Origin: Pisolithus tinctorius
Taxonomy: Eukaryota; Basidiomycota; Agaricomycetes; Boletales; Pisolithaceae
Direction of reading: 5' to 3'
Length of the DNA stretch: 64,000 nt
Assembly: GCA_024663395.1 (NCBI GenBank)
Contig: JANFAH010000004.1
Span: 1,054,001 to 1,118,000 of the forward strand
Of this stretch, positions 1 to 64,000 are shown piece after piece. How positions within the stretch are numbered: the stretch's first letter is position 1; every line of letters starts with the position of its first letter. The notes under the pieces are model-generated. The model was given only the letters and a program-made list of their open reading frames with translations. It was not told the DNA's origin and ran no database searches. Both the position numbers and the translations under genes were made by a program.

Positions 1-3000
1 TCCGCTAGCCGCGGCTGTGTAGCTTCAAAACCCCTTTCACTCCACGCGCTCTATCAGCCAAATTCAGCGAGTGACAACAAACCTGTTTCACTTAACGGGG
101 AAGCAGGCAACCTTCTGCGTGTATACTCTCTTTCACCTAACGGTGACAAGTCATTTGCTGTGGTCTTCACTCCAATGTCAGACGGCCCACATTGCGGTGG
201 GTATTTCCAGATCGTGGACTCATCACTAGATCAGTTGCACGAACTCCGAACTGTCGAGTGTTCCCCCACGAGCGTCAATTGCCATTTACAGGATTTCATC
301 CTTAATGACGGTGTGCTATACACGTTGTGGGAGCGTCACGGCACCTCGATGGTTCAGTCAATCAAGCTGGACGCAGGTAGCCTCATGGCCGTGAATGACG
401 CAGCGTGGGAGACGTCTAACTATGGCGAAGAGACTGACTTGACGCCCGCATTTCTTGATGAAGTTCTCCTTGCTCCAGGCTCCTTGACGGAGAAATTCAT
501 GGAAGTTATCCTCAGGCCTGGAATTTTTTCGCCATTAACGATCCGTACAGCCTTGGAGCAATACATCGATGCATGCCTTTCTCTTCCCGGCCCATCTCCT
601 CCAGAGCTAACCTCCTCCTACACCTCGGTAGCGGAGAATATTGTTGCTGTGGTGGGCTGCACTGTAACGCTAGTTCAAGATCCTCATACAGGAGCTACCC
701 AGCATGACCGCTACTGGAGCGCCTTGAAACGTGATTGGGAAGGGTTCATCGCTCGTTGTCGCGAAGTGGAACGCAGCGCTCGGTGGCCACTTGCGCTGAG
801 TAAGGGCCAGCATAGCGACGAGGTGATCGCCGTCGAACGTGAACGAGTTAGTGTCCTTGCAAGGGAAGACTTGCCAATTATTGTCCATCGACACCTCAGC
901 GACTCTCTCCCAATCGAATCTCACTTCTCCGTCTTAGACATTGCATGGACACTCTACTACAAAATTGGAACGGAAGTTCTCCGAAATCTGGAAAATAGTA
1001 TCATCGATGTTCTGCACCAGGAAATTGCCTTTTCCATTGTTGACATCATGATAGACCAAGTGCGACGGTCTGACCTCAGGGGGATACTGGATGAAGGTAC
1101 ACAAAATTGGGTAGTAGCGAAGCTACAGGAAGTCGAAGATTTGGAGAGGAGCATCAAGATTACCCTCGACCTTGCTGCTGGCTTTGACTTGGAGGTCAAG
1201 CGAGAAGAGGACGAGGTTGAACTGCTTTTGCCCCCGTCTCGGTCAGAGTGGAAGGCCGCAATTGCTGCCAGTTACATTTCCACTTCACTGAACGCTCGTT
1301 ATGACATCTGTCTTGCGCTGATAATTTTACTATTTTTCATGGCGGATGATCTCGGGGAATGGGACCCATGCTTGCTGGAGGATGTTTTTGCGGTATTCCG
1401 AGGATTGTCCATGCTACGCTACGTTGCGCGACAGCCAACCGTGGATCAAAGTCATGATCACCAGTCGTCACAAGCTGGGTCCACGGATGACGTGATCGCT
1501 CGTATGGGCAGTATGCAAGTTTCGGGGAATCAGCCAAACTTTGCCCCGATCCTTTCCCTTGCTCATCGCCTGATTTCACAGTCAAGCGAACATGTTGAGC
1601 TGCCGAGTTCTGCCCACCGGTTCCTTGATGATACTGGGCTACTCCAATCCACTTCTCCAGCGCATGTCACTCACTTCGAGGCCTCATTCTGCGAGCGTTT
1701 GCGAGACCTTGGTTATTACCAGGTTGCCAGAGCAATGCTTGCGTGGCTTCCCAGGACACCTGGTGTCACTTTCGTAACAGCTCGGCTGTTTATTAACCTT
1801 GGCCGTGGCGACGACGCTGCCTATCTAATGGAAAAAGTTGCTGCAAGTTTTGGTACGTTTCCACTTCCTTCGATATTCTGATTACCCTTACCATGTGTGA
1901 CAGGGCCGGATAGCGGTTTATCGTTTGAGGATGCGGAAACTCTATCTGCAGTTCTTCCTGGGAAGGCATTACACGATTCTGAGTTCACATTCTATTTGGA
2001 AGCATCTTCAATTTTCAGGGAGAACGGCCTTATGCAACATGAGGTTGGGTTCCTTCAACTTGCTTTATCTGTAGCACCCCCAGGGACCAACGCTCCTGAC
2101 TTGTGGTATGGACTCATCCGTGGTCGTATCGACCTAGGCTTTTGGGAAGAAGCGTATTCGGCGATCATTGCAACACCTTTTAATAGCGTGTAAGTCAGGC
2201 CTGATACACATTTCAGGGCACCAATTGTTCAGCCTTTTTCACATCACAGGCGGAGGGAATGCATATCGCAGTTGGTATACCGCATGTGCGAGGAGAATGC
2301 TGTCGAAGAGTTGATTTCGCTCAACTTTGCGGGCTTCAGTTCTGAAGTAGATGACGCCCTTGCATTTAAGGCACGCAACACGGATCCTCGTGTTCGACCC
2401 TTCTATTCGAGGATATTATACACTTGGTACACGTGTCGTGGAGACCATCGAAGTGGTAACTCTCTTGCTATACTTATCACCAGAGTCGTTCTATCTGAGT
2501 CATTGGTTATCCAGCTGCACGGACGATGTACATGCGGACGCAAAAGTTGCAGGAGATCGAGATCTCCAGTAGCCCCGCTGAAATAAGCTCCTTAATGGAC
2601 GACCAGGCGGAATCATACTTGCTGGCTATTAATTCTCTCTCGCTTCTAGAAGAGAAGAAGGCTTGGTTCGTTGTGCAGACATTCACAAACAATGTCCACG
2701 AGCTGGAGGTGAGTTGTTAACTTGCGTTGAGAAAATCACTCAATACCAAACTTTGCAAAAGTCTAGAAAACGACAGAGACTGATCCAGAATCTCCCTTCT
2801 TCGAGCACAGGTAGCGGCTCGGAAATAATAGATCTCCATGCCCTTCGCTTCGATTACGCACTGCTATCTGCAAAGAAACATTTGATACGCCGTGACCCAA
2901 TGTTGCTCACAGCCCCAGGTACCTTTCATTACTTGAGCTCGCATCTAAAGAAGTTCATCGTTGTGATAGAAGCGTTGTTATCACCGCGTCTTATTATCCA

Positions 3001-3976
3001 GCGGCTTGGACAAGCAAATCAATTTGACTTTGCAATGGCAACAGCCCGTGCTCTGGACCTTGACATGAGTGAACTGTTCGTCATGCTTGCCATGCAATGC
3101 ATGCGACTATCACGAAATCCAGATGCTGTTTTGTTGTAAGTGCTGGTTTTAATCGTACCTATATCTCAACAAAGAACTGCCTCTGAAAACGTTTTCGGGA
3201 TCATTTTCCAATTGCCGCAATAGTCAGGAAGATACCTCCGACTGGCTGCTGACAGATAACTCTGCATCGTGGCCCGGATCGCCTGCGAATCGAGGATGGC
3301 GGTACCTCAAGATGTCGCTGGAGCGTCATGACGGGCCAGAAACAGACTATAAATATAGCAAGGCAACATTGGAAGCAATACTCGCGCACGACAGGAGTTT
3401 GTCGCCACCGCCTTGGCTGTTGCACGTCTTAGAGGTTTGTCAATTCCCAACGTGTTATTCTTCGATTTTGCATTTTACTCGTAGTTTGAGGCATGAGACC
3501 TTCACGTTGTTTCTGTTCGATCATCAATTCTAGTTGGTGTTCTGATAGGCATTAGGGCGGGTGGTCGTTGACTTTGATTGACTCTGACCCACCCTTGCTA
3601 GGATTACCATCACGAATATCTCGTCCGGACAAGTCTTAAGTTCGACGCATTAGAAAGCGCACTTGAACACACACTCTCCCTCATCCGAAAAGTGGGTTTC
3701 CTAGCCAATAACTCTCTTACCTCATTCCCCCCGTGTCTCTCATATTACATGTGAATTATTTACACGCCACTGCAGGCCAACTTCAAACTGTCCCATTCTC
3801 CTGCGAAAATGCCGGGGGTGACGTGGTTGCCCTACACGCTGATCGACCAGGTGCTTGCCGCTTCAGCTGCCCAGGATGACTTGAGCGCGCGTGGGCAAGT
3901 GCTGCGGAAGGAGCTGCAGACGGAAGTGAGCAATGGCGTGAAGAGAACGCAGAAAGCCAGTCTGTTTTCAAAGTGA
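1..3976 (+). CDS. NUP120: Nucleoporin NUP160/NUP120, 5'-truncated by the window edge
   Basis: Scaffold nucleoporin of the Y-shaped NUP84/NUP107-160 complex at the nuclear pore. The reading frame is open from base 1, so the start lies upstream. The first visible part is the end of the beta-propeller, followed by the family stretch WEGFIARCREVERSARWPL and then a helical solenoid. Exons by eye: 1-about 1850, 1904-2190, 2251-2455, a short exon ending in the HELE codons at 2709, then 2761-3135, 3225-3435, 3601-3690 and 3776-3976. Introns begin GTACGT, GTAAGT, GTGAGT and similar. Late-exon motifs are WYTCRGDHRS, DYALLSAKKHLIRRDP and WRYLKMSLERHDG, as in NUP160 family members. The stop is TGA at 3974-3976 after KASLFSK. 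Identification rests on recognised family motifs; the splice site near 2760 is the least certain. Confidence 0.85.
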
Positions 3977-6900
3977 CACAGATTGTACTCGTACGGCGTC
4001 TTCGGCGCCACAACAGGAACAAGCATTACTGTTGCATAATGTACAGCCGTGTGTAGGATGCCGGGAAAAACGACGTTCAAAAAAATCACATTTCCCTTTT
4101 CTTTGCGGACCTTTCCATAACCACCCTACCGCCTTCCGGGAAACACCTGAAACTATACACTTCGCGTAATCGCCTACTTGGTTATCTCAAGATTTGGCTT
4201 TAGCCAGCTCATCGGGGATGCAACTTTAAGCTGTCACCCACGGAGCAGCGCACTTGAGCCACTGCCAAAACTTTCGGGGAAAATCATTATCTTAGTTTAT
4301 CAAGTTGCCGTCTGAATGAGGAGCGCCCTTGTGAATGGGAAAGTTGGGGGAACTAGATACGAGCAATGTTGGCAGGCCTGGGGTGCAATCCAACAAGCTG
4401 CCTGAATAATTCGGTTTGTCAATGCCATCTTTCAAATACCACGATACCGCATTATTCCAGGTGTGCGTTCTGCTTACTACATTTCATTACATGTTTGACC
4501 ACGCACACGGTGGCCAGGTGGAAACGAGAACACCAATCGATCGTCACGACCCACTGCGCAATACTATGCAAGAGCTGCCACATATTGGCTAAATTTCAAC
4601 AAACCTGGTTGCGGAGTACGCCGTCGCGTGTGCTAATGTCCACTTGATGCCGAGCTGTATCTGTTGCAAGAGTTCCTCGTTGCACAATATGTCATTCAGA
4701 ATGAGTGAATCAAATTTAGTACTTCGCGAAAACTCATGTTTTTTAAGATCGGTTGTTTTAGCCGGTGCTTTTAGGTTTAGCAATCTGCTCAAAACTCAGG
4801 CAGGAAAACAAGGCGTTAAAAATCGTCAAATCACTAATATCGTATACGATCATGCGAAGGCCAAGGCGGAACTTCGCACCACTATCCATGGGCCATTAGA
4901 GAATGGTCAACCAGACGAGATTTAGCACCTCGGGCATGTCTGCCACGTGTATCGTAGATGATGGATCACGGCAAGCGGTAAGCACAACAATCAAGAGAAC
5001 ATCCTCGTACTTTGCATCCTGCAATAATGCATTTCGACGAGCTCGAATTTGGAAAGGTTCCTCGGTGAACCAGGCGGAAAGGCAGCGGCACAAACAGCAC
5101 CAGATCTCCCTTTCATCGTGAACGCATGCTCAAAACGGATCCCTCTGAAATGAATGTGCCGTTTCAGTGGCCCTTCCATATGTCCCCCTGCTGGAATACG
5201 GGAATACGATTGCCTAGACACAAACAGAGGAGCATACCTCGGTCGTCCATGGATTCGATAAGTCGCCGAAGTGACGGGGATTTGCCAGGTGATTTAATTT
5301 TTTTGCGACACTTGACCGATACGTGGATACAAACACTCAGAGGAAAGAATGGGCGGAATGCCAAAGCCTCGGACGAGGCAACACATCCACTATAAATCCT
5401 GCGGGACTGCGCCGGGCCGTCCACATGTGCACCATTGTTGTGAGGACAGACACAGTGGTTGGGGACATGTTGCACCACACATGACCTTCGAACGGATCGA
5501 GATTCATATATGGTGCAACGACCCTCTGGACTTGCTTAATTCGCCTGGGCGGCCGCCGGCAAGATCAAGAATATCAATCAATCAACGAAGTATACATATA
5601 CCGATGCGCAGGCTGTTCTAAACCACAGGTGCCAAGTCACAGCTTAAGTCGGACCAAGTTGATCGGAAATGGCAAAGACCTCGGAACTGTCTAGGCTGAC
5701 ATCTTGAGAAACAGACAGCCTGCACGATCGTAACAGATTTAGCGTCGACCTGGGCTAAGCTACGCTACACTTGCCTTGGCAAGACAAATATAATACGATC
5801 ATGGTACCGTCTGATAAGGCGTCAGCTATGACATCAGATAAAAACTTGTCAAATGCCTCGCCGGTCACCAGGGTCGCATAGAACGTACTTGCTGCCGCTG
5901 TAAGGCAGAGATCGATCGATCAAGAGTCGTGACACCAAAAGTGCGCTTAGATGGTACATATCGCGCTGTAGGCATGGCATCATGGAAGTTGTGTACATAC
6001 GGGGGTACGGGGGTAACGCGAAGGACGTTGCCATGGTACGGCATTCTCAGCGGCACTCAGTTGCAGCTTAATAATAGCTTCAATACATTCGGGATTGGCA
6101 GTTGGGTATGGGGTATGAGATATAGTATGGGATTTCCGAGAACTATTTGAGGGGAGTTTGGTATGACGCTGCATCTGTAACATTAAACAAACAAAAATAA
6201 AACAGCTGGTTGCGCGACTTTTGCGGTAATGCGCAGAAACTTTGTAGGTGGCTGTGCCCACAGCTACTGACTAAGCAGGGCACATGCACGGGAGAGCGAG
6301 CGAGTCAGGGCTACACGTACTCCTCGCCCGTTCCTCGGGACTCGTTTCGATGCTACTGTACATAATCCATGTAACAATGGGTATTTTGCCAAGAAACGGG
6401 CCCAAATTCGCTAGGCCAGTGATGACTTGTGGCGCGGAGTGCGGTCACATGAATTTGCAGGTGGCGATGCCGTGGGAATTTCCCGAAGGAGCAATCCCGC
6501 CACCAGGTGGGAGGGGGTCGAGCGTTCGAGCGGGCCCTTAATGTTACAGATGCAGTGTCATAGTTTGGGAACTTCGGGAGTGGAAAGATGTATGGGTTAC
6601 CTAAGGTATGGGTTAGGAGGGAGTCGACTGTGATCACGTCCGCATTTGCTTTGCACTTAATGACGAACGGTGCTCTCTGATTAGTGGTCATGCACATAAG
6701 CGGAGACTTACCGAGCATTTGCCAAATGGATGTCTCTTGTTTAACAGGAACTCTCACATTGAACTGGCATCCCAAGGTTTGCAGGTGAGTAAGTATCTAC
6801 TCCATCCTATTCCCAGACTCGGAGGGGGGCATCACGTCCGTGTTTTAGGCGAGCCGATATTATAGACCCTCATTTGCAGCACCCGCTCTAAACTGTGAAC

Positions 6901-7726
6901 GTACCATAGTGTTTTTTGTTGTTTCCTTTCGATGCGCCAGGGCGTCTCACTGGAAACTTGGTTTGCTGTATCCAAGTCGTCTGTTAAATACTTAAACTTG
7001 TGGAGAATGAAACAAATTATAGAGTATGTGAGCACAACTGGTATGCTGTTCGCCTCCGAGTCGCTCCCGCACATATGTTGCTGCTTTCCCACAGCGTACA
7101 GCCAGTCCTGATTATATAATATAGCCGTGTGTACTCTGTCTGCTCACAACGTATTTGTCTTTGTTTGTACCAAAAGACCATCTTCAGTCGTCGGCCATAC
7201 GCGTCTCGACCCACGGAGGACTGCCGGCCCTAGAGATACTAGTGTGTTACTGCGCTTCAGATTGTGCTGCTACACTCAATTCTCATCTCCTGTTGTCAAA
7301 ATCAACTGAGGCCTTGACTTTGTCGGCTGCAAGAAATCTGGCAGTGGAATATTGTTTCTGTGAAGCTAATGGAGTTCTCAGCGAATATATACAGCGAACC
7401 ACACAACTACTACGGGAGTATCATGTACAGAGGTATATATACATAACTATTCTTCATCATGTAAAAACGTGGAGTCGTATGCACGAGCTGGTCCACATAA
7501 CAATTCGTGCACGTCTGCCGCAAGAAAGAATAAGAGAGAAACACACACTATGAAAATACATATACCACCTATCCAGCCCATTAAACCAAAAGAAACGTGG
7601 TCATCATGTTGTCCAATGGTGATCGAGGTTCCGCGAGCGTGAATCTTCCAATGATGCCCCCTCCCGCCACACATAATTGAGATAGTGGCTGCTGCTTCCT
7701 CTACGTATGTCCGCATGACACGTCTA
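3977..7726. other. Gene-free stretch of 3.75 kb
   Basis: It lies between the 3' ends of NUP120 (+) and the Zn2Cys6 factor (-), so it is flanked by converging genes. Only short open frames occur (all below about 145 codons). They lack recognisable domains, and none join into a sensible spliced protein by eye. I see no tRNA A/B boxes, transposase motifs or terminal repeats. It may hold long 3' UTRs, a non-coding RNA or a decayed element. Confidence 0.6.
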
Positions 7727-10700
7727 CTACCCCCTCCCACCCCCTGGTCGCTGCATCGCGTTCAAGAAATTGACCCACTCCGACTGGCTCACAGAAGCGC
7801 CCCACATTGTCTCACTTTCGACGGCATGATATACTCCCCCTCCCCCTGTCCCCCCTGCGTACCCACTACCACCAGTATACCTTCCGCTGGCACCACTATG
7901 GTGATGTCCTGGATCACCCCCAGCGACGTAAGGCTGCCGCGACGAATCAGCATACGGCTGGCGCGCAGAGACTGTATAATGCCGCGACGGCGAGGGATCA
8001 TATGGAGGTGGAGGGTGGGTCGTACCGCGTGCACTGTATGTATCCGCATACGGTGTATTGGTCGCTGTCCCTCCGCTGGATTCGCTGGAACCGGGGTTAT
8101 TTGTGGTTCGCGAATCAGAGTATCCCGCAACGGGTACTTGACTCGTATCAGGCGCAGCCCCAGGATGGATATTTCGTGTGGTCGGATCTCTATACATCTG
8201 CGACTGAGAGTGTAGCGTGTATGGGACAGGGGGTGACACGGACGGTACCATTGTCTGTATTGGCGTCTGTGTAGACGAAGGACTGGCGGTGTAGCCCACG
8301 AGCGGCGTCGATGACGGCGGCCCAGTAGGCGGAAGCCCCCTCGTCAAGGTGCTCATGCCCACGCCGCCTATGCCAACGCCCATACCGTAATCTGTCGAAC
8401 CTCGGTGGTAAGCTTGCGGGCTGCCAGAATGTCCCGTTCCAGGCGAACTCCCGTTCCCACTTCCCATTGCATTCGGCGAGTCAAGAGAGTTCGTGCGAGG
8501 GTATTTCGGCGAATCATGATAGGGGAATGCAAGCGTCTTGACGAGGCCCAACACCCGCAACTTTTTCTGTTCTCTTTCTCCCTCGTCCTCAGTTGCAAAG
8601 TCCGGCGAATACAATGGTGCGAGGGCGTGCAGGATATCGAGTGCCTTGTCCGCAACGGGTGCACCCCGGCTCAGCTCCAGTGTTGTGAGCGCCTTTTGGA
8701 TGTTCGCTCTGAATAACGATGCACCAGGCTGCTCCGGATTCGCGACGAGTTGGAATGAGAAGAACATGGCGGCGCTAAATACATGGAATGGACCCCAGTT
8801 CATGTGACCGGGCACTGCAAGCGAAGCATTGGCAAGGAAGTCAGGACGTGCTTGACCTACCAGGGTAATTAACTTGTCGGCAGACCCGACAGCGATGTCG
8901 AGCGAGTTGGCAGCCTTGAGGTCCTTTCCGTCTTTCGGCACAGCATTAGAGGAACTTGCGGTAGCCGACGGTGATTCATTGTCGCCGTCCTTAGGGGTCT
9001 TGGGACCTCCGGAGGGTGCAGTAGCGTAGGGGCGATGAAGGGTGAAACGAATATGGTAGTAGCTAGTACGAATGATGACGCTTTGCACGCCGATTCGACG
9101 GGTAGTCACATCTGGGCTCGCTAGGCTTCGTGCCACCTTGAACTCGTCTAAATCGAGTTCCGAGGGTAGTGAGTCCATCCATTGCGTCAGCGAGCGGTCG
9201 TTGGCCTGTACGACTTCGTACGGAACGGGCCGAAGCGACACGGCGCTGTCCATGATGTCACCCAGGATATAGGCAAGGCGGAAAAGTGCAAGATTGGGAA
9301 GATATATGCGCGGTTCGGAGGGGTATTGGACGGGGTCATTTGCACTGGGTAATTGTGTGTCAAAATGATGGGATGCGATCGCTAGGGGGCGACCAAACAT
9401 GAATGCTTGCCATCTGCGCGGGGGTGAGTTTTGACGATGAGCCGGCCCATTGACCACTAACCTTTCTAGCAAGATGATATGCCACCAGGCCCACCGACGT
9501 CTCTCTGCGACCTCCCTGGACATGCGCCATTTGAGAGGATCACGATGGAGACCCATCGCAGTGCCGATAGCGATAAGCTCACCGCGGACGGTCCATATTT
9601 CTTCGCTATCGGTTTTGCTGAGGGTGAGATAGTGACAACGGACGAGTAAGCACTCGACCAGTTCTAGACTGTAAGTTTTGCACTCTGCACGATGTCGATT
9701 GAGCGCTGTGCGCATGACTTCGTAAAATTTTCTACCCAGCTCTTGGTGCGTTTCCCCGAGATCGGACACGAGGTGGTGGTTTGGTGGTAGGTAATGGACT
9801 GCGACGGCCATAACGTTGCATAAGGTAGCGAGTGTGATGCGGTCTGCGGATGCGCCGGTCTTGAATCGTTCCCATGCGGTAGTAAATGCGGGACGATTGA
9901 CATGTCTGTATATCCAGTTGCAGTATTCAAAATAATAGGTAACGAGGCCGTCCATGATTTCGATACTGGGTAGGTGTGCAATGAGGTCCTTGTCATATTC
10001 GTTAGAGGCCGTGAAGTCATCTATGAAGTCCTGGCTTGGATGTCGTTCTCCTTCTTCTGACTGTCTGTTTACGTCGCCCTGGAATTGGGATGTGAGTTCA
10101 CTAAACGAAAGTGGCGCAGGAGGAGATAGGAAATACCAGAGCAAGATGGGTGACTGCGGCAGTTGGGCCGGCGTAAAAGCCCTGGTGACCGTGGCTTCCC
10201 AGCATGCCTGGGGCGTTGTCCTTGTCTGAATTTTCACCATCTGTTGATTCTTTCTTAGGTGATATCAAATTGGATGGGTTGTCGAGTGTGCGTTTAAGAT
10301 GTGGGGGGAGAGATGGGTTGCCTGGACGGTGGTTTGCGACGATGTATGTCTCTAGAAGGGAGACGGAGTGCTTTAGTCGTACAATTTCTTGCATTGGGTC
10401 TACTCTACTGGCGTTTCTGCAGGGTAATGCTGCTTAAGAGATGGAAAGTATACCGGGAGGACAAGTGCACGCACTGGTCGTCATTTCGCGACAGGATCCC
10501 GCCTTCGTGAGCACGGGCATCCTGATAACAAAGTGCAATGGTGCCTTACGGATGCCTGGTGAGCTGGGAGAGCCACAAGAGGAGAAGGAGAGACATGCCT
10601 CGGAGGACACAACTGGAGCAAGGTCGATTTCTGTGGGTAGCAACATTTAGCGAGTGCATCCCCCCGGCCAAGGGTGGAGGGGCTACCTGTCGCACTTGAG

Positions 10701-10880
10701 TTTGCTGTTTCTGCAAGGTTCGCAGTTGATGGCCTTCCTTGCACGCTTTGTTGGAGGTCTGGCGTCCTGTTCGCCTGGAGGCGGGGATGTTCTTGAGCGC
10801 ACGTTTGGCTTGTGATGCTGTTTCTGACGGGGATTTGTGGACGATGCTGTCGAGGGTGGGTCGTTTGTGTCGTCTGGCAT
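7727..10880 (-). CDS. Zn2Cys6 fungal transcription factor
   Basis: Nuclear DNA-binding regulator. The N-terminal binuclear zinc cluster is split over three exons: CEPCRNSKLKC, then DRNRPCSSCVLRG, then TIALC, giving C-x2-C-x6-C-x5-C-x2-C-x8-C. A short coiled coil follows (MQEIVRLKHSVSLLETYI). Next comes the fungal-specific transcription factor middle domain (DGLVTYYFEYCNWIYRHVN ... GLHRDPLKW ... FMFGRPLAIASHHFD). The C-terminal half is rich in Ser, Pro, Gly and Tyr. Introns seen: 10631-10686, 10545-10598 (GC-AG), one near 10410-10450 (exact ends uncertain), 10079-10136 and 9414-9461. The last is 48 nt and in frame, so it could be misread as 16 extra residues. The stop is TAG at 7727-7729. The target genes cannot be inferred from the sequence. 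Confidence 0.9.
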
Positions 10881-13800
10881 GGCGGTGGGATGGATGAGCA
10901 GGAGAAGGAGAGGAAAGGAGACAAATCACATATGACCGCGCCGAGGAGAAGTGGACAACGTTGCAGGACAATCCAGATCAGGAAATACTCTTTCTGCTCG
11001 CTGACAACCCACAGGCACGCGGAACCTTTTTTTTTCCCTGTTGTATTATGTAATTTGAATTTTTTTTCCTCGCTCGGCGATCAGCGATCGACGAATTTTG
11101 TCCGAATTTGAATTTCATTAAATTAAATCCCGGCCGCACCATCCCCGCATGCTACAGGGAAGAGCTCTCTGCCATCTCTCATATACATCTCTTCACAATA
11201 TGTACTGCTTGTGTGCTCACATGTGGACCCCACTGCTGCGAGCCTAATATCTAGACTAGACAGAAAGAATACACCCGCAGTTGACAGCCAACTTGATATT
11301 ACGTCATCAACGTCTCCGCCGATTTTCGCGGGGCTTGCACTCCCAGAGCTGCTTAGCAGGGTCGACCATCTGTGCCGAAATCAAATCGGGGAACTACAGA
11401 CCAGTACACACCCCACTTACGCCCGGATCTGACATTCTCCATCAATTGACCATAACATACTGAGCCAACCACTCCACCCCCCAAACGACAAGTAACTGAT
11501 CAGGGTGTGGTGTTTACGCGAACTTTGTTCCCATCAAGAAAGATCCTGGTCCTGATGTGAGCGCTGATATAGATACAGAGCACTATGTGTAGGATCTCAC
11601 CATGCGCAGCGGTATCGTGTTAAATTAGTCCCCGACAACGTTTCCATACGCATCACTTCTACCCAGCTACTCGCTATATACTAGACCATTAGGTGTCGCG
11701 TGACAGTCCTCAAGCCTCCCGCATTGATCCAACATTCAGTTCTATCATCAAACCTTGGCAAGGGCATAGTCCCCGTCCTGTTCCGTTACTCGCCGACGAC
11801 GAACTTGCCAGCAATTTCATCATGCTTCTCCACAGCCAAATACGTTGTTGACATCAACTCACTCGGATCCAATTAGTACAGAGCAGACTAGAAGAGAGAA
11901 AGTTTGCGTACTGGCCACCCCACAAACACCACCGGAGGTTTGAACGCTCCCGCTGTGCGACCAGATCGGGAAATCCGTTTAAGCTATTGCTTCCACCTGC
12001 CGTGAAGGGGCGGACACGATGCACGAACAAGAGCAACTGGTTGGGTCACTTGGGTATGTATTTGTCACACCCAAAACTGACATATTTGGGTTGCAGCGTC
12101 TCCCGAATATCAAACGACCCCATTTTTATGTGCCGTCTTGATTGTACGCTGAGTGGAGGTTTCTGAAAACAGTACTTACGGATATGACGGACTTATTGTT
12201 TCTCTTCTTATCTTCCTTTCTTTGATAGATTGGCTGTTGGTCTTCCACTTACTACCAAAGTTCCAGCATCAGGAAGCTTCCCCCCCAAGTCGGCACCAAT
12301 ACCAGCAGGCCCTCAACGGCCACATGTCGATATGTTTGGCAACTTGCCATACATACCAAGCTCAGCAGAGCTCTCTTCGGCCGGGCTGCGGGGGATGTAT
12401 AACCCAAAGCTCAACGAGATGCCGCCGCATAGATGTTTTCTGCTCACTTCCAGGTCAAATACCGCTATCAGCGCCAGCCGCGCCGATGTGGAGAACGTGC
12501 TTCCATGGATCAAGGTGGGGGAGTGCTATATCAATCCTTCTCGCGTGTCTCTGTCACAAAGTGTCAAGTACTAGGTCGATCTCCAGTCGGTCCCGCACAT
12601 GACCACCGCGGCTGTCCGCTGTCCCTCATCTGATCGACTGGGCAACAATGTCATGTCCGTGACAGTTGGAGACGGCACCATCGACGGACAGACCACCCCT
12701 TTGTTCGAGACACCAAGGCGAGCGCTCGTTGGTCGGACACGAAGCATCCAGCGTGTCGTACTGTCCTTCGTCCGACTCGGCCTTCCTGTAGTCCACCTAT
12801 GTGACGAGACTCGCACGCCCTTCTTTGCCACCTTTTTGCCATACGTTCACTCGAATCGCTCACAAACTCCTCGGAGGTTCGGAGATACCAACTAGGGTCA
12901 GACTCAACTATGTACACTGATCATCTCATGTCCTTGCAAGTATTCGCTTATAGTGTCGTCGCTGGAGACGTTCGACAAACCAAAGTCCAAAATCTGATGG
13001 GTACTTACTGTGACGTCGGGCCCGCCGATCCAGGGCTATACAGTATGTACGAATGTCATACTCGACCACGCGATTGTAAACTCCTCGGAGATGAGTCGAC
13101 ACTTCCGAATCAATCCGAGGAGTTTCGACGGGTTTCGATGTTGCAATGTCGAGCTCATTGCCCACAGCTGCTTCCTCGAATAGTGGGTTGCCATGTCGTA
13201 TTACTCGTCGTTATTCACTTACATATACATGTAACAAAGGGGGTTGCAGTTATGGACATCCGATGTCCGGGCTTGCGGTAGAAGTTGGGAAGCTGAGCTC
13301 TAGATCATGTCTTACATGAAGACTCAACGCTGCACACAGAAGCTCATCGATTCATCGGTGGCAGTATATCTTCTTTTCGGTGTGACCAAGAAGGCAATGG
13401 CTTTAGGCGTCTAGTAAGTACTCTGATAGCGCCGCGCGACACCCATGCACATGGTGACACTGACAGACCCCCCATATAACTTAATACTTACCCAAGGTTC
13501 AACACTTGATCAGTGGCGTACGTATGTGCGCTAGAAATGCGGATGGATTCAAAACGTGTCTCAGACGGACTTCTGAGAACTCGCGATCTGTGCGGGCGTA
13601 CGACCATAATACCGACCTCGTATACCTGGTATAGACTTGTCGGGCTATGTGGCGCAGTACACCAGATATGATAAGGGGATGCGACAGTCGAATCGAAGTC
13701 TGCAATAATCCCCCTTGGGACCACAGGCTGGTGTGGCGACTCCCGGTTCTTGACGCGGTAGCCACTTACGTAGTTTCCGCAACAAATGATCATGGCAGTG

Positions 13801-14108
13801 AAGGATTCGGTGTATCTACATGATATGATAGATCATGATCATGAATGCTTCGTTGCCCGTCTACATAGCCTGTGCGAATAGGTTAGCTAATTGTACACTG
13901 TTGCCAATAATACCCAAATCCGTAAATGCGTGTCCCACGAAAAAAAAGGCCCTTTCCCCCCTCCTCCGAAGTACACATGCGTGCCGGAATTGTCGTGGCC
14001 GCAGTGATGGGGCCGATGCCCCAAAAACGAACACTCCTCGAGTCAAGCCACGAATGCTTGCTTGTCACAAACAAGCGGGTATACCAAGTCTCTCCTCTGA
14101 CAAAGATT
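10881..14108. other. Gene-free stretch of 3.2 kb
   Basis: It begins as the 5' flank of the Zn2Cys6 gene, including a T-rich patch near 11025-11070, and ends at the 3' end of the membrane-protein gene. Several open frames of 60-150 codons overlap on both strands between 12.1 and 13.3 kb. None shows a known domain or convincing splice pattern. A perfect 12-bp inverted repeat lies at 13078-13125, with a third copy of the same word at 12864. Confidence 0.55.
13078..13125. repeat. 12-bp inverted repeat in intergenic DNA
   Basis: AAACTCCTCGGA at 13078-13089 is matched by its exact reverse complement TCCGAGGAGTTT at 13114-13125, leaving a 24-nt spacer. The same 12-mer recurs directly at 12864-12875. 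It could form a hairpin or act as a paired protein-binding site; no function is implied by the sequence alone. Confidence 0.6.
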
Positions 14109-16006
14109 TTACGCGTACCACTCGTACATCTTCACCTCCTCAAGCGGACGGCTATCGGTGCCTAATGGTCAAGGATATCAGCGCACCGTTCATCATCGCG
14201 CTCCCCAAAAGGATACGAGAGAACAACTCGAAATAGAGAAACAAATGGCTATGTACTCACCCGCATGGTAGTACGGACTACCGGTAGACTTGTGTCCCCA
14301 CCACATCACAGGTGACCATTCGTCAATCAGATTCGCTAGCGTTTGTATGTGCCCGTACGCTGCTGGCTGGGGCCCCGACCGCCCGACGACCGTGACCATT
14401 GTAAAAATAAAAGCAAAGACAAAGAGAGCTCCTGTCAGGTTGAGAATCTGAGATGTGTTCATGGACGAAGATGGTAGGAGTGTCAGCTACGTAGGCTAAT
14501 AGTATCGAGGGGACATACCTGTATTGGGAACATGCTCACTGCGACGGCCGTCAGAATTTCCGAGTCGGCGGTACCCGCTAAATTGATTGCTAGACCCATC
14601 ATCCAGTCTAAAATGGAGGCTGTCAGTCGCTCATGAACATACGAAAGCGATTATCTCTCAAAGCTACTATCTTGAGCACTAGTCCACCCCCATCGACAAC
14701 AAACGACTAGAACGAATGTATTTAAGACGAAAAAAAAAAAAAAACACTCACGCAGCACTGGCTTCGCACACAGCAATGCTAAGTTTAACGGACTCCCGAA
14801 TACTAAAACTAGCGGATGCGTCGAGAGCTTGGCACCATTCTTCCCAGTTGCATGTCGCCATGCATTCTCGTCCCTGATCACGTTTGTCACGAGTTCCGAA
14901 CAGTGCAACACCAGCGTCAAAGGACCTTGCACAAGCGCCGTGTTCAGGTAATAGAGTACCCAGTAGAACCATGCGAGCCCAGTATGGAGAGGGATGTTGT
15001 ATGCCTTCACATACGACTGTGAATTTGGGAAAAAGGACCACGTAGAAATCGCAGCGGACATGTTCCCTCGGATCAAGTGGACCACGACGAGTCCCCATCC
15101 GAGACAAGCGATTACGAGCACCCACAGCGTGACGACGACTTTGCGCACGCTCGGGCGAGCAGTCCATGCTGAGGGTTGCTTTTTGCGTGGTTGAGCTGGT
15201 CCATTTTCTTTTCGAGCATCAACGCCACGCATACACCGTCCTGGGACAGGAATGACCTGTGCATGGTGTACGAGCGCAGCTGTGATATCGAACGGGGACG
15301 AGCTCCATGTCGTGACATCTGCAGACCACATGCCCGTGATGGCGATGATCGCTTGCAGTAGGAGCGACATCCCAAGTACGATTAATGGTACGTCGCTCAC
15401 GCAGATCGCCACGGTCGATGGCACGGCGGCGTTTCCTGTTTCATCGTCGGATGGTTCCATATTGACAGCAAGGGTGGCTAGGATGCTTGAACTGTACGAT
15501 ATGATGAGCAGGAATGCCATGACAATGTTGCATACGGTGCCATTCGGATTGAACACTCCTTTTGCGGCAGTGACCAGCCTCAAGTTGGTGTTAAACTCCA
15601 AACGGCTTTCAGACGCAAGTGCAGCCCGAAGTGTAATGTTATGGACGAATCCAGTTGCTTCCGTACATACTGCCACAAGCAGATTAAGGCCTAGGGAGAT
15701 TGCCTCGCGCTGCCACTCGTGTTGGAACGAGAGGACGATGACCCCTGCTGAGATGGTTCTGTTAGAGAGAAAGATTTTGGTGCCGCCGAAGATACAGGCG
15801 CCGCCGAACACCACAGTGACGAAGATACCGAACAGAGCGATTCGACGGGATATGAGCGAACGATCAAAAAACTCGGGACCTGTGATAGGTTTGTGCTTCC
15901 AGGTGATCTCTTCGAAGTCGGTTGCATACACGGTTGCGCGTGAATACCACGAATCCGTGTATGAGCTTCTGTCAGAATAGCTTTGGAAAGGCGGTGGAGC
16001 CTGCAT
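14109..16006 (-). CDS. Multispan membrane protein of unknown function
   Basis: Four exons join in frame: 16006-14752, 14607-14519, 14447-14261 and 14161-14109, giving 527 residues and ending in EWYA. The N-terminus is soluble (about 55 residues). It is followed by about eight hydrophobic segments, for example IALFGIFVTVVFGGACIF, VCNIVMAFLLIISYSSS, VVVTLWVLVIACLGWGLVV and LFVFAFIFTMVTVVG. A basic cytosolic-type loop (ARKENGPAQPRKKQ) lies between the fourth and fifth segments. The PVLHWMMGL join across the 144-nt intron supports the splice. I do not recognise a characterised family; the layout resembles basidiomycete-restricted membrane proteins. The intron at 14608-14751 starts next to a run of 14 T on the coding strand. 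Confidence 0.75.
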
Positions 16007-16689
16007 ATCTGACAGAGCGGGGGGAAGGAAGTTGTAGACAGGTTACTGCCAGTGGAAGGGGATGGGGACTGGGAGAACCTCCTGCAGCTGTCAGCGTGAG
16101 GACCGGAGAGTGGACAACCTGCAAGGACAGGCATGGTCCACAAGGTTTAGTTAAGAAGTACCTTGTCCCTAAAATGCCATCCGAGAACGCTCCCCTGATT
16201 GATGTGATTGGCAACCCTAGCTCTTGGCAGTGCGGACTTTGCGGATACGAAAATCGAGACACATGGATGTACTTGAGTGGGCCTCACTCGAGCACTTGAA
16301 TATATTCTCACTGGCAAGCGTAGTCCGTTGCAGGATTTTTTTGAAAGAGAGTTATCTGTATCGATGGCGGATGACACGGGTCGACAGGAAGGGGTGTGCG
16401 TACCAGGTTGGCCAATCCGTACAGGAACTGCCAAACCTTGAAGCACCGGCAAAGCACCGGTCATTTTTGACCCACGGGTAAGCCGTTATGGGCGCTGGGC
16501 GCTCAAATAATGGGGCCCTCCACTGGCAGACAGGCCAACGTTCGTGGTGTTCAACCCAACTGATGATGCGTAATATGTGCCAGAATATCACTGCGGCCAG
16601 GCAGGCAGGCCGGTGGTTTATTAGCATCGTGTACACACTTGGTAGACTCGATCGTACTATTATCTAGGACTTTCCAAAGTCGATTCTAA
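16007..16689. promoter_or_regulatory. Divergent promoter region between the membrane-protein gene and STI1
   Basis: About 0.8 kb separates the two divergent start codons (16006 and 16801). No gene is evident. The STI1-proximal end carries a heat-shock element and a TATA-like tatatta near 16740, about 60 bp before the ATG. Confidence 0.5.
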
Positions 16690-16707
16690 GAAAATTCGAG
16701 AAGGTTC
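16690..16707. promoter_or_regulatory. Perfect heat-shock element upstream of STI1
   Basis: Four alternating pentamer cores with exact two-base spacing: GAA at 16690, TTC at 16695, GAA at 16700 and TTC at 16705. This matches the heat-shock factor consensus GAAnnTTCnnGAAnnTTC. A further TTC at 16684 is one base out of register. The site is about 95 bp upstream of the STI1 ATG, a usual distance. HSF1 control of STI1 is known in other eukaryotes; here it is inferred. Confidence 0.8.
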
Positions 16708-16800
16708 CTCAGCCAACGTCCAAGTCCAAGGGTAAAGGAGGTATATTAGCAGGAGACACGGCCATCCCACAGCGACAGACAAGCTCTTCAGTACTGTACT

Positions 16801-19045
16801 ATGTCCGACGTGAGTATCCACTATCATCCACGGTGGGCACGCTGATACATCGTGGGGTGGACAGGCAAACACACTAAAAGATTTGGGCAACAAGGCCTTT
16901 CAAGCCAAGGATTACGACAAGGCCATCCAACTGTTTTCACAAGCAATCACCCTCGATCCCTCCAATCACGTCCTCTACTCCAATCGCAGCGCTGCAAATG
17001 CTGGCAAAAAGCTCTATAGCGATGCACTCGAAGACGCAGACAAGGTTTCGCCCACTTCAGATCATTACTCGTTTTTTTTCTGATGAGAAGGTGACCTGCA
17101 GTGCGTGAGTATCAACCCTACTTGGGGAAAGGGTTACGCGAGGAAGGGCGCTGCACTTCATGGCTTGCGGAGATATCCCGAGGCCATCGCCGCATACTCC
17201 GAAGGTCTCAAATATGAGGACAGCCCCGCACTACGCAAAGGTCTCCAGGAGGTCCAAGATGCCCAGGGTACCCTCTCATCCTCCTCTCCCCACTTCCGTC
17301 TCTCACACCCCTCACCAGCCAAGGATGATCGTGCTGCAGACTCTGGTCTGGCTAAGATGTTCCAAGACCCTAATCTCGTCAGCAAGCTTGCAGCCAACCC
17401 CAGAACACAGAAACACCTTACCGACCCAGCTTTTGTCCAAAAGGTGATCTCATATCGTGCAAGTTCCCCGCTTATCTACCCTGCTAACATTTTATGTCGC
17501 GCTTAGCTGAACATGATGCAGCAATATCCCAAACTTGCCGAGACGTGAGTGTAGATTCCCCTCTACCCCTGAGACTAACGTCGACGTCACTGCCAACCAC
17601 ACCAGCGCACTCTCTTCGGACCCCCGCATGATCGACGTCCTCGGCGTAGCAATGGGTATCGACATGCAAGGTTTCTCACGCGAAGAAGGTTCAGACGAAC
17701 TCCCTCCGGGCTTCCAACATCAACCACCACCACCTTCCCGGTTTGGGTCGAACCCACCGCAACCATCGTCTCCCCCGCGATCGTCGTCCTCAACATCGAA
17801 GCCCGCACCTGAACCAGCGCCCGAACCACCAGCGGAAGATGTCGAGATGACAGAGGAAGAACAGGAAGAGGCTAAGGCTAAGGCTGAGGCGTTGGAGCTC
17901 AAGACAAAGGGCTCCGCTTCTTACAAGGAGAGGAGATTCGACGAAGCTGCAGAGTGCTTCTCCAAAGCTTGGGACCTCTGGCCGAAGGATGTTACCTTCC
18001 TCACCAACCTTGCTGCAGTTTACTTCGAGCAAGGAGACTATGACAAGTGCATTGAGTCGTGCGAGAAAGCCGTCGAGGAGGGCAGATCGGTGAGTTGTTG
18101 ATGGCCTACAACGCTGACCTGTATCCTGAATAAACCCTGCGTGTCACATAGCTCCGTGCAGATTTCAAGCTCCTCGCTAAAGCCCTTGGCCGTATTGGTT
18201 CTGCATACTCCCAGAAAGGCGACTTGCCCTCTGCTGTAAAGTACTTCCAAAAGTCTCTTTCCGAGCACCGAGACGCCGCCATCTTGGCAAAACTCCAGTC
18301 GACAGAGAAGGCCATCGCAGAGGCAGAGCGCAAGGCGTACATTGATCCCGCAAAATCTGCTATAGCTCGCGAAGAGGGTAACACTGCCTTCAAGAACGGA
18401 GACTTTGTTGGCGCTGTGAAGTTGTACGCGGAGAGCATCAAGCGCGACCCTTCGGATGCCAGGGGTTACAATAACAGAGCAGCGGCATACATGAAGCTGA
18501 TGGCCCTTCCCGAAGCATTGAAGGATGCCGAAGAAGCTATCAAGGTCGACCCCAGCTTCGGTAGGTTAACAACCTGTCTCGGCCTCCGAACGGAGCTCTT
18601 TTTTTTTGCTGATACGGAGATACAGTAAAGGCATACATTCGCAAAGCCAATATCCTTCACTCCATGCGCGAGTATACCAAGGCATTGGAAGCACTCCAGG
18701 CTGCGGAGAGTGTCGACACAGCCAGTGCCCATACGTCTGAAATCCACGCCCAAGAGCTCAAAATTCAGCAAGCACTCTTTGCCCAGCGTGCTGGGGAGAC
18801 AGAGGAACAAACCCTGGAGCGTGCAATGAGGGATCCAGAAGTTTCTGTACGGACTTCTCTCTCAGCATACTTGTTAAATTCGAGGCTGACGACCTGAGTA
18901 GAAAATTATGTCAGATCCTGTGATGCAGCAAATCCTCCAGCAGGCACAAGGCAACCCTGCTGCATTGCAAGACCACATGAAGAGCCCCATCATTCGCGAG
19001 AAGATTATGAAGCTCGTCAATGCGGGTATTATCAAAACAAGGTGA
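16801..19045 (+). CDS. STI1: Hsp70-Hsp90 organising co-chaperone STI1/HOP
   Basis: Cytosolic adaptor that links Hsp70 to Hsp90 through TPR domains. Nine exons join with consistent phase: 16801-16809, 16865-17044, 17102-17267, 17319-17443, 17507-17544, 17606-18089, 18152-18560, 18626-18846 and 18902-19045. They give 591 residues, the usual length. Order: TPR1 (LGNKAFQAKDYDKAIQLF), the first DP repeat (GLAKMFQDPNLVSKLAANP), a Pro-rich acidic linker, TPR2A (ASYKERRFDEAAECFSKA), TPR2B (EEGNTAFKNGDFVGAVKLY), and the C-terminal DP2 (MSDPVMQQILQQA ... INAG-type end VNAGIIKTR). The first exon codes only for Met-Ser-Asp. The 51-nt intron at 17268-17318 is in frame and easily missed. A heat-shock element sits upstream. 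Confidence 0.97.
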
Positions 19046-19178
19046 TTTGGACGGGTCAAAGGTCGCTAGTCGCACTTTCTTGTGTATGTATTATACAATA
19101 CACTCGTGTCTCTAAGAATAATTTGTGCATCCTCCATTTTACATGTCCACAACAATCGTATACCCCAAAAAGTGGAAT

Positions 19179-20614
19179 TCAAGAAAAAGATGGGTTTTCC
19201 CAAGACTCGTCGAGTACGTTTTCTGCTTCGAAGAAGCGCGTTATAGCTTCGACGTGTGTCTCCCATCCTGCCTTCAAGTTTCCCGACTGGACTTGTTGCC
19301 AAATGCGAGCGCATGCGTGGACCTCCTCGACGCTGCTGAGTCCGATCACCGTTGGAGTTTGTGCTTTCAACGCTTGTCCGAACGCATACCCCAACGCAAG
19401 TTCGCTGATTGTCGGACTTATGCTGCCCTCACCAATTCGTTCGTTATGCATAGCAAAAGCCTTTGCGACGGCCACCTTGATTTCATCTGACGCAGGGTGC
19501 CACGCAGGCGGTTTCGGACTTAGCAAGCCCATGCTGAACGGTGAAGCAGATACGACTTGCTTTACTTTGGCACGTTCCAGGAAGGCGGGTTTGAATGCCT
19601 CAAACGTCCGGTTTTGAAGGTTCAGATGGCTGTATGACATCACGATGTCAAGTGGTTTACCTGTCGTCTGGAGGACCAGGACGGCAATACGAAGGAGTGT
19701 TGGGAGGGGGTATCCTACACCACCCCACCATGGCAATTAGTCTCTGAGAGTACACGAGCCGCCGAACGCCGTACCGCTAATTCCCACTTTCCTCACGATC
19801 CCTCTTTCCTGGAGTTCCCTCAGCGCTGCGATTGCACCCAACACCTCCTGATCGCCCTCCCCGAGCACTTGGCCGGCCTGATGCTCTTCGAGACCATACG
19901 CTTCCCTCTCATTCCCAAGGGCAGAGAGGTGATTCCCTACTGTGCGTGGTGCGCGAACGTCTGCTATGAACTCGACGTCGTGTACATAAACCACGTCCAG
20001 GTAGTCTGTATACAGTCGTGAGAGGCTGCGTGCCACGCTGGCGCGGACGCCTGCCCAGGTGAGGTCAAAGTCTGCCCGCGTGCTTCCAAAGCGGCCACAT
20101 TTCGTTATCTGTGAGTGGATGTGGATGATGAAGTGGACGGGGGGTCAGGATCTGGGACGTACAAGCTGGTAAGAGGATCGAGGGAATTCGCTTTCCAGTG
20201 CTTTCAATGCATTCCCCAGTATAATTTCGGAGGGTCCGTAGTACGGTGAGGTATCGAAAGCGTTAATGCCGTACCTACAAACCGGTAAGAGCGCCTTTAG
20301 GGAACGACGATCAAGCGCACCTCAATGCAAGCCTCGTTGCCCGGAAGGGCTTCGTACTGCTAATGTGATTGTCCGTGTTGTAAAGTGCAGAAAACGAAGC
20401 TGCACCGAAGACAACAGCAGGAAGCTCATCAAAGCATGTCGTCTACCGCGCAGAGAAGAGTCCTCTCGTTAGCGCCGGCTGGACACATGCCCCCCTATAA
20501 AGCCTCACTGACAATCTGGTTGCCTGCCTCAGGTCTATCGATCTCGTCGTCTGGAATCTGCTCGATGCGCGGAAGTGGATACACAGGTTGCACTGCATCG
20601 AGACGCTCGACCAT
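19179..20614 (-). CDS. Aldo/keto reductase, D-arabinose dehydrogenase (Ara2) / L-galactose dehydrogenase type
   Basis: NAD(P)-dependent sugar dehydrogenase. Fungal Ara2 oxidises D-arabinose towards D-erythroascorbate; the related plant enzyme oxidises L-galactose in ascorbate synthesis. The N-terminal coding part LPAVVFGAASFSALYNTD leads across an intron into YGINAFDTSPYYGPSEI (family Asp and Tyr). ITKCGR (Lys) and LDVVYVHDVEF (His) complete the tetrad. An intron at 19715-19774 joins VGISG to YPLPTLLRIAVL, and a C-terminal cofactor region follows (PTVIGLSSVEEV). Five exons are likely. The chosen ATG is at 20614, followed by MVERLDAVQPVYPLP; the first intron boundaries near 20440-20510 are uncertain. 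Its stop is 133 bp from the convergent STI1 stop. The exact substrate cannot be set from sequence. Confidence 0.85.
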
Positions 20615-20816
20615 GGTGATGACAGGATCCACTCAAGCAATAATATAAATACTGTCACTACTGTCGTCTGTCGCCCCTGTGGGGCGCCGAAGAAAACGTC
20701 CGATCACACGGAAGCGATCGGTGAAAAGAAAGGAGATGTATCAATGTTATTGAACAGTAAAGAGAAACAGCAGCAAGGCAAATGAACTGTCAGTTCCTTC
20801 CTGTAGCTTGGGATGT

Positions 20817-21332
20817 TTATAGCTTGTCTCGCGACCAGCTATATAAGTTCGCTCATTAGTTTCCCGAGGATCGAAAAAGCGCGAAAAAAAAAAGAAAAAA
20901 AAAAAGAAGTGACAAACCTCTTGGCAAACCTGTTGTTCACGTCCAACATCTTTACGTTTTCATCCGGTTTAACGTCGTTCCAAGGAGTGGGGTTGCTCTT
21001 CGTCCAGACGACTATGTAACAGATATTCGTTAGCAAAAGGGTATATGGGAATTCTGTGGTAGAAACTCAAGTCTCACCGGTTGGCCCACGAGCAAGGCGG
21101 GTTAGATACCACGTTGCGCCACCTACGGCCAGACCCATAACAGCATAACTGGAAGCACCACTTTCGTCAATCTTGGACCACCCAGCAGCAGGAAACAGAC
21201 CTACAGTGGAATGGCCTATTCATAACCAAACCATGAGACCAACCGACACAGTGAATGATAGATATAATAAAACAGACAGACCTCGATGGCAAACCAGTGA
21301 CGCATGAACTTGCTTCTTGCACTAGAAACCAT
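20817..21332 (-). CDS. NDUFA4/MLRQ-like respiratory chain subunit
   Basis: Small inner mitochondrial membrane protein of the MLRQ family, assigned in different organisms to complex I or to cytochrome c oxidase. Five exons join in phase: 21332-21282, 21215-21205 (only 11 nt), 21148-21078, 21011-20918 and 20838-20817. They give 82 residues, the normal size. Visible parts: the N-terminus MRHWFAIEAIPLYAVMG, a single membrane span with GGATWYLTRLARGPT, then VVWTKSNPTPWNDVKPDE and the C-terminus SWSRDKL. The 11-nt exon codes AIP plus two bases of Leu. The last intron carries a long pyrimidine tract on the coding strand. The divergent neighbour upstream is the epimerase fusion gene, 1.5 kb away. Confidence 0.88.
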
Positions 21333-21439
21333 GATGACTACGCTGCGGTTGTAGGTCGAGTTGGATTGTAGTTGGTCTTAGACGGGCAACACCACCGGAA
21401 ACTGCCGAAAGGAATTTCGGCTGCATTCGGAAGAGTTTA

Positions 21440-22116
21440 GGGGCTTTCGACATATCTCTCAAGTCGAACTTTGTCGACATTAGCGATCTGCTTTTACAGT
21501 CTAGCTCGCACGGATATATCCTGTTTGTACTCGCGTCTTGCGTCTTTGATGCACCACGACTTCTCTCTCTGAGAGTTCACCATGATCAATTTACTCAGCG
21601 ACAGTTGACGAGTTGTTGGCGTTGTTGATACGCGAACATCTTTTTGCCAAGGAAGGCGGTGGCATACCGCTGTTTGAATGGCGGGGTTACACGTTCGTAA
21701 CTTTTGACCCTTGACGTGGTTCCAAGTAACTACGCGGCGCAGGATCGCAAGCTCGTAGAATCATCACGGAATGCTGCAAAACTATACGAGTTCACCTCGC
21801 CACAGTATCTGCATCCTCGACGGTCGGTCCAATCAACCCATTTCCGTCTCGTACATTATATTCAGGTTGCGCCGCCGCGGTGCTATTACGCCCAACACAA
21901 AGGCTGTGGCGAACCAGGTGATATTCCTCCAATGCATCGTGCAGGAGGGCTGCCACCTGGTACGTTTTAACTCACACTTTTCCAGAAAGATTGTGCTCAT
22001 CTGATGGAGCAGCTTATTATCATTCCACAATGATCCCCGCATCGACATTTTTGGTTGGGGTTTGGATACACCTCATTAAATACCAGGGTGATGATCGTAG
22101 AGTTATGACATAATTC
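21440..22116 (+). repeat. Diverged direct repeat, copy A
   Basis: Non-coding block upstream of the NDUFA4-like gene that matches copy B in the same order and orientation. Anchors include tcgaactttgtcg at 21464, CTCGCACGGATATATCCTG at 21505, a segment around an ATTCAGGTTGCGCC word near 21860, CATTTTTGGTTGGGGTTTGG near 22045, and CGTAGAGTTATGACATA at 22096. Copies differ by many substitutions and indels; copy A is longer by about 150 bp. Confidence 0.75.
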
Positions 22117-22137
22117 TCCTTTTCTTTGGAAGCTTGA

Positions 22138-22664
22138 TGTGTTTTCGGACATCGCTATGTAAGTTACTCGAACTTTGTCGGTGTTAACCCCTTGATATAC
22201 TTTGGCAGGCTGGCTCGTACGGATATATCCTGTTTACCTTGTGTCTTTGCTGCACTACTCGCTGGGAGTTTACAGGTCCTCGCAAAGGATGATGATGACA
22301 TCGACTGAGTTGCCCGTCGCAGATTTCGAGTCCTCGACGCGATTATGAGTCACAGCACGGCGGAGGATCACGAGTTCACCACATCACGGCACCCTTGATT
22401 CGAATTTCACCACCTCTATTCCATTCAGTTCGCGCCACTAACGCAAAAGCTGTAGTGGACGGGCGTTTTCAGCCAACGACAATGATGACGGAGGTTATCA
22501 CCTGACACCCCTTAATCCCCGTTTTCACCGGAAAGAGTAAGTTCATCTGCTCATTTCACGACTCCTATCATTCTACGAGGATCCGCGCATGAACGTTTTT
22601 GGAGGGAGTTTGGATGCTTATCACTAATGACGAGATCAACGGCCGTAGAGTTCTGACATAGTTG
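22138..22664 (+). repeat. Diverged direct repeat, copy B
   Basis: Second copy of the block above, lying just upstream of the epimerase-glycosyltransferase gene. Matching anchors in order: tcgaactttgtcg at 22168, CTCGTACGGATATATCCTG at 22214, ATTCAGTTCGCGCC near 22425, an AACGTTTTTGGAGGGAGTTTGG word near 22590, and CGTAGAGTTCTGACATA at 22644. Order is kept throughout, so it looks like a tandem duplication of about 0.6 kb rather than scattered repeats. Confidence 0.75.
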
Positions 22665-22699
22665 TTCGGTCATCCCTACATCCATTCCATGCTAGTACC

Positions 22700-22836
22700 G
22701 TTTATGGCCCAGACCCGTACTTAAATACGCCCAGACTGCGCTCTCCTTCTCCCATCTCCCATCTCACTTTGACATCCCCCATCCCATACCCATACCTGAC
22801 TGAGAAGATTGTGCTATAAAGTGCGTCTGCCAATTT
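22700..22836 (+). promoter_or_regulatory. Putative core promoter of the epimerase-glycosyltransferase gene
   Basis: A TATA-like TACTTAAATACG lies near 22720. It is followed by a C/T-rich tract at about 22740-22800 containing repeated CCCAT words, a layout often seen before highly expressed fungal genes. The first in-frame ATG is at 22837. The transcription start is not visible. Confidence 0.4.
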
Positions 22837-25800
22837 ATGGAAGAACCTATGAATGACCAATTTTCCGTAGACAAAGCTTCGAAGCTTTTAGTACTGATGC
22901 CTGTCATGTTAGAAAACCCCACCCGTAAATGCCTTGTAACAGGAGGCTATGGATTTATAGTAAGTGCTGCCTTGCCCTTTTGTGGGATACTGCCGAACTT
23001 TTCATCCGATTTATTAGGGTTCTCACGTAGCGAAGGCCCTCTTCGAGCGTGGTCATTTCGTACGCATCGCTAGCGATACCTCTTCATCTCCCTTCGCAGA
23101 AAAAATCAGCACCGAGGTCCTTGTCGGGAACGTGTGTGACCCATCCTTTTGCGAGCGTGCCGTGAGAGGAATGGACACTGTCCTTCACTTCGCGGCCAAC
23201 ATGGGTGGCATGGGGGTCATCCACGAAGAGAATGAATTGATGATATATCGGGATAATCTGACTATGACGCATAACATGCTCTTTGCGTCTCGTCTCGCAG
23301 GTGTACGCTCCTTCTTCTATGCGTCCTCAGCTTGCGTGTACCCTGTATCCCTACAAGGGGATTCCCAAGCTGACGTTTTCCTGAAGGAAAGCGACACTTG
23401 GAAGGACTGCGCACCACCCAACCCCCAGGGTCTCTACGGTTTGGAGAAACTCTCCTCGGAGCTACTGCTGTTGCACGGCGGGGGAGACATGGATATTCGC
23501 ATTGCCCGTTTCCACAATGTGTATGGACCTCGTGGCGCGTGGATGGACGGCCGCGAGAAAGTTCCCGCTGCATTGATCCGAAAGGCACTCGCAGCAGCAG
23601 CGCTGCAGGAGGCCACTCTAACACTGGAAATTTGGGGGGACGGAAAACAGCGCCGCAGTTTCCTTTACATCGACGACTGTGTCGATGCAGTCCTGCTACT
23701 TCTTAATTCCTCGTGCAGGGACCCCCTCAACATCGGTTCAGACCGCTCCGTAACGATCGATTATCTGGCAGAAGTTGCGTGCTCATGCGCAGGACTGCAA
23801 ACGAAAGATGTCCGTTTTAATCATGTTGAAGCTTCTGGGCTGGTCGGTGTGTCGGCACGGAACTCAGACAACACGTCCATCCAGGGAACACTGGGGTGGT
23901 CTCCCAAGGTATCGTTGGAGGATGGGATTAAAAGGACCACCGAATGGATCAAGGATGAAATGCAGAAGATGTTTGTAGCTATCACTGATGAGGAACGCGC
24001 ACTTGCGCTGCGGAACCTTAAACGCAGTCGAGTACTCGCTTTATCATGCGGATACATCACATTTGCAGTCCTCCTTCCAATCACTTCCCGTGGTTCGGAA
24101 CCTCCGACTCGGTGCCTGTCCACGTTGAGTACATTTGCCGAATCACTTCAGAACACTACGTGGCGGGACACACATCAAATAGGTGGTCTCCGCTTCAAGG
24201 TCAAGGTCTATCTTGCCATCGATGAGGACGATCCAGTTCTCAGGAAATGTGACGACACCGGGGTCAACGTTGCTGAAGCCGTCCTTCTGTCGAAGAACAT
24301 CACTTCCGTTGCTATCGAGATATGCAACCAGCCGCCTGGCCACGTATGTGCTATCTGGCGCCAATGTGCAGAGCGGGCTATGAAGGATGGGTGCGATTAT
24401 TTTGTTCTGATGGGAGATGACGTTGTATTGGAGGACGAAGGCTGGATGCGAGTTGTGCATGCCGAGTTCCTCGAAATATCCAAACGTCAACACGTTCCCA
24501 ATGGTTTTGGCTGCGTCGCCTTCACTGACATCACGTTCCCCGGGTTTCCTACCTTCCCAATCATCCACCGCACCCACATGGACATTTTTTCCGGGCGTGT
24601 AGTTCCGGACAACTTCATTAATCAAGACGGAGATCCGTTCCTCTACCAGCTCTACCGTCGCTGGAACTGCTCTGCGATGGTTCCGTTACGGATTTCGAAT
24701 GTAATCGGCGGTGCCCGCCTAGCACGTTATGATAAACAACACGCTGATGGCTGGAGATTTGGGCCACTGGACAAGGCTACAGACGCCACTGAACGGTGGC
24801 TGCTACAGCACTGCCCAGTTGCCCCAAGGTTGTTGACGATTGACGTGGTCATTCCAAGCTATCGCGTACAACTCCCTTTTCTGGACCGCATACTTAGCCT
24901 TCAGTCGTCCTCGACATGTGTCGTGATGTTCATCATCATTGTCGACGATCCATGTGCATCGTCAATATGTGAATTGGAGAAGAAGTATGGCTACCGGCCG
25001 GACGTTTGTATCCGCGTCAATACCGAGAACTTGGGCGCCTCAGCCTCTCGCAACAGAGGCATGAAGGAGTCGGCCGCTGATTGGATCGTATTTCTCGACG
25101 ATGATGTACATCCGGATCCAAGCCTCCTTCAAGAAGCCGAAAGAGTTATTCGCGAGCACCCCAAAGCGGCTGGTTTTATAGGGTGTACACGCTTCCCGCC
25201 CGCGGAAACAATCTTCGAGACTGCCGTGCATCTGGCAGGGGTTTCGTATTTCTGGGATATCGCAGAGAAGATGGCAGGTGAAAGCGACATGCCATGGGGC
25301 GTAACCGCCAATATCATCGTACGCCGCGTCGAAGATGGGGTAGAGTTTGGATTACAGTTTCCGAAGACGGGTGGAGGTGAAGATATCGATTTCATTCGCC
25401 AGAAAAGGGAGTATTCGATTTCCCATGGAGGAGAGGGCTTCCATGCCGCCCCGAATGTTTTAGCCACTCACCCATGGTGGAACGGCGGGAAAAGGTCATA
25501 CTGGCGTTTTTACTGGTGGTCCAAAGGCGATGGTCAGCTTATCAAGATGTACCCTGATTTGACCTACATGGATCATGCTCCCAACAGCGCGGAGCTCCTC
25601 CTACTGAGCTTGGTACTGGCACTGGCCGGTTCGGTGGTATATGCTTTTGCTGGCGTCAATATACCGCTTATCCTCGGAATTCATCTTGCAGCAGCGACGT
25701 TCATAGGAAACATTGCGCACGACGTGTTTCGCCATCTTTGGAGAGACACAGCTCGCGCAGCTCGCCATAACTCCACGATCACTGGTTTAAAATGGCCCCT

Positions 25801-26017
25801 GGCGGTGCTTGAAAGCGCCATAATTAGGATGACGAGTGAGATGGGCCGCCAGGTCGGCCAGCTGGAGAGGAAAGAGTTTCTCCCTGGGAGACGCTTCGAA
25901 TGGTTCACACACAGAGCAGGGTCTGGGCCAAGAGATGAAGAGAGGTTGAATTCCAGGCAGAGATTTATCGTCGTAGTTGGTATTCTTGCCGTCAGTCTTG
26001 CTAGTGTGTATCAGTAA
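22837..26017 (+). CDS. GDP-mannose 3,5-epimerase fused to two glycosyltransferase-like domains and membrane segments
   Basis: Two exons, 22837-22959 and 23018-26017, join at TGGYGFI/GSHVAKAL and give about 1040 residues. Residues about 30-370 are an extended short-chain epimerase: Rossmann motif TGGYGFIGS, SSACVYP, catalytic YGLEK, RFHNVYGPRGAWMDGREKV, EIWGDGKQRRSFLYIDDCV, NIGSDRSV and ARNSDNTSIQGTLGWSP. These closely match plant-type GDP-mannose 3,5-epimerase, which makes GDP-L-galactose. A hydrophobic stretch near residue 380 follows. A region with a possible Asp motif (MGDDVVLEDEGW, about 505-518) comes next, then a GT2/GT-A fold domain (VVIPSYR about 650; LGASASRNRGM; FLDDDVHPD about 734). 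Hydrophobic helices lie near 895-935 and at the C-terminus. GT2 enzymes use nucleotide-sugars, so channelling of the epimerase product to a polysaccharide or glycolipid is my inference. The TAA overlaps a possible CA/GTAAGT donor, so a further exon cannot be excluded. Confidence 0.85.
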
Positions 26018-27642
26018 GTTCTCTTCGAAGCTCTCGCGTAGTATGCATGTCAGTCTTTCCCCTTCTTCCGATAGTTTCTCTGTATGCTTGTCCTGTCCTT
26101 GTCCAATACCGCATTTTCGGTACCTTCCACCTTGCGCTAAATCTTACAGTACCTAGCCTTCGTTCGGCCTGGAACCTGACGCGCGCGACGGGACGGCAAC
26201 GTGAGAATCAGCCGCGCCTGGTGGCATTGCGGTCTGTCTTAGTGCAGTCCTTCGGTTGGCCCGCAACGGCCCCCGTGAGCTTTGCGTCATCACTTCATAC
26301 CATCGCGTATGCATCAATATGAGTGATTTCCTTACCGTGATGTCTGTCTGAAACAACTATGCCCTCTATCACGTCTTCCGTAACGCCTTTTAGATTATTC
26401 GCTGTGGATCTGGACCTGGGACCTCTCACTGTATCACCTACGCAACCGCTCTTTAATGTACCTCGGGAGCTTTGTTTCCCGCGGAGCTCAAGGTGTACAG
26501 TGAGGTTAAAGGCACTGTTTTCATTACGAACATCACCGGGGAGATAGGCTTCGGCGGTGGTGAGGGCGACTGTATCAGCAGGAAGAACAGTCCGCTGCAA
26601 TCATCCCATTCCTAAGCGACCCATCTTCAGATACGTACCCCGTACCAGGGTGCTTTGCCCGACTGACTGTCCGCATCCCCTTCGTAAGCGGTCTCGGGGT
26701 TCGTCCTTTCGAAGCGGAAACTCTGGTGGGTGACTCGAAGAGGTTCCGGGTTATTTCCTTCGATATTGTGGAGGGTGGCGGCTTGACACGAACGACTGTT
26801 TTATATGTCCCCTATTTCTTGAATCCTCTTACACTCTCAGCCAATCTTGTCCGACCGCCGCTCTGGCACGGTGCGGTTGTGTGTTTGATGGTAAAAGCCC
26901 TCGGTGAAGAAACCCACCCGTCCCATGGGTGGATACCGTCCTACTATAGGTTGCCTTGAGGTCAATATCGACCAACATGCTCTGGATGTCGGAGGTCAAT
27001 ATTGCCGGAAACCTGCGTTCTTACCATTTGGGTACCATTCATACGGGTAAGTCTGCTTATAGAGAATATCGACTCCATCTCGTATCCCCTTTGCCCTTGT
27101 CTAGGTATTCCTGCGAAATGTGTCTCGACATCCGAGTCTTCGCAGGTATCCGTTCGATTTTCGGCATTCTCTGGGATTCATGAGTTCAACCTGTCCTGAA
27201 CCATTACTGTCAGGTCCAATTTTCAGCTTCTCCGCAATTGCAACGCAAAGGTTACTGGCGGAACGCTGAGCAGCCAAGTGAAAGTTGGAGTTAGTCACTC
27301 GAAAGCATCTCGAAACCATGGCGATATATATAAATAATACGCATGTCCTTGAAACGCATAACGATAACATGAATACAGCGACAACAATGTTGACACATCA
27401 TAACAAGACTTGCCCCACTAACGCCACCACCAAGGGGTAGCGAACGGAGGAGAAAGTAGGGGAAAAAGCGTGAACTATATGACAGACCGATGGAAGTGAA
27501 GTCGCTGGAAAACATGTTGAAAATGTTTATAGAAGCATAAGTCATATGGGCCGGGATCAGGAGCAGCACTGCATAGGCTAAGATACGCGACAAGCTGAGC
27601 ACAATCAGCAACCAAGGGCAAAAAAAAATAAAGCACGTACGA
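26018..27642. other. Region without a clear gene; possible decayed GRAM/WBP2-like coding remnant (+)
   Basis: Short open stretches on the plus strand, such as LTVRIPF and VISFDIVEGGGLTRTTV (about 26655-26810), loosely recall fungal WBP2-like GRAM proteins. Frames are broken, however, and I could not assemble a gene. The right part (27200-27642) is probably 3' UTR of the minus-strand coiled-coil gene. The likeness to GRAM is weak and is offered only as a lead. Confidence 0.25.
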
Positions 27643-30600
27643 TTACAAGGAAACCTCGGTTGCCCTGCAACCCTTGCAGGCGCTCACCATGAAACAGGAA
27701 CCAGTACCGGTGAAGGTTTCCTGACTCAATCTGCTCTTCAACTTCTCCAACTGCTTGTTCCTGCAGACAAATCCTCGCTCGGTAGTGCATTGCGCATGGT
27801 CTTCAGCACAGGACATCAAAGGAACCGACTCGAAACCGTCCGGATTTTGGCTGGGTGAGCCACTACTGGACATGATGCACGACGCAATCGCAGTCGCACC
27901 TGGTGTCCACGAAAAAGGTATAAAATTTGACAGCTTTTGTAATTTCTGCAATGAAAATCGTGCCGAAAGCGGAGAAGGCATGATAGAAGGTAGCGATACT
28001 GAAGGAATTTGCTGCTGATGATAGCGATCACCACCACTAGGCTCGTAACTGGTCACCTCCGGCGTGGCGCTGCCACTTTCCGGGGGGCATCTGAAGGTGG
28101 ACACGACATCGTTGGCTGTGAAACGCGAGGAAGAAAATGAGTTAAGCGTACTCATGGATAATCTAGGCTGAGGCTTAGTCGAACCGTTTGGATTTCGGGA
28201 GAGATCTTTTGCAGTACGGACTACGGATGCTCTTGGTTTTGTCGGCGTAGACTGTGCGACAGCTGATGGCAAAGGTTTGGGTTGCGGTATGAAGGTTGAA
28301 ACATTGCCTCCTTTCTTGGATGGAGGAGTGATGAACGAACACCTAGGGAGGTTAGCTAGTGTCGAACGACCTGTCGGCGGCTTTGATGGTGTGAGCGGCG
28401 CTGATGGTGACTGAGTGAATGAACGAAGCGCAGTTGCACGCGGGATCGAAGACGGCGACATTGTAGTTCTGCTAGAGGGCCGGCTATCGCAACTAGCGCT
28501 GGGCTGCACAGGAGATGGAGTAGCAGGTGCCTCGGGTAGGGCGCGAACATCAACTGGAGGGAATTGGGAAATTGGTGGTTCCTGCTCTTCGTAAACGGGC
28601 ACAGGTTTTCTTGGCACTGAGTGAGATTCGGACTCAACTGGAGCTATGGTTGTGGTAGGTGGCGAAACACAAATTTGTGGTGGGGTGATGCAAATAGTAG
28701 GAGGTGGGTTGAAGATGAAGCGAATACCACCTTCGACTTCCTCGCCTACAAACTCGTCGTCTGTATCTTCCTCATCATCCTCATGCACCGTATCAAGGCT
28801 CCTCACATCAAGGCTCCTCACCAGAGCTGGCGGTTCAACCACGACGCCAATGTCAGCAGGCAAAACGAACGGTGGCATTTCATCCTCGTCATCCGCAGGA
28901 CAGAAGGCAGATGCAAATAAGCTCTTCGTCCTCTCTTCCGAACCAAGGTGAGGAGACATGTCAACGTCGTCCAGACAACCAAAGAAGTGGTCTACATCTT
29001 CCTTTTGCTCCGATGGAACAATGGCATGGCCTCTTGGGAAAGTCCACGTCTTAGAAAGCGTTGCGTGGCGGCCGTGAGCGGGGTTGTTGAGAGGTTTGGC
29101 AGCCTCACCTCCGCTCGCGACATCGAATTTGAGTACCATTTCCTCCGCCGAGCCAGCGGATGAACCACCCGGACTCTGGAAACTGAGATCTGAGTCGTCC
29201 TCGTCTTCATATCCAGCCAGGGCATCCACCTCTTCTTCGGAGAGATCCTCTTCAGCAACCACGTCCAAGGTCGAACCAGCCTTCATAAAGCTGTCATCTA
29301 GCGACTCGACCTCGGTGGAACTTTCGGAATCGATGGATTGGAAGCCGAATTCACGGGAACCGCCGAATCGTGAGGGCATGATTGACTTTATTCCAAAACC
29401 ATTCGTGAGACGAGGGACCGCAGGCGCGTTGAAAAGGCCAGCATCGTCCAAAAGGTGTTCTAACTCCTGCCTGCGTTCGCGTTCTTGCTCGAGAGCAGCG
29501 CGAAGTCGCGCACATTCGTCAACTGTCGCATCGGCATCCTGTAGGCGCTCTTTGAGTTTATTGACTTCTTCCTTGAGTTCGTCCCGTTCGCGTGTCAGCG
29601 CTGTCTTTTCAACCAAGGAGAGATCGAGAGCGGCAATTTTGTCTTCTATCGCCTTCTCAAGTTGCGTTTTTTCAACCTCGAGCAGACCAAGGCGGGAACG
29701 TGCAACCCAAGCATCCCGCCTCTCAACTTCAATGCGTTTAGCAAGCACACCCGCTCGTTCGTCAGCGTCAGAAACGCGCTTCCGCCAACCGTCTACGTCC
29801 CGCTTCAGCTCGTCGCGTTCAGCCTTCAAGTCAGAGATTAACTGAAGCATCTCGTCGCTAGGCTCAGAAGACCCCACAGAAACCTCTGAGGAATATGAAA
29901 GAGGGCGAGGGGTGTACAAGGACGATCTTTTGCGGAGGGTACGCTCCAGTTCGGTGATGCGGGTCAAGAGCACGTTGTGAGACCTAAATAAAAAATGCTG
30001 CTCCGCTACTGTAAGAGGCTTCTCGACGGCAAGAGACTGGTCACTCGAAATAGAAAAGTGACGGTCAGATGTGGGGGTCATTTCAGGCGACGGCAATGTT
30101 ACCACATCCCGTGGTGTCGAGTCCACCGAACGCTTGTAGGAAATGCTGCTACGCCGCTTGATGACGTTAGAGGTGTTGGTCAGAGAGTGCCTCTTGCTGA
30201 ATGAACGGGGAACGGCCGACGGATGACCTATTGAATCGGTCTCGCTCGTCGTAATATCAGGCGATAACGTAAGAGCTCTCAAACCGGCGCGAGGGCTGGG
30301 GGTAGTTGAGGGAGTCGGCAAGCCACCGGAAGTAACCACCGCAATGCCGCTGACGAGGGAGAGCGGACGCAGATTGAGGCTGGTAGGGCGTGGACGGGAG
30401 GGTTTAGCATGCTCTACTGAATGGACAGGTGGGGATGTCTCCTTTGGCTGTTCTGGAAATGTATCGTTTTGCTCCTCTAACTCCTCTTCCTCTTCTTCTT
30501 CCTCAATGAGGGTGTGGAGCTGGTCCTTTGCAACCGAGGACACAAACATCTTACCAGAGTCGCGCTTTCCCATGAGACCAGTAACGCCAAGGTTGTTGAT

Positions 30601-31235
30601 GGCGGAAGTTGGAGGGAAGGCAGATTTCGTAGCTATGTTCTATATTAGTTCCCGGTGCGCCACAAATAGCGATGGTCGTCAACTCACGGAAATCAAAAGT
30701 CTTGGTTGCGTCCGGGGATGTTATGTCTGGGATTTCCACCTTGGAGAACGCGAGATCAGGCTTTCCCTCGAGTGCAAGGAGGGCGCGACGACGGATAGAG
30801 TCCCTGTCACCCAAATTGATGTTGTCATCCGAGTGCGCTGACGGAAGGTCCGGAACAGAAACGCCCATCAACTCTGCCGACTCGCGGCGCGTAGAGACTG
30901 AGGAGCGGCGCTTGTGGTGGGAGCCGCGTTTGGTTGGGGGCACGTTAGATGGTACATGGGTATTTGAAGAGAAGTCAAACGCTGGAACAGAGGGAACAGA
31001 CGTCGAGATAGACAGAGAAGAAATGGAAGAAATAGAGTTGTTTCGAGAATGAGATCGTCTGTGAGAGAGTTTGCTGAGGGTGTGAGCGGGGGCACTGCCG
31101 CCCATCTTGAATGAGTCAAACTAAGAAGGGGTCAAGAGGGATATGAACAGTGAGTGAGGAGACAGTACAGACCCTCAGTTTGGCTGCCGTATCGGAGTCT
31201 TGAGCCGGGTTAGAGACGTTGACAGAAGGGTCCAT
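27643..31235 (-). CDS. Long coiled-coil, low-complexity protein of unknown function
   Basis: About 1,180 residues in three exons. The first begins at the ATG at 31235 (MDPSVNVSNPAQDSDTAAK), and a short intron leads to FDSFKMGGSAPAHTLSKL. A second intron near 30620-30690 joins TFDFP to TKSAFPPTSAINNLGVTG. Ser/Arg-rich N-terminal sequence with many SxxS-type phosphorylation candidates precedes an acidic run (EEEEEEEE). A coiled coil spans roughly the third and fourth hundred residues (LERTLRKRSS ... LKAERDELKRDVDGWRKR ... ERERRQELEHLLDD). Acidic and Pro/Ser-rich stretches and Pro-rich C-terminal sequence follow. A short VRSLD-VRSLD tandem repeat is encoded near 28800. I do not recognise a characterised homologue; the form suggests a cytoskeletal, polarity or scaffold role, which is speculative. 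It diverges from the isochorismatase gene over 237 bp. Confidence 0.7.
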
Positions 31236-31472
31236 GATGTAAGTAGCAATGAAAGAGCGTGGTGTCAGGAAGAGAGCGTGGGGTGAGCAAACAAAAGAAA
31301 GGAACGGGTCCGTCTCGAGTAGATGGCCAGCGGTGGAGACGAGATGGCAGCAGCGAAGAAATTCCAACCGTCTGCAAACAAGTCCTATCACCAACTTCAA
31401 ACTCCGCTCCCCCGCATTCGACTTCCTTACTCGGATTAGCAAACGGGTGTCTGGTCAGTGGTAATACAAACG

Positions 31473-32352
31473 ATGCCTCAGATCGCCAGGCTAGACCCAG
31501 CCAAGACCGCATTCTTTCTTTGCGACTTGCAGACACGCTTCAGTAAGTCAGATTGGTGTCTTTCGTGCAGCGAGACAACATCTCCTCAGAGCAAGCGATA
31601 TATGGCTTCGACGAACTCGTCTTGACTGCCAACAAGATGCTCAAAGTCGCAAAGGTGGGCGTGCCTCGCTGGAAGGTCGAGGTGACCACTCACGACATCA
31701 GCTCTTGAATATACCCGTCGTTGTGACAGAACAGAACCCCAAAGGTAGCGATCGTAGTCATCGACGATCACTCACTTACACTCGCCCGTAGGCCTCGGAC
31801 CAACCACACCGGAAATAGATCTGAATTCACTTGGTAATTTGTGCATCCTGACCATCGAGAAAGTCCTTTTCTCGATGATGATTCCCGAGGTCAAAACCCA
31901 GCTCCAAGAACGACCTCATATTAGATCAGTTGTCTTGTTCGGCATCGAGGTCAGTTAGATTCCCAGCGCACGAGAACCGCTCAAGTATACAACGCCGAGC
32001 ATGCACTTTAGTCTCACGTTTGCGTGTTGCAAACTGTTTTGGACCTTCTCGAGGAGGGTTATGACGTACATGTCCTTGCCGATGGAGTATCGAGTTGCAA
32101 CCGCGAAGAAGTCCCAGTCGCATTGTCTCGAATACAACAGGCAGGGGGATACATCACCACGAGCGAAAGCGCGGCTTTTCAGTTGCAACGTGTGTTCAGA
32201 GCTGGTTTATACGCGGTCCATCGTCTGACAACACTTCTTCAGGGGGCGCTGGAACGACCCAATTCAAAGAGTTTGCAAAGATTATCAAGGATGAGAAAGA
32301 CAACACTACGCGTGCGATACAGAAATTGGTTCAGTTGCGCAGCTCACTGTAA
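31473..32352 (+). CDS. Isochorismatase-like cysteine hydrolase
   Basis: Small cysteine hydrolase of the ISOC1/2 family, about 215 residues; the substrate of fungal members is not established. The start is [20 protein letters not shown], with the catalytic-type Asp in CDLQ. Next come [17 protein letters not shown] and TIEKVLFSM with the conserved Lys. The nucleophile region is [20 protein letters not shown], with Cys in the family position, and then [19 protein letters not shown]. The last intron runs GTGTGT...TTCAG before [19 protein letters not shown], and the stop is TAA at 32350. The first splice acceptor, near 31575, is ambiguous. The catalytic Asp-Lys-Cys set is complete, so the product is likely active. 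Confidence 0.88.
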
Positions 32353-32499
32353 ACTACACGTACCGAGAGAATGAAGTGTACTCTTAAGACATACAGCGTG
32401 AGAAAACAGAAGTAAAGGCGTGTTACTGGCTGGCGCCTCGTTCCTCGTCAAGCCAAGTCAGCCAACACACCAGACCCTCACCTTTCAACACCACCCAGA

Positions 32500-32929
32500 A
32501 TGTTTGGAAAGCTCATCCACCTTGGCATAGATGCCCTCCTAGTCAGCGCGCTGCTAGCTGGTGTTCGCCGGACAACCGGTCTCACGTGCGTCGGGACTTG
32601 ACTCTGCTCTGATGTACTGAGACGGATCTATGGGCCCGTTTAGACCTGCACTCTCCCAAGTGCCCAACAAGGACATTCGCCGTAAGTAATTACGATAACT
32701 TCTACGTCTCCCATTAACTCGAGATAAGAATTCCTGCGCACATATCTCGAATTCGGTGAGTTATTATATATCTCCCCTGTAGTCCAGTATCCCCATAACG
32801 CATTTCGCAGGAGAGTATGCATTCGACTTTGCAGTCGTCATCTTCGGGGTACTTTGCGGTCGCCGTAAACCCTCCAATTGTCACTGACGTGGTCTCTTGT
32901 AGCGGTCAAGTTCCTTTGAGCGCAAGTGA
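32500..32929 (+). CDS. DUF1748 family small mitochondrial-type membrane protein
   Basis: Five small exons join in phase: 32500-32585, 32644-32681, 32729-32755, 32811-32848 and 32903-32929. They give 71 residues, the normal family length. The protein reads MFGKLIHLGIDALLVSALL, then GVRRTTGLTPALSQVPNKD, then FLRTYLEFGEYAFDFAVV, and ends RSSSFERK. Members of this fungal family are tiny membrane proteins reported in mitochondria of yeast; the molecular role is unknown. With 216 coding bases spread over five exons and 430 bp, half the gene is intron, which is why it has no long open frame. Confidence 0.88.
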
Positions 32930-33193
32930 TAAGTCACCTGTGCAGCGCTAATCGCCCGGCGTCTCTTCCTCCTGGCCTCCGTCCAGTTGTTGCTTCATTC
33001 CTTCGCTTTTGCATTCACGTGGAAACAGTTATATGCGGACTCACCATTACTCATGCTCTGTACTTACAAATCCGGGAAATAATTATTCTGATCCAAACGC
33101 CTCTAGGGATGTAGCTATTTGGTGGGAGAGCAACGACGAACAGTCTTGGACAAGGATGGGGGAGAGGTATCTTATACGGCCAAGGCTAGACAT

Positions 33194-33689
33194 TCATCCA
33201 AGGAAATTGTACACGAAGAAATGCAGTACTATTGAGCCCAAGGCAAAATCTGCAAATGCTCTGTGGGGGAAATGTCAATGAGCGCGTATCCCTTCCTTGT
33301 CCATGGGGGCAACTAACCGTTCTGGGGAGACATCGTTGAATTCCGACCGGTTTCCGGGGTTAACTTGTGCCCGAAGGGAAGCTGTAAGGACGAACTGTCC
33401 TATACAGCTAGCAAAGCTATCAGTCGCACACCATTCCGTGAGACATGAAATACTTCTTGTATAGGTCGCGAAGCAAAACTCACCCAGCCAGGAAAGCATT
33501 GAAAGGGAAGTTGGTTACAAGGACGCAGTACGCGAATTGCATGATTCCCGAGAACATAATGAACACCAGGAAGGCGTCGACGAGCTTGAGTCGGTCTGGC
33601 GTGTTTTGAATGTAAGACTTCCACATGGCTGAAAGCGCGACTGAAGTCTCGAATGCCACAGATGCTTTTGAAGTCTTCGGTGCAGCCAT
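33194..33689 (-). CDS. OST2: Oligosaccharyltransferase subunit OST2/DAD1
   Basis: ER membrane subunit of the complex that transfers glycans to nascent proteins. Three exons (33689-33484, 33416-33318, 33260-33194) give 123 residues, near the usual 110-125. Motifs in order: VALSAMWKSYIQNTPDRLK, LVDAFLVFIMFSGIMQFAYC, FPFNAFLAGFASCIGQFVL, LRAQVNPGNRSEFNDVSPER, then AFADFALGSIVLHFFVYNF and LG. Three membrane segments are visible, as in DAD1. The start is set at MAAPKTSK; an upstream in-frame ATG at 33725 is possible but not typical. It is divergently arranged with the mitoribosomal gene over 160 bp. Confidence 0.95.
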
Positions 33690-33849
33690 TCTGTCTGTTG
33701 GTGGTATGGACGAGTCTACTGGCAACGGCGGGTGACGTTCCTCAGACTCGGATTATGTAATCAAACTACCCGGCTTCAGAAAAATGAGTTAACCCAAGGA
33801 GCAGGCCTGTCAGTGCGTCGATTGCTGACCTTCTACGGGTACTCACCCT

Positions 33850-35071
33850 ATGGCCGCTGCAATAACACGCTCCGTGTTTTCGTCTTCGCGCTCTGTCCTT
33901 GCGACGTCAAGGTCGCCTGTGTGTTCGCAGCGGCGGGTCACGCGAAGAACCTTGCACACACGCAAGGAGCTCCCATACAAAGTTGAAGATGGTCTCGGGA
34001 ACTTCATGTCGCCTTCTACACTGAAAATGGTCGCTATGGAGTACCAGCAGGGACTCCTGGACCGTCTGAACGAGTATTTACGTGGTAAGCAACCGGCGCT
34101 GTTAATTTAACTTGCAAGAGTTCCCCCGAATTCAAAGTTTTTTGCGGACATTGTTGCTGGCAGATACCGACGACAGACGCAAAACGATTGCCCAGATTGT
34201 ACTTGATACAGCTGAGCGGCCGGACAAAACCATGACGTTCAGATACGCCAGTCACGCGCTGAACAACAGCTTCTTCCTAAATTGTCTGGTGCGCATCTAC
34301 AAAGCCTATGCCGCAATCATGTACTCATTCTATTACCTTGGTTTTGGTTTCTAGCGTCCACCGACAGGCGACTTCGGTGAAAGTGACGTAGAGCGGTCCA
34401 TGCTCGGTCCATCCATCCGTAAACAATTCGGAAACTTCGACACTCTTCGTTCACAGTTCTCCGCCGCCGTCTCGGGTATGTCTGGCTCGGGCTACGTCTG
34501 GTTTGTCACCGACGCGAAGGGCAATCTCGCCTTCGTGCCCACCTTCGCGGCTGGTACACTTCTTGTCCGTTCGCGCACGGGCACCGTCGACCCGCTCAAC
34601 CAACCTATTCTCGGGGAAGGACACGATATCCCTCTCCCTAACCAAAATAACCAGCACTCGTTAGATCAACTTCGGAACTCCCATTCACCTTCGGGCCCCG
34701 GGGCAGCACCGACGTCACCTGCAACCGGCGCATCACACGAACTCCCACCGCATGGTCCCAACCCGCTCTCCCGCATGCTGCACACCTCGGCGTCGTCCCA
34801 AAACCTTTTTTCGTCTCGCGCACGTTCTGTGTACGACCCCTCCACGGGGACTGCTTCATGGGGAGTTATGAACGACGCTGATATGCGCGACCTGAGGACC
34901 ATCGGAGAGTATATTTACCCCTTGTTCTGCGTCAGCGTACACGAACATTGTTGGTTGCTTGACCATGGTATATGGGGCAAGGAAAAGTACATGAAGGAGT
35001 TCTGGTCGGTGGTGGACTGGGAACAGGTCGTACACAGGTTTGACACTTTCTCTGCTACAAGGAACACATAA
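33850..35071 (+). CDS. Mitochondrial small-subunit ribosomal protein of the Fe/Mn-SOD fold (mS42/Rsm26-like)
   Basis: Three exons, 33850-34084, 34119-34288 and 34355-35071, give 373 residues. A basic N-terminus (SQRRVTRRTLHTRKELPYK) looks like a mitochondrial presequence. The SOD fold is visible in ASHALNNSFFLNCL and WFVTDAKGNLAFVPTF, then in YIYPLFCVSVHEHCWLLDH and FWSVVDWEQV. Positions that bind metal in true SODs are changed: the H of NHxxFW is not kept in ALNNSFF, and the DxWEH motif reads SVHEH. Loss of metal ligands with a long Ser/Pro-rich insert is typical of the mitoribosomal paralogues, so I prefer this to an active dismutase. mS42 versus mS43 cannot be decided by eye. Confidence 0.85.
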
Positions 35072-35228
35072 CTTTACAGTAATTACTATGGGTCTATCCA
35101 TGAATAGAGCTATGTAACGCACATATACCGCACCCCCACTACACTCCCTTCTCCTTCATACGTTCGGGGCCTGAAGCATATAATGATCCAATGTAATTGC
35201 CAAATATTCGATTACATTGAACCAAGGG

Positions 35229-37166
35229 TTACCACCTCCACTCGATGGATCCACAACTTTGCATCCGAACACCCTTGTACATCTTATACGTTTCCGAAGA
35301 CAGTCGGACATGGTCGATTTTGAGGGAAGAGAAACCGTAAGACGGAAGCTCGAAACGTATTTGAAACGCATGTGCCGGCCTTGGAACTTGCGCTCTAAGG
35401 AGTTGCGAGATCTGAGCACTCGTATGTCAACTGAAGATACGAAAATGCCTCACTTGGATGTCCACGAGCCGCGTAGTATTCGACTGCCTGATGAATGCAT
35501 ACTTGGTATCTCCCACCGCAGGATCTAAAAAACTCGGACATTCCAACAGCCTCCAGAACGAACATAAAGCGTTTACCTTTTTTCGGGAATCGAACGTCCA
35601 CGAGCCCTCTGCTCCTCCAGTTGATCCGACACCCGAACCGGCCCCTGACAACGTGCATTGCGCACCAGTCGCATCCTCGCCTAGATACCACTCTATCTTC
35701 ACATTCTCCATGGCTTTCATCATTCGCGACGTAAATGTGACCGTGAAGCTCCCTGAATCGAAAAGAAATGCGTCGACGAACCCAAGTCCATGCCTGAGAA
35801 GAATACGAACCACCAAGTTCACCGACAATAATGTTTGGTTTGAGAGCGACAGGGATGGGGAGATTGTTCACCACTACTTTTTGCGGTGGCGCGTATTGGT
35901 ATTCCCCTAGTACGAATTTGCCATCCGGTGGAATAAAAGACAGTGCCTGTTCGCGTTTCCAACGTTGCAAGCTGATCATGACTAGAGTTCCGATTCAAAA
36001 GATGATGTGGCCGAAACAGAACGTACCGTACACAAGGATGAAAAGCACACTCTGCCATCACGTTAGGATTTGAAAAGCTCGCGAGCAAGTCTGGCATTCC
36101 TGCTATCTAGTAAGATCGGTAGTAATTTCATAGCCCCCATGGTTTCCGTACCTGACAGCCGTGAATTGCACTCAATCGTTCCAATCACATTGCTCGCAAG
36201 GGTGGCGCCGTTCCTACATAATCGTGAGAACTTGGTTTCAGGAAATCGCTCAGAGACAAATGCAGATTCGGAAAATCACGCACCTCCCGACTATGGCACG
36301 CATTTCCTCGGTGACATCAAAAAGAATCTCGTTGGAGTTGTGTCGCACTCCCACTTTGCGCCATGGTATCGGTGATGCGAACGCTCCACCGGTGTTATTC
36401 AATGATGTTGGACCTAAGGAGCGTCGTAAAACCCCATTTCAGCAGCCTTCGTACGAAAACGTGCAAACGAGACCTACCTCCTGAACGGCCAACCGATGGT
36501 GCAGAAGCTGGGAGGGATGCAAGGAGTGTAGAAAGAAGGGAGGGCGGGATAACTATGTCACGCAGAATACTCGGAGAAGTCGTGAGAGGGTGACCGGAAG
36601 AATCGAGAATTTCCTCTATTAGCTACGCCAGGGGGTTCTGAACTGCCCCACAGATCCAAACCAGCCACGACATACCTGGTATACAGTGTCAAAGTTACCT
36701 TTGAGCGTGACAGTGCTGACTGTTCCAAAATAGTCCTGAAGTATGTCGTGGAACGCTTGGAGAAATGCGAAGGCGACCAGGGGGTCCACTGCAAACACAG
36801 GATTATGGGTAAGTGCGTTGACTAGCCTGACTGTCCGCGGGTGACAATACTTACGGTCTCCCGAAATACTAGCCAACATTCTCATTTCCCGGACCTGGAT
36901 ATGACAGCAAGCGCTGCCGTCCGGCATGTCGCCACCCCCACCGGACGCAACATATATTATTGGATCTATAATACCAGACGAAGGCGCTTTTGCGAGCTCG
37001 TTGTTGAGTGCATCGATGTGAAGGAGTGGGTATGCGGGGGGAAAGGAGGTGTACCCTGACTGGATGATCGGTCGCCTGGATAGGTTCAGCCGGAGTAGCT
37101 TCAGCAAAACAACGCGTAGAAGACACACCCGTTCGCGTCCAGAATTATGAGACCATCGATGGCCAT
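35229..37166 (-). CDS. APM3: AP-3 adaptor complex mu subunit
   Basis: Medium chain of the AP-3 coat that sorts cargo from Golgi/endosomes to the vacuole. Eleven exons are needed; all joins keep phase. The N-terminal longin-like domain reads MAIDGLIILDANG, RPIIQSGYTSFPPAYPLL, then DPLVAFAFLQAFHDILQDY and LIEEILDSSGHPLTTSPS. The mu-homology domain starts PIPWRKVGVRHNSNEILFD and runs through LSGMPDLLASFSNPNV, ECAFHPCVR and ALSFIPPDGKFVLGEYQY. It continues with GSFTVTFTSR and ILRWEIPS, and ends VRMQSCGSIEWRW, the classic C-terminus. The stop TAA is at 35229, 158 bp from the convergent mitoribosomal gene. Exons are short, so only fragments appear as open frames. Confidence 0.95.
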
Positions 37167-37745
37167 CTTTGCTGAACCAGCCGCCTCGACGAGACACAGG
37201 TCGAGGATTACATGATCAGACGTTTTCCAAAAAGGCAATGAGCTATTAGTAATAACATACACTGGCGCGAGTCCGCGGTTTCATGTGGTGGTGTGAGCTG
37301 TTCTCTGTCGACTGTCATCAACTGTCATTCCATTATTTCGTCCGAATGTATATATCTCCTGTGGATGCTAATAAGAGACACCCGAGACAAGTAAAATCCA
37401 GGAGCAATAGGATCATTAGGATGACGTTGGGTTACTGACCCCGGGCGAGTCGGTGCTCCTTATGTAAAGTGCTACGCGTTTCAAGTGTACTGGATAGCAC
37501 AACGCACACTCAAATCTGATCTGAAGATTATCTATGATACAAGGATTAGCGATAAGTTTGCGAATCCGGTTGGGCCGCAGTTGGAAACGAGAACACTTGG
37601 CTATTATAGTCAGATGTGTTGTAAACATTGGGTACCTCTCGGTGTACAGTACAGCTGACCCGACTATCCCCGGACTTGATTAAAAACCCGTTGCACTGCT
37701 CCACTGTGACGCTATCTCTGTACCTCTATCTCTGACAGGACTGGC

Positions 37746-39974
37746 ATGCCGCAGACGCATGCGATATACGCCCACACTGGCGAGGACGTCCTCTCGTCCG
37801 TCTTCCAGCAACTTGATGTCGACGATGACCGTCTCTTTAATATCACGATGACTTTCTTGCATGAAATGTGGGACGGTCTGAATAACTACGGACATGATAT
37901 GGCGATGATGTGCGTTATCAGATGTCCTATGCAGTAACACGACAGCCAACCACCCATGTAGCCCAACATTCGTGAGGAGCATCCCGGACGGCTCAGAGAA
38001 GGGGTATGTTGACGTTACACACGAATGTTCCCTGGCAACTGATCTCGACGCTACTAGCACTTTTCTCGCCCTCGATCTGGGCGGCACTAATCTGTAGGTC
38101 CCTGAAATATAGCTCCACAAAAAATGGCACTAGAATATTGTCAGTCGTGTTTGCGAGGTTAACCTCCACGGCGACAAGACATTCTCTCTTCGCCAACAGA
38201 AATACAAGGTCTCTGACGCGCTTAAAACTGGCGAGGCGACTACCCTCTTCGGTGCGAGCAGTGTTTGTCGTCGTCTCCTAGGCTAAATCCCCTCCCCCTC
38301 TCTTCTCCTCAGACTATCTCGCAGACTCCGTCGATGCGTTCCTCACAGACTCTGGCTCACCAAACTGCGCTCTTCCTCCATCCCTCGCCCGCAGGAATCT
38401 TGCTGAAGTGTCCGACGAGGAGGACGTGCCATACATTCCTCTTGGTCTGACTTTTTCTTTCCCCGTGGAACAGACAGCACTTGATTCGGGCAAACTCCTC
38501 ACATGGACCAAAGGCTTCGCCGCCAAAAATGCTATCGGGAATGACGTCGTCAAACTCCTTCAAGATGCCTTCGATCGCAAAAATATGCACGTCCGGTGTG
38601 TCGCGCTGGTGAACGACGTGAGTATTCTATCTCTCTTATTCACCCACTCCGTTCACATCGCATTCCTCGTCACCTTCACTATGCGTAATCCTCATTCTCA
38701 GACTGTCGGTGCCCTGCTTTCTCGGGCCTACACTTCGGGCGGTTGCATCCTCGGTGCTATTTTTGGCACCGGGACAAACGGCGCATATGTCGAAGACATG
38801 GCCAGCATTTCGAAGCTTGGGAGAAGTGCAGCCGTTAAGGAAGGGAACTTGATGGTCGTGAACACAGAGTGGGGAGGGTTCAACAATTCGGTGCGTACTC
38901 CTCGAACTCCCTTAAAATCTCATCCGAACACATACTCGCCAAGCGGTCGGCATTGCCAAGTACGCCTTACGACAACAAGGTTGACCGCGAATCCATCAAC
39001 CCCGGAAAACAAGCCTTCGAGAAGTTTATCTCCGGAATGTATCTCGGCGAAATCACTCGCAACGTCATCGTGAGCCTGATCGACGCAGCTCCGAAACCGC
39101 TTCTCTTCTCTGGGCATTCATCCAAACAACTCAACAAGCAATGGGGTGTAGATACAGCTGTGCTGAGCGAAGTCGAGGAAGCATGGGAGGGAATTGGGCG
39201 ATTTGCTCCCGAAGACACGGGATCAACGGCAGAAGCCACGAACGCAGGAGAGGGGACAAAGACAAGTAATGGCACAGATTCGACAAGGCAACCGTCCGTG
39301 CAACAGAAACTAGAACGCATACGAGATGTGATCGTTAAGAGGATGGAACTGCCTCCTGATTCAGTTTCGTTGAATGATGCAGATGTCGTACGAAAGATAT
39401 GTACCCACATTGCCTGGCGGGCGGCGCGGTTGAGCTCGTGTGCGGTTGCTGCTGTCTTGTTTCAAACGGGGCGGGCACGCCTCACAAGAGGCGGGGAGGA
39501 AACGAAGAATACGGCACCATTAGTCGACGAAGGAAAGAGGATTGGGGTGGGTGTCGACGGAAGGTGAGTGTCTTTGCGCATTGGGTCAAATTGAGATGTT
39601 AATGCCATTTGATGGTCTTCCACCGATATTATAGTTTGGTCGAACACTATCCCTACTTCGAGAAGAAACTGAGGGCGTCATTGCGCGTTCTCGTCGGGGA
39701 GGACGTGGAGCGCCGTGTCGATATCGGCTTGGCGAAAGACGGCAGTGGTGTTGGAGGTGCGACACTCTTTCCTGCCTGGCACCCGTTCCCCCGTCTGTTC
39801 CATCCACTAAGTACTGACATGTCTTCATCAGCTGCGCTTTGTGCCCTCGTGGCATACCGGCAGAACATGGTAAAACAGTATCATACCGTGTACGAACATG
39901 AGGTTGCCAACGGGGTGACCGAGTCGCGTGGGGCGGAGCACTCCGCCTACCCCGACTCGTTGGCGCGGACATAA
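37746..39974 (+). CDS. Glucokinase / hexokinase family sugar kinase
   Basis: Phosphorylates glucose with ATP at the entry of glycolysis. Nine exons are inferred. The start MPQTHAIYAHTGEDVLSSV leads to GLNNYGHDMAM and, over introns, to FLALDLGGTNLRVCEV (phosphate-1 motif). Then come LGLTFSFPVEQ, LTWTKGF, NDTVGALLSRAY (catalytic Asp), GAIFGTGTNGAYVE, VNTEWGGFNNS, FEKFISGMYLGEI, ARLSSCAVAAVLFQTGRA, VDGSLVEHYPYF and AKDGSGVGAALCAL. A 30-residue Thr/Ser/Gly-rich insertion (near TAEATNAGEGTKTSNG) lies between the large-domain helices. All catalytic motifs are intact. It diverges from AP-3 mu over 580 bp. Glucokinase versus hexokinase cannot be separated by motif alone. Confidence 0.93.
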
Positions 39975-41520
39975 ACCAGGATTCTCGACACATGGACTTC
40001 GGCTCTTCATCCTTATCTCATCTTCGTCGAGTTTTGCATGCACCGCCGTTACCAGGTTCGTTGGGGGAGTATCTATGTAAGTAAGCCAACGCGCGGCCGC
40101 AACCGAAACGGTATTAATATTATGGTGGATGCCAATGGTGTGTCACACGAGCAACATTTCTGTTCAATGCGGCGCATGATTTAGATCAGTAGAACACAAC
40201 GAACTTTCCACACTGGCGTGTGTCCTAGTTCCCGATCCTTTCCCTATCTACTTATCATCTCACTTTCTGGCATGTTCCACTGCTACACGTATGTGTACGT
40301 TCGTGTATGTATTACATATATGATGAACCACGAGATCGTTGTACGCCATACAAACGTGGTGTCCACACCGTGTGTCCATTCTTATTACATATATCCCCTT
40401 TTGCCTCCGAAACCCTAAAGTGCCCTCTCGAACAGTCCCCTGTTTCCCCATCCCCATCCCTCAATAACAGGCGGCGGTAATTATAACTTGAGTTTCTGTA
40501 ACAAGGGACTGGCTGAACGCAGTTTGCGCAATGACCGGCTGCCCCGAAACACATGAAATTCTGTCAGGTCGGTCGGGAGAGCATCGCAACGTGGCAGTCA
40601 GATGACGGACAACCAAGACAACAGGTGATTTGCATCGGGCTGACAGGGGTCCTCCATCTCAACCCCCGCCCTGTAATTAATGCTAGCACACGGTTACAAG
40701 GTGTAATGGATAATACATCGCATGCAAGGAAAGCACCGGATAGCGACGACAGCGGGTGAGTAAAGCAATACAGACTTTACTTGGGAGGTGTGCGGAGAAT
40801 GTATGTGTATGCGTATGTATTATATGTGCTAGTTGGACATATCGTACAGAACATTATTCGACATTCAATTCCACATTTGATCTTGATTTTCCTCTTGAGG
40901 AAAAATTCGGTAGGTTGAGAGGGGATGAGGCGAGCTATGATAACAGTCGTATGTGTGATGAGGATGCAAAGGAACGAGAGTGATGTGAGTGAAGGAGGAT
41001 AAGCGATCGTAGTCGTGCTTGGGAGATTGAATTCGGAATAACTGCGCGAGGGCTGGCAGCTGCACGCAGCAGACAGGCCATGTCGTACACGCGTAATCCC
41101 AGATAGTTGCAGCACCGGCCCTGTGAAATGTGCCGTGCGCATCACATCGCAAAACAGTGCAGCGGAGTAGAATCGACAGAAGACAAGGTAGGCGCCCCAG
41201 GCATGTGAAATCAAGTCAGATATTTGAGTTGTATCTGAACAAACAAAACAAGAGGTTGGGTAATGCAACATAGCGTTGAAAGCGAAAGAAAAAGAGAGAA
41301 CGGAGGGAAGACGATAAATCGAAGCTCAGGAAACACCAAGCTTCGTGGAGCGGGAGTCTTTAAGGAAATTCGAAAGTGTCTTATTGACTCTCCTGGATGT
41401 CCACCAGTCACTGCTTGAATTATGCGCATGCACGAATATGGGTGGCGGACCCACTACGTATACGGGGCCGGAAGATATCCGCGGCGCGGACCACTGGGTC
41501 GCACACGGGCCAGGGGCGTG
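39975..41520. other. Convergent intergenic region, 1.5 kb, no gene seen
   Basis: It lies between the stop codons of glucokinase (+) and the bZIP gene (-). Open frames are short and without recognisable content. Two similar tracts made of TATGTGTA/GTATGTATTA words occur near 40285-40325 and 40800-40830. The space probably contains the two 3' UTRs. Confidence 0.55.
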
Positions 41521-43124
41521 TCAGTAACCGTATGATACTCGTGCTGGAGCCGCACCAGTGGCGGCGCCACCCTTCGCACCCATGTTCATACTCATGCTCA
41601 CAGGTTGGCCGTTCGATACGACCGTTGTGGCTGGTGGCACGACACTTGGGCCCACAGTTGGTCCTCCCGGACCAATAACCGCACCACCGACGAGCGCGGA
41701 TAATCGTGATATTTCCTCCCGAGAGGATACAAGCGCAGCTGTCAGCCGCTCGTTCTCAGTCGTGAGGTACTCGACCTTGGCCTGGAGGGACGCCAACCAC
41801 GCCTTTTTACGCTGACGACATTTCAAGGCGGCTACTCGTGTTTTAGTAGGTGTGGCACCGGAACCACAAGTAGATATATACCTTGTCGGTTACGTTCCAG
41901 GAAGTTTCTCCGCTTCTCCTCCTCGGTCTCCGGCTTTTTCTGTTGTCTCCCCTTCGTCGTCGTACCTTGTGCAATGTGATGCTGTTGCGATTGTTCCTCC
42001 CTTTCTTCGTCGTCGTCATCGTCCTCCTCCTCTTCCTCCCCAGACTCCTTGCTGTGTCCGTTGGTACTGACACTAGTGATGGTATTGGCCCGCGTACGCT
42101 TTGCTTGGGTAGGAGAATGGACTGCTGCCCTTGTAGTGGGCACAGGCGGAGGACTGCCAACGTCATACGATTTCCGTTTCGTCCCTCTTCGGCCGTTCGC
42201 GGGTGCGACAGTCGCACCATTAGCGCGTGCTTGAGCTTCCTCGCGCTTGGTGAGCTCTTGATGCGCTTGTGAAAGTAGATATAACCCATTGGCCGCTGTG
42301 CTCGCTGCGTTGTTGGTACCGCCATAACCGGAATCTGCGGTTTCTTGACTTGCAGCAGTGACTGAGTTGGCGAGGTTCGAGCTTGTGGTCGGAGCGCGAG
42401 TGGCCGAGCTATACTGGCTAGATGGATTGTTAAGAACACCCGTTATGGCCGAAAGAGTGTTTGGGGTGATTGTCGGATTCGCCGAGGTGGCCGAGCTATT
42501 ATTCATGAGAGCGAGGAACGCGGCTGTGTTTGGGGAGGGGGGCGGGAAGGACACGGGACCTCCTACGAGGGGAGTAAGGCTGGGAGTTAGACCGGTACGT
42601 GGAGTAAGGCCTGTGCGGGGAGTTAGGCCTGTACGGAAGGAGGCCGGATCGAAGGGGAGATGAGGGCCTGCATCTGAGCCCTGCTGTGGACCAGCAAGCA
42701 TGGCTGGGGAGAGAGGCCCCGCACGGAGAGAGTTTGCGAGGGTAGAAGAGAACTGCCACGCATAGGTCGGGTCTGAAGGAGATGCAAGGGCTGCGACAGG
42801 TGGGAGGACGGTTCTGGGTGAAGAGGAACGGGCGGCATCGTTCTTTGGGTGCGACGTGGATGACGATGATGGGGGTCTCTCAGCATGGGAGTTCTTGGAG
42901 TGGTCGGATGCGGGGCTTGCAGAGTCTCTCTGGGAGGTGGAGGTGTGTCGAATGTTGGACGGGCGGGAGAAAGACTGCTCGAATGGGTTGGGTTCGAGGT
43001 CGAAGTCGGAGCGGATCTGTCGAGTCGGGGGGGGTCTGGGGAGCTGGGCTGTAGTCTGGTGGTGTTCAGGGGAAGTTGAGGGCTTCGGGACGGAGTCACT
43101 GTAGTTGGGGGGAGTAGAGGACAT
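41521..43124 (-). CDS. Atf1/CREB-type bZIP transcription factor
   Basis: Stress-type nuclear regulator of the Atf1/Aft1 group. Exon 1 starts at 43124; the intron after ERNRQ (about 41832-41882) joins to AALKCRQRKKAWLASLQ, restoring the basic region. The leucine zipper is KVEYLTTENERLTAALVSSREE in heptad register. N-terminal parts carry DFDLEPNPFEQSF (Aft1 OSA-like) and the triple RTGLTP repeat followed by SFPPPSPNTAAFLALM (HRA-like), both features of fungal Atf1 proteins. A long acidic run precedes the DNA-binding domain. Length about 515 residues. Ser/Thr-Pro sites are frequent, which fits MAP-kinase control as known for Atf1; that is inferred. Confidence 0.93.
42583..42636 (-). repeat. Three tandem 18-bp units within the bZIP gene
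   Basis: Units at 42583-42600, 42601-42618 and 42619-42636 each encode RTGLTP on the minus strand with a few silent differences. Synonymous changes between units suggest the peptide repeat is under selection rather than newly expanded. Confidence 0.85.
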
Positions 43125-43714
43125 TGCGATGACGATAAGACTACGTAGTGTGAGGGGGGGCAGTCACTGTCTGGGTTGAGTGCTGTGATGACGACAGAGC
43201 AAAGCTTACAAGGTTCGGTGACGACACTGGTGTGGCCCGCGGAGGGTTGCTTCTGAATAGATGGCCGACTCCGGTGTGTGAGGTTTTTCAATTCCTCCGC
43301 TAACTTTTTTTCGGGAAATACACTGATTCCGGCCCCAAGAAAACTTCTCCTCCTCGTCTGCTGCGTTGGCCCGTGCGTTTGCCCCGGCTTTCTCAGATGG
43401 GGAGGGTTGCAAAAAGATGACGACGTCTGACGTAGTCGTGTTATATTCAACTTCAGGCGGAGCTCCAATCCTTCCCCTTACCTTCCTGTTATATCGCAGA
43501 TCCGACACACGTCATATGCCCGTCGCTCGCAAGGACTCCTATCACCCCCAGCTTATAATTCTGATTCAGCGCTTCAGTCTTCGGCGGCGAAACTTGTGTG
43601 TATACAGAATCGAAGAGAGTATGGTACATATGGTAGCTTTTGACATAGACACCCACAACTACCGCGTGTTTGGCCAGCCTTCGCCTCATGTCCACCCCAA
43701 TATCCCCACCTGAC
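43125..43714. other. Spacer between the bZIP start and the 3' end of the HODM-like gene
   Basis: Both genes lie on the minus strand, so this 590-bp stretch combines the bZIP 5' region with the neighbour's 3' UTR. Short open frames occur on both strands but none is convincing. A pyrimidine/purine-rich patch lies close to the bZIP ATG. Confidence 0.5.
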
Positions 43715-46018
43715 CTAATAAGGATACGGCAACATACCTTCATCTGGCCCGTCCGTGATCCCCTCCTTCTCTGCACACTCGTCCAGATACCCTAGCAGCA
43801 CATCTCGATACATATCCCTCCCCTTGTAAACAGCAACCTCCTCCGGCCAACTCCGGACGGCACTCGCCAACCGTCCTGCAACGCCCCTCTCTCGAACAAG
43901 ATCTTCCACCTTGAATAGGTAAGTGCGTATGCCAAATACGATGGCTCCTGTGCGTGGGAGCCGCCTCCACGTTTGCCTCTCGCTCCGCAATCGCAACGTC
44001 GCCGGACAAAGGTACACCGCTGGATCTGCACTATGTCCATGTCCATGCTTCAGGCTGTCCTCGGGTCCGTTCGTAGACTCTGACCACCCCAATTCTTCAG
44101 GGTCGACATCCGACGCCGTTTCCCCTTCGATATCGTATGATCGGCCATCACCCGCCGCTCGCGTATCCTTGCTCGGTTTGACCACCTGAATGAAATAATT
44201 ATTCCGTATCACAGGTTTGTCCACGGCCATCCGCCTGAAAAACCGCTCCATGCTCGTCTTCAGTTTTTCCTTGACTACATGTCGTTGATCAATCGAAAGA
44301 CCCGCAACACCTTCCACCACAACAGGAACCGGCTCGAACAGCACTCACATTGCGGTACATTCCCTGACAAATGAATTTCATCAAGCGGCTTCCCAATCTT
44401 GTCCCTCATCCGCCAAAACCCTGTGGTGCGGGAGCGACGGTGAATAGAATAAAATACAGTTCGCCGTCACCCCACGTTGGTTACACACCTGGTACACATA
44501 TCGACCCTGCTTGGAAGTAGTACTTGCCATCTGTTCCTGTAACGCCGCAAACGTCAGATGACCTCAATCAAAAAGCCTCCGCCCACAAGCCCCGCTTAAG
44601 CTGCACGAGACAAAAACAGCAAGTCACACACCTTCGATCATAATTGCCATGTCCTCTTGGACCCTTTTTGGAGAACGTTCAATGGCAGTCAATCGCCCGC
44701 ATCACATAATTGATGCGAATAACGTAAGCAACTCACAGACCCGTCACAATTTTCATTGCCTCCTCGCCCATCTCAGTGCACTGCAGCGTCTCTAGTTTGC
44801 TGAGATCATAGGTAACGCCCGTCGCGAGTGCTGTGATCGTCCAGATGGGCATTTTATTATCCCAACCGAGAGGGATACCGCCAACGGATGGAACACGAGA
44901 TGTCGACGGGTGGAGTCGCGTAATTTGGAAGGAGCAAGGGTACCGACGGGCAAGGTATTCTGCCAATTCATAAAGCAGTTCCTTGGCTGCATCCGATTGG
45001 TCGCCCGTATTTAATGTTGGAGAGAGAGAAAAATCAGAGACGAAATAATTCTCTACACTCGTTGCCCACATACCAGCATCAGCTCCCCCTGGGACAATTA
45101 CCAAGCCGTCTGACCTTGGAGGTAAAACGCGTACGATATCTCTGCTGCGCGTGCAAAGCCTAAATTGGCGCACATGCTGGTAATAAACAAAGTCCGAGTC
45201 CAGTTCGATCCATTCGTTCCATGGCATAGACCGGATACCCATAGTGACACTGGAATCAAAACGGATGAGAAACCCTTGAAACAGCAAAGCGAGGCAGGAT
45301 TGCTGGAGTGAAACCCGGAGAGCAATAACACCGAACCGCTGTGCACCGTTCCCGCACATAGATATGGTTAACCTCAGGTGCAGTCACAAAGCACTTAGTT
45401 CGAAGTACAAAGTAACATGGAACCAGTGATGTCACGTCTGCTGGCCCACCAATCCTATACCTAAACAGAAGGGATCACTGTAGGAGACTTACTGATACTG
45501 CCCCCATCTAAACGGACGATAGGGAATTGGTTGAATTTCCATGATATCGCGAGACGGCGATATTTCTGGGTAATTAAATTTCTGGGGAGTCCATACTTAC
45601 GTACCATATGATTCAAAATTAAAGGTAAATGAGAAACTACTCCCGATAGGTGAGTGGCTGATTCGGACTCACATCCGACCTCACGATTCTTGTTTGTGTC
45701 CAATGATTTGTGGGGACCGGCGTTGACAGAGTCCCTAGGTGATTTTTCCTCAGCACCACTCGGTATGGTAGGATGTGTCGCGGTCGACATGCGGATCCAC
45801 TGAAAGACGCTGCAAATCACGAAGAACGCAAGGGCCTGAAGAATGAGATAAAGAAACGTATATGATATCCACGGAGTCGTTCGTGGTGTATTGATATCGT
45901 CTCCAACTACCTTCCCGTGTGTATTCAGGGCGCTAGAGCCCACGATGGTGACAATGTAGGTTAACCGTTTGCACATGTGCACGAGAGCGGGAATGGCGAC
46001 CATGTGTGACTGTTTCAC
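43715..46018 (-). CDS. DUF3445 / heme-dependent oxidative N-demethylase (HODM)-like protein with N-terminal membrane segment
   Basis: Family proteins resemble the heme-containing HODM subunit that demethylates amines; fungal members are uncharacterised. Core motifs are assembled across introns: RDIMEIQPIPYRPFRWGQYH, VTMGIRSMPWNEWIELDS, ELLYELAEYLARRYP, VQEDMAIMIEG, DGKYYFQAGSICVPG, FWRMRDKIGKPLDEIHLSGN, FKEKLKTSMERFFRRM, VIRNNYFIQV, SERQTWRRLPRTGAIVFGIR. The N-terminal exon has a hydrophobic stretch (FLYLILQALAFFVICSVF), a likely membrane anchor. The C-terminus ends GMLPYPY. Internal splice sites near 45590-45680 and 44650-44740 are unsure, and the true start may be the ATG of MSTATHP further in. 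About seven exons. Confidence 0.85.
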
Positions 46019-46584
46019 TGAGGCGAAGCTCCACTCAAAGGGTAGCGTATCTAGGACAGAAGGAATTGAGTAAGAGCAGGGTGTCGAGATACAGGGACGT
46101 TATAACTTAAGTCTGCTGATACGGACCGAGATAAGGACGCACTACAGCCGTATCACGGTGCGGTCCCCCCCTCTCCCCGGCTCTATTGGTTACAGATGGC
46201 ACGTTTCTGCAATCACAGGCAAAAGTGTGACCATTCGCTTCCCAGACGACGCTTGGCCCGGGCGTAATACGAAAGGTTGCGTGGAGTGTTCATGCCCAAA
46301 CTTGGGTCATACGCAGTCTGAGAACGGCATCAGCGTAGCGCCGTAGCCAGATAGATACTTGCCATTCATTGATAAGAGGAACGGTGCAGATTTCACAATA
46401 CAAGCAGAATGTCAGACGTAGCCTTGAACCAGACAGAATTCAGTCCCACCCTCAGATCAATCCTCCGGTTGCAGCCACGCCTTCGGAATCCTCCGGGGAC
46501 AGGAGGACAAGAAACGGGGGTATTAGTGCACGAGGTATAAGGTCCCCATCGGAGTGAATATTCTTTGCTCCTCTCTGCACTCCC
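46019..46584. other. Divergent intergenic region between HODM-like gene and ISD11
   Basis: About 570 bp with short open frames on both strands but no recognisable protein. It presumably holds both promoters. No striking regulatory motif was seen. Confidence 0.5.
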
Positions 46585-46948
46585 ATGAGCACCCAACCGA
46601 CACGCAATGCTCTCCTTGGCTTATACGGCGCGACGCTACGCGCAGCCAGGTCATTCAAATCCTACAACTTTCGCAATTACTTCCTGCAACGAACGAGAGA
46701 CAACTTTCGCAGTTTACTGGTAAGTACTTGGTTTCTCGAATGCATCTCGCGACAAATGTACTAACAACGCCTTTCATGCTACCTCCGTTTCATTGCAGGC
46801 TGAGACTGACTCCGACAAGGTGTCCCGCGCATACGAGCAGGCCGTCGGAGAGCTTGCAATGCTAAAGCGGAGCGCAATCGTCAACCAGCTCTACGCTGGT
46901 CCGCCTCTACCCATAGAGGTACACGGCGCTGTGAAGGGCGGCGTTTGA
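46585..46948 (+). CDS. ISD11: LYR-motif protein ISD11 (LYRM4-like)
   Basis: Mitochondrial matrix partner that stabilises the cysteine desulfurase NFS1 in iron-sulfur cluster assembly. Two exons, 46585-46719 and 46799-46948, give 94 residues. The start MSTQPTRNALLGLYGATLR carries the LYR-type motif as LYG, followed by SFKSYNFRNYFLQRTRDNF; exon 2 reads AETDSDKVSRAYEQAVGEL and LAMLKRSAIVNQLYAG. The tail PPLPIEVHGAVKGGV differs from the usual short GWKLVVE-type end. A GTACAC donor after PIE offers alternative splicing to an unknown exon, so the C-terminus is less certain than the body. Confidence 0.88.
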
Positions 46949-47488
46949 CTGCGAGCGTCCCTGGAGGACAGCACACAGTTGCCACGTCGTACCGATGCTG
47001 CAAATGCACGAGTCAGGCAGCACGGATTACTAACATATGGAGGTAGCAGAGAGTGCGGCAGAAGATATTGGCGGAGATTGTAGCTTTTGCGACCGGGAAA
47101 GTGAACTGCAGCGACGTCTTGCCGGCAGCGCAACCTGAGGGCTTATCCTTTTCCCCATCGACGATCACCGCCATCCCAACTATGAGGACTGCATTGCTGT
47201 GGGACCTCTTAAGTTAGACAACTCCTCGGACTTCATTCAGCCCTCCATAGATGATCCAATGACTTGGCATCCGCTGGCATTCAATCGTAGTGTGGTGATT
47301 GATCCGGGTGACCCGTCTAAGTGGTTACAGACATGTCGCATTTGCAAAACGTGTATTGCGAGAGTACTAGGGAAGGAACCCACGATTGGACGACGCATCG
47401 GCCACGGGACTGGATAATAGATGCCAGCGTAGTGGTAGGTGCCAGAAGCTAAGGTAGCAGAGGTTCAGGTGTAGCTCGAAGAACAATG
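46949..47488. other. Convergent spacer between ISD11 and RCF1
   Basis: About 540 bp between stop codons of ISD11 (+) and RCF1 (-). A 72-codon plus-strand frame at 47199-47417 has no recognisable features. If ISD11 were spliced at 46920, part of this region could be a further exon; I saw no matching conserved end. Confidence 0.45.
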
Positions 47489-48107
47489 TCATTTGTTGTC
47501 CTTCGCAGCTTGGCTTTGCTTCGCAGACCCGCCCCACAGCCAACTCATCTTCCACCAACTGGCTCCTGAAGTCGTCGACACGTCTGCGACGACCTTACTG
47601 CCATCCGTCTCCCGAATGGTAGGCTGTTCCACTCCTTTGTGTTCAAGAGAGTCGCCTTGGTCCGCTTTCCACTGGTTTTCGGCACCCTTGAGTCTCGTCA
47701 AAAACTCTTGCCTATCCTTATTTTCACGTTGCTCCCGTTTCGCCGAGGCTTCGTCAAGATGCCTCGTCTTCTCAACTTCACCCGGACTCCTACTGTAGTA
47801 GTAGACGCACATCGCTCCAACCGTGAAGGCTTGCGCGGCAACACGCGCACGCATCCAATATTGCATGTTCCAGGATTGGCGTTTTCGGAAACTGAGAATA
47901 GCCATGGTCAGTGCACCCGTGGTGGCGAGGACACCTGCATGATATGTGTTGTCAAGTTCATGGACACACGTCGAAAGTTGGTTGAGGGCACCGACCTATG
48001 GGGACCAACGGCTCCTCCTTTGATTTACGCCAAACTTTTTCTGACCATGGGACAATTTCAGTCTCCGTTGTGTCTGGCCCCGAGTGTACGTGTGTAGTGG
48101 AGGCCAT
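47489..48107 (-). CDS. RCF1: Respiratory supercomplex factor RCF1 (HIG1 domain)
   Basis: Inner mitochondrial membrane protein that helps cytochrome c oxidase associate with complex III. Two exons, 48107-47996 and 47934-47489, join at VPIG/VLATTGAL and give 185 residues. The HIG1 domain reads SEKVWRKSKEEPLVPIG, then an initial membrane helix, SFRKRQSWNMQYWMRAR and a second helix AAQAFTVGAMCVYYYSR. A charged coiled-coil tail follows (HLDEASAKREQRENKDR), as in fungal RCF1. The C-terminus is Trp/Ser-rich. It shares a 222-bp divergent promoter with ATP synthase subunit d. Confidence 0.92.
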
Positions 48108-48329
48108 TTTGTCTGTAAACCAGTCCTCGCAAGGACATAATACTACTTATACCAAGCCGGGTCGTTGAGGGTCGGAAAACTCGCAGTAAGCGACGGCCGG
48201 CAGTTCCCGGCCTTACCTCCACCCAAATTCTTGCGCAAGGCGGATTCTGCTTCAGAGCACAGTACCAGTGAGTCTACGTTCGTGGCAAGCCTTCCTATTA
48301 TGCGAAGCTGACCGAACAATTCATAGCTC

Positions 48330-49149
48330 ATGGCCACCAAAGTAGCCGCTGCCGCGGTCGTGAGTTTTCCAATGACTTGTTGTCAACTGGTCCACAGCGT
48401 TCAACATTTCACTTCACTCACTACAAACAGGATTTCACGCGGATTTACTCAACCCTCGGTCTGGGAAAAGGTCTGGGCGCTTTGAATAATGGCGGGGTGG
48501 GGACATTGATGTTTTTCTTCGCGTAGAGACCATTGCCGCCCTCCAGGCGTTCCGCAAGCGGCATGCAGATGCTCAGCGTATCCATGGTCAATACGCGTCG
48601 CAACCTACGACGGTCGATTTTTCACACTACCGCTCGGTCCTGAAGAACCAGGCTATTGTTGACGAAGCCGAGAAGCTCTTCAAAGATTTCAAGCCGGTCA
48701 CGTACGATGTGAATGCACACATAAAAGCTATCGAGGCTTTCGAGACCAAGGCGGTGGGTGGATACCATTTTTGTGTGTGGGAGGGAGTGTTCTTGGTTCT
48801 TAAGAGTTGAACTGCCATAGGTGGCAAAAGCTCAGGAAACTGCTGAGAAGATCGACGTTGAGCTGAAGGAGCTTCAGGCTACGCTCGCCAACATTGAGGA
48901 GGCTCGTCCATTCGAGGACCTATCTGTGAGTGTTTTCGCACCATGAACGTCGTACAAGTCTAAGCGTTCGTTTCAAATAGTGCGAAGACGTCGGCAAGGC
49001 ACACCCACGGATAGAGGAGGCTGTTGCGACCATGGTGAAGAAGGGCAAGTGGACTGTACCCGGTATGAATTTCTATTTCTTCCTGGAACAACTATCTAAC
49101 GTTTGTCGCAGGTTACAAGGAGAAGTTCGGAGACCTTTCTCTCATGTAA
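48330..49149 (+). CDS. ATP7: Mitochondrial F1Fo ATP synthase subunit d
   Basis: Peripheral-stalk subunit of ATP synthase. Six or so exons: [10 protein letters not shown], then [13 protein letters not shown], then [18 protein letters not shown], with [18 protein letters not shown] and [18 protein letters not shown]. These continue into [57 protein letters not shown] and the end [11 protein letters not shown]. These match fungal subunit d along the full length of about 175 residues. The stop is TAA at 49147. The neighbour RCF1 acts on the same membrane system. Confidence 0.96.
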
Positions 49150-49393
49150 ACTGGCTTGTATATCCCCTCTTTAGAATAATTGACAGTTGTTAGAACCTTT
49201 TCGTATTGTTGTGTGATAACAAAGTGAGCTGCGCTTTTAAGATGGTGACCATGACCACATTGTTCATCAACGTCGGATGATGTAAGCGTGGCATTGCGGT
49301 GTGCCATGAGCCGGCCCGCTGAGCATATGTTCGCCACGCACGACCACGACCACCCGCCATCGCTTTGGTTCCACCACAGTATATAAGGGAACA

Positions 49394-51174
49394 ATGGCAT
49401 CGAGGCCTCCCTCACCTACGAAAATGGAGTCGTCTGCGACGGGGATGGGGTACTTTTCTGCACCCTTTGAACGTTTCATTCGAGATGAAGCCTCAGACTG
49501 GACTGGCGCCTTTACATTGCTTGGTGTGTTCAGTCGACCATTTCCCACCGTTTCGGTGTGGTTGAATTTGCCTCCACAGACACCATGGAGACCTACTTCG
49601 ATTCCCGTATAGATTTGCTCCAGAGGCAGATTCAGAAACACAGCGATAGACTCAAGATGAAGGCAGAGGTCGCGTTGAAGAAGCACGCTCAGTCCAGTGA
49701 TATCCTAGCGGAGAACTTCGATCGCGAGATTAGGAATTTTAAGCTGAAGGCACGTTCACGCTCTCCTATTCGTGCGCCACATATTCCTCATGGTTTTCGT
49801 AGGTTTCTGGGCGGATGCAGTCCCTTGTTAATTCCTGGCAGTCTGCAAAGGTCGTCCGGACACGCGAAAAGGTCTCGTTTTTCTTCGGCGTGATGTCGCT
49901 ACTGGTATCAGCTCTGTTATTTGGTATGGCACCAGAGTAAGCGAACGGCGTTCAATACCTGGTCACGTTGCTGATACCGCATGCCATAGGTGGGTACACG
50001 TAGCATACACGATTCAGGGGCTATATCTGCTACCATTGCGTGCTTATACCTATAAGAAACGGTCGTGGCATTACTTCCTCTTCGACCTTTGCTATTACGT
50101 GACCATCCTCAACTTCATCTATATCTGGTTCCTGCCTTCTAGTCCGACACTTTTTGTTGCATGCTATTGTCTTTCGCATGGCGCACTCGCGAGCGCGGTC
50201 ATCACTTGGAGAAATAGTCTTGTCTTCCATGACTCCGACAAGGTGACGTCGCTTTTCGTGCACATTTACGCGCCGTTCACGTTCACGGTCATTCGGTAAG
50301 CCATTGCATTTATGAGCCGTCCACGGTTTGTATATGAATTCCCACAGACATTTCTACCCAAATGCGCAAGAACGTTTCCCCGCATTGACACAGCTCCCAC
50401 ACCTAAATCCCGGTCACGCTCTACTCCTCAGTGGCGTTATTTGTAAGATAAGCTTGGTTACCTGATTGTTAAACCAACTCATGTGGTCTGGAAGATCTTC
50501 ATTGGCAATTGTTGTACTGGAAGGTAACTGCGTGCTATACTTCAAAACCAATCGGCATAGGCTGATCGTCTGTTCCAGTTTGTTCTTGTAGACCGCCGGA
50601 CTAAAATCTCGTCTGGTCAACGTACTACATCGTTTTCTTGGCTTCTCAACAATAAACGTGGCAAGATCGGGCAGTTACTGTCTAGGGTTACTCCTGAACG
50701 TCGTGCGCCCTACTTCATGGTTGGCCAGTTTGGTACGCTTCTCTAGCGCAATTGATCAACGGAGTTGTACTAACGGACTGTCAGTATACTCGATACTGAC
50801 CGAATTACCTGCCATTTATCTGCTTTACGACAGTCCTCGCTGGAGCGGAGCTTTTCTTATTCTAATCTTTGCCGTTAGCGTCTGGAACGGCGGCGGTTAC
50901 TACATCGAGGTCTTTGGTCGGAAGTGCGTTTCTTGCTACTTTGGGTATACCTTTTACTTGTGCTGATTGGCAACCAACTAGGTTCGAGCGTGAATTGGAG
51001 GCGCTGCGCAAGGAACTAGCTGAAAATAGCAACCGTTCTGGCCGCTCGAGTCCGACTCTTACTGAGAATGGATCAGCCGCCAATTCCCCTGACACTACTA
51101 CGACATCGTTACCACTCGCATCGCTTGACACATTGGCAGGGGACACCAGCCCAACAAATGATAAGGAACTATAA
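49394..51174 (+). CDS. GPC1: Glycerophosphocholine acyltransferase GPC1
   Basis: Multispan membrane enzyme that acylates glycerophosphocholine with acyl-CoA, feeding phosphatidylcholine synthesis and remodelling. The N-terminal exon MASRPPSPTKMESSATGMG leads to DTMETYFDSRIDLLQRQI and a basic helix. Membrane segments start at VVRTREKVSFFFGVMSLL. The diagnostic stretch is WVHVAYTIQGLYLLPLRAYT, YKKRSWHYFLFDLCYYVTI, CYCLSHGALASAVITWRNS, LVFHDSDKVTSLFVHIYAP and HFYPNAQ. Later exons give LHWQLLYWKFVLVDRRTKI, SILTELPAIYLLYDS and FAVSVWNGGGYYIEVFGRK, and a Ser/Thr-rich tail ending TNDKEL. About eight exons. The 53-nt intron after FKLK (from about 49748) begins GCACGT, so it is a GC-AG intron; the reading frame requires it. 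Confidence 0.92.
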
Positions 51175-51423
51175 CACCACTCGATGGACGTCGTTTGTGG
51201 ATACAACTGGTAGATTATGCTTTGTCTTACTTTCGATGAATATTATCGCGTCCCCGTAGTGCTGACTTATATGCAATTCTCGATTCATGTCAATGGCGAT
51301 ATTTTTTCTGTTTTTGGGGGCCGATACCCAGGCAGCCACATACGTACATTTTGTGTCCCTTTTTCTGAGTCTATTAGTCTACGATTGGTCCATAACCCAA
51401 TAATCTTGCGCCCTAGAGTTCAT

Positions 51424-52904
51424 TCAAGATGTAATCGCGAAACTTTCCCATTGTTCCCCACTTGTAATCCACCCTGCGAATGCGCACCCTTCCGCTTGAA
51501 GGCATCGCCTTGCCGCTTGATAATGTGAAACGGCTTGCTTTATTTCAAAATATGTGCGTAGATCGCTGCGAGACTTCTAGACCCCAGAAAGAACAGCATT
51601 CTCGGGACTCACCTTCTTGCATCCACTCCCAAAGTAACTAGAGTATCATGATACATATGCAACATCGATATTTTGGAAACTCGTGGCCTGTGTGAGGAGT
51701 GAGGAAGACGATACGACAACTCATGCGAGAAAGTAACCTGAACATGCTTTTGAATCGATGCTTGGGCGGAACACCACGTTTGAGTCCATTGATCAGTACC
51801 TCGTGCGTAGGAGAGTCCGAAATCCAGCACAGAGCTACCCAATCAACGTGTTAGCACACCCAGTGAAGTGGGACGATGGGAGCGAATGTTACACTCATTG
51901 GAGGAACGGCAGTCACCATCCTTCATCGCCGACGCGACCGCGACCTTTGAGAACGGAAATAGCACCGAAGTAAAGGCAATCACAGGCCGATGGATCTGGA
52001 AGCCTCGAGGTAAATCTTGTTTTATTCGATTAGTAAGGGGTTGGGAGAGAATGCCATATCGTGTTATTGATATCTTGATATCGAAGGAGTACTTACTAGA
52101 TACGTCTAGACGTCCCCAGAAAGCTCGTTCACAATCGATTTTCACATCCCCACGGATGTCCTCGTTTACTTCACCAATGATGATCCGAGAAAGGTACACC
52201 GGATGTAAGAAAGCAGAGCCAAGGGCACCTTGAATACCAAGAACATTCCACCGCGCGATTTTATCGCTACATGACATCGATAGCGTCGCTGGGGAATCAG
52301 CACGGCCGGGTTTGGTCCTCAACACCCCAAAAAGAGCATAATTGTTGCGGCCCCTCGAAACCGCACTGGGAGGCAAGGCCTCAGGGACGACCGAGTTCTT
52401 GAGCTGAGCCATTTCATCATTCTGGAAGGATGCGAGAAAACGCATTGAAGCATCTCCACCTTTTTGTGCAGAGTTATCGTAACTTCAGAGCGCAGAAAGG
52501 GTGATGGTAGGGCGCGATACCTTACAGGGAGGAGTGGATATATACATGATCACCTGAACACCTTCTTTGACTCGAAACTTTCCGTCACTTTCATCTTTGG
52601 CAAGCCACTGGGACGATCCTCCAGATGTGACATACCGCTGGATTTCCTCGAGGAACCAGCGGCGCGCGCACCGACGAGCAAGGACTTCTGCATGGGAATC
52701 GTGAAGGGCATCACCTTTCTCCGGAAGTCGGTTCTTTGGAAGACATTTACAACCTGTAGCGAGTCCAATTATCTTCGTCTCGCCAAGATAAGATAGGGCG
52801 ATAGCGGCCAAAATAGTATAAGTTCCGTGGTGCGGGGTCACGCTTAAAGAGAGATATTTCTTCAAGACGTCTTGTACAAAAGCCGAGTCTTCATCTGTAG
52901 TCAT
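51424..52904 (-). CDS. TAD1: tRNA-specific adenosine deaminase TAD1/ADAT1
   Basis: Converts A37 to inosine in tRNA-Ala in yeast. The A-to-I editase catalytic set is complete: [14 protein letters not shown] (His and Glu), then STPPC/GDASM split by an intron that starts GTAAGG, then [20 protein letters not shown] (second Zn Cys). Further exons: [63 protein letters not shown] and a final exon [20 protein letters not shown] ... [11 protein letters not shown]. The start is placed at [13 protein letters not shown]; an in-frame ATG at 53078 would add 58 residues not expected in the family. Convergent with GPC1, 249 bp between stops. Confidence 0.92.
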
Positions 52905-53213
52905 GTATTTGTGACTCCGTGAAAATTTCCCGGCGCACGGATAGGTGGTCACTCGGAGCTTAGGAAGTGGTCGTAAGATTTCGAGAGGTGGCCCCACATC
53001 GTTCCTACTCCAAATACATGCAAACACATATCCATCACCCCACATCGCGAGCCCCAGAGTTTGTGGTGCTAAACGCAAAACATGCTGTGCGTAGTGATGG
53101 AGTTCGTGACGACATCATTGGAGATGGAGCATTTTAAGCCGTTATAAGAGCCCTCTCTCCACGCATCAGGAAAACACTATTCATTCACTGTCTAAAGTTC
53201 AGGCAAAGAAACC
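52905..53213. promoter_or_regulatory. Divergent promoter between TAD1 and the CON-6-like gene
   Basis: About 310 bp between start codons. If TAD1 used the upstream ATG at 53078, only 135 bp would remain. No recognised element was found. Confidence 0.4.
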
Positions 53214-53610
53214 ATGCCTTTGTTCCACACTACCCGCAGCTACGGCGAGCATGAGCGGCCCCGTCGCCGAGAGCTTAATATGTTCAGAAAGGACAGAGAC
53301 CGAGTTGCAGGAGGGTACAGTAGGTGTTCTCTTGTGTGTTGATTGTTCTGGATGCAACTTACCGTGACAACACCTACCCGTAATTTTCGACTACCCAGAA
53401 GCAGCTCTTTCCAATCCAAACACGACCAGATCTGGCAGGGAGCATGCAAAACATGAGCTTAGAATGATGGTGCGTACGTCATGTGATTTGGTCAACAGTC
53501 CGCTCAGAAAATGAATCTGCTAGGGAAGGGAACGCGATACCCACGTCCCACTTATGGTGAAGGTCAAGCGGGCGCTAGGTATCCGCAGCACACCCAGAAA
53601 TAGAAGATGA
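53214..53610 (+). CDS. CON-6-like small protein
   Basis: Three exons, 53214-53319, 53399-53469 and 53524-53610, give 87 residues. The CON-6 type motif is RDRVAGGYKAALSNPNTTRS, followed by GREHAKHELRMMGRERDTHV and a basic tail VKVKRALGIRSTPRNRR. CON-6 was first described as a conidiation-specific Neurospora protein; basidiomycete relatives are common and not tied to conidia. The role here is unknown. The gene is so exon-split that it leaves no long open frame. Confidence 0.82.
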
Positions 53611-55374
53611 CCATGATTATGTTTGATAATTGGTTCGTCTTACTTCGAAGGACCCTTCTTCTATACCGAAGAAAAGGAATGGACAGGAGCCCTGTAATGA
53701 TATCGCCCCATTGTACACCTGAAGTAAACCAGTTACTAAACGCGTACGGATTTGTGAGGTCTACCCACTTGTTGTGTCATGCGGCAGCGAATCGTATAAA
53801 GGAAGCGCATATAGGGGAGGGAGCTGTTTGAACTCCATCCAGCTAGCCAGTGGGCCATCCTGTGTATTGGGGTACTCGGCGCCACATGGCCCCCGAGGCT
53901 GTGGGTCGCGAACAAAATAGGGGAGGTCAGGTGAGGCGCGTTCCGACTCAAGTAATAATCAAGAAGACGCCGCGTGATATGGTATCAGTATGAACATTTG
54001 TTCCTCCAATGACCGCCATGAGGTTTCATTTGGAGCTCTGTTTCATCTTAGATCTTGACAAGCGGCCATCTCAACTTTCGCTTTCAGAGGTGATGTTTGC
54101 GTGCTGTTGTGTCCTTCGACGTTGGAAAATGATCAAATAATCAATGTCTAGACAACTTACCACGCAGCGTGGGCTATCTGGGAGTGTTGACTGTCAGTCC
54201 CTGAACGGTTCGGCGTCGACCCGGATATGATGTTCATTTGACGCCCACCTTGGAATTCGTTCTTGTTTCAAACAATGACAAACAAGTATCCACTTGCTCC
54301 CGCATTTACTGGTACGTGGACGGCATCATGTGGGGACGACGTCTAACGCCGCTCGCGTCGAGATATATGTGGAGCTTCTAGGTTCTATCTGTGAACCAAT
54401 ATCACACCGTAACCACCCAGGATCCTATCGTTTTTTCTCTGGAAACGGGTTCTGTCACGAGTATCGGCTCACAATCTTCAGCGAATCGAACATTCTCCAA
54501 GGGAGTGGTCGTGCTTCCGAAGCTGGTTTTATTAAGCAGCAGACTCCTAACTGTCACCATCTGCAGGCAATTGAGTATATGATAGCTGATACCCTGGGCC
54601 CTGTCTGATCGTCTTCGCTGTTCCGAGTCGTGAACGTGGTGTTCACGAGTAGGCGAAGGTGATACTACGCAAAATTTTGAACTTTAGAATGACAGTGAAA
54701 ACGTCAAACGTGGGCTCTGTGGAGAATTTCCTTCCTGGGGAACCAGATGTTCCCTTTGTACAATATGATGATAAGATCAGAACCCAGGGTCGAGTCAGCA
54801 ACTGGGGAGTCGGTTCAGAGCGCCGATGGCTAATATGAACAATAGGACTGCATGGCCATCCGCTCCAACTCATGCAGTCCTCAAAAGAATGTCAAGGATT
54901 GGTGGGCTGTGACATACAACGAGTGGCTGCCTGTACGGGGGGTGAGTACTTGAGTTGGGCAGGCTGATCACAATGCTTGGGGGAAAGAAAAAGGCAGTAA
55001 ACTGCGGGCAGCAGGGTACGGGATTCATAATTTCATCCCCGCAGCAATAAGAGAAGTTTCCCGGAACAGCCCTCGCCAAAATGAATGAATGAGCACGGTG
55101 GAAGCAATTACGATTCGGTCATCGCCGTTGGGATCTTCTCTGTCATGCTACGGAGAGCCCGGGATTCCCTCGGGTTGCATTCCCCACCAACGAGATCGTG
55201 ACGTGTCGTTAAATTTCGTCAATGGGTAAATGATACATGCTTACAGCGAATAACATAAAAACTACCGTACAACAATCAGCTATGAAGAGTAGGCAAACAC
55301 AACAATCCAGTACACCGGGTACGTGATGGCATGCAACGACCTAGAAATGTGAGACGCGACGTCTGGCGACCAGT
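53611..55374. other. 1.8 kb without a recognised gene
   Basis: Plus-strand stretches of 40-60 open codons between 54290 and 54880 (for example around PIVFSLETGSVTSIGS and VENFLPGEPDVPFVQYDDK) look more protein-like than chance. They lack a start, splice continuity and a family match. They could be exons of a gene I cannot assemble or a decayed copy. Confidence 0.4.
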
Positions 55375-56320
55375 CTAATGAACATTCATTTTTAGGTGCC
55401 ACGATCCCGGCGTCATCTCTTCCAAGTATTGTATTTCCACTTGATTCCAGTGGATAGGAATGGCGTTTGCCTTAGAGGAAAGTCGTGTCAAGGGAAGGAA
55501 CAATGGTCGAAGCAAGTTTACTTACTTGAATATAGTGCGAGACTGCGCGGGCAACTCTTCGTACCAGTGAATGTAGGTCAACCAAACCGCTGTAACTATC
55601 CACTGGTATCTCGTAGGTAAGGGGAGAATATCCGGGCCACTGAGAAACGCAGATCAGATAGCGTTGATAGGGGTTTAGATGCGGCACTTACCCTGACATG
55701 AACAAATATTTTCCCCCTGTAGTCCACACTTAGATCATCTAACGTGTACGAGTCTTGACCCGATAGCAAAATATTTGCCTGGGCCTCCCCGAGGGTGATC
55801 CCCGAGCGGAAAGCACCCTTACGCTTGAACTTCACTATCCCACCTCCACCTCTCGAGTACGGCGAGAAGCCATCGAACAAACTAGGCACAGAGGAATAGG
55901 AAACAGACGATCCACGACGAGGACGATTGATGCCTATCGGGTGTACTGATGGAGTGCGGTAATACGAGTCACGATAGCTGAGGTCATCGTAGGCTGAGGG
56001 AAATGTGACATGAATTGAAGTAAGGCGATGTATATGGTACTCCACGTACAACGAGGGAGATACGGGTTGCTCAAGTTTCCGCCATATGATGAGTATGGAT
56101 AAGACTTTGGGCAAGCTTGTAAGGTGATTGATTACAATGAGAGAAGAAGCTGGAAGTGTACCTGAGGTATCGGGTCATAATAAGAAGAGGACGTCAGCGG
56201 GATACCCCCTGCGCGGAAGCTCGCAGGTGTTGAGGTGTAGCTCAAAGAAGGCCTACGGGACCTTGTGCCAGTGTAATATGGATCAGCTGAGTATGAGGAG
56301 TATGCCGTAGAAAAGGCCAT
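55375..56320 (-). CDS. Conserved basidiomycete-type protein of unknown function
   Basis: The start MAFSTAYSSYSADPYYTG and a Ser/Tyr/Arg-rich N-terminus (SRRPSLSYTSTPASFRAGG) are followed over introns by RRGSSVSYSSVPSLFDGF. The conserved C-terminal domain is VKFKRKGAFRSGITLGEAQ, then YTLDDLSVDYRGKIFVHVR, WPGYSPLTYEIPVDSY, LVRRVARAVSHYIQ and ANAIPIHWNQVEIQYLEEM. It ends SWHLKMNVH, stop TAG at 55375. I recognise this C-terminal pattern from uncharacterised basidiomycete proteins but know no function. Four exons or more, about 230 residues; the second and third exon borders (55980-56160) are approximate. Confidence 0.75.
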
Positions 56321-58049
56321 CTTGCAGGACGGATGAGATGAGTGAGAGGGAGTGGAAAGGAACGTACTGTGACTAAGGAGTTTTTATAGCAGTGACGCGG
56401 AGCGGCACAGATTTTATGGCGGGAACCTCCACAGACTGCCTCGAGGACGCATCGAGGTGGTGAGCGATGTGGCAAGGGGAGCTTTGGTCCAGGAATACCA
56501 GATCTAAGTCATTCAATTGCAAAATCGGATCCATGAACTTTCGCCTAGAAAGGAACCCCTAGCAGTCCTCTGACACTGTGCTCCGCAAAATATGACGGAC
56601 AAGCGGAGTGCCAGGCAGTTCAAAGATCTACGTGACATTCTAGAATATCCCATTTGAAGCAATGAAGTCCAGTCTTACCTAATAGGATGGGTCCAATGTG
56701 ACGGCGCGACGCCAGTAAAAAGACAGACATCTCTCAATGGTTGTGGTGGCGGAGGGATCAGACGAACATTGCCTCGAGGAAGGCTCATGTCATAGTATTG
56801 ACGGCGTTTTCTTGCCATGTCTGTCGGTGAGGTGCGCCCATAGCGGTGCCACCACATTCCCACACCATATCATCCTCGCGGCGCGGCGCCGACAGAACCA
56901 AGTTCAGAGACTCCGAAAAAACTGGGAATAGTGGCAAGGCGATGTCCCAAGGTTTTATCGCCCCATTACCGCAACGGCGAGCCGAATGATAACGTGCGGA
57001 GTCACACCGCAGCCTATCCCCATGTCACTGGTGCCGCGTGCCGTGTGATGGACCGTACAACACCAAATTTCCAATGCCAGAGTCTGCCCTACAAAAACGA
57101 TGTGCAAGGCTTGATCGTTGATGAGATGATGAGGCTGATAAGACTCTTCCCGTGTTCGTGGCAAGACCCGCTCTGTTTTAGTCCAAATATTATTGGGCCC
57201 TCAGACTGTTGAACAGACACTGTGAGAGGCAAGCCGACTCACCCTCATGGATGAATCGATGAGCATCGATACGGGCCGCCAAAGGTTTCACACTATCGCG
57301 AGAACCATCAATCGCGGTATGGGAGCCCATCCCGATTCATACCGCGCCCCACTTGATACGGGTGCCTTTCTCGGTGCACTCTTTCCTAAAATCCGATGCC
57401 GCTCATATTTAGCTAGGGATGGTTGCCCTTTAGCGGCGCCTCAGTCTTTCCTCAGATTGGACTTCGTTGATTGCAGAGGACTCCATGGCTGATCGGAAGT
57501 CGTTAGCCTCTGAAGCAACGAATCTTCAATCAGGACAGTCTCCTTTGGCCACTATCCCGGTCCGTGAGTTTCCAGGCTGGTCCTTCCGTCGGCTCTCCGT
57601 CCTGCCCCCTCTTCCTGATACGTACAGGACGGAAGGGGATATGTAGTGGTAGTACACAGTATTGGATATTTCCTCATCGATACCCGGTGAGTGTGGAGGT
57701 ATTTATACACGGAATAGCCAACCCCATGCGCCCTGTATTAACATGTCCCTACGCCATTCGCGTCGTCAGGCTAGAACGACTTACTCGATATTAATGCTCT
57801 ACTGTTGATCGTCCGGCGAGGGCAATGTATGGTCGTACCTACACTCCATGACGGTTACAAGCGTAATCAATGGTATGGGTCATAGCAACCTTGTCAGAAC
57901 TCGTCGTACGTAACGCGATTGTGCAAGCCAACACCAATATTGGCTTGCGTTATGTTATGCTAGAAATGGCCTTCTAGACCTGCTGTCGGCGGCGAATCCG
58001 GAGGTAACGGACTCCTTCGCCAGAACATCACTTGCATGGTTTTCAAGAA
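56321..58049. other. 1.7 kb without a recognised gene
   Basis: Short open frames only. A minus-strand stretch at 56675-56863 and a plus-strand one at 57247-57492 have no domain or convincing splice partners. The first part includes the promoter of the minus-strand orphan at 55375-56320. Confidence 0.45.
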
Positions 58050-58624
58050 TCATCCTTGCCTGGAAATGTAGGTCAGATATGATTGAGATGTTGGATATGC
58101 ATAGTTAAAACTTACCCATCTTGCGAGGGGTCGGATAAGCACAATACTCTGAATATTAGGTCCCAATCGAGAAGGAAGTTATTTGTGGGTGGAGAAGGGA
58201 CCAGTGCGGGAGCCTTGGACATATTGGAACGAGGAATGACCTCGAGATCGACTTCCATAGTCTGTGGAAACTCCGCCTCATCCAGACGAGCCAACGCGTC
58301 TATTACAAGCGCCTTCTTCAGACCGACAGCACGCGGACGACGAGGAGACCTGGGTCCCGCGGGTTTTCGCCTGTGCGAGTAGTTGACACCAGACCAGGAT
58401 TGTGCGTCGTCGAAGGCAGATGAGCAGTCCGTTGCAGATGACGATGTCGAAGAAGAACAGAGGGAGAGGCGCGAATCATGTCCACCATATGTCCAACCCC
58501 ACTCATCGGAACTTTCTGTGGAGGACGAGCGCAAGGACCAGGTACTGCAAGGTCGAGGGCCTTGTACCCGTGAAGGCCTTCTGCGGAAAGGGGCCTGAGA
58601 TGAATTTGTTTGCATGTCTAGCAT
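58050..58624 (-). CDS. Hypothetical Ser-rich protein
   Basis: An ATG at 58624 opens a 170-codon frame ending at a good donor (GTAAGT, 58115). Splicing to 58059 adds four residues and a TGA, giving about 172 residues. The N-terminus is Arg/Ser-rich (SQAPFRRRPSRVQGP; LCSSSTSSSATDCSSAFDD), followed by basic HRRKPAGPRSPRRPRAVG and a more ordered KKALVIDALARLDEAEFPQ. No signal peptide, membrane segment or known domain. The frame could be fortuitous, although low-complexity Ser content resembles other real orphans here. Confidence 0.45.
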
Positions 58625-59091
58625 GTTGCGCAGTAGCGTGTGGGGGATGAAGATGGGGACAGAGTACTTGTGGGTATTTCAAGCCCCTCCAAACTATCGC
58701 CGTAGTTGGCGGTGACTAGATTTGCAGCCAAGTGCTGAGAGAGCGGCCTGTGGATACGAGGATACGAGTAGCGACGGGGCATTGATAAGTCACCGGAATA
58801 TGCTGCTGTAAATACATCGACCGATCAAATTTACACCAAATGGGCGCACAGCAACAATACTTGCACTGCAATAATGCTGATGGTGAGAACCAGATTAAAT
58901 TGTATGGAGGGCCCTTTGAACAGAAGAATATTCTCTGGAGTACAGATTTGGTTTCATTAGGATTGTTGGAAGAGAGGTCTGCTGTCAGGCACGCTTCCCT
59001 CGGTCTAATTTGGTGTCCATGTGCACCCTACCCCTGGAGCTTGTAGACACAAGAACTCGCCGAGGTCACCGAAACCGTCAATATCGCACTT
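58625..59091. promoter_or_regulatory. Intergenic region upstream of EFM6
   Basis: About 470 bp between the divergent starts of the Ser-rich orphan and EFM6. No recognised motif. Confidence 0.4.
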
Positions 59092-60180
59092 ATGATGGTG
59101 GTCGAAAGCACACAACCATCGATTATCGATCCATTCGTTCTTGCCGACGAGATCGCTCTGAACGAGGCTCTGGACGCGCTCGACCCCCTTCGTCACCTCA
59201 GAAACCAAGATGACCCCGGCGATGACATCTTACTAGTTCCAACCCAGCCGCGTTCCGTTCAGAACCAATGCATTAATTTGACGTTCCCCAATCCTGCCCC
59301 GGAAGGCAGTTCCACAGCGATACAAATCACTCTCAGGGTTGACGCGTCTCCCGGATGTGGCGGGATAGCATGGCCAGCCGGCGAGGTAGGTGCTTTGCGA
59401 TCATAGAACTATCTCCGGTATGACACCGATCTAACGGATTCAGGTTCTCTCGAATTACATCGCTCTGCGGGGTGAACGGTACTGTCATGGAAAAACAATC
59501 TTGGAGCTGGGAAGCGGGACCGGTCTAGTCGGGCTGGTTGCTGGTGCGCTCGGTGGGCATGTCTGGATTACGGATCAAGCGTTTGTACTCGCTCCCTCAA
59601 AGCGCAAGGGTATATGACCCAGTGGTTGCTGTCTACTTCTCAGGCCACTACTCGGGATCATGAAAGATAATGTGAACGTGAACAACTTGCAATCCTTGGT
59701 CACGGTCGCCGAGCTCAACTGGTGTCGTGTATACGTTCCTTGCTGTATTCCGACTTACAAAGTATCAGGGGGGAAAATGTGCCATCAGATATTCCCCGCC
59801 CTGATATGATCCTGGCAGCGGATTGCGTGTATTATGAGCCGGCTTTCCCCCTTCTGGTTAAGACGCTATCAGAGCTCTCGGGAGAAAAAACGGAAATCTT
59901 ATTCTGTTACAAGAAGAGGAGAAAGGTAATGCATATCCTTTGTGCTGAGTTCCCTGGAAACTCAAAATCCCATAGGCCGACAAGCGTTTCTTTACTCTCC
60001 TTAAGAAGCAGTTCAACTGGAGAGAGGTACCAGAACCAGAGCCCCCTCCAAAGGGGTAGTACTGATTTGTATCACACGCAGGTTAACGATGATCCAAATC
60101 GAGAAAGCTATGCACGCGCGGCAATTTCACTGCTGCTGCTGACGAGAAGGGAGTTAGCTGTGTATGGTGATAAAGTCTAG
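59092..60180 (+). CDS. EFM6: Protein-lysine methyltransferase EFM6 (METTL21 family)
   Basis: SAM-dependent class I methyltransferase; yeast Efm6 methylates elongation factor eEF1A. Exon 1 ends after DASPGCGGIAWPAGE at 59385. The next exon holds the SAM motif ILELGSGTGLVGLVAGALG and VWITDQA, then PLLGIMKDNVNVNNL with VTVAELNW, then PDMILAADCVYYEPAFPLLV (family D-x-x-Y-type post-I region), LFCYKKRRK, ADKRFFTLLKKQFNW and a tail with ESYARAAISLLLLTRREL. Around six exons; borders near 59720-59760 and 60040-60085 are approximate. The start MMVVESTQPSIIDPF has a second adjacent ATG. The stop is TAG at 60178. Confidence 0.9.
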
Positions 60181-60459
60181 TGCCTTGAAGCTTAAATGTG
60201 TAGATAAGTAATCACCCTGCATGTCGCAGTACTTGATGGCACAATGGCAGCCCACATGGCATGATGTTGCCCATGTAGAAGCGCATCGATAAGGGGCAGG
60301 TGCAAACGAGAGTATGATAGGCCACGAGCAATCGACCCTGCATGGGCGGTGACAGGATCATGCGTGGTCCTACATAGATGCCCCACAGTTCCTAGTCTAG
60401 TCTGAGTCTGTTCTACGGTTTCGGGAACAGACGAATCAGCATGTCCCTGCAATGTAGTG

Positions 60460-60869
60460 TCAAGAGTCTGGTGGTATTGTCTTGATCTTCAAAAGCGGTT
60501 GGTTGTTGTAGCCGCGCACTGGAGACGACGTACTTGTAATCCATGTATTCCTCCGATTTCTTTCTTCAATACTTCAGTAACAAGCATGTGCTGTTTGACT
60601 GTTGGCAAGCCCCTGAACTTCTCACTTGCAACTTTGATTGCAAAAAAGGCACCACAGCCGCCTACAGTAAGAATTCGATATTAGTTCCTAGGGTAATGTT
60701 CCACACCAAGGACGGACGTACCTGACACGTCTTGCACCGCGAGTTCTGTCGGAGAAAAGCGCTCGGTCAACTTGGAGATGATGGCTTTCTCCATATCGGT
60801 CACTGACGTCGAGAGTGCTCGCGGCCAGGATGGCCTCGAAACAACTATTCTCCTCGTTAGCGAAAGCAT
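60460..60869 (-). CDS. Mitochondrial BolA-like protein (BOL3/BOLA3 type)
   Basis: Iron-sulfur cluster trafficking factor acting with monothiol glutaredoxin and NFU1. Three exons: a 5' part with a basic mitochondrial presequence ([19 protein letters not shown]) and [20 protein letters not shown]; a second exon [19 protein letters not shown] with [20 protein letters not shown]; and a last exon IKTIPPDS. The invariant C-terminal His of BolA is in KQHMLV and the GIHGLQIKTIPP ending is typical. Length about 105 residues. The start codon lies 158 bp from that of COX15 on the other strand, so they share a promoter. BOL1 versus BOL3 is inferred from the presequence. Confidence 0.9.
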
Positions 60870-60948
60870 GTTCGGGAGTTCACCGTATGTCCAGTGAAGG
60901 TAGAGAACCTGAAGAGTGGCGCTCGAGAGGCTCGCAGGGCTCTGCTTG

Positions 60949-60956
60949 TCACGTGA
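60949..60956. promoter_or_regulatory. TCACGTGA palindrome in the BolA/COX15 divergent promoter
   Basis: An E-box palindrome located between the two start codons (60869 and 61028), about 80 bp from each. It is the core recognised by Cbf1/USF-type bHLH factors in fungi. The same 8-mer occurs at 63974, 70 bp upstream of PRE5. Confidence 0.5.
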
Positions 60957-61027
60957 TTTTGAATTTCTGGTGCTGGCATCGGATTTGCCGTGTCAAAGTC
61001 ATCTGCTTGCTGCCTCGCAGACACCAA

Positions 61028-62672
61028 ATGCAAGCGAAGTTGGTGGACGCGCTCGCGCGTCCATGTATTCGAAATGGTTTTCGAACCATGCGAGGTTTTT
61101 CCTCGCTTTTTGGCCCACGGACTTCGTCAATCGGTTTGAAGCGTAACCCCATAATGAACCCACTTGATCCATTACCCCGCCTTCGATTACCTCCGTGGCG
61201 ATGTAACTCGGTCATCGCGTTCCATAAATCTACCAAGTTTGCAGAACTTGGTCCGCGCTTTTTCTCTTCCAATTCCGTCGGCCTAGGAGTTGGTGCATCG
61301 TCGTTGCCGGTACTTGCACCTCCAGCAGTCGGCCGGTGGCTTTTAGTCTCCTCCGCACTTGTTTTTGCGGTCATAGTTGTTGGAGGCGTTACGCGCCTCA
61401 CTGAGTCAGGTCTTAGCATTACGGAGTGGCGGCCTGTCACTGGTGTCCTGCCACCGCGGACTGCGGAAGACTGGAATGCGGAATTCGACAAATACAAGTC
61501 AACTCCTGAATTCAAACTGTCAGTCAGTCATGTTTTGAAGTGAGTCTGCGAACATCCTTTGTCTAACAGCTATTCTTAGGATGAACCACTCCATATCCCT
61601 GGATGAGTTTAAGAATATCTTTTACATGGAATGGGGACACCGCATCCTGGGGCGTCTGATTGGCATCACGTTTATTGCACCGCTAGCGTACTTTGCATTA
61701 CGGAAGAAACTATCACCATCGATGCCTGCCAAATTAAGCGGAATGGCCATTCTGATCGGTTTTCAGGGTGTCCTGGGATGGTACATGGTAAAGTCTGGTC
61801 TGGAGGACTCAATTATGGACACCCCAGGCGCAGTTCCGCGTGTATCGCAGTATCGTCTTGCTGCGCATCTCGGTACTGCACTTGTCTTGTACGGAGGTAT
61901 GCTTGCCACAGGACTGGCTGTAATACAAGATTGGAGATATGCACGCAGCGGGGCGTGGGGCGGCTCCAAGACCATGTCATGGGAGAGCGTATTATCAAAT
62001 CCGGTTATCAGATCGTTCACCAGGAAATCCCGTACTTTGACAGCATTAGTGTTTCTGACTGCCCTGTCAGGTCCGTCGAATCATTTACTGAGGTTCTAGC
62101 CGCTGATTTTTATGGATAGGTGCATTTGTGGCTGGATTGGATGCCGGGCTACTGTATAACGAGTTCCCTCTGATGGGCGGGCGCATTGTGCCTCCCATGG
62201 ATGAGTTGTTCTCTGCAGCATATGCCAAGGCCGCGGATAGATCCGATATTTGGTGGAGAAACATTTTTGAAAATCCAACTGCCGTTCAATTTGACCACCG
62301 ACTTTTGGTAAGTTATTTTCCATTTCCTTCGCACGAGTGGCCTTCTCAGATTACCCGCTCCAGGCCATGACAACGTATATGAGTACTTGTCTCCTATATC
62401 TGCATAGCCGTCGTAATGCGGTTCGCAGTCTGTTGCCACCCGCCGCTCGCAGGTCAATAACGGCAGCTTTTCTGATGGCCAATGTACAAGTGATACTTGG
62501 CTTGGCCACTCTTCTATATCTTGTACCCGTTCCTGTCGCAGCCGCGCACCAGGCAGGTAGTGTGGCACTGTTGAGCACGATGATCTCTACGCTGGTTGCA
62601 CTGCGCCGTCCAAGCATGGCAGCTCAGCTGTGGCGGAAAGCCAAAGCTAGCATGCCCCGAACCAGTCATTAA
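61028..62672 (+). CDS. COX15: Heme A synthase COX15
   Basis: Inner mitochondrial membrane enzyme that oxidises heme O to heme A for cytochrome c oxidase. Exons 61028-61539, 61580-62070, 62120-62307 and 62364-62672 join in phase to 499 residues. A basic presequence ([19 protein letters not shown]) is followed by the first helix with [18 protein letters not shown]. Heme-ligand histidines lie in [42 protein letters not shown] and [29 protein letters not shown] is the characteristic loop. All four His are present. An upstream ATG at 60815 overlaps the BolA gene and gives an unlikely leader. Confidence 0.96.
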
Positions 62673-62807
62673 TGTTGTACTCAGCTCGCTTCCCTCCTTT
62701 GTTCAGATAGTTGCTACATACAACACACCTTCCCCACTCATTGTCTAAATCGCGCGGGTTTCGAACGTTATACGAACAGCGGTTATACATACTAGTAAGT
62801 GTCACAA

Positions 62808-63904
62808 CTATCCGGTCATTTGTACATCTTCGTCTGCCGTTGCAGGGGCTACCGGTGCTCCATCACCTGGCTCCTTCCGATCCATGTTTTGTAGGTATAC
62901 TGCAACGGGTTCACCTTCGATAATGCGGAATTTACCTGGCGGAGATAACGGCTTTTCATGCAAACCGGTGGGCCCAATAATACCAATGGATGTGTTGTTC
63001 GCATTGAGTTCCTTGTCTTGCTGGAGGGTCTCCCTGAGTGCATGGAGACCATGTTTTATGAGCTCTTCCAGAGTACCTGCGTTGCAAGTGACAAGTAAGC
63101 CAATCTCAACGGACAGTAATAGAGCCAGCGAGACGAAACGAACAGTCTTCAAAACTCTTGTAATGCTTCTCGAGATAAGTCTTGGCACTCTGACTGCGCG
63201 CACCGATAGACATGGCGATGTATTCATACGAATTTCCGGATGGCGAGAATTCAAAGAGGTGCGGTCCGGACTGGTCTTGTCCAATGACAAGGAAACCGAC
63301 ACCGTAAGGTCGCCGACCGTATTCTTGGGTGTTCACTTGTGCCTCTGTTCACCTTGTATTTAAGGAAACCGGAGATACACAGGTATATATAAGGGACGTA
63401 CTGTCAGCGATAGTGGACACGAGACGGTTGACTGGCATTGGCCTGTTGAAGACCATGCGCTCACTCATAGCTTGTTGCCGCATAAAGTTGCTGTAGTATG
63501 ACACTCAACGTCGCGCTTCTCCAGCAAACCCGTACCGCCTCATACCTGAGTACTCGTGCGTCCGACGTCAGACCAGCAATAGCGATACCAACGTGGTCGT
63601 CTATTCGGAACATCTTCTGTTGGTACGATGCCAACTCTCCAGTGGAGCGCTGCTCGCCATCAGCGAGCGTGTTCATAGAGCGGGTAGTATTGAATTGACC
63701 TTCAGAGCCAAAAGGATGGCGTGTGTCTTTGATCGCAGGCCGACCGCTGCAGATCCTTGTTTGACGGCCTCAAGGGCATATTCGACCTGATGAAGACGGC
63801 CCTGGGGCGAAAAGACAGTATTATCCGAGTCGTAGGTATTCCTAAACTGCGCAAGTTGGTCACCATGCTAAACGGACAATCCGTTCGACCTGTCCACGTA
63901 CCAT
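62808..63904 (-). CDS. PRE5: 20S proteasome alpha-type subunit PRE5 (alpha 6, PSMA1)
   Basis: Alpha-ring subunit of the 20S proteasome. Exon 1 contributes only the ATG (63902-63904); an intron at 63847-63901 precedes [20 protein letters not shown] and [16 protein letters not shown]. Later exons: [87 protein letters not shown] and [19 protein letters not shown]. The C-terminal extension ([19 protein letters not shown]) is acidic. The alpha-type N-terminal signature and all secondary motifs match PSMA1. Six exons. A TCACGTGA box lies 70 bp upstream of the start. The stop, TAG at 62808, is 136 bp from the convergent COX15 stop. Confidence 0.94.
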
Positions 63905-63973
63905 CGTAGTAGAAGATATCTGAAGCTCAAACCTTGCATGTACAGGGTGACGCGTCTGCCTTGTATCGCGGAA

Positions 63974-63981
63974 TCACGTGA
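63974..63981. promoter_or_regulatory. TCACGTGA palindrome upstream of PRE5
   Basis: Same 8-bp palindrome as in the BolA/COX15 promoter, at 70 bp before the PRE5 start codon, close to the window end. Confidence 0.45.
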
Positions 63982-64000
63982 CTCTACCGTTGGTGCAGAC

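Follow-up and report, generated by a model that had tools for sequence, protein, structure and literature searches.

A gene of Pisolithus tinctorius encodes, in a single polypeptide of 1040 residues, a GDP-mannose 3,5-epimerase (GME) domain followed by a middle glycosyltransferase domain (MID), a family 2 glycosyltransferase domain (GT2) and a helical C-terminal region. GME and GT2 are known parts, and they stand here in an apparently undescribed arrangement, joined to a glycosyltransferase domain that matches no Pfam family. The gene lies on the plus strand of the window (the whole 64,000-nucleotide stretch of DNA that was analysed, to which the positions given here refer), and inspection of the sequence shows a frame that opens at the ATG at 22837, comprises two exons and ends at the TAA stop at 26017. 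Exon 1 (22837–22959; residues 1–41) carries the start codon and the NAD-binding glycine motif TGGYGFI(G), and is followed by a 58-base intron (22960–23017; GTAAGT...TAG) that interrupts this motif between GFI and G, so exon 1 is required for the GME domain. Exon 2 (23018–26017) is intron-free, consists of 999 codons plus the stop, and encodes the rest of GME, MID, GT2 and the C-terminal helices; all domain borders fall inside it. Met21 (22897) is a possible later start, and the homolog P0001 begins there. P0001 differs from the window protein at 8 positions over 1020 aa and crosses the splice point without an intron, whereas the genomic intron carries stops in that frame; its longest contig is 4380 bases, and it is probably a cDNA assembly product, the alternative being an intron-aware gene call. 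The splice structure and the stop-free 999 codons of exon 2 thus confirm the single frame of about 1040 residues described in an earlier note on this DNA, and its argument that a 3-kb intronless exon rules out a splicing artefact agrees with both the homologs and a second genomic copy. On this sequence evidence the fusion is real, and chance is excluded because the second copy keeps the frame and 165 of 269 fetched homologs have the same three-domain order.

The gene is present twice in the 92.5-Mb assembly, on contigs C4 (which contains the window) and C90, with 99% protein identity, and the only further genomic matches are two short ones of 32% identity. The two copies, which are probably haplotypes, share start, intron borders and frame; their introns have 6 differences in 58 bases with identical borders, and the C90 copy lacks 9 bases over codons 952–955 without a shift of frame. 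They differ by 42 silent codon differences and 12 residue changes, and a rough count (pS 0.058, pN 0.0050, ratio 0.087) indicates that each copy is intact and under purifying selection (pN/pS about 0.09).

In the window 73 stop-to-stop ORFs reach 130 aa or more, and a Pfam scan of 20 neighbours gave matches to a fungal transcription factor domain, TPR, Fe/Mn-SOD, hexokinase, Aft1-type, HODM-like, adenosine deaminase, COX15 and DUF6741 families, the remainder being without a match. None of these 20 is a sugar-nucleotide or glycosyltransferase gene, and on this partial evidence a biosynthetic gene cluster is rejected. Two minus-strand ORFs at 51846–53114 match the adenosine-deaminase (editase) domain and are probably one intron-split gene, and a 976-codon open frame with no Pfam match lies beside the fusion gene on the minus strand (27643–30573). 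An SDR exon some 16 kb upstream of the window (G000:C4:1037956-1038321) shares 32% identity with a stretch of the GME domain; judging from its sequence, we take it to be probably a UDP-glucuronate decarboxylase.

The GME domain occupies 23018–23974 of exon 2, and its key residues (1040-aa numbering) are S145, C147, Y181, K185, H207, N208, K222, R254 and R322. It matches the Pfam Epimerase family (PF01370, E 1.8e-34), the top PDB sequence matches are plant GMEs (3.2e-70) with GalE as the next family (1.4e-19), and in full-length fold searches all of the rows shown are GME and other SDRs, with GME the nearest solved structures. Among the best 120 of 348 homologs the SDR triad is nearly invariant (S145 in 117 with threonine in 3, Y181 and K185 in 120 each), as are C147, K222, R322 and N208 (119 each) and R254 (120). 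The glycine motif GxxGxxG is intact in the window protein, with its three glycines present in 67, 66 and 77 of these homologs, counts that are low because most of the remaining homologs are gapped at the N-terminus. In excerpts of PMC8787198 a GME is recognised by a catalytic Cys/Lys pair, an acidifying Arg, Arg243 and Asn203, and when the window protein is mapped onto the Arabidopsis GME it has matching residues at all of these positions; a few fused homologs among the best 120 of 348 lack a catalytic residue (e.g. one with Cys147 replaced by Ser). GME chemistry is thus very probable, as predicted from conserved residues and fold, with GDP-L-gulose or GDP-D-altrose as products that could be formed instead. 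An unrooted tree places the fungal rows and the EukProt protein P0221, which has a long branch, on one side with support of 100/98; on the other side plants group with bacteria (2 plant and 26 bacterial or archaeal rows, with 26 of 80 fetched loci used). The earlier claim of a plant-type GME with all active-site motifs therefore holds for the catalytic residues tested, which are conserved among the best 120 of 348 homologs, and for the fold; 'plant-type' does not hold as a statement of descent, since the fungal domains lie apart from those of plants. Elsewhere in the genome (G000:C14:1227077-1229796) there are exons for GDP-mannose 4,6-dehydratase; past these, on the opposite strand, lies an exon with a weak likeness to GDP-fucose synthase, and the two may be this fungus's GDP-fucose pair.

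MID is located at 24059–24811, and no Pfam match was found between the Epimerase and Glycos_transf_2 domains even at E 1. According to the structure model, built on 23975–24847, MID is a GT-A-fold glycosyltransferase; the region had been described as a possible Asp-motif glycosyltransferase, with its fold named beforehand as a point on which the idea could fail, and the predicted fold bears the description out. The DXD-like candidate site, from sequence counts, is the GDD motif (D508 and D509, 24416–24421), with aspartates in 115 and 119 of the best 120 of 348 homologs, and the four counted positions of an NQDGD motif (N576–D580, 24620–24634) are conserved in 117–119 of them. In fold, MID matches UDP-sugar and GDP-sugar enzymes equally well, and its 50 best Foldseek rows include two pyrophosphorylases. 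A MID profile gave 6 weak matches to PDB sequences, the best to hemocyanin (E 0.0024) and none to a glycosyltransferase, and no relative was recognised among 19 pattern matches in bacterial and archaeal genome contigs or 76 matches of the fungal MID profile to viral contigs. The hydrophobic segment noted earlier after the epimerase (residues about 380–398) contains, in the model, strand beta-1 of the MID GT-A domain, TFAVLLPITSRG, and none of 12 relatives scanned has a hydropathy peak at this position (19-residue mean of at least 1.6); an inter-domain membrane anchor here is thus rejected, and the earlier reading of the segment is corrected to a strand of MID.

Some likenesses to MID are seen outside the fungi. 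By fold, the MID model is closer to predicted proteins of two giant viruses, Chrysochromulina ericina virus (E 5.8e-15, TMq 0.63, 20% identity) and Cafeteria roenbergensis virus (E 1.2e-12, TMq 0.65), than to the solved structures shown (TMq at most 0.50). A stand-alone MID-type glycosyltransferase is encoded on an IMG/VR contig (L081:7992-8729) amid phage genes with terminase, portal, minor head and major head matches, near a gene matching the PHROG 'nucleotide-sugar epimerase'. A 144-aa protein from a liverwort record (P0136, Calypogeia fissa) aligns with 53% of MID at 52% identity, and reflects either contamination by a symbiotic fungus or a genuine plant gene.

The GT2 domain (24830–25567), identified by Pfam and the structure model, matches Glycos_transf_2 (PF00535) with an E value of 3.1e-13 and 50.4 bits, against a gathering score of 23.3. 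An acidic metal motif and an ED motif are typical of GT2 enzymes, and here the DDD motif (D735–D737, 25097–25105) and the ED motif (E829–D830 in GGGED, 25379–25384) are present in all of the best 120 of 348 homologs. Because the full-length fold-search rows are filled by GME and other SDRs, the GT2 fold assignment draws on Pfam, the motifs and the model. To the right of GT2 is a helical, partly hydrophobic region (25580–26014) that is a likely membrane anchor: the model contains four long helices (exon-2 residues 857–878, 882–909, 925–950 and 970–998), hydropathy peaks lie at protein residues 901–941, and peaks near the C-terminus occur in 11 of 12 relatives scanned; the exception, P0152, is a fragment that stops short of this region. 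The GT2-like domain with DDD motif and C-terminal helices that had been read from the letters is thus recovered by the Pfam match, motif conservation and the model. GDP-mannose is made in the cytosol, and for this reason the simplest reading is that the C-terminus anchors the protein in a membrane with its catalytic domains on the cytosolic side.

A search with the exon 2 protein found 348 homologs, of which the best 120 were listed; 119 of these cover 88–100% of the query in one BLASTP alignment, the exception being P0102 (45%). The closest named relatives among the matches listed are from Pisolithus sp. B1 (84% identity) and P. marmoratus (81%), and we take all of the organism-named homologs among the best 120 of 348 to be Agaricomycetes; a taxonomy look-up places Tulasnella, Rickenella and, from the second search described next, Hysterangium there. 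The database names of the named homologs are generic (glycosyltransferase family 2, NAD-dependent epimerase/dehydratase, hypothetical protein). A second search, with a distant two-domain relative as query, gave 289 hits, and among the best 120 are GME-fused proteins of Funneliformis (Glomeromycota by taxonomy look-up), Glomus and Acaulospora, also Glomeromycota. Also among them is P0221, a EukProt record with transcript-style naming, which has a complete 1007-aa frame with the GME-MID-GT2 order. With purpose-built profiles this order was found in 165 of the 269 fetched homologs, the others having MID alone (53), MID and GT2 without GME (47) or GME and MID (4). The check proposed in the earlier note, whether the domain order recurs among fungal proteins, thus has a positive answer; the fusion occurs widely among Agaricomycetes and also in Glomeromycota, and so is no peculiarity of P. 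tinctorius.

Twenty-four proteins of at least 600 aa among the 269, mostly metagenomic, have MID and GT2 without GME. The motif residues of both domains are conserved in 21–24 of these at all counted positions other than Arg871 of GT2, which is His in 12 of the 24. P0208, a two-domain protein, is labelled as from a Verrucomicrobiota bacterium MAG, either through a binning error or as a bacterial member, and the fragment P0152, from EukProt, is also related to the MID-GT2 proteins. Two metagenomic proteins have other N-terminal partners, a GT8 domain (P0233, PF01501) and a methyltransferase domain (P0214, PF13578). Because MID-GT2 occurs with these partners or without GME, the glycosyltransferase pair looks, from sequence comparison, like a unit that takes different partners. 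A MID plus GT2 tree was built from the window protein, all 24 GME-less proteins of at least 600 aa and 20 of the 165 fused ones. In it the fused rows do not form one clade (AU p 2.5e-26) and P0221 lies away from the fungi, in contrast to the unrooted GME tree, in which P0221 and the fungi fall on one side. Several GME-less rows lie within the Agaricomycete part, where they may be gene calls cut at introns, and an outer group of eight lies outside it. A simple history of one fusion and no later losses is disfavoured by the AU result.

We propose, as a reasonably probable reading, that the protein is a membrane-attached, self-supplying glycosyltransferase in which the GME product is used by an attached glycosyltransferase domain. 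The cytosolic N-terminal domain would convert GDP-D-mannose to GDP-L-galactose (and some GDP-L-gulose) by C4 oxidation by bound NAD+ with Tyr181/Lys185, C5 and C3 epimerisation by Cys147/Lys222, and re-reduction. Either MID or GT2 would then transfer the L-sugar to an acceptor at the cytosolic face of the membrane, at which the C-terminal helices would hold the protein, with the other GT-A domain adding a partner sugar; together they would build a disaccharide or repeat of a wall polysaccharide or glycolipid. This proposal draws on sequence and structure prediction for the domain order, the GME fingerprint, the GT-A fold of MID, the GT2 match and conservation, and from these we infer the enzyme activity, the use of GDP-L-galactose, membrane attachment, acceptor and product. 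Since MID-GT2 also occurs in the 24 proteins without GME, GDP-L-galactose is not necessarily the donor in every lineage. The same occurrence, like the alternative GT8 and methyltransferase partners of P0233 and P0214, speaks for a reading in which an active epimerase supplies other enzymes with GDP-L-galactose, with the attached domains using UDP-sugars or GDP-mannose and the fusion serving localisation or joint regulation. We consider this rather unlikely, given that the GME-MID-GT2 order is conserved in 165 of 269 proteins and that the GT8 partner is also sugar-acting, which fits joint work on one glycan.

It is somewhat less probable again that the epimerase mainly gives GDP-L-gulose or GDP-D-altrose, or acts on another GDP-sugar, so that the glycan contains that sugar: these two are by-products of known GMEs (PMC8787198, in part) and the GME tree sets the fungal domains on a separate side, although the tested catalytic residues of GME are conserved and GMEs are the nearest solved structures. 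A GDP-L-fucose synthase-like epimerase/reductase feeding fucosylation has in its favour the best NCBIfam match by score (NF047922, 86.5 bits) and the resemblance of the MID fold to a fucosyltransferase. That score is far below the curated cut-off of 500, however, and in GDP-fucose synthase a His is the catalytic base and a Lys acidifies the Cys (PMC8787198, in part), positions occupied here by Lys222 and Arg322 as in GME; with the dehydratase and weak synthase-like exon elsewhere in the genome, we reject this identity as very improbable. We found no point in support of a gene-model or assembly artefact joining separate genes, which is scarcely credible in view of the uninterrupted 3-kb exon, the second copy on another contig, the 165 of 269 homologs with the same order, the intron-free P0001 and the transcript-style P0221.

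GDP-L-galactose is known chiefly as the metabolite from which plant vitamin C and some glycans of algae and plants branch off, and wall analyses seldom distinguish D- from L-galactose. In the titles and abstract beginnings of open-licence papers we found no description of a fungal GME-glycosyltransferase fusion, and in the same part of that literature no report of L-galactose in a mushroom glycan. A survey of fungal nucleotide sugars in 491 taxa contains none of the terms GME, GDP-L-Gal or L-galactose in its main text (PMC8092308), two fungal GME homologs are counted in a table of PMC3220709 with no discussion of them in the available text, the available portions of PMC8787198 and PMC6678494 contain no word starting with 'fung', and PMC6298397, as far as its excerpt goes, concerns a different 3,5-epimerase. 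The fusion points to an L-sugar-containing fungal glycan of which we found no description; if this is correct, mushrooms and arbuscular mycorrhizal fungi make an L-sugar glycan overlooked by wall analyses. MID is a further glycosyltransferase domain without a Pfam entry. More tentatively, we speculate that MID represents a glycosyltransferase family not yet described and makes up, together with GT2, an ancient two-headed synthase, with relatives by sequence among fungi and other eukaryotes and on a phage contig, and by fold in giant viruses, and that in mushrooms and arbuscular mycorrhizal fungi it makes from its own GDP-L-galactose an L-galactose polymer or glycolipid, a wall component not known from fungi.

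Comparison with known systems places each part of the protein. Within the GT2 family, TarP and TarS are weak sequence matches (E 2.2e-4 and 2.4e-4) to the GT2 part of P0198, a two-domain relative, whereas the window GT2 is in tandem with MID and fused to GME, and no close solved sequence relative of it was found. MID resembles in fold the fucosyltransferase WrtF, which was solved with GDP-beta-L-fucose, at 11% identity and tied with GalNAc-transferases and others; the MID profile did not match WrtF among PDB sequences, and no paper on WrtF was found in the open-licence literature. The two-domain proteins P0197–P0213 share MID and GT2 and, in 12 of 17, the C-terminal region, and differ in having no GME. 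The fungal GME domains are separate in the unrooted tree from the plant (Arabidopsis GME, 2c59) and bacterial (Methylacidiphilum GM35E) ones, and whereas the solved chains of plant GME are single-domain proteins of 379 and 409 residues, the fungal domain is fused to two glycosyltransferase domains.
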